Shown: piece by piece, positions 1-26,505 of the stretch
Numbering within the stretch: the stretch's first letter is position 1
How the letters are laid out: each line of letters starts with the position of its first letter
From: a virus
DNA length: 26,505 bases
IMG/VR virus record: IMGVR_UViG_3300017769_000103
Span: 1 to 26,505 of that record
Reading direction: 5' to 3' (one strand)
Program-made: the position numbers and the translations under genes
Notes under the pieces: model-generated
What the model saw: the letters and a program-made list of their open reading frames with translations, nothing else
Databases searched by the model: none
Told to the model about the DNA's origin: nothing

Positions 1-3
1 CTT

Positions 4-23
4 TTGTAGTACCTTGTAGTACC
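4..23 (+). repeat. Perfect tandem 10-bp repeat (2 copies)
   Basis: TTGTAGTACC is present twice without a spacer, and each copy contains GTAC. A third, degenerate copy (TTGTAGTGCT) lies at 92-101. Such iterated short sites next to a small-terminase gene can be protein-binding sites, but nothing here proves it. The window starts only three bases earlier, so more copies could lie upstream. Confidence 0.6.
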
Positions 24-66
24 AGTTCCATAACATACTAGAAGAAGATAGATAGGCTGATGCACG

Positions 67-106
67 TTTTGTGCGTTGACACAGGGTGTATTTGTAGTGC
101 TAAACA
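67..106 (+). promoter_or_regulatory. Putative promoter before the packaging block
   Basis: The 12-mer TTTTGTGCGTTG (67-78) recurs exactly at 6996-7007 and 18200-18211. It runs into TTGACA (76-81), a perfect sigma-70-type -35 box. A TGC followed by TAAACA (98-106) lies 19 bases downstream as a possible extended -10. The same TTGTGCRTTG core occurs before three other late gene blocks. The promoter role is inferred. Confidence 0.4.
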
Positions 107-147
107 TGGGGGGAGAGAGGGAGAGGGGGGCTACAGTAGGAGTTTAT

Positions 148-525
148 ATGAGTAACATAGCATTAAGAAAACTAACACGTAAGCAGACAGCATTGGTTGA
201 AGCGTATGTAGCAAATGGTGGTAATCTTACACAAGCCTCACAAGAAGCTGGCTACGCTGAAGGCGACAGCGGAAGAGTGACTGCACAGAAGAGTATGAAG
301 CTAGCCCATGTGCAGCAGTACATGATGGAAGTTGTAGCTAAAGAGTTTAGTAGACATGCTCCTGCAGCCGTACACCAGTTGGCAGGGCTAGCTAAGCAAG
401 CTAAGAGCGAGTATGTACAGCTTGAGGCTAGCAAGGATCTATTGGATAGAGCAGGGTTTAAGCCAGTAGATAGATCGCAAGTACAACTGGCAGGAGATAT
501 TAAGGTTTCGATTGATCTTGGCTAG
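148..525 (+). CDS. terS: Terminase small subunit
   Basis: This protein is expected to recognise phage DNA and regulate the large terminase during packaging. It has 125 aa from ATG 148, which is preceded by AGGAG at 138-142 with five bases of spacing. A longer reading from a TTG at 76 adds a low-complexity G/A-rich peptide and is unlikely. Residues about 10-35 (LTRKQTALVEAYVANGGN followed by an AG-Y motif) fit the N-terminal helix-turn-helix of small terminases. The middle is helical and the tail contains RAGFKPVDRS, a phrase I recognise from podoviral small terminases. It opens the late block, with the large terminase seven small genes downstream, which supports the call. DNA specificity cannot be read from the sequence. 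Confidence 0.82.
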   Translation: MSNIALRKLTRKQTALVEAYVANGGNLTQASQEAGYAEGDSGRVTAQKSMKLAHVQQYMMEVVAKEFSRHAPAAVHQLAGLAKQAKSEYVQLEASKDLLDRAGFKPVDRSQVQLAGDIKVSIDLG

Positions 526-633
526 GGGGTAGGGGGTTAAAAAACCTCGATAGTTACGTAGCTAGTGGTCCCTCACTCACATGATTGTTAAAAAAAGCTT
601 GAAAAAATATTGGTAATAAAAAGGGTTTTGTAA

Positions 634-741
634 ATGAGTAGATTTGGTGATAAGGTTCCAGAGACGTTTGACAACAGTGCAGATAATTCTACAGCTAAGA
701 AGGCGTTGAAGAGTAGTGGATATACAAAGGAGACTGAGTGA
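634..741 (+). CDS. Short hypothetical protein, 35 aa
   Basis: An ATG at 634 with AAGGG at 621-625 opens a 35-residue frame (starting MSRFGDKVPE, ending SGYTKETE). It stops with TGA at 739-741, and that TGA overlaps the ATG of the next gene, a coupling typical of this block. The product is hydrophilic, rich in Asp, Ser and Lys, with no hydrophobic segment. I do not recognise a family. The 108 bases before it (526-633) contain no gene. The tight junction and ribosome site are the main evidence that it is real; being so short, it could still be chance. Confidence 0.45.
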   Translation: MSRFGDKVPETFDNSADNSTAKKALKSSGYTKETE

Positions 742-959
742 TGTGTGGTGGAAGCAAGACTACCTCTGTGTCTGAAAAGACTGAAGAGTTTTATGCAGCT
801 GGTAAGAAGGACTATGGTGACTTACCTTCCCTAGCAATGGGGGATAGGGTTGAGCGTACCGAGGATGGTATGAAGGATATACCTAAGAAAAAGAAAAAGG
901 ATGTTAACAAGTCGGTTGCTAATGCAGCTAGGTCATTGTTAATGCCGTATGCGAAATGA
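741..959 (+). CDS. Small phage protein with MCGGSK start, 72 aa
   Basis: The start ATG at 741 overlaps the stop of the previous gene and has AGGAG at 728-732. A GTG three bases earlier would add only one Met. The protein begins MCGGSK, then a mixed charged region, then a five-lysine run (about residues 50-54) and a C-terminal helix ending SLLMPYAK. The N-terminus resembles the small protein at 3790 (MCFGGGSK). Cys-Gly-Gly starts like these are common in small virion-associated proteins of marine podoviruses as I know them. No enzymatic motif is visible. Role unknown; possibly a minor virion or packaging-associated protein. Confidence 0.65.
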   Translation: MCGGSKTTSVSEKTEEFYAAGKKDYGDLPSLAMGDRVERTEDGMKDIPKKKKKDVNKSVANAARSLLMPYAK

Positions 960-1252
960 GTAGTACCCCAGCGTGGACACGCAAAGCAGGGAAGAATCCT
1001 AAGGGTGGTCTTAATGCTGAAGGGCGTGCATCTTATAAAGGCGGTACACTTAAAGCCCCAGTTAAGTCTGGTGATAATCCAAGAAGAGCTTCTTTCTTAG
1101 CACGAATGGGCGGTATGCGTGGGCCAGAGCGTGACTCTAAGGGCAAACCCACTAGACTTCTTCTTAGCCTAAAGGCATGGGGAGCATCGTCAAAAGCTGA
1201 CGCTAAGTCTAAAGCAGCAGCAATTAGCAAAAGGAATAAAAAGAATGCCTGA
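956..1252 (+). CDS. DUF6321-like basic phage protein, 98 aa
   Basis: The ATG at 956 overlaps the preceding stop (ATGA), so translation is probably coupled. The product is very basic. The N-terminal phrase PAWTRKAGKNPKGGLNAEGR, then ASYKGG, PVKSG, PRRASFLARMGGMRGP and KGKPTRLLLSLKAWG match a short protein I recognise from many marine phage genomes (DUF6321 as I recall it). Its function is not established. The C-terminus is an Ala/Lys/Ser tail. The dense positive charge and place between the terminase subunits would suit contact with DNA, but that is inference. Confidence 0.72.
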   Translation: MSSTPAWTRKAGKNPKGGLNAEGRASYKGGTLKAPVKSGDNPRRASFLARMGGMRGPERDSKGKPTRLLLSLKAWGASSKADAKSKAAAISKRNKKNA

Positions 1253-1682
1253 TAGAAAACGCGAAGGCCAAAATTTTAAGGCTCGTACATTACTAAAAAG
1301 AATACAAAAAGAATTAAAAACTACAAAAGGTTACGAGGGTAGGTCAATATTTGAAAGCGATTTTACTACGATAAAAGGTAAAAGAGTTGAAAAACTTGTA
1401 TCCCCAAGAAAAGTTGCTAGTGCTGTTGTTGCTGGGTTTGACGCAGCTAAAAGAAAAATTAAAGGTGAAGAAAGCCGCAAGTCTTTATTGCTAAAAGAAA
1501 AGAAAATAAAGCATATGATTGGTGACCTAAAAGCTATTGATAGTAAGGTTTATGTTACCGACAAAGGTGAAAAAGATAGTAAAGGCAGAGCCGTTAAAGG
1601 AAGATTGTTTGACACAAGAACAAATGCTTCTCCGCAAACAGTTAAAAAATCTAGGCGCAGTGAGCGCGAAAGGATGAAGTAA
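1245..1682 (+). CDS. Lysine-rich hypothetical protein, 145 aa
   Basis: The ATG at 1245 overlaps the end of the previous gene by eight bases and is preceded by AAGGA at 1231-1235. The protein is strongly basic along its whole length, with no hydrophobic segment and no cysteine. Residues 1-60 contain TLLKRIQKELK and RVEKLVSPRK. The middle is a predicted helix rich in Lys and Glu (about residues 70-95), and the C-terminus ends KKSRRSERERMK. I do not recognise a family. It sits in a run of small Lys-rich genes and could be a DNA- or RNA-binding or minor virion protein; this is a guess from charge. Confidence 0.6.
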   Translation: MPDRKREGQNFKARTLLKRIQKELKTTKGYEGRSIFESDFTTIKGKRVEKLVSPRKVASAVVAGFDAAKRKIKGEESRKSLLLKEKKIKHMIGDLKAIDSKVYVTDKGEKDSKGRAVKGRLFDTRTNASPQTVKKSRRSERERMK

Positions 1683-1831
1683 TGGCTAATGGATTATATG
1701 CAAACATGAATGCACGTAAGAAAAAGGGAACAAGTAGATCTAAGAAGAACTCTACTATTAGCGATAAGGCTTACAAAAATATGAAAGCTGGCTTCCCTAA
1801 GAAGAAAACTCTATTGAAAAAGGATAAATAA
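1682..1831 (+). CDS. Small basic phage protein (MANGLYAN family), 49 aa
   Basis: Its ATG shares a base with the previous TAA (TAATG) and its own TAA shares a base with the next ATG. The 49-residue product starts MANGLYANMNARKKKG and contains DKAYKNMKAGFPKKK. The pattern is like short proteins I know near the terminase or portal of marine podoviruses (GLYANI.A.RKR, then ..K). About a third of the residues are Lys or Arg. It has no membrane or signal segment. Function unknown; a nucleic-acid or virion role is plausible. Confidence 0.6.
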   Translation: MANGLYANMNARKKKGTSRSKKNSTISDKAYKNMKAGFPKKKTLLKKDK

Positions 1832-2010
1832 TGGCTTGGACATTTAAGAATGGTGACGTATATACAGGCGACACACACGAATTAGCTGGCATGACTTACT
1901 CTGGAAAGACGCGTACTCGCGATTCTAAGCCTCTGCTAGAGGTAAAAGAGGCAGCAAAGCCTAAGAAAGAACGAAAAACTAGAGCGACACCCTTTAAAAA
2001 GGAAAAGTAA
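1831..2010 (+). CDS. Small hypothetical phage protein, 59 aa
   Basis: The frame opens with ATG overlapping the preceding stop (TAATG) and runs 59 codons to TAA at 2008-2010. The N-terminal half (MAWTFKNGDVYTGDTHELAG then MTYSGKTRT) looks like a small folded beta-rich unit. The rest is a Lys/Glu/Ala tail ending PFKKEK, which may be disordered. I have seen similar MAWTFKNG-type peptides in marine phage packaging regions but cannot name a family. The unbroken chain of overlapping junctions is the best evidence that it is translated. Confidence 0.55.
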   Translation: MAWTFKNGDVYTGDTHELAGMTYSGKTRTRDSKPLLEVKEAAKPKKERKTRATPFKKEK

Positions 2011-2012
2011 CC

Positions 2013-2207
2013 TTGAGTTTTCTTAATACATTGCAGCCGAAAGAGCGCGATACATTGCGTAGGGTGGTGCGGATAGTACATATGAAGCATCATCCCAAGC
2101 ATTTTCAGACAGATTTCGAAGCTGATAAGATTATTGAGGCTATTGGCCCCGAAATTGCAGCTAGAATGATTAAAGTTGGCGTAGATAATAAGATATTAGA
2201 TAAGTGA
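2013..2207 (+). CDS. Small phage protein upstream of TerL, 64 aa (TTG start)
   Basis: TTG at 2013 is the most likely start: GGAAAAG at 2001-2007 precedes it, and the first in-frame ATG (2082) would remove a conserved-looking N-terminus (MSFLNTLQPKERDTLRRVVR). The remainder, with MKHHPKHFQTDFEADKIIEA and AARMIKVG, is predicted helical and matches a short protein I recognise directly before the large terminase in related marine phages. It overlaps the GTG of the large terminase by four bases (GTGA), implying coupled translation. Function unknown; a packaging accessory role follows only from its neighbours. Confidence 0.62.
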   Translation: MSFLNTLQPKERDTLRRVVRIVHMKHHPKHFQTDFEADKIIEAIGPEIAARMIKVGVDNKILDK

Positions 2208-3727
2208 TAGATTTTAAATACAGGCCAGATGGCGAAGTTGTTAAGGCGTTTATGAAAGACGACACGTTTTTTCGTGGCATTCGTGGGCCTGTTGGTTCTG
2301 GCAAGTCAGTATCTTGTTGCGTAGAAATTTTTAGACGCGCACTAGCGCAGAAGCCTAATAAGCAGGGCATACGCCGCAGCAGATGGGCAATAATCCGTAA
2401 TACAAACCCACAGTTAAAGACTACAACCATAAAAACTTGGCTTGATTGGTTTCCAGAAGATGCATGGGGTAAGTTTACTTGGTCTGTTCCCTATACACAT
2501 ATGATAAAAAAAGGCGATCTTGAGCTTGAAGTCCTCTTCTTAGCACTTGATAGGCCAGAAGATGTTAAGAAATTGCTGTCTTTAGAGCTGACAGGCATAT
2601 GGGTTAACGAAGCTAGAGAGATTCCTAAGTCAATTATTGATGCATGTACCATGCGTGTAGGTCGTTTTCCTTCTATGCGTGATGGCGGTGCTACTTGGAC
2701 AGGCGTTATCTGTGATACTAACGCACCAGAAGAAGATCATTGGTGGCCTATCATGTCTGGCGAAGTCCCAGTTCCTGACCATATACCGCGTGAACAGGCT
2801 AAAATGCTGGTGAAACCCGACAACTGGTCGTTTTATACCCAACCTAGCGGCATGGTAGAAAAGTTTGACGAAGATGGCGAGATAGATGACTATGTACCTA
2901 ACGATGTTGCAGAGAATAGGGAGTATATGCGTGAAGATTACTACCCAAATCTAATACGTGGTAAGACAAAAAGCTGGATTGACGTGTACGTTATGAACAA
3001 ATTAGGCTCAATCCAAGAGGGTAAACCTATCTATCAGATGTTTGCAGCCGATATGCACGTAGCAAAAGAGGAAATACCTATCGCTGCTGGCTCTCCCCTA
3101 TACATTGGTATAGATTTTGGGCTTACCCCTGCTGCTACAATGGGGCAAAAGGTACGCGGAAGGTGGCTAATACAGCAAGAAATCGTTGCATTTGACATGG
3201 GTATCGTTAGATTTGCAGAGGTATTGCGCCAAGAGATAGCGACTAGGTTCTCTACATGCTCCGAGGTATTTATATATGGCGACCCTGCTGGTGATTTCCG
3301 CGCTCAAACTGATGAATCAACGCCGTTTCATATACTGCGCGGTGCTGGTTTGCGTGCTTTTCCTGCTCCTTCTAACTCTGTTGACCTAAGATTAGAGAGT
3401 GTTGCGTCCCAATTACAGAAAATGGCAGACGGAAAGCCAGCATTTCTTATAGATCCTCGCTGTCAGCAGCTAATAAAAGGCTTTGAAGGTGGGTATCAGT
3501 ACAGACGTATGGAGGTTTCGGGCGAAAGATACGCCGATAAGCCTGATAAAAATATGTTTTCACACGTACATGACGCATTACAGTACCAAATGTTAGGGGC
3601 TGGAGAGGGTAGAGCCTTAATAAACAACCAGAAACCAGCGTCTGCTACTGTTGCAAACGCCTCGTTTAACGTGTTTGATAACAGAAATAAGCCACAGCGT
3701 AGAAAAGGTTTGTGGTCAAGACTCTAA
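2204..3727 (+). CDS. terL: Terminase large subunit (ATPase and nuclease)
   Basis: This is the DNA-packaging motor: it hydrolyses ATP to drive DNA through the portal and cuts concatemers. It has 507 aa, normal for the family. A Walker A motif (GPVGSGKS) is at residues 28-35, and a Walker-B-like strand GIWVNEAR at 131-138 with E136 as the probable catalytic carboxylate. The C-terminal RNase-H-like nuclease shows Asp residues at D304 (YIGIDFG), D360 (YGDPAGDF) and D457 (HVHDALQY). The start is GTG 2204, coupled to the previous gene (GTGA); the first ATG (codon 17) would leave a very short lead to the P-loop. The order terS, small genes, terL, portal supports the assignment. Confidence 0.95.
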   Translation: MIDFKYRPDGEVVKAFMKDDTFFRGIRGPVGSGKSVSCCVEIFRRALAQKPNKQGIRRSRWAIIRNTNPQLKTTTIKTWLDWFPEDAWGKFTWSVPYTHMIKKGDLELEVLFLALDRPEDVKKLLSLELTGIWVNEAREIPKSIIDACTMRVGRFPSMRDGGATWTGVICDTNAPEEDHWWPIMSGEVPVPDHIPREQAKMLVKPDNWSFYTQPSGMVEKFDEDGEIDDYVPNDVAENREYMREDYYPNLIRGKTKSWIDVYVMNKLGSIQEGKPIYQMFAADMHVAKEEIPIAAGSPLYIGIDFGLTPAATMGQKVRGRWLIQQEIVAFDMGIVRFAEVLRQEIATRFSTCSEVFIYGDPAGDFRAQTDESTPFHILRGAGLRAFPAPSNSVDLRLESVASQLQKMADGKPAFLIDPRCQQLIKGFEGGYQYRRMEVSGERYADKPDKNMFSHVHDALQYQMLGAGEGRALINNQKPASATVANASFNVFDNRNKPQRRKGLWSRL

Positions 3728-3772
3728 ATTGTGCATTGAAAATTATTCTTTTCTGTGCCAACCAATGTAAAA
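3723..3772 (+). promoter_or_regulatory. Putative promoter/leader before the portal block
   Basis: TCTAAATTGTGC (3723-3734) is identical to 18182-18193 before the fibre gene. A second block, TTCTGTGCCAACCAATGTAA (3751-3770), matches 18215-18233 closely. TTGTGCATTG at 3729-3738 fits the TTGTGCRTTG core seen at three other block starts, followed by TTGAAA (3736-3741) and a TGC 27 bases after the core start. The promoter reading is inference from recurrence and position. Confidence 0.42.
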
Positions 3773-3789
3773 CAACCAAGGAGAATGAT

Positions 3790-4038
3790 ATGTGTTTTGG
3801 TGGCGGAAGCAAAAGAAGCCAAGCTGATATAGATGCTGAAGCAAAAGCTGCATCGGATGCTCGTATAGCAGCAGAAGATGCAAAGCGTGAAGAAGTTGAA
3901 GTAAAAGCAGAACAAAAACGTGAAGATATTGGTGAAGCAGTAGAGTCACGCGCTGAAAGCAAAGGTATGCGTGGCGGTAAAGGTCGTCGTTCTTTGTTCA
4001 GAGCTGGCGGTGGTGGATTTTTAGATCGGTTTAGTTAA
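3790..4038 (+). CDS. Small Gly-rich virion-associated protein (MCFGGGSK), 82 aa
   Basis: ATG 3790 follows AAGGAG at 3778-3783 with six bases of spacing, so the longer reading from 3712, which overlaps the terminase and the putative promoter, is rejected. The protein starts MCFGGGSKRS and continues with a long Ala/Glu/Lys helix (about residues 14-55, likely coiled coil). It ends with a basic Gly-rich tail (GMRGGKGRRSLF then RAGGGG). Short proteins of this layout sit just before the portal in many T7-like phages. Its stop overlaps the portal ATG (TAATG). The start recalls the 72-aa protein at 741. Role unknown, probably a minor head or connector-associated protein. Confidence 0.68.
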   Translation: MCFGGGSKRSQADIDAEAKAASDARIAAEDAKREEVEVKAEQKREDIGEAVESRAESKGMRGGKGRRSLFRAGGGGFLDRFS

Positions 4039-5579
4039 TGGATAAAACAGCCAAGCAGTACATACAGAAGTATGAGAAAGCCAAGTCCTTTCGCGAGAAC
4101 TGGGTTCCGTTGTTTGAGGAGTGCTATGAGTATGCACTACCTCAACGTGAAAGCTTTTACGCTGAAACTGCTGGGCAAAGACGCGATGATCGCATATTTG
4201 ACGAGACTGCGGTGGTTGGTGTTCAAGAGTTTGCTAGTCGCCTCCAATCTGGGCTTGTACCTAATTTTGCTAGGTGGGCTGATCTCATGGCTGGTAGTGA
4301 AGTTCCTCCAAATCAGCGCGAATCTGTTGATAACGAGCTTGACGAAGTAACAGAATACGTCTTTGAGATACTACAAAACTCTAACTTTAGCCAAGAAGTA
4401 CACGAATCCTTTATGGATTTAGCGGTTGGTACTGGTGTTTTATGCGTAGAAGAGGGCGATGCGCTTAGTCCTGTCAACTTTTCTGCTATACCATTGCCTC
4501 ATGTGGTGCTAGATACTGGCCCAGATGATAGAATTGACCACGTTTTTCGTGAAAGAAAGGGTGTAAAGTACGATCATCTAGCTATGATGTACCCAAATGG
4601 TACGCTTGATCCTAAAGTTATGAACTATATGGGGTCAGATAAGACAACAACTGTGCTAGAAGTTATATGTCGTGACTATACAGTTAAGAATGAAGAGGCT
4701 TATCTAAGCTATGCGTTCTGTATGACTACAAATACTGTACTAAACTACAAACAAATGAAGGGTAACGGCTCGAATCCGTTTATATGCTTCCGTTGGTCTA
4801 AGTGTGCTGGCGAAGTTTATGGTCGCGGCCCATTAATTAACGCATTATCTGCTATAAAAACTACAAATCTTACCATTGAAATGATACTTGAGAATGCACA
4901 GATGGCTATCTCTGGCATATACCAAATGGAAGATGATGGCGTAATAAACCCAGATACAATACAGTTAGTCCCAGGATCTATAATACCAAAAGCTATGGGA
5001 TCTAGCGGATTACAGCCTATTCGTGCAGCAGGGAACTTTGATGTAGCCCAGTTAGTGCTTGGTGATATGCGTCAAAACATAAAACGTGCGCTATATAACG
5101 ATATGTTAGGCAATCCAGACAAGACACCAGCGTCAGCAACAGAAGTAGCAGAGCGTATGGCAGACCTTTCTAGGCGTATGGGTGCTGCTTTCGGTAGGTT
5201 ACAAGCTGAATTAGTGCAACCTGTACTGCAGCGCGTTATTTACATCCTTAAAAAGCAAGGACGCATTGATGTACCTACAGTAAATGGGCGTGAAGTTAAG
5301 ATACGTTCCGTTTCTCCGCTAGCTCAAGCTCAATCTAACCAAGATATTTCTAGTGTTGGACGCTTCCTTGAGATGGTCGCTGGTACGTTTGGGCCAGAGA
5401 TGTTGCAGCTACTTATTGATGGCGAACAAACAGCTATACATCTAGCTAAAAAGTTTGGCGTTCCTGAAAGCTTGATTCGCGATGAAGAACAGCGTAAACA
5501 AATAGCTGCATTAGCGCAACAAATGGCGCAACAACAAGCGCAGCAACAGCAAGGTGAGATGGTTGAACAGCAAGGTTAA
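4038..5579 (+). CDS. Portal (head-tail connector) protein
   Basis: Twelve copies of this protein should form the ring through which DNA enters and leaves the capsid. At 513 aa it fits the T7 gp8-type connector family (head-to-tail connecting protein). Typical phrases are WVPLFEECYEYALPQRESF near residues 22-40, GVQEFASRLQSGLVPNFARW near 61-80, the KCAGEVYGRGP stretch in the middle, and PASATEVAERMADLSRRMG, the helix seen in podoviral portals. The C-terminus (from about residue 494) is a Gln-rich tail, probably flexible and internal to the capsid. It is followed by the Bbp19-like gene and the scaffold, the expected head order. Confidence 0.93.
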   Translation: MDKTAKQYIQKYEKAKSFRENWVPLFEECYEYALPQRESFYAETAGQRRDDRIFDETAVVGVQEFASRLQSGLVPNFARWADLMAGSEVPPNQRESVDNELDEVTEYVFEILQNSNFSQEVHESFMDLAVGTGVLCVEEGDALSPVNFSAIPLPHVVLDTGPDDRIDHVFRERKGVKYDHLAMMYPNGTLDPKVMNYMGSDKTTTVLEVICRDYTVKNEEAYLSYAFCMTTNTVLNYKQMKGNGSNPFICFRWSKCAGEVYGRGPLINALSAIKTTNLTIEMILENAQMAISGIYQMEDDGVINPDTIQLVPGSIIPKAMGSSGLQPIRAAGNFDVAQLVLGDMRQNIKRALYNDMLGNPDKTPASATEVAERMADLSRRMGAAFGRLQAELVQPVLQRVIYILKKQGRIDVPTVNGREVKIRSVSPLAQAQSNQDISSVGRFLEMVAGTFGPEMLQLLIDGEQTAIHLAKKFGVPESLIRDEEQRKQIAALAQQMAQQQAQQQQGEMVEQQG

Positions 5580-5823
5580 TATTGGAGTCGATGGTTATCA
5601 GAGAGCTACAAGTCAAGATCTCCAGATTAGCCAGAATATTGCTGAAACATTTAGTACTCCTGCTGGTGAGGCTGTCTTAAAGTATTTGCGTTCAGTTACT
5701 ATTGAAATGGTACATGGGCCTAATGTGACCACAGAAGAACTACGACACCATGAAGGTCAGCGTTATATCGTTGGCCTTTTAGAGCGTCGAGTATCACATG
5801 CACATAGGAGTAAAAACAAATGA
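5554..5823 (+). CDS. Bbp19-like phage protein
   Basis: The frame overlaps the portal end and runs to TGA at 5821-5823, which overlaps the scaffold ATG. The core (NIAETFSTPAGEAVLKYL, then HHEGQRYIVGLLERR) fits the short helical domain called Bbp19 in podoviruses: a FxTPxGxxVLxxL helix, a loop, and an EGxRxxxxxL helix. It is always near portal and scaffold and has no proven function. The start is uncertain: GTG 5554 gives 89 aa, while TTG 5563 is better placed after AAGGTGAG (5551-5558). No in-frame ATG is usable. Confidence is high for the gene, moderate for the first residues. Confidence 0.72.
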   Translation: MRWLNSKVNIGVDGYQRATSQDLQISQNIAETFSTPAGEAVLKYLRSVTIEMVHGPNVTTEELRHHEGQRYIVGLLERRVSHAHRSKNK

Positions 5824-6551
5824 ATGACATACCAGTAGGATCAGAGCAGTCTACACATGGTGAAGCAGAAGAGCGTGACTTCGTAGTTGCTGAAGACGCG
5901 GCTCCAGCTAGACCAGAATGGTTGCCAGAAAAGTATAAGAGTGGTGAAGATTTAGCTAAAGCTTATAAAGAACTAGAGTCTAAGCTAGGCACTAAAGAAG
6001 AAGATCTGCGCGCACAGTTTAAAGAAGAGTTTGACTCTAGCAAAAATGCTGATCGCCCTGCATCTGCTGGCGAATATGCATTGCCAGACTTTGTAGACAA
6101 CGAAGAAGCTGTTGATAACGAGCTATTAAAATGGTGGGCTGAAGAATCATTTGATAATGGGTTTGGTCAAGATAAATTTGAAAAAGGTATCGAGATGTAT
6201 CTTCAAGCATTAGATGGGTCTGCTCCTGATCTTGATGCTGAAGCTGCAAAGCTAGGGGAGAATGCAGATCAGCGTATTGAGTCAGCTTCAATGTTCGCCA
6301 CTAAATTCTTCCCTAGCGAAACTATGCCAGCAATCGAGCGTTTGTTTGAAACGCACGAAGGTATTGTAGCTATGGAAGCCATACAAGAAGCTATGAAAGA
6401 TGGCTCATTTGCTGGTGATGCCACCCCTGCTGCTGGTCTTTCAGAAGATAGCTTAAAGGAAATGATGCAAGATCCTAGGTACTGGAGTAAGAATGATCCA
6501 GCATTTGTTCGGCAAGTAGAGGCTGGCTTTAAGAAGCTTTATGGAAGCTAA
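5820..6551 (+). CDS. Capsid assembly scaffolding protein
   Basis: It should form the temporary internal core on which the capsid protein assembles. It has 243 aa, very acidic and helical, as expected. The phrase PEWLPEKYKSGEDLAKAYKE at residues 32-51, followed by a charged helix, is diagnostic of podoviral scaffolds. The sequence then alternates acidic helices and ends with a positively charged stretch (RQVEAGFKKLYGS) that could contact the capsid protein, as C-terminal tails of scaffolds do. The ATG overlaps the previous stop (ATGA) and the end overlaps the next gene by 11 bases. It sits between portal and major capsid protein as in T7. Confidence 0.9.
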   Translation: MNDIPVGSEQSTHGEAEERDFVVAEDAAPARPEWLPEKYKSGEDLAKAYKELESKLGTKEEDLRAQFKEEFDSSKNADRPASAGEYALPDFVDNEEAVDNELLKWWAEESFDNGFGQDKFEKGIEMYLQALDGSAPDLDAEAAKLGENADQRIESASMFATKFFPSETMPAIERLFETHEGIVAMEAIQEAMKDGSFAGDATPAAGLSEDSLKEMMQDPRYWSKNDPAFVRQVEAGFKKLYGS

Positions 6552-7062
6552 GATAATAAAGCGTGGTAATTTTTACCTAACGCCATTTACAAAAGACCAT
6601 GTTGAAGAAGTAATTTCCAACTTGAGTCCAGAAAATGTCAGGGAGATAAATCTCCTTGGCTATCATAATGTCAGAGAATGTATTGAAGAGATGATGAAAT
6701 ACTCTGATTGCTACTTAGTACGCAAAGAAGGTGAGATATTTACTGCAATATCTGGCCTTTGGTACGAAGATGGTAGGGAAGCACCACAGTTTTTTGCAAT
6801 GTTTTCTAAGAATATTAAGAAAAACTTTACATCTATAGCGCGTGGATCACGGATGTTGATAACATTTTTTGATAGAACACAGGACGAAATGTGTATGCGT
6901 ATATTGAGCGATCACCAGTTTATGTTGGATTGGGCAGCATGGTTAGGCTTCGAAGCAATAGGTGTAACTGAGTTTAATTCTAACCACTATGTTGATTTTG
7001 TGCGTTGCATTTCCCCACAAAAAAGTGCTTATAGTGAAACATCACGGCCCGTGATGCACTGA
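6541..7062 (+). CDS. GNAT-like gp13-type virion protein
   Basis: This 173-aa protein resembles T7 gp13 and the related DUF2833 group, GNAT-fold proteins needed for internal core assembly. The fit lies in the fold order: an early ITKDHV-like helix, an AISGLWYEDG strand (around residues 70-80), a helix-rich middle, and WAAWLGFEAIGVTEF (131-145), which is the FLxxxGF signature of this fold, with a final strand HYVDFVRCIS. No complete acetyl-CoA-binding loop (R/QxxGxG/A) is visible, so it is probably structural and not an active acetyltransferase. In T7 gp13 follows the tail genes; here it lies between scaffold and capsid. The start is coupled to the scaffold by an 11-base overlap. Confidence 0.65.
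   Translation: MEAKIIKRGNFYLTPFTKDHVEEVISNLSPENVREINLLGYHNVRECIEEMMKYSDCYLVRKEGEIFTAISGLWYEDGREAPQFFAMFSKNIKKNFTSIARGSRMLITFFDRTQDEMCMRILSDHQFMLDWAAWLGFEAIGVTEFNSNHYVDFVRCISPQKSAYSETSRPVMH
6996..7035 (+). promoter_or_regulatory. Putative promoter before the major capsid gene
   Basis: TTTTGTGCGTTG at 6996-7007 is an exact copy of the 12-mer at 67 and 18200. TGC plus TATAGT (7026-7035) lies 28 bases after the TTGTGC start, as in the copies at 69 and 3729, and TATAGT is one base from a perfect -10. It is inside the 3' end of the gp13-like gene, so coding constraint could explain part of it. The role is inferred. Confidence 0.4.
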
Positions 7063-7140
7063 AAGGCCCATTTGGATACCCTTGTCGATGTGAAGGAACG
7101 GATACCCGAGTAACCGAAACTTTATATTTAGGAAAAGAAA
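7040..7140 (+). promoter_or_regulatory. Structured leader of the major capsid gene
   Basis: The 78 bases between genes, plus the end of the previous gene, contain a perfect 7-bp hairpin (CATCACG 7040-7046, loop GCC, CGTGATG 7050-7056), two copies of GGATACCC (7074-7081 and 7100-7107), and a short CCTT/AAGG stem between them (7080-7083 with 7093-7096). The strong ribosome site AGGAAAAG (7130-7137) follows. It may stabilise the very abundant capsid mRNA or act as a processing or regulatory RNA. No named RNA family is claimed. Confidence 0.4.
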
Positions 7141-7950
7141 ATGGCTAATACTATCGACCAAGCTTTTATTAAGCAGTTCGAAACTGAAGTCCACATGGCG
7201 TACCAACGCATGGGTTCTAAGCTTCGCAACACAGTACGTTCAACAAATGTATCTGCATCAGTAGCAAGATTCCAGAAAATAGGAACAGGCACAGCGTCAA
7301 CCAAAGCGCGTAACGGAGATGTTACAGCAATGGAACTAGCGCACACTAACGTAGAAGTCACAATGGCTGACTACTACGCAGCGGAATACATTGATAAGTT
7401 GGACGAATTAAAGATCAACATCAATGAGCGTCAAGTTGTAGCTCAATCTGCTGCTGCCGCATTAGGCCGTAAAACAGATGAGTTAATCACAGCAGCTATG
7501 GATGCTGGTGCAAACTCAACGCAAATCGCTGACACATCTGGCGCATTAGCAAAAGCTGACCTACTAACATTGTTTGAAACAATGGGTACAGCTGACATTC
7601 CAGAAGACGGACAGCGTTATATTGCTATGTCTCCAGCTGGATACACTGACTTGTTCAACATCAATGAGTTCGCATCAAGTGATTATGTTGGGCCACAAAG
7701 CCTACCATTTGCTGGTGGTATGACAATGAAAGAGTTCTTAGGATTTAAGATCTTCTCAACGTCTGCTGTTGCTGGTGGTAAAAACTTTGCATACCATACA
7801 TCATCAGTTGGTATTGGTATTAACTCTGATGTTTCAACAGAGCTTAACTATGTACCGCAAAAGGTTGCACACCTAGCTACATCAATGATGTCAATGGGTT
7901 CAGTAGTAATCGACAACAATGGCGTTTACGAAGTTCTAGACAACAACTAA
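7141..7950 (+). CDS. Major capsid protein
   Basis: The main shell protein, 269 aa, HK97-fold by inference. The N-terminus (MANTIDQAFIKQFETEVHMA) and the phrases TADIPEDGQRYIAMSP, FNINEFASSDYVG and FKIFSTSAV followed by an AYHTSSVG strand match capsid proteins of marine podoviruses that I recognise. There is no delta-domain or protease nearby; the separate scaffold does that job. It is short for the family but complete. Strong ribosome site AGGAAAAG lies seven to eleven bases upstream, and the gene stands alone between a structured leader and a GNRA hairpin, consistent with high, separately tuned expression. Codons are more regular than in the genes further right. Confidence 0.92.
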   Translation: MANTIDQAFIKQFETEVHMAYQRMGSKLRNTVRSTNVSASVARFQKIGTGTASTKARNGDVTAMELAHTNVEVTMADYYAAEYIDKLDELKININERQVVAQSAAAALGRKTDELITAAMDAGANSTQIADTSGALAKADLLTLFETMGTADIPEDGQRYIAMSPAGYTDLFNINEFASSDYVGPQSLPFAGGMTMKEFLGFKIFSTSAVAGGKNFAYHTSSVGIGINSDVSTELNYVPQKVAHLATSMMSMGSVVIDNNGVYEVLDNN

Positions 7951-7956
7951 TATTTT

Positions 7957-7974
7957 AGGGGGCGCAAGCCCCCT
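7957..7974 (+). terminator. GNRA-capped hairpin after the capsid gene
   Basis: AGGGGGC (7957-7963), loop GCAA, GCCCCCT (7968-7974): a perfect 7-bp, very GC-rich stem closed by a GNRA tetraloop, in otherwise AT-rich DNA, seven bases after the capsid stop. Only a short TTT follows, so it may terminate partly, or act mainly as a 3' mRNA stabiliser for the capsid transcript. Confidence 0.7.
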
Positions 7975-8000
7975 TTAACTCCAATATATAGGTTGAAGAA

Positions 8001-8579
8001 ATGCCAGCAAATACACCAATAAAAGTATGTTCACGCGCTTCCGTCCTTATGGGCGGTTCTCCTATTTCATCGTTTGATGAAGGTACAGCCGAAGCTGATG
8101 TAGTTGACGCAATGTACGAGGACATAGCAAGAGCCGCGTTGACAAGTACACGCTGGCGATTTGCTACTAACCAACAAGTATTAAACAGATTAGCTGCAGC
8201 ACCTACTAGCAGATATGACGCTGCATACCAAATGCCATCAGATCTTCTTATGCTTAGTGCTGTTACAGTTAACGATGACCCAATAATATATGACACATAT
8301 GGCGATAAAGTATATTGTGATACAACTACAGAAGAAGTTGTTGTTGCTGATTATATATACAGAGCCAGCGAATCTTCTTGGCCTTCCTACTTTACATTAG
8401 CTGTAGAGTTCCAAGTAGCTGCAATGCTATCAATATCTATAGCGCGAGATGCTTCTTTAGGTAGTATGATGGATCAACAAGCTGAAAGACAGATGATAAA
8501 AGCCAGACGACTTGACTCGCAACAACAGACAACACGCAAGTTAATGACATCAAGGTTTATAGCACAAAGGCGTAGCTAA
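8001..8579 (+). CDS. Tail tubular protein A (gp11-like adaptor)
   Basis: This is the ring between portal and tail nozzle. It has 192 aa, close to T7 gp11 (about 196). The N-terminal CSRASVLMGGSPISSFDEGT, then ALTSTRWRFATN and a YQMPSDLLML strand are typical of this adaptor family, as are the C-terminal helices containing ALSISIA-type and QAERQMIKARRLDSQQ sequence. The ribosome site is weak (GAAGAA just before ATG). It follows the capsid gene and its last codon overlaps the nozzle gene (TAATG), the same order as T7 10-11-12. Confidence 0.88.
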   Translation: MPANTPIKVCSRASVLMGGSPISSFDEGTAEADVVDAMYEDIARAALTSTRWRFATNQQVLNRLAAAPTSRYDAAYQMPSDLLMLSAVTVNDDPIIYDTYGDKVYCDTTTEEVVVADYIYRASESSWPSYFTLAVEFQVAAMLSISIARDASLGSMMDQQAERQMIKARRLDSQQQTTRKLMTSRFIAQRRS

Positions 8580-10768
8580 TGCAGAAAGTAAGAATACCAC
8601 AGAATAGCTTTCAGTACGGCGAAATAAGCGACAATACTATAATGAGGACTGATAGTCCTATTTATGCTGCGTCTGCACAAAGTTTAGAAAATATGATTGT
8701 ATTGCCAGAAGGCGCAGTAAAAAAACGACATGGTGCTAAGTTTCATTATAAAAATACACAGACAAACAAAGAATTATATTTAGCTCCGTTTATATTTGAC
8801 GATAATGAAGAATATATAATCGGTATTGGTGAAGCATATATACTTTGCTGGAGAATTACTGCTAACAATAATTTAAGTTTAGTAGCTACTATTACACAAG
8901 ACACACAAAGCAATGTGCTGCCGTTTGATAAAGATTATCTACATCAATATAATACTGCGCAATATGGTGACGTTATGTTTATATGTCACCCATTGTTTGC
9001 GCCGCGTATGCTTACACGTACATCCCTTACAACTTTTGAAGTTAGTGTGTTTAGCTTTGATACAAGTTATGACAATAAAGATACATATCAACCATACAGT
9101 GTTTTTCATAGTACCAATCAAACATTAACAGCAAGTACATATACTGAAGGTAGTGGTAGAACGCTAACTGTTAGCTCTCCTTACTTTGATACAACAGGAA
9201 AACATAACAATGTTGTATTAAGATATGGTGGAAATGAAATAAGAATAGATTCAGTAACATCATCAACAGTTGCTACTGGTACTATTATAAGAGAATTATC
9301 TACTAGACTTACAGTTTCAAACCCATTGCGTACCAGAAATGGTTCAAATGTTATTGAAGTAACGCATATAAATCATGGGATAACAGGTGGTGCTACTATT
9401 GTAGTTGCAGACGCTGTAGCTGTTGGTGGCATTAATGCAAGTAATATAAATGGAACTAAATCAGTATTAACTATTTTAGACGAAAATACATATACTATTG
9501 TTTCTAGCTCTAATGCAAATGCATCCGAAGATGGTGGTGGTTTTGTTAAGATTAGCTCTAACGCAACGACTACAAGATGGGATGAACAATCTTTCTCTGC
9601 ATTGCGTGGGTATCCAGCAGCCGTAACATTTCATGAAAATAGACTATGTTTTGCTGGTACAATAGCAGAACCAGACACAATATTTATGAGTCAATTAGGT
9701 GAGTTCTTTAATTATGATGTTGGAGAAGGCGAAGATACCGAAGCTATAAACTTAGTTGCAGCAACAGGTGACGTGAATGAAATAAGATACATGAGGTCAA
9801 ATCGTGATCTACAGATCTTTACGCTGTCAGATGAGCTATATGTACCTACATATCTTAACCAAGCTATTACACCTACAAACGCGCAGATAAGAAAGCAAAC
9901 ACCATTTGGTAGTGAATTTGTTTTGCCTACTTCTATTGATGGTGCAACTATTTTTGTTGAGCGTGGCGGTAGAGCAGTGCGTGAGTATATATATTCAGAT
10001 GCAGAAGATGCTTACATATCTACAGGTGTGTCTACAGTAGCAAGTCATCTTATAATAGATCCAGTTGATATAGCTGTTGTACATTCTGGATTTAAAACTC
10101 AAGAATCTTATGCAGCTTTAGTTATGGGCAATGGCGATATGGCATTGTTTAGTTCTAACAGAGCAGAAAAACGTGCAGCTTGGACAAAAGTTACAACGCA
10201 GGGAAATTATTTAGCCGCTGCATCTGTAGGTGACAGGCTCTTCTATTATGCAAAAGATATTAATAATAACTATGTATTGTCAGAATTTGTAGATGATATA
10301 GGTTTAGATAACTATTTATATGTTGCCTATGGCAGTGGTACAGTAAGTGTAAACAGTTTATATTCTAGCGGTACAGTAGATGTTATTGGGTACGATGGTA
10401 CTAATAAAGTTTATTTAGGTGAATTTAATGTAACTGGTGGGAATATTACTATGACAGGGCATAGTAGTTATACTCATTTTTATGTAGGTAAAAAGTACAC
10501 ATCTAAAATAATAACCAATCCAGTAGACACTGTAGCAGCTAATGGGCCAGCAACAGGTGATGTACGCGGTATAAGTACAGTAGTTCTTAGCGTTAAAGAT
10601 TCTGAATCTATTAAGGTAAATAATAGATCTATTAATAATATTACTGGATTTACAGGTAACAAAGAGGTTAGGCTTTTAGGATATAGTAGAAGTCCTCAAG
10701 TTACTATTGAACAAGAAGAACCTATGCCGTTGCAGATCAATGGCTTAATATCGGAGTTGATTACATAA
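8579..10768 (+). CDS. Tail tubular protein B (gp12-like nozzle)
   Basis: This is the hexameric tail nozzle that closes the tail and to which fibres attach. It has 729 aa, near T7 gp12 (about 794). The N-terminal phrases SFQYGEISDNTIMRTDSPIY and AASAQSLENMIVLPEGAV with a KRHGAKF strand are hallmark sequences of podoviral nozzle proteins. The middle is beta-rich and includes RGYPAAVTFHENRLCFAGT and an IFTLSDELYVPTY strand, also recurrent in the family. No hydrophobic transmembrane segment or enzymatic motif is visible. It begins one base inside the previous stop and ends the same way, so tail genes 8001-11235 form one coupled unit. Confidence 0.92.
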   Translation: MQKVRIPQNSFQYGEISDNTIMRTDSPIYAASAQSLENMIVLPEGAVKKRHGAKFHYKNTQTNKELYLAPFIFDDNEEYIIGIGEAYILCWRITANNNLSLVATITQDTQSNVLPFDKDYLHQYNTAQYGDVMFICHPLFAPRMLTRTSLTTFEVSVFSFDTSYDNKDTYQPYSVFHSTNQTLTASTYTEGSGRTLTVSSPYFDTTGKHNNVVLRYGGNEIRIDSVTSSTVATGTIIRELSTRLTVSNPLRTRNGSNVIEVTHINHGITGGATIVVADAVAVGGINASNINGTKSVLTILDENTYTIVSSSNANASEDGGGFVKISSNATTTRWDEQSFSALRGYPAAVTFHENRLCFAGTIAEPDTIFMSQLGEFFNYDVGEGEDTEAINLVAATGDVNEIRYMRSNRDLQIFTLSDELYVPTYLNQAITPTNAQIRKQTPFGSEFVLPTSIDGATIFVERGGRAVREYIYSDAEDAYISTGVSTVASHLIIDPVDIAVVHSGFKTQESYAALVMGNGDMALFSSNRAEKRAAWTKVTTQGNYLAAASVGDRLFYYAKDINNNYVLSEFVDDIGLDNYLYVAYGSGTVSVNSLYSSGTVDVIGYDGTNKVYLGEFNVTGGNITMTGHSSYTHFYVGKKYTSKIITNPVDTVAANGPATGDVRGISTVVLSVKDSESIKVNNRSINNITGFTGNKEVRLLGYSRSPQVTIEQEEPMPLQINGLISELIT

Positions 10769-11235
10769 TGGCTATTTTTCAATTAATCGGTGCTTTTATG
10801 TCAGCAAAAGCTTCTATTGAGGCTGGTAAGGCTAGAGAAGATGCAGCTAGAATGGATGCATTTAATACTGAAACTGAGCGCGAGCAAGGCGAGGTACTAG
10901 CGTTACAGCAAGCAGCATCGCGTAGGTATGAATATGATTTAGCAACAGAAGCTAATGTAGCTATGTTTTATGCTAGCGGTAGAGATGTGGGTTCAGACAA
11001 GTCTGTTGAGGCTTTCTTGGCTAAACAAAAAGAAATTGCGTCAACAGATCTTAGCAGAATTGATTTCCAGAGACAGGCACAATCTAGCGCAAAAACTAGA
11101 GAAGCTATGGCTCTTCGTCGTGGCGGTAAAAATGCTAGGCGCGCTTCATTGTATCAAGCAGCTGGAACTGTAGCTTATGGGTTGCACGATTTTTCAAAAT
11201 CTATGGCACCAACACCAAAAGGAGGGACACCTTAG
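10768..11235 (+). CDS. Internal virion protein, gp14-like
   Basis: One of three ejection proteins, thought to form the outer-membrane part of the DNA channel in T7. It has 155 aa (T7 gp14 is 196). The N-terminal segment AIFQLIGAFMSAKAS is amphipathic and could insert in a membrane. Then come a long Ala/Glu/Arg helix (about residues 18-60), YASGRDVGSDKS and a basic C-terminal part (ALRRGGKNARRASLYQAAGT). These features and the position before two very large proteins, as in T7 14-15-16, support the call. It ends with GGAGGGA, which also serves as ribosome site for the next gene. Confidence 0.75.
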   Translation: MAIFQLIGAFMSAKASIEAGKAREDAARMDAFNTETEREQGEVLALQQAASRRYEYDLATEANVAMFYASGRDVGSDKSVEAFLAKQKEIASTDLSRIDFQRQAQSSAKTREAMALRRGGKNARRASLYQAAGTVAYGLHDFSKSMAPTPKGGTP

Positions 11236-14200
11236 ATGGCTGTAATCAGACAACAAACACAAGTCTTTAACAAGCCAGTTGGCGTTCGTAGAATAAATAC
11301 AGGTGAAGCTGAGTTATGGGAAACTATAAAAGCTGAAGCTGATGAGTTTACGCGCAGAGCTTACAATGATGCAGCAGAAAATGCACAAACTGTAGGTGCA
11401 GAAACAGCTATGGGCGTAGACGTAAGTAGTATTACTACGCTTGATCCGCTTACAGGTAGGCCAAAAGCTATGGTAACACCAGAAGGTATGGGTTCAATAG
11501 CTGAAAAAGCTTATAGAAATGTTATTACGCAAAGGTACGAAGACTCTATAAAAGACGAAATGAATATTAGAGCGCAAGAATTAGCGTTAAGGTATCAATA
11601 TAAACCAGAAGAATATGCAGTAGCTATGTCACAACATATAGCTTCAATGGCTGAAAATGCTGATGGCATGTATAAAACTTTTATAGAAGTGCATGGCAGC
11701 AAACAGTTAGCATCTAATAAATTGTCTTTGCAAACAGAATTAAGAGATAAAGTTAGGCTAGACGCTGGTAACTCTATTATAAAAAAAGGTACTGCAGCAG
11801 TAGAAGTTGTTACTGATTATGGTAAAGCTGGTAATTTTGAAGAAATGTTAAGCGTTATTGAAGAAAACGTAGCTAACTTTCAAAATGGCGAAGCATCTAA
11901 TTTGCTTAAAGCTGGAGCAGCAGAGGCTACACAAACAAGCTTAGAGATAGCTGGTATAAGCGGATTTGTTAGTACTTTAATTAGTCAAACAGAAAATCCT
12001 ACACAAAGAGCAGCTATTATTACTTACATAAAATCTGGTGGTGTTGTTGAAAATCACTTAGATGAAATATCAAAAGTACAGCTTAGTAAAATAAAAGATT
12101 ATTTAGATGTAAATACTATTAATGACATTGCTGTTAATGCAAGTTCATTAGCAGAATCAATGAATAGTACATTTTATAAAGTGCAAACTGCAAATAATGC
12201 AGAGCTAACAGCTAAAGCAAAAGCATTAACAGCACAAAAAAAATTAGATCTTATAAATAATAACGCAATATTTAATAATCAAACTGGAAGAATAACTAGT
12301 GAAATATCAAAACTTGTAAACTCTATTGGTGATAAAGCAATAGATGAAAGATTTGGTCGCTTAGAGGGCGAGTCATTAGATATGGTTGCGCCATTAGTCC
12401 AAGGTATTTTTGAACATTATCAAGAACAAGTTAGTGTATTAACACAACGAATGAACGCTGAAGGTAGTTTATATACACCAACAGAATTTAAAAATGATGT
12501 TAAAGCTTTAAGAGAAGCAATAATTAAACCATTATTGTTTAAAGTTGCAGATATAGCGCAAGATCAAGGAAATTTAGATTATGTTAAAGGATATATTTTT
12601 AATCCAAATCCAGAAGATTTTGCACAATTAACAAACGTACAACAAACTTTGCTAGAAACAATGGTTGGTACAGGTGTTTATGACTACAAAGCAGACAGAA
12701 CTTATATATCTAATGTGTTAACAGATGGAACAAATCAAACAGAACAAAATAAATTAGACAATCAAGAAAAATTAAAAACATTTGATTATGTCCAACAATA
12801 CTCTGTGTATGCACAATCTAATTTAATGACCAAAAATACATTAGATAAAGTTGATGCAGAGTTAAAAGGTAAAATAGGCAAGCATGGTTATACAGTAGAA
12901 GATTACACTAGAGATAGAAAGTTAATCGAAGGCAATGCCGCTGCTGGTGTAATGAGTGAATTTGCTAAAACTGCTACGTCTTCACAATTTTTAGCATTAA
13001 TACAATTTGTTGAAACAGCAACAGGGCCAAATCGTGAAGGCGATGTAAGGGGTATGACAAACACAGACGGAAGTGTACGTCAAGATGAAGTAATGCGCGC
13101 TAAAAGAATTGTAGATTTGTTAGGAAATAATGATCCTAAAGAATTTATTAGAGCTGCTGACAGTATTAAAATTAATATAAGCAATAGAGAAGATGAAGAA
13201 GAAAAAGTAAATGCACAATTAGCTTTAGAAAATACTGCAAGAACAGGTACAGGTGATAGAACAGATAAAAAATTACAAAGTGCTTCTGATACTGTTATAA
13301 ACAAAGATTATAATTTAGATGTGTCTTTATACAGCACATATAGCGATGTAGAAAAAGCTAAAATTTTAAAAGTATTACGAGGTACGCCTAGTAAAAAATT
13401 ATTAAATGGATTAGAGCAATTAATTAGTGGAGTTGAAGACCCTAACTCTCAAAGTTATTTTGAACTATTTGTAGAACTAGATAATTCTAGGATAGCTAAT
13501 GGCAAAACAGCAAGTCGTTTAAATGATGTTATGTCCGCAGCTAATTTAAGTAGACTAGATCAAATACAAAGATCAGCAAAAATTACTGGAATGCCTGTAA
13601 TTGAAATAGCACGACAGTTTGCAGAGCTTGAGCGTGATGGCGAAAGTAAAAATTTAACTGAGCATTTAGGTAAAACTCCTACTGAATTTGTTGCTGATTT
13701 TACAGATGATCCTACATTAACTAGAGATTTATTACCTGTAGTAAAAACATTATCAAGACGTGGTGATAACCCAGAAATGATAACTGATTTTATAGATAGG
13801 TATATTGAGAAAAAGTATTTAAAGTCAGAATATGTTTTAGATCCTGATGCACCATTCTCTGATAAGCAACAATCACAATACGCACTTACTTCTGTATTCC
13901 CAGATTACGGAGAAAAAATTGAGTTTGTAGCAAAGATTGAAGATTACTTAAGAGACATAGTTATACCGCAATCAGGTACAGATAGCACAGGTAAACCACT
14001 ACCTGATTTAAGATTTTCCATGCATGCTGATAAATTTGCGCGAGCTGGCTCACTTGGTACACAGTACGAAGGTTTTTCAAGTGAAAGAGATGTTAGCTAC
14101 GCAAAGGAAACAGCAGAAAAAAGACAAATATTTTTAATACCAAACCCAAATACCAATGAAATATCGTATGTTCCAGTTTATAAAACATTTGATGAAAATG

Positions 14201-14430
14201 ATAATCCTACTGGTATAAAATATTTACTTACAGAAGATGAAGAAGGATTGTTTCTTGCTGAATTTAATACAAAACTAACTGCTGAATACAGAGAGAATCG
14301 TAAAATACAAGAAGATATTATAGAAAAACAACAAATACGTGCAAGTCAAGACGCAGCTAAAAATGAAATAGAAATAAAAGATAGGGTTAAAGAATTTGGA
14401 CCTATGGCTAAACCAAACAATATTAAATAA
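11236..14430 (+). CDS. Internal virion protein, gp15-like (1064 aa)
   Basis: It is a large helical ejection protein expected to form the periplasmic tunnel with its partners. At 1064 aa it is longer than T7 gp15 (747). It starts after an excellent GGAGGGA ribosome site at 11221-11227. The composition is rich in Ala, Glu, Lys, Asn with long helices; a clear N-terminal phrase is EADEFTRRAYNDAAENAQ. There is no strong transmembrane segment and no transglycosylase or protease motif that I can see. Codon use is more AT-rich than in the head genes. Assignment rests on size, order and composition more than on recognisable sequence. Confidence 0.7.
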   Translation: MAVIRQQTQVFNKPVGVRRINTGEAELWETIKAEADEFTRRAYNDAAENAQTVGAETAMGVDVSSITTLDPLTGRPKAMVTPEGMGSIAEKAYRNVITQRYEDSIKDEMNIRAQELALRYQYKPEEYAVAMSQHIASMAENADGMYKTFIEVHGSKQLASNKLSLQTELRDKVRLDAGNSIIKKGTAAVEVVTDYGKAGNFEEMLSVIEENVANFQNGEASNLLKAGAAEATQTSLEIAGISGFVSTLISQTENPTQRAAIITYIKSGGVVENHLDEISKVQLSKIKDYLDVNTINDIAVNASSLAESMNSTFYKVQTANNAELTAKAKALTAQKKLDLINNNAIFNNQTGRITSEISKLVNSIGDKAIDERFGRLEGESLDMVAPLVQGIFEHYQEQVSVLTQRMNAEGSLYTPTEFKNDVKALREAIIKPLLFKVADIAQDQGNLDYVKGYIFNPNPEDFAQLTNVQQTLLETMVGTGVYDYKADRTYISNVLTDGTNQTEQNKLDNQEKLKTFDYVQQYSVYAQSNLMTKNTLDKVDAELKGKIGKHGYTVEDYTRDRKLIEGNAAAGVMSEFAKTATSSQFLALIQFVETATGPNREGDVRGMTNTDGSVRQDEVMRAKRIVDLLGNNDPKEFIRAADSIKINISNREDEEEKVNAQLALENTARTGTGDRTDKKLQSASDTVINKDYNLDVSLYSTYSDVEKAKILKVLRGTPSKKLLNGLEQLISGVEDPNSQSYFELFVELDNSRIANGKTASRLNDVMSAANLSRLDQIQRSAKITGMPVIEIARQFAELERDGESKNLTEHLGKTPTEFVADFTDDPTLTRDLLPVVKTLSRRGDNPEMITDFIDRYIEKKYLKSEYVLDPDAPFSDKQQSQYALTSVFPDYGEKIEFVAKIEDYLRDIVIPQSGTDSTGKPLPDLRFSMHADKFARAGSLGTQYEGFSSERDVSYAKETAEKRQIFLIPNPNTNEISYVPVYKTFDENDNPTGIKYLLTEDEEGLFLAEFNTKLTAEYRENRKIQEDIIEKQQIRASQDAAKNEIEIKDRVKEFGPMAKPNNIK

Positions 14431-14445
14431 TAGGACTAAATAATT

Positions 14446-17400
14446 ATGGTAGATAATGCATTTACTACATTAAAAAATTTATCACCAACAAATGCAAATT
14501 TAGGTGCGCCAGAACCTAGTTGGAGCAAACTAATTGGTGCAAGCTTAGAAGATAAGTATGCATCTTCTGTAAATTTTCTTAATGAACAAATTAAATTTGG
14601 GTTTGATCCTAAAAACAAAGACCCAAATTTTAATGCAATCGACCATATACCAGAAGGTTTAGAAAAATATACACATCATTTAATTAGTGCTGAAAATGCA
14701 GACCAATTAACTTTTAAGGTAAACAATTTATATAGAGCGTTAAAAGTTGATGAAACATTAAGTAGAGCTAGCTTTGGTGCGCTTGCAATAAGTGAATTTG
14801 TTGACCCTATAAATTATATTTCTCTGCCTCTACGTGCTGCTAAGACTATTGGTGGTGGCTTTAGGGCTGGTGCTATATCAACTGGTGGCGTTGCTGTTGC
14901 GCAAGAAGCTATTAGATACCCTATTGATCCTACTGTTACTGCTGCTGAGTCAGGATTAAATATTGCAGCCTCTACAATTTTTGGTGGCGCAATAAATAGT
15001 ATGGTAAGCATACCAGCTGCAAGAAGATTTAAAGCAACACAAGATGCAGAAGTTGAAATAGGCGAGTTAAACAAAGCATTAAAAGGCGATGGCGTACAAG
15101 CAACTGCTGTTGCTGGTGGCCCAGATGCAACTATACCAGAGAATATATTTACTGATTCTTGGATATATAAATCAGCTACAACTCCTATGAAGCGAATATT
15201 AACTAATCCAAATATACCTAATGACGTTAAATTAGATACGTTAGCCATTGCTAATGATTCTGGTATTTTATTGTCTGCAAATAAAAAGGGACAAAAGATA
15301 GGTAACTCAGTATTTCAAAATGCAAAGTTACACCAAGGCACATGGGTAAAAGCATATGATGAAATAGCAACTATATGGGGTGAGTCTACAGGATCAGGTG
15401 TTTCAAAACCTTTAGACTACATGACAAAGCGTAAATCATTTGAAGAGTGGGTAACAGAAGTAGATGGAAAAGCTATACGCGGAGAAAAACCAATTAATGA
15501 TTTCGAAGCACGCGCTATGCAAAAGCTTAATGAATTTTATGACGAGTGGGAAGTACGCTTAAAAGATGAAGGTCTTATTGGCAGCGAAGGTTATTATAAA
15601 AAGTATATGTTAGACCGAGAAGCTAGGTTAAAAGCTGCAGAAATCAGACTAGCTAATGCAAAAACTACAGTACATGCTAAAAATATTGGCACACAGATTG
15701 ATAGATTTAAAAAAGAAATAGCAGAAACTAAGCAGCAGTTAGATGATTTAGGTGCAATGGGTAAATTAACTCCACCTAATGAAGATATATTTAGACCGCG
15801 CTATTGGGATTTTTCTGCAATTGAAGCTAACAGACCAGAGTTTGAAAAGATTTTAGCTAAGTGGTATCAAAGCAATCCAGAGACATATACTAAATTACCT
15901 AATGGTAAATGGGGTAAAGTTAAAATGTCATCAAGCCCTGACGCTATAGCTAAAAGGGTTAAGGATACAGTCGATAGAATGTTAAACGATCCTGATCCTC
16001 TTGATCCTGATAAGATGTTTTATGGTGTTGGTAAGTCAAAGCACTTTAAACATAGGGCATTAGACATACCTAATAGATTAGTGCTTGATTACATGCAGCG
16101 TAATCCAATTAGCATTATGAAAGCCTACACACAAAAGACATCAGGTCGTTATGAGTTTTCTAAAAAGTTTGGTGGCGGCTCAATAGATGACGTACTAGAT
16201 GGCACATATGATAAGATGATGGATGCTGGTGCTAGCATTGACGAAATAAGAGCAGCACAAAAAGAACAAAGAATACTTTATGATAGAGTTGTAGGGTCTG
16301 TTCTCAGAAGGCCAGATGCAATGAATCAAGGAGTTGCTAGATTATTAAGATCAGCAGCACAACTTAGTTACCTTGGTGGTGCGGTATTAGCTACTATTAC
16401 AGAGCCAGCAAAGATTGTAATGGAGCATGGGTTTGCACCTACAATGAAAGGCTTGTTTTCTGTGCTTGATAAAAACGCATTGAAAATGGGTGGCCTAGAA
16501 ATACGCGCAGCTGGTGAAGCATTAGAAAGATTGCTTGGTAACGTGCAAATGCGTTTGTCTGAAGATTTAAACAACAATCCTTTTCGTGGCGATTACTTAG
16601 ATAAAGCTACAGATGCTTTCTTTACTTTAAATGGATTGGGCCCAGTGACCAGGATATTAAAAGATTTTGATGGTATGATGCGCAGCCATACTCTTATAGA
16701 TTATTCTGTGCGTTGGGCTGATCCTGATAAAAAAATTACTAAGATGGAAAAGGAATATCTTCTTAGATACAACATAGACGAAGCTGACGCTAAAAGAATA
16801 GCTAAATCTAATTGGGAAAAGACAGACAGTGGTTTGTATATGGCTAATACAGAAGAATGGGCGCAGCCTGATCTTGCAAAAATAAAAGTTGATATGGCTA
16901 AAACATACAAAATATCACGCAAGCCATTAAGTAAAATGACAGAAAAAGAATTGTTAAATAGATTTGGCAAAGAATTTTATGTTGGTAGAATTATAACAGA
17001 TCAAAAAATTGTTGATGATGTCTTTAAACGAAGAGGTTACGAAGGTAACTTAGGGTTAGCTTTTACAGACGCACCAGATCCAGCATCAGTTCTTATAAAT
17101 ATAAGAGCAATAAAAGAAGCGTATAATAAACCAACTGGAAAAGTAAACGAAGATGCAATGATAGCTAAATTAGATAATGATTTAGCAAGTGGTAAGTTAA
17201 CTGAAGAACAATATAGGCATCATGTTACTTATGTTAAAAATATAGATTTAATGGATAGCGAAGAAGAATTTATAAACTTTATTCTTATGCATGAATTACA
17301 TCACACAACAAAACCAATACGTGCTGGTGAATCTGTACCAGATTATGAACAAAGAATTGACGAGGAAGCTTTTAAATACATTAGAAATGAAAAAGAATCT

Positions 17401-18186
17401 GGCTTACAACTTGCAGCTGAAAAAGAATACAGCAGACAAATGCAAGAAGCTGATGAAACAGTGCAAACATTCCGCAATGCATTAGGTTCTGGTGTAATGA
17501 ATACTATACTTATGGGTACGCCAGCAGATAAACCAACTATTACGGATGGCATTGTATATATACCAATGCGTGTAGCAAGTAAGTTTGGTATGAAAGAAGA
17601 CCCTGTAAACAAAGGCTATGCGCGTATTGAGAATGGTATGCTTGGATTGCCGTTTCAGTTTTACAGCTACGCACTAGCTGCTGTTAACAAAACTATGGGT
17701 GCATATGCACATGGTCAGGTAAAAAGTAAATACATTGGAGCGTCATTAGCTCTAGGTTTAGGATACATGACGCTTAATCTTAAAACTCCTGATTGGGTTG
17801 AGATGTCATATCAAGACAAATTCCTTAGATCTTTAGATTACTCTGGGTTAATGCCAATAATGACAGATATGTTTTATACAGGCATGACTACAGCACTAGC
17901 ATTAGGTGGGCCAAATGTAACTGGCGGTGCAATACAGCCTAAGTTCCCACAAAAACCAGATACAGGTGAAGCTATTACTGGTATTCTTGGTGCTGGCCCG
18001 AGCTATGGGCTAGATATGTATAGAAATATGGCTGAGTTAGTTACTGGAGATGTTGGTAAAGGCACAAGTGATTTGATTGGCGACCTACCATTTATGAATA
18101 TATTCTGGTTAAGAGGTTTAGTTAATGATTTCCGCAAGTTTGCTAAAGATGAAATAGATATGCCTAGAGGTATAGGTGGGTTCTAA
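14446..18186 (+). CDS. Large ejection protein, gp16-like, with HExxH metalloprotease-like insertion
   Basis: This 1246-aa protein is the expected third ejectosome component, delivered into the host envelope first. Residues 1-120 are soluble. A hydrophobic Gly/Ala/Ile-rich stretch lies near 125-185, and a second (LSYLGGAVLATIT, around 638-650) may interact with membrane. The family backbone reaches ANTEEWAQ (about 800-806) and resumes at VQTFRNALGSGV (from 1006), followed by TPADKP. Between them an insertion contains HELHH at residues 949-953, an exact HExxH zinc site, with IDEEAF (E974) as plausible third ligand, as in gluzincin-type peptidases. I see no lytic-transglycosylase motif at the N-terminus, unlike T7 gp16. 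The stop is followed by the fibre promoter-like leader. Role: ejection; protease activity is inference. Confidence 0.8.
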   Translation: MVDNAFTTLKNLSPTNANLGAPEPSWSKLIGASLEDKYASSVNFLNEQIKFGFDPKNKDPNFNAIDHIPEGLEKYTHHLISAENADQLTFKVNNLYRALKVDETLSRASFGALAISEFVDPINYISLPLRAAKTIGGGFRAGAISTGGVAVAQEAIRYPIDPTVTAAESGLNIAASTIFGGAINSMVSIPAARRFKATQDAEVEIGELNKALKGDGVQATAVAGGPDATIPENIFTDSWIYKSATTPMKRILTNPNIPNDVKLDTLAIANDSGILLSANKKGQKIGNSVFQNAKLHQGTWVKAYDEIATIWGESTGSGVSKPLDYMTKRKSFEEWVTEVDGKAIRGEKPINDFEARAMQKLNEFYDEWEVRLKDEGLIGSEGYYKKYMLDREARLKAAEIRLANAKTTVHAKNIGTQIDRFKKEIAETKQQLDDLGAMGKLTPPNEDIFRPRYWDFSAIEANRPEFEKILAKWYQSNPETYTKLPNGKWGKVKMSSSPDAIAKRVKDTVDRMLNDPDPLDPDKMFYGVGKSKHFKHRALDIPNRLVLDYMQRNPISIMKAYTQKTSGRYEFSKKFGGGSIDDVLDGTYDKMMDAGASIDEIRAAQKEQRILYDRVVGSVLRRPDAMNQGVARLLRSAAQLSYLGGAVLATITEPAKIVMEHGFAPTMKGLFSVLDKNALKMGGLEIRAAGEALERLLGNVQMRLSEDLNNNPFRGDYLDKATDAFFTLNGLGPVTRILKDFDGMMRSHTLIDYSVRWADPDKKITKMEKEYLLRYNIDEADAKRIAKSNWEKTDSGLYMANTEEWAQPDLAKIKVDMAKTYKISRKPLSKMTEKELLNRFGKEFYVGRIITDQKIVDDVFKRRGYEGNLGLAFTDAPDPASVLINIRAIKEAYNKPTGKVNEDAMIAKLDNDLASGKLTEEQYRHHVTYVKNIDLMDSEEEFINFILMHELHHTTKPIRAGESVPDYEQRIDEEAFKYIRNEKESGLQLAAEKEYSRQMQEADETVQTFRNALGSGVMNTILMGTPADKPTITDGIVYIPMRVASKFGMKEDPVNKGYARIENGMLGLPFQFYSYALAAVNKTMGAYAHGQVKSKYIGASLALGLGYMTLNLKTPDWVEMSYQDKFLRSLDYSGLMPIMTDMFYTGMTTALALGGPNVTGGAIQPKFPQKPDTGEAITGILGAGPSYGLDMYRNMAELVTGDVGKGTSDLIGDLPFMNIFWLRGLVNDFRKFAKDEIDMPRGIGGF

Positions 18187-18254
18187 ATTGTGCGGCATGT
18201 TTTGTGCGTTGCGCTTCTATGCAATCAATGGAAAAAAGAATACAGAGGTGACAC
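18182..18254 (+). promoter_or_regulatory. Putative promoter/leader before the tail-fibre block
   Basis: TCTAAATTGTGC (18182-18193) repeats the element at 3723, and TTTTGTGCGTTG (18200-18211) repeats those at 67 and 6996. TTCTATGCAATCAATGGAAA (18215-18234) parallels 3751-3771. So this leader combines both kinds of copy. The TGC after the core is only 18 bases away here against 27-29 elsewhere, so a single rigid -35/-10 reading does not fit all four. A good ribosome site, GAGGTGA, is at 18246-18252. Confidence 0.42.
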
Positions 18255-19766
18255 ATGACAATAAATATAGCTAACAACAATCCACGAATAAACTACACAG
18301 CAACATCTGGTCAGACTGTGTTTACAGTTCCGTTTGAGTTTTTTGATAACACTGACGTAAAAGTTTATGTTGAAGGTGTACTTAAAACTATTACTACACA
18401 TTATTCGGTTACTGGAGGAAATGGCTCTACAGGCACAGTAACTATGAATGCTGGTGTTACGTTAAATGACGAGGTAACGCTTGTCAGGGACGTTCCTTTG
18501 GAGCGTACAACAGACCTGACGGCTAATTATAACGCTGCATCTTTAGATGCGCAGCTAGATCGTATTGTTGCAGAGGTTGCAGACCTTAACGATAGAGTGT
18601 CACGAACAATACAGATTAATGACTATGAGTTGGCAAGTGGTCTACTCCTCCCAGCACTTGACAACCGCAAAGGTAAGACTATCCAATTTAACACCAGCTC
18701 TGGTGCTTTAGAGGTTGGCCCTACTGGCGCGGATTTAACAGCAATCGGTTCAGTTACTTCTGAGATTGCTACATTAGCTGGAATTAGTAGTAATATCACT
18801 ACTGTTGCTGGCTCTAATGCACAGGTTGTTGCTGTTGGTAATGCTATGACTAGCATAACTGCAATCAATTCTGCGCTTGCAAACGTAAATACTGTAGCTG
18901 GTGCTATATTTAACATTAATTTAGTTGGTGGATCTATTTCTGACGTTAATGATGTAGCTGATTCTCTTGGTGAAATCTCTGCGGTACAAGCAAAGCTAAC
19001 AAATATTGATACTGTAGCTGTTGCATCTACAAATATAGCCACAGTAGCAGGGTCTATAACTCAGGTTAATAACGTAGCTTCTAAGATTACTGATGTTACT
19101 GGTGTTAATACTAACATGTCAGCAATAACTACAGCTAATGCAAATTCTACTAATGTTAATTTAGTAGCTAACAACATAGATGACGTTAACGATATTGGTA
19201 GTGTTATTACAAAAGTAACTACTGTTGCTGATAATATTGGAAATGTTAATATTGTAGCTCCTGTTGCTAACAATGTAACTACAGTTTCTGGAAGTATAGG
19301 TTCTGTAAACACAGTCGCAGCCAATATAACATCTATAAATTCTGTAGCTGGTAATATCTCTGGATACTTAGTTGCTGTAAATAATTTATCTGATTTAAGT
19401 GATGCTGCTACGGCTAGAACAAATTTAGGTTTAGGTACGGCTGCAACAAGTGCTGTATCAGCTTTTGCATCTGCATCACATAGTCATTCATTCTCAACAA
19501 TAACAAATAAGCCAACTACAATTAGTGGCTATGGAATAACAGATGCATTTGATGGAGCATTTGCTTCACTTACATCTAAACCAACTACAATATCTGGATA
19601 TGGAATTACTGATGCGTTTGATGGTACATACGCGTCATTAAGTGGCAAGCCAACATTAGGTTCTGCTGCATCAACAGCATCAACAGATTACGCAACAGCA
19701 GCGCAAGGCGTAAAAGCAGATGCAGCTGAAGGTACAGCACTAGCACTTAGCATAGCATTGGGGTAA
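18255..19766 (+). CDS. Tail fibre with gp17-type head and decapeptide-repeat shaft
   Basis: This is the fibre expected to attach to the nozzle. The N-terminal 110 or so residues (INYTATSGQTVFTVPFEFF, DVKVYVEGV, then LVRDVPLERTTDL and DAQLDRIVAEVADL) form the T7-gp17-type attachment domain, ending in a coiled coil. Residues 176-375 are twenty consecutive 10-residue units of the form GSIxxVNxVA, likely a trimeric shaft. The C-terminal part has the common NLSDLSDAATARTNLGLGTA phrase, a 23-residue direct repeat (KPTTISGYGITDAFDGA) and a flexible Ala tail. There is no obvious receptor-binding tip, so it probably carries or joins the later fibre genes. ATG chosen after GAGGTGA. Confidence 0.88.
   Translation: MTINIANNNPRINYTATSGQTVFTVPFEFFDNTDVKVYVEGVLKTITTHYSVTGGNGSTGTVTMNAGVTLNDEVTLVRDVPLERTTDLTANYNAASLDAQLDRIVAEVADLNDRVSRTIQINDYELASGLLLPALDNRKGKTIQFNTSSGALEVGPTGADLTAIGSVTSEIATLAGISSNITTVAGSNAQVVAVGNAMTSITAINSALANVNTVAGAIFNINLVGGSISDVNDVADSLGEISAVQAKLTNIDTVAVASTNIATVAGSITQVNNVASKITDVTGVNTNMSAITTANANSTNVNLVANNIDDVNDIGSVITKVTTVADNIGNVNIVAPVANNVTTVSGSIGSVNTVAANITSINSVAGNISGYLVAVNNLSDLSDAATARTNLGLGTAATSAVSAFASASHSHSFSTITNKPTTISGYGITDAFDGAFASLTSKPTTISGYGITDAFDGTYASLSGKPTLGSAASTASTDYATAAQGVKADAAEGTALALSIALG
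18780..19379 (+). repeat. Twenty 30-bp (10-residue) tandem units in the fibre shaft
   Basis: Translated, the segment splits exactly into twenty decapeptides from residue 176 to 375, for example GSISDVNDVA, GSITQVNNVA, NNIDDVNDIG, GSIGSVNTVA and ANITSINSVA. Hydrophobic residues fall at positions 3, 6 and 9. DNA copies have diverged, so this is protein-level repetition without a gap. Confidence 0.8.
19509..19646 (+). repeat. 69-bp direct repeat, two copies, near the fibre 3' end
   Basis: Copies at 19509-19577 and 19578-19646 encode KPTTISGYGITDAFDG followed by AFASLTS and TYASLSG respectively. A partial third KPT follows at 19647. The DNA copies differ at synonymous sites, so the duplication is not recent. 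This GYGITDA repeat is common in phage tail fibres. Confidence 0.85.
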
Positions 19767-19772
19767 TAACAC

Positions 19773-20081
19773 ATGGCTAACACATTTAAAAATTATACAA
19801 GCGCAAGCGTAGGTACTGGAGCAACCACAACCTACACTGTGCCATCGGCAACAACATCAGTAACAATAGGTTGCAATCTAGCAAACAGAACAGCCTCACA
19901 GATTGCAGTAGATGTGCAAGTTGCTGGTGTCTATTTAGTTAAAGGTGCGCCTGTACCAGCAAATAGCGCATTGTCTGTGCTAGATGGTAAAATAATTTTA
20001 GAAGCAGCAGACACAGTTGTCGTAACATCTGACACTGCATCATCTTGTGACGTTATCGTGAGTGTATTGGAGCAAACATAA
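19773..20081 (+). CDS. Small beta-rich virion protein, 102 aa
   Basis: The protein (MANTFKNYTSASVGTGATTT then YTVPSATTSVTIGC) is rich in Thr, Val, Ala and Ser and predicted to be an all-beta, Ig-like sandwich. It matches a short protein I know from many marine phages, where it sits next to tail-fibre genes and has the form MANxFKNY.....Y.VP...T..V..L...N.T. No function is established; a fibre-base or decoration protein is possible. The ribosome site is weak (GGGGT about eight bases ahead). The stop overlaps the start of the next fibre gene (TAATG). Confidence 0.72.
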   Translation: MANTFKNYTSASVGTGATTTYTVPSATTSVTIGCNLANRTASQIAVDVQVAGVYLVKGAPVPANSALSVLDGKIILEAADTVVVTSDTASSCDVIVSVLEQT

Positions 20082-21211
20082 TGGCTGGATATATAGGAAG
20101 TAAATCATCTGTCACACAAGTTGATGGAATAACAAAAAATGGTGGTACACTTGAAGGCGACTTGTCATTTGGCGACAACGACAAAGCTAAGTTTGGTGCT
20201 GGTACTGACCTACAGATTTACCATGATGGAATTAGTGGCAACACTTTCATTGATGAAGGTGGTTCTGGCAGTTTATTTATAAGAGATAATGACAATATTG
20301 CTTTGAAACGGCAAACCGACAATGCAAATATGGTCGTCGCTCGTGCAGGGGCTGAAGTTGAACTTTATCATAATGGCTCTGAAAAACTAGCCACAACATC
20401 AACAGGCATTGACGTAACAGGCACAGTGACCAGCGATGGGTTGACTGTGGATGGTAACATTGACTCACAAAAATACAAACTTTTTGATGGGTCTACATTT
20501 GCTGGCGGTATGTTTGTTGAAAAAGATGTTACTGGCTCTGGTAGTTCTAATGACATATCAATATTTGCAGACGGAATAACTAATGGTGGAAATATTCACT
20601 TTATGACGGGTGGTACGGCTGATGTACGTCTTACTGTTGACTCGTCAGGTAAAGTAATTATTGGGACTGAACCAGACGATACATATTCGAATGGTTGGTC
20701 AAGCACTGGTGGGGTTCAAGACTCGTCAAGAGACAGCACAGCAGGTAGAACACACTACCAATTCAGAAACCCAAATGGCTCAGTAGGCACTATTCAAACA
20801 TCTGGCTCATCTACATCCTACAACACATCATCAGACTACAGACTAAAAGAAAATGTAGTAGACCTAACAGGTGCATCTGCAAGAGTTAATCAGCTTAACC
20901 CATCACGTTTTAACTTTATAGCTGATGATACTAACACACTTGTAGATGGCTTCTTAGCTCACGAAGTTGCAACAGTAGTACCAGAAGCAATCAATGGCAC
21001 ACATAACGAAGTTGAAGTCTGGAAAGATGATGAAGAGTTACCAGATGGTGTTTCTGCTGGAGATAATAAACTAGACGATGATGGCAACACAATCCCTGTC
21101 TATCAAGGCATAGACCAAAGCAAGTTAGTGCCATTACTTACAGCCGCACTACAAGAAGCATTAACAGAAATAGCATCCCTAAAGACTAGGGTAGAAGCAT
21201 TGGAGGCTTAA
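20081..21211 (+). CDS. Tail fibre with S74 intramolecular chaperone
   Basis: A 376-aa fibre-like protein. It begins MAGYIGSK, similar to the next gene's MSGYIGTQ and probably an attachment segment. The middle shows the repeating beta phrases of marine fibres (GDLSFGDNDKAKFG, DLQIYHDG, AEVELYHNGS, GIDVTGTV, LTVDSSGKVIIGT). The C-terminal 125 residues are a peptidase S74 domain: SSDYRLKENV (S250/S251, D252, K256), then LNPSRFNFI, DGFLAHEVATVVPEA, and QSKLVPLLTAALQEALTEI with a coiled coil at the end. In known members this chaperone trimerises the fibre and then cuts itself off at the Ser. GGAG at 20068-20071 supports the start. Confidence 0.9.
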   Translation: MAGYIGSKSSVTQVDGITKNGGTLEGDLSFGDNDKAKFGAGTDLQIYHDGISGNTFIDEGGSGSLFIRDNDNIALKRQTDNANMVVARAGAEVELYHNGSEKLATTSTGIDVTGTVTSDGLTVDGNIDSQKYKLFDGSTFAGGMFVEKDVTGSGSSNDISIFADGITNGGNIHFMTGGTADVRLTVDSSGKVIIGTEPDDTYSNGWSSTGGVQDSSRDSTAGRTHYQFRNPNGSVGTIQTSGSSTSYNTSSDYRLKENVVDLTGASARVNQLNPSRFNFIADDTNTLVDGFLAHEVATVVPEAINGTHNEVEVWKDDEELPDGVSAGDNKLDDDGNTIPVYQGIDQSKLVPLLTAALQEALTEIASLKTRVEALEA

Positions 21212-21214
21212 CAC

Positions 21215-22300
21215 ATGTCAGGTTACATAGGCACGCAGCCAGTACCACAGGCCACACAGACAAGGGATAGCTTTACAGCTACATCTGGGCAGACATCCTT
21301 TGCCACTGGTGGGTATACTCCTAACTTCTTAGACGTATATTTGAATGGCGTTAAGTTATCTGCTGCAGATTATACAGCAAGCAATGGATCAGATGTTGTT
21401 TTAGCATCAGGTGCAGCTACAGGTGACATCCTAGAGATTGTTGCATTTACTACGTTTACACCAGCAAGCATACCAGATGGTACTCCTAGCATTGACGACA
21501 ATGGTAACGCCACAGCAATCACGATTGATAGTAATGAAGGTGTTAACATCGGCAAAACAAGTGCGGCACTAGGTACTGTTGGGTTACAGCTTTCTAGTAC
21601 AGGATACTCTGCAATAACAACCAATCACAATACAGATACTGAAGCACCTCTTAGGTTAAATAAATTAAATGGCGAAGGCTCATTACTAAGGCTATATAAA
21701 GATTCTTCCGAAGTAGGTAGTATTGGTACACTTTTTGGTGATCTTTATGTTGCAACAGGCAACACAGGTATTCGGTGTGTTGACGCTAATAGATCAGTAA
21801 GCCCATATGACAGCACTGCAAATTCTTTAGTTGATGCTTCTGTTGACCTTGGCTACGCATCGGCTCGTTACAAAGACGCTTACCTATCAGGCGGTGTATA
21901 CCTCGGCGGTACTGGGTCGGCTAATAAGTTGGACGATTATGAAGAGGGGACTTGGACACCTGCACCAACAGTTGGTTCAGCGTCTAGTGCATCTGGCACA
22001 TATACTAAAATTGGCAGGATGGTAGTAGTCACTGGGTTTGTTTCTGGTATGAATACAGTAAATAATGAAACTCTGAGTATTGCAGGATTGCCATTTACAG
22101 GGGGCGTTACTGTTCAATGTGTAGGGCAAGCTATGTGGTCAAATGTGGACAAAGACTTTGGTTATGAACAGGTTTTTTATACTGGTGGTAGTCAATTTCA
22201 ATTTTATCACACTACCAATGCTAATTTTGACGCAATAAGGCATATAGATTTAGATGGTAGCAACTCTGCTTGTTACTTTAGCGCAACGTATCTTGTATAA
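21215..22300 (+). CDS. Tail fibre / receptor-binding-like protein, 361 aa
   Basis: The start is fixed by GGAGG at 21202-21206. Residues 1-10 (MSGYIGTQPV) resemble the previous fibre. Residues 18-80 (DSFTATSGQTSFATG, then FLDVYLNGVKLSAADY) look like a second version of the attachment-type domain of the first fibre gene. Then comes a beta-rich body with DLYVATGNTG and LGYASARYKDAYLSGGVYLGG, common in marine fibres. The C-terminus from LDDYEEGTWTP to the end forms the domain shared with the gene at 22662 (YTKIGRMV..., Gly/Ser-rich strands), likely the tip. It lacks an S74 domain. Downstream lies a hairpin repeat. Good fibre call; receptor unknown. Confidence 0.8.
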   Translation: MSGYIGTQPVPQATQTRDSFTATSGQTSFATGGYTPNFLDVYLNGVKLSAADYTASNGSDVVLASGAATGDILEIVAFTTFTPASIPDGTPSIDDNGNATAITIDSNEGVNIGKTSAALGTVGLQLSSTGYSAITTNHNTDTEAPLRLNKLNGEGSLLRLYKDSSEVGSIGTLFGDLYVATGNTGIRCVDANRSVSPYDSTANSLVDASVDLGYASARYKDAYLSGGVYLGGTGSANKLDDYEEGTWTPAPTVGSASSASGTYTKIGRMVVVTGFVSGMNTVNNETLSIAGLPFTGGVTVQCVGQAMWSNVDKDFGYEQVFYTGGSQFQFYHTTNANFDAIRHIDLDGSNSACYFSATYLV

Positions 22301-22303
22301 AAA

Positions 22304-22333
22304 ATAACCCTTTCAGAGATTGGGTAGTCAGGT
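22304..22333 (+). repeat. Direct repeat with inverted ends, copy 1
   Basis: ATAACCCTTTCAGAGATTGG continues to GTCAGGT and matches copy 2 at 23396-23426 with a few changes. The core ACCC...GGGT can pair as a short hairpin. It starts four bases after a fibre stop codon, as copy 2 overlaps the stop of a fibre gene with the same C-terminal domain. Confidence 0.75.
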
Positions 22334-22347
22334 GGCAATAAAGCCAC
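22332..22347 (+). other. Small hairpin before the accessory gene
   Basis: GTGGC (22332-22336), loop AATAAA, GCCAC (22343-22347) form a perfect 5-bp stem just after the repeat and just before the strong ribosome site AAAGGAGG (22355-22362). It could influence translation of the next gene or be the end of the fibre transcript; no poly-T run follows. Confidence 0.35.
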
Positions 22348-22367
22348 GATAAACAAAGGAGGCCAAT

Positions 22368-22652
22368 ATGGCACTTACAGAAACACAAGTAGAAGATAAG
22401 ATTGAAGTCGTAGGAGATCACAAGCATGTGCAAGTTCGTACAGCTACAGTGATAGCTAGAGATGGAGCAGAGATCAGCAGAGCATTTCATCGTCACGTTT
22501 TAACTTGCTCAACTAAATCAGGTGATCCACTTGCATGGGGTGATACAGATATCTCAGGTGAGTCAACAGAAGTACAAGCAATATGCAATGCAGTTTGGAC
22601 AAGTGCAGTGAAGACTGCATATCAAACAGCAATGGATGCAGCAGAAATATAG
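22368..22652 (+). CDS. Small fibre-cassette accessory protein, 94 aa
   Basis: It has the strongest ribosome site in the window, AAAGGAGG five bases before ATG. The sequence (MALTETQVEDKIEVVGDHKH, then QVRTATVIARDGAEISRAFH and a VQAICNAVWT helix) matches a short protein I recognise beside the fibres of many marine phages, with no established function. It is two strands plus a C-terminal helix by eye, without membrane or signal segments. It stands inside the segment bounded by the repeated hairpins, together with the following fibre, and may have moved with it. Confidence 0.7.
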   Translation: MALTETQVEDKIEVVGDHKHVQVRTATVIARDGAEISRAFHRHVLTCSTKSGDPLAWGDTDISGESTEVQAICNAVWTSAVKTAYQTAMDAAEI

Positions 22653-22661
22653 GAGACTAAC

Positions 22662-23399
22662 ATGAGTCGCGCAAGAGATACCGCAGATCAAATAAATAGA
22701 GTAAACTCTAGTGCGGCTGATGCTACCGCTATAACTGTAGACAGTTCAGAACGTGTAATGATTGGTACGTCAACATCATCGTCTTCCTCTAACGTAAAAC
22801 TTCTCATGTCAGGTTCAAGTGGTGCTTTTACTCAATATAGTCACAATGGTGGAGCTGGTTCAGTAGTAGGTACACCTGATGCATCTACTCTTGCTTTCTA
22901 CACATACACAGGCAACATTGGCTCTGAAACTTATACAGAACGTGCGCGCATTGACAGTGACGGACTAAAATTTCACGGAGACACTGCCGCTGCTAACGCT
23001 TTGAATGATTATGAAGAGGGAACTTGGACACCAACAAATTCAGGTACAGTAGGCGTTGCACAATCTACTGGGAAATATACAAAGGTTGGTGAAGTCGTAC
23101 ATTTTCACTTATACTTTGATTGGACTTCAAATACATCTATGACTCAAGTATTTTCTGGTCTTCCATTTCTTGTTAAGGGTTCAGGCACACCAGAGAATAC
23201 ATACTATACCATGTGTAGCACTTGGAATAATCAAGGAACAAACTACGCTTCTTCAAGGACAATGTTGTTAGGGTATGCTGTACCTAACACTGGAAATGTA
23301 GAGTTTACGTCTTGTGGTTCTAATGTCTCAGGCGCAACTCCAACATTTAATAGTAGTGGAACACTTTATATGACAGGATTTTACTACACAGCATCATAA
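22662..23399 (+). CDS. Second fibre-tip-like protein, 245 aa
   Basis: AGGAG precedes the ATG. The N-terminus (MSRARDTADQINRVNSS then ADATAITVDSSERVMIGT) is a short attachment-like region seen in marine fibre genes and parallels NATAITIDSNEGVNIGKT in the previous fibre. The body includes ERARIDSDGLKF, and from NDYEEGTWTP onward it shares the C-terminal domain of the gene at 21215 (GxYTKxGxxV, beta strands to the end). DNA identity at the start of that domain is 25 of 26 bases (21935-21960 against 23007-23032). It has no S74 domain. It probably adds an alternative receptor-binding tip. The stop codon lies in the second copy of the hairpin repeat. Confidence 0.75.
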   Translation: MSRARDTADQINRVNSSAADATAITVDSSERVMIGTSTSSSSSNVKLLMSGSSGAFTQYSHNGGAGSVVGTPDASTLAFYTYTGNIGSETYTERARIDSDGLKFHGDTAAANALNDYEEGTWTPTNSGTVGVAQSTGKYTKVGEVVHFHLYFDWTSNTSMTQVFSGLPFLVKGSGTPENTYYTMCSTWNNQGTNYASSRTMLLGYAVPNTGNVEFTSCGSNVSGATPTFNSSGTLYMTGFYYTAS

Positions 23400-23426
23400 C
23401 CCTCTCAGAGATTGGGTTGGACAGGT
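23396..23426 (+). repeat. Direct repeat with inverted ends, copy 2
   Basis: ATAACCCTCTCAGAGATTGG continues to GGACAGGT and pairs with copy 1 at 22304-22333. Here the inverted ends are longer (AACCC with GGGTT at 23398-23402 and 23414-23418, plus an inner TCT/AGA), giving a bulged hairpin. The TAA stop of the fibre gene is part of the repeat. Confidence 0.75.
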
Positions 23427-23446
23427 ATTAATTAAAGGATACAATA

Positions 23447-23638
23447 ATGAATAAAAGAACTATATCTTCTGCACATGACAGGCTTGACGAGTTGGAAAAG
23501 CAAGTGGTTGCAATTAAAACTGAAGTTAAGATACAATTCAAAGATCTGTTTGGTCGTGTTAAACGTATGGAAAGCATTATGATTGCAGCAACAGGAGCAA
23601 TACTAACCTTGCTTGTTGCAGTCTTGATGAAGATGTAA
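23447..23638 (+). CDS. Coiled-coil membrane protein, XhlA/holin-like, 63 aa
   Basis: The N-terminal 40 residues are a charged heptad helix (RLDELEKQVVAIKTEVKIQF then DLFGRVKRMES) and the C-terminal 20 (IMIAATGAILTLLVAVLMKM) one transmembrane helix. That is the layout and length of hemolysin-XhlA-type lysis accessory proteins, which act with holins. AAGGAT lies about eight bases before the ATG. It opens the lysis and envelope block, with its stop shared with the lipoprotein start (TAATG). Alternatives: a membrane anchor for another complex. The family is by pattern. Confidence 0.68.
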   Translation: MNKRTISSAHDRLDELEKQVVAIKTEVKIQFKDLFGRVKRMESIMIAATGAILTLLVAVLMKM

Positions 23639-23859
23639 TGTTAATAAGACTATTGTTTCTTTCTATGCTAGCGGGATGTACACAGCTAGAGTCGCCAACC
23701 TTATCATATCCAAGTGTATGCATGGGTGATAAGAACTGTGAAAGAAATCAGAACGCTAGGACTATGGGTGGTATGGGTTATCCTGATGCTGCCCTTACAA
23801 TTATGTGTAGTGACGATACCTTTAGGAGCGCACTGGAAGAACAATGTGGAGATGTATAG
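23638..23859 (+). CDS. Small lipoprotein with Cys motif, 73 aa
   Basis: The first 14 residues form a lipoprotein signal with lipobox LAGC (residues 11-14), predicting export and lipid attachment at C14. The mature part contains CERNQNARTMGGMG and LTIMCSDDTFRSA, followed by a C-terminal Cys (EEQCGDV). The same motif recurs in the next gene (CNRRKDAR, NLGGMG, SIMCSSENVFRAM), so the two are related. It could be an Rz1-like outer-membrane lysis lipoprotein by size and place, but it is not Pro-rich, so I prefer unknown function. It overlaps the next gene by 16 bases in another frame. Confidence 0.7.
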   Translation: MLIRLLFLSMLAGCTQLESPTLSYPSVCMGDKNCERNQNARTMGGMGYPDAALTIMCSDDTFRSALEEQCGDV

Positions 23860-24521
23860 CCTTATTACTTCTCTTCTCTAGCACAGCACACGCTGAAACT
23901 GGAGAGAGTTCTTCCTTTAATACGAACTCTGGCAATGACGACAGTGTGATTGAGAGTTACAACGAGAGCGATACAACTAACAACACATACAATGGGGCTG
24001 GGTCATCACCTAAGTCGCAGCCAGTTTATACCAGCAACGCACCTACAATGATGGGCGGTGGTGGTAATGATTCATGCCTAGTACCGAAATCACATGGCAT
24101 ACAACTATTTACATTAGGTTTATCTGGTGGAGGAATGACACAAGATGAATCATGTAATCGCAGAAAGGATGCGCGGCTAATAGGTACGCCGCAAAACCTA
24201 GGAGGAATGGGGCTACAAGTTTCTGGCATCAGTATAATGTGTAGCTCCGAAAATGTATTTAGGGCAATGGCACTAGCTTCCACACCTTGCCCGATTACAG
24301 ATATTAAAACAGGACGTATACAAACAGGTCGTAAGGCTTACGAAATGATGCGTGGAAATCCTGAAATATATGTAGTAGGGTACAAAGAATCTAAGGTTTT
24401 TTGGGATGCCTTTCTATTAATGGCAATGAAGGAATTACCAGATGTTGAAACGAATAAAAGTAATAAGCCTAGCTTGTCTTCTAGGTTCAGGAGCAAGCGC
24501 ACAGCAAGCCCCAGAGATTAA
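23844..24521 (+). CDS. Secreted Cys-motif protein, 225 aa
   Basis: The signal peptide is residues 1-17 (MWRCIALLLLFSSTAHA, then E), so the protein is exported. A low-complexity Ser/Asn/Thr/Gly linker fills about residues 18-75. The folded part from about residue 77 contains LGLSGGGMTQDESCNRRKDA (C104 within), NLGGMG, SIMCSSENVFRAM (C133) and a further Cys in TPCPI. The region shares its motif with the preceding lipoprotein, and I recognise this Cys-R-AR-LGGMG-SIMC pattern from marine phages, without known function. C-terminal residues overlap the next gene for 80 bases. Likely acts in periplasm or envelope; it may be virion- or lysis-related. Confidence 0.72.
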   Translation: MWRCIALLLLFSSTAHAETGESSSFNTNSGNDDSVIESYNESDTTNNTYNGAGSSPKSQPVYTSNAPTMMGGGGNDSCLVPKSHGIQLFTLGLSGGGMTQDESCNRRKDARLIGTPQNLGGMGLQVSGISIMCSSENVFRAMALASTPCPITDIKTGRIQTGRKAYEMMRGNPEIYVVGYKESKVFWDAFLLMAMKELPDVETNKSNKPSLSSRFRSKRTASPRD

Positions 24522-25209
24522 AGATCTATACGATGCTGCTATTATAATAGAGCAGCAAGTAACATTAGGTGCAGTCTTGGTGTTAGCTGCTACTGACTAC
24601 GCTAATGCCAGTAACATCATAGCTGATGGGTCGTTTACTCAAGCGCATGTAACGTCAGCGCAACTTACTAGTTACAATGATGCAGTTGATGTGGTTGCTG
24701 CTATGGATTTTTCTGCAGCAGAGAGTGCTACTGAGTTATTCAAAGCAGAGTATGACAGTGCAATGATTATGTTGGGCATGTCGGTTGATGATCTATCTGC
24801 TGCTAGTGCAAGCGTGATGGCAGCTAAAGTAATAGCAACGAAAGCATCGACAGCAGACACTAGGCCAGAGTCATTAGCATTACAAAACTATTTAAAAGAT
24901 ATAGATATAACAGAAGAGATGCGTCTTGATTATAACAATGCATTAGATGCTGTTGGTAAGTGGACGCAGCTATCAGGTGCATACTTAGCTGCATCTAATA
25001 ACTCAAGCCTTACAAGTTCTATTGATAGTTACGCACACAGTAACAACATAGTCGTTGGTAACTATACTGCTGTTGAGTATGACTATAGTAAAGATGAGTA
25101 TTTAATTACTTGGTCAGGTGAGGGTACAGGCTGGACGCAATACACTGCATCAAATCAAAAGACTGCTGATGATTTGTATGACTTTGCGTCAGCATATACA
25201 CAGGAGTAA
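24442..25209 (+). CDS. Secreted Ala/Ser-rich protein, 255 aa
   Basis: The start ATG lies 80 bases inside the previous gene, in another frame. It is chosen because AAGGA (24430-24434) precedes it and because the first 20 residues (MLKRIKVISLACLLGSGASA) make a typical signal peptide ending in ASA before QQAPEI. The mature protein is rich in Ala, Ser, Asp and Thr, helical in the first half (YDAAIIIEQQVTLGA and ATELFKAEYDSAMIML), with a more beta-like Tyr-rich end. It has no cysteine after the signal peptide and no catalytic motif. I do not recognise a family. Context suggests a periplasmic or envelope factor expressed with the lysis genes. Confidence 0.68.
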   Translation: MLKRIKVISLACLLGSGASAQQAPEIKDLYDAAIIIEQQVTLGAVLVLAATDYANASNIIADGSFTQAHVTSAQLTSYNDAVDVVAAMDFSAAESATELFKAEYDSAMIMLGMSVDDLSAASASVMAAKVIATKASTADTRPESLALQNYLKDIDITEEMRLDYNNALDAVGKWTQLSGAYLAASNNSSLTSSIDSYAHSNNIVVGNYTAVEYDYSKDEYLITWSGEGTGWTQYTASNQKTADDLYDFASAYTQE

Positions 25210-25213
25210 TGAT

Positions 25214-25630
25214 ATGTCTGAAGATATTGAAATCAAAGCTGGAGGGTTTACGCTTAGAGGTTGGCATTTACTGGCTATTACTTCTGCTATTGGTGGGCTT
25301 TCTTCCAGTATTTACTATGGTTACGATGTTGTTAATAGGTTTTGGGATGTAGAAGCTACAGTCACAGAGGTCGTAGCTGTTGAGCCACGCATACAAGCAC
25401 TCGAACAAACGCTACAATCAAATGACGTTGAGGGTTTGGCTGCATCCCTAGCCAGAATAACTACACAGATGACACAGATCTTAGAGACACAGGCTACACT
25501 TGTTGATTTAAAATCACAGGTTGAGAAGTCTACCATCTTAACTGATGGCATTGAACAAAGCCTTGAAGATTTACAGGCTGATATAGATAGCACATGGGAT
25601 GCTATCGATGCATTGGAGAAACCACTATGA
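25214..25630 (+). CDS. Membrane-anchored coiled-coil protein, 138 aa
   Basis: ATG 25214 has GGAG at 25203-25206; a longer frame from 25118 overlaps the previous gene and is unlikely. After a polar start, residues about 16-40 (GWHLLAITSAIGGLSSSIYY) form one transmembrane segment. The rest, from about residue 45 to the end, is acidic heptad coiled coil (EPRIQALEQTLQSN, VDLKSQVEKST). This is the shape of an inner-membrane spanin (Rz type) or of a holin-associated anchor. No matching classical Rz1 partner is nested in it, although the lipoprotein at 23638 is nearby. The stop overlaps the next ATG. Confidence 0.68.
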   Translation: MSEDIEIKAGGFTLRGWHLLAITSAIGGLSSSIYYGYDVVNRFWDVEATVTEVVAVEPRIQALEQTLQSNDVEGLAASLARITTQMTQILETQATLVDLKSQVEKSTILTDGIEQSLEDLQADIDSTWDAIDALEKPL

Positions 25631-25938
25631 AAAAATTTGAAGACTTCGACAAGGACGGCAACGGAAACATTGATAAGTCTGAATGGGATGCGCTCGAGTA
25701 CGAGGATCGTAAGCGTAGGCTAGAGGACGAGGATGCTCAACGGGATGCACAACGTAAGATGACGTGGTTCGCCCTGTCAGGGATGCTCCTATACCCCTTG
25801 GCGGTGGTGCTAGCAGATCTATTGACTTTGGTTGAGGCTGCTAAGATACTTGGTAGCATGGCGAGCGTGTATTTTGTATCGGTTGCTGGTATAGTTGCTG
25901 CGTTCTTTGGTGCGTCAGCGTTCTCGAAAGGAAAGTAA
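25627..25938 (+). CDS. EF-hand, two-TM holin-like protein, 103 aa
   Basis: The ATG overlaps the previous stop (ATGA) with GGAG nearby; the longer frame from 25594 is rejected. Residues 8-19 (DKDGNGNIDKSE) are a textbook calcium-binding EF-hand loop: Asp 1, Asp 3, Asn 5, Gly 6, Ile 8, Asp 9, Glu 12. A charged linker (EDRKRRLEDEDAQRDAQRK) follows, then two hydrophobic segments, about residues 40-62 and 70-96, and a Lys tail. I recognise similar EF-hand/two-TM proteins in marine phages; function unknown. Size and place between two membrane proteins and an endolysin suggest a holin or a holin modulator, perhaps calcium-sensitive; the last point is speculation. Confidence 0.75.
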   Translation: MKKFEDFDKDGNGNIDKSEWDALEYEDRKRRLEDEDAQRDAQRKMTWFALSGMLLYPLAVVLADLLTLVEAAKILGSMASVYFVSVAGIVAAFFGASAFSKGK

Positions 25939-25939
25939 T

Positions 25940-26287
25940 ATGCTTGGACTTGGATTGATAGGTAAGGTTGCTGATCTTGCTGGTGCTGTGATAGATTCGA
26001 AGGCTGTTGTTAAGAAGGCTGAAGCTGAAACTAAGATGAAGCTTGCAACTGGTGAGATCTCTTGGGAGCAAGCAGCAATCAAGGCCAGCGAGAATAGCTG
26101 GAAGGATGAGGCTTGGACTGTATGCTTTATTGCAATCGTTGCGTGTTCATTTGTTCCACCGCTGCAGCCCTATATGAAGGAGGGCTTTGCTAATCTCGAA
26201 GCTGCGCCGCAGTGGTTTCAATGGTCATTGTATGCCAGCATAGCAGCCAGCTTTGGTATCCGTACTATGAAAGGATTTAAAAAATGA
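25940..26287 (+). CDS. GTA-type 3TM holin
   Basis: The 115-aa product starts at ATG 25940 after AAAGGAAAG. An N-terminal amphipathic region (GLIGKVADLAGAVID) and a Lys/Ala/Glu helix (residues 21-50) lead to the SWKDEAW motif and two clear membrane helices (about 59-77 and 91-108), ending RTMKGFKK. This is the arrangement of the 3TM holin first named in alphaproteobacterial gene transfer agents (GTA_holin_3TM), with the N-terminal helix counted as the third segment. Holins open the inner membrane to release the endolysin, which follows immediately (ATGA overlap). It is the clearest host hint, towards Alphaproteobacteria. Confidence 0.85.
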   Translation: MLGLGLIGKVADLAGAVIDSKAVVKKAEAETKMKLATGEISWEQAAIKASENSWKDEAWTVCFIAIVACSFVPPLQPYMKEGFANLEAAPQWFQWSLYASIAASFGIRTMKGFKK

Positions 26288-26505
26288 GTGAGGCAATGAA
26301 GATATTGCAAGATCGTATCGGTGCATCAGCCGATGGGAACTTTGGGCCCAACACAGCGAGAGCAATCGTTGATTACTTTGGTTTGTCTCGTAAGCGTGGC
26401 GCACATTTGTTAGGTCAGGCAGCACATGAGTCAGGAATGTTTCGCTTAACCAGAGAGAACCTTAACTATTCTGCTGAGTCTATGATGCGTGTGTGGCCTA
26501 AGAGA
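26284..26505 (+). CDS. Endolysin, GH19 type, 5' part (cut by window end)
   Basis: The gene starts with ATG overlapping the holin stop and stays open for 74 codons to the window edge. Residues about 7-29 (ILQDRIGASADGNFGPNTAR) resemble a peptidoglycan-binding repeat. HLLGQAAHESGMFRL then gives the GH19 chitinase-like lysozyme signature with catalytic Glu in HES, and ENLNYSAESMMRVWPKR is the second conserved phrase of that family. The expected full length is about 200 residues, so most of the catalytic domain is outside. It would cut the glycan strands of peptidoglycan after holin opening. Confidence 0.88.
   Translation, partial: MSEAMKILQDRIGASADGNFGPNTARAIVDYFGLSRKRGAHLLGQAAHESGMFRLTRENLNYSAESMMRVWPKR

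Follow-up and report, generated by a model that had tools for sequence, protein, structure and literature searches.

A putative zincin-like peptidase cassette in a fixed insertion slot of a T7 gp16-like phage ejection protein

The large ejection protein encoded in the window (the whole stretch of marine phage DNA analysed, 26,505 nucleotides, IMG/VR record IMGVR_UViG_3300017769_000103) was found to carry an inserted domain at residues 806-1005. In related phages the same site is either empty or occupied by a cassette of this kind in one of two divergent forms, the putative catalytic residues are conserved in every carrier and the cassette is under purifying selection. From the sequence and the predicted structure we strongly infer that it is a zincin-like peptidase. 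The reading that we prefer, and to which about even weight is given, is that the cassette is a catalytically competent accessory payload which is delivered with the genome and cleaves a host protein. The features on which the analysis is based are as follows.

10768 to 11235, + strand: gp14-like internal virion protein, 155 aa (PHROG 418 internal virion protein, E 0.009, plus gene order)
11236 to 14430, + strand: gp15-like ejection protein, 1064 aa (by position, conserved in relatives; without a family match)
14446 to 18186, + strand: large ejection (internal virion, T7 gp16-like) protein, 1246 aa (PHROG 342 and gene order)
16843 to 16860, + strand: N-side junction ANTEEW, residues 800-805 (conserved in carriers; aligns with the N-side of the empty site in non-carriers)
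16861 to 17460, + strand: inserted zincin-like peptidase cassette (putative), long form, residues 806-1005 (block absent in relatives; AF2 model)
16981 to 17097, + strand: predicted three-strand core, strands 846-850, 870-873 and 880-884 (AF2 secondary structure)
17290 to 17304, + strand: HELHH, residues 949-953, with putative zinc ligands H949 and H953 and putative catalytic base E950 (motif conservation; end of predicted helix 939-953)
17344 to 17370, + strand: YEQRIDEEA, residues 967-975, with E968 (17347-17349) as putative third zinc ligand (invariant alignment column; predicted helix 964-980)
17461 to 17484, + strand: C-side junction VQTFRNAL, residues 1006-1013 (alignment with relatives)

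On family match and gene order, the 1246-aa ORF is an ejection protein of the T7 gp16/PHROG 342 type. The profile of PHROG 342 ('internal virion protein with endolysin domain') matched residues 51-811 with an E of 1.4e-28, the match beginning at profile position 248. The genes of the window run from tail tubular A/B through the gp14-like and gp15-like genes to the 1246-aa ORF and then to the tail fibre, and the relatives share this order. The gp15-like protein was not matched by any Pfam family and only weakly by PHROG. A single hydrophobic stretch is present in the 1246-aa protein (residues 171-189), from which the membrane side is not predictable. In short-tailed phages the ejection proteins exit the capsid together with the genome (PMC8954989), and judging from its family the 1246-aa protein would likewise be packaged in the virion and ejected. 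The only relative of the ejection protein in the genome contig collection was a copy of this phage group lacking the insert, located in a metagenome-assembled genome binned as Euryarchaeota (locus L211, PBGS01000051.1), which is probably a misbinned phage contig.

The original prediction had suggested that the domain was inserted between flanks that are adjacent in relatives, and both parts were borne out; the insertion is a block that spans residues 806-1005 (nt 16861-17460), its ends differing by only a few bases from those predicted. In the 1246-aa ORF the landmark ANTEEWAQ occupies residues 800-807, HELHH residues 949-953, and VQTFRN starts at residue 1006. Alignment has shown that residues 806-1005 are missing and the flanks joined in Pelagibacter phage Hodr, Vibrio phages 284E43-1 and CKB-S2, TL-2011b and ctHz2215, and the tblastn alignments of most annotated relatives end at residue 805. 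Among 80 IMG/VR loci, which were retrieved with patterns lying outside the insert, the flank-to-flank gap was only 5-8 residues in 16; one locus with the empty slot (L057) is 66% identical to the window in the N flank and 70% in the C flank. A profile search found no second copy of the cassette elsewhere in those IMG/VR loci, which are partial contigs, and the cassette alone gave no tblastn match against annotated phages. Of the 600-nt stretches sampled along the gene, the one richest in A+T (G+C 0.31) coincides with the insert.

The carriers were found to contain either a long form of 200-208 aa, to which the window belongs, or a short form of 131-148 aa, a few being longer through extra inserts. 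The two forms are only about 20-25% identical; they are nevertheless homologous, with hhalign values of 98% and E of 1.3e-14 and 4.2e-14 in two comparisons. Some proteins of this group show combined architectures. In L198 (896-5527) one slot contains two segments, first one that resembles the short form but lacks HExxH and then a long form with HELHH. In L093 (6965-11233) a segment of about 235 aa is nested in the short cassette, between HEIMH and YENAI; it contains YFVHYT...G...VMYFTND, which we take to be reminiscent of ADP-ribosyltransferases, an identity for which Pfam gave no support. L109 (311-5110, 1600 aa) and L141 (137-5137, 1667 aa) hold an N-terminal lysozyme and a zincin cassette in one chain, the lysozyme matching PF16754 (E 2.8e-35) in the former and PF00959 (E 3.6e-4, slightly below its cut-off) in the latter.

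The HELHH motif at residues 949-953 of the gp16-like protein had been pointed out beforehand; in a protein of this composition about 0.011 HExxH motifs would be expected by chance. HExxH was present in 64 of 64 distinct inserts in the first set and in 79 of 79 in the extended set. The gluzincin-like arrangement proposed earlier was upheld in that HExxH and a downstream Glu occur in every carrier, but the Glu is not the one that had been named. Of the 79 inserts, 58 have Leu and 13 have Met in the column of E974 (IDEEAF), by which this residue was ruled out as third zinc ligand. The conserved acidic residue is E968 (YEQRI), located 15 residues past H953 in a motif common to both forms, [Y/V/N]-E-x-x-I-[N/D]. 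Its column is invariant across the long and short forms (alignment A6, 24 members), and this alignment is the independent evidence for E968, since the search pattern behind the sets of 64 and 79 inserts demanded the Glu. The spacing between HExxH and the Glu motif is variable, with extra inserts at this position in L041, L045 and L093; in the first two, about 49 additional residues lie between HExxH and YENAI. Variable inserts between the two helices are also described for polyvalent-protein MPTases (Iyer et al., PMC5512222).

The AF2 model of residues 800-1013, built with 24 sequences, was confident (pLDDT 91.2, pTM 0.87) and has predicted three strands, then the helix 939-953 ending in HELHH, and then the helix 964-980 with E968. 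The model of the short form (pLDDT 86.1) has the same ending of sheet, HExxH helix and Glu helix. The confident model, with its zincin-like order of elements, fits the expectation of a zincin structure, but fold searching gave no support for it. Foldseek against the PDB gave no significant zincin match for the long or the short model, the lone zinc peptidase among its PDB matches being 3lmc (E 1.2), and against BFVD nothing significant was retrieved with the long model, the best match being a 1325-aa uncharacterised phage protein (E 5.9e-3). A profile-based sequence search of the PDB also gave nothing significant. The zincin fold is therefore inferred from the motif and the element order. No metallopeptidase family in Pfam, NCBIfam or PHROGs matched the cassette above cut-off. 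Below cut-off, DUF4344 (a putative metallopeptidase) was detected in 4 of 24 cassette members (best E 0.011) and Peptidase_M91 in 1 of 24 (E 0.067), and the best match of any member to PF18818 (MPTase-PolyVal) had an E of 0.066 and 13.7 bits against a cut-off of 27.5; the window's own domain had no Pfam match to PF18818.

The absent, short and long states interchange repeatedly on the tree of the C-terminal flank. At least 10 changes among the three states were counted on its 64 rows (shuffled mean 17.9), and 3 for presence or absence alone, these counts being approximate as the tree came from a quick search and has several long branches. An empty locus (L057) and a short-form locus (L093) are sisters on this tree with an SH-aLRT of 96. 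Exchange is also seen at the level of DNA within the domain, where a 98%-identical sister phage changes to another allele: L003 shares 95-100% identity with the window as far as approximately residue 850, beyond which it is about 62% identical inside the domain, where it resembles L055, its contig stopping at residue 916. In the comparison of the window with L002, dN/dS was about 0.30 in the insert (dN 0.0285, dS 0.0954), 0.05 in the N part (dN 0.0053, dS 0.1172) and 0.02 in the C part (dN 0.0018, dS 0.0784). For 41 short-form pairs the median dN/dS of the insert was 0.087, compared with 0.041 and 0.062 for the two flanks. The values of the insert are above those of the flanks yet low, which shows that purifying selection acts on the cassette and that it changes more rapidly than the sequence around it.

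In the mechanism that we prefer, the gp16-like ejection protein would enter the cell alongside the genome, as its family suggests, with the cassette in the slot of its C-terminal half. The cassette, which may bind zinc through H949, H953 and E968 and use E950 as the base, would then cut a host protein such as an early defence or housekeeping factor. Changing host pressure may in turn lead to the cassette being gained, lost, or replaced by other alleles or by the second cassette type. An accessory, host-directed peptidase is favoured because the cassette is dispensable in close relatives, swapped between divergent forms and fast-evolving, and its putative catalytic residues are invariant.

The main rival, which we consider unlikely but a good deal closer than the others, is that of an autoprocessing peptidase which cuts the ejection protein itself or the gp14/gp15 proteins that partner it, either inside the capsid or once ejected, and so releases a part or matures the ejectosome. 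A domain within a long chain could cut in cis, self-processing has been proposed for polyvalent-protein MPTases by Iyer et al. (PMC5512222), who named host attack as another possible function of these domains, and P1 DdrB is processed prior to packaging (PMC5512222). N4 virion RNAP, on the other hand, is packaged unprocessed (PMC5512222). In close relatives whose flanks are 66-70% identical the domain is missing and the architecture is unchanged, which argues that processing is not generally needed, and the exchange of the cassette between divergent forms also speaks against this role. The repeated loss and exchange are the reason why the accessory, host-directed role is favoured over ejectosome maturation, a choice which the sequence cannot decide.

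A displaced homologue of the cassette bears on a further alternative. In Hodr and pelagiphage-type relatives, a cassette homologue is located near residues 238-375 of the ejection protein, with KKE[V/I] replacing HExxH; it is related to the short form with an hhalign value of 99% (E 2.8e-19). Both histidines are absent in every Hodr-type relative checked (11 relatives, L008 and L200-L210 being listed, with one contig stopping inside the domain). As the copy is kept despite the loss of both histidines, a domain of this family need not be catalytic to persist. The cassette could accordingly be viewed as a structural or binding module, in which a zincin fold helps in assembly, in docking or in crossing the membrane, with catalysis reduced to a minor role or gone, and the segment without HExxH beside the long form in L198 is in line with this. 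We regard this reading as improbable, since every carrier of the slot keeps HExxH and E968 and the domain is dispensable there. Still less probable is that the cassette is an HExxH enzyme with a non-peptidase activity, such as one of the alpha-ketoglutarate-dependent HExxH type. HExxH is found in such enzymes, this option has been left open for the HExxH domain of N4 (PMC12633501) and the zincin fold match was not significant; but a Glu on the next helix is the gluzincin/MPTase pattern, and three metallopeptidase families (DUF4344, MPTase-PolyVal and M91) are among the weak Pfam matches obtained for cassette members. A peptidoglycan peptidase substituting for the missing transglycosylase of gp16, which would suit the finding that Pfam shows no murein hydrolase domain in the gp15-like and gp16-like proteins of the window, is very improbable and was rejected because L109 and L141 carry a lysozyme together with the cassette in one polypeptide, contrary to the original prediction of a protease present instead of the lytic transglycosylase, and the tested non-carriers L057 and L072 also have no lysozyme in their gp15-like proteins.

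If the cassette is a host-directed accessory peptidase, its significance would extend beyond one protein. The usual view of ejection proteins is that of a conduit for DNA, with a murein hydrolase in some phages. A peptidase cassette gained, lost and swapped at one site suggests that the ejection protein also delivers enzymes for the first minutes of infection. A wider and more tentative proposal is that the C-terminal half of the gp16-like protein of marine podoviruses is a hypervariable cargo slot, in which protease-like effector cassettes, perhaps with nested domains as in L093, are recombined and delivered with the genome. If true, phages with this slot would carry a protein-effector payload comparable to injected-effector systems and matched to host defences. 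The natural series of empty, short, long and histidine-less states makes the role of MPTases in virion proteins, self-processing or host attack, directly testable.

Zincin-like domains in delivered phage and plasmid proteins are known already. No description was found in the open-access literature that was searched of a gp16-like slot that is empty or filled by two exchangeable zincin-like cassettes, or of the displaced histidine-less pelagiphage copies; 'internal virion protein' and 'metallopeptidase' were only co-mentioned there, the terms applying to different genes, and the text of Iyer et al. (PMC5512222) does not mention gp16, 'T7-like', 'internal virion' or Pelagibacter. The polyvalent-protein MPTase (PF18818; Iyer et al. 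2017, PMC5512222), which includes ArdC of IncW plasmids, resembles the cassette in its small sheet, HExxH helix and Glu helix, in its location inside long proteins of mobile elements that are delivered with DNA, in sometimes occurring in more than one copy per protein and in the variable inserts between both helices. The cassette differs in being all-or-none in a fixed gp16-like slot, in having two exchangeable forms and in scoring below the PF18818 cut-off. Against the ArdC profile hhalign gave 52% for the long form, 26% for the short form and 43% for both, with the HExxH columns aligned, and 26% for the N4 domain used as calibrator, which Iyer et al. placed in one group with ArdC (PMC5512222). 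By this profile comparison, the cassette stands no further from ArdC than the N4 domain does, but this falls short of assigning it to a named family.

The C1 domain of N4 virion RNA polymerase (Schitoviridae gp50) offers a precedent, being likewise an internal HExxH domain in a virion protein that is ejected into the host (PMC12633501, PMC5512222). Unlike the cassette, it is fused to an RNA polymerase, is not a gp16-like insertion and has no homology to the cassette detectable by hhalign (2.8-6.6%). Pelagibacter phage EXVC031P Hodr (WDQ27578.1) has a homologous ejection protein containing a cassette homologue, whereas its copy is displaced and without both histidines and the site corresponding to the slot of the window is empty. 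T7 gp16 belongs to the same family (PHROG 342) as the window protein, and both are placed after gp14-like and gp15-like genes. In case of T7 gp16, an N-terminal transglycosylase is present and no zincin is described in the literature consulted (PMC8954989), whereas the window protein lacks this N-terminal lytic transglycosylase according to Pfam and carries the zincin-like cassette in its C-terminal half.
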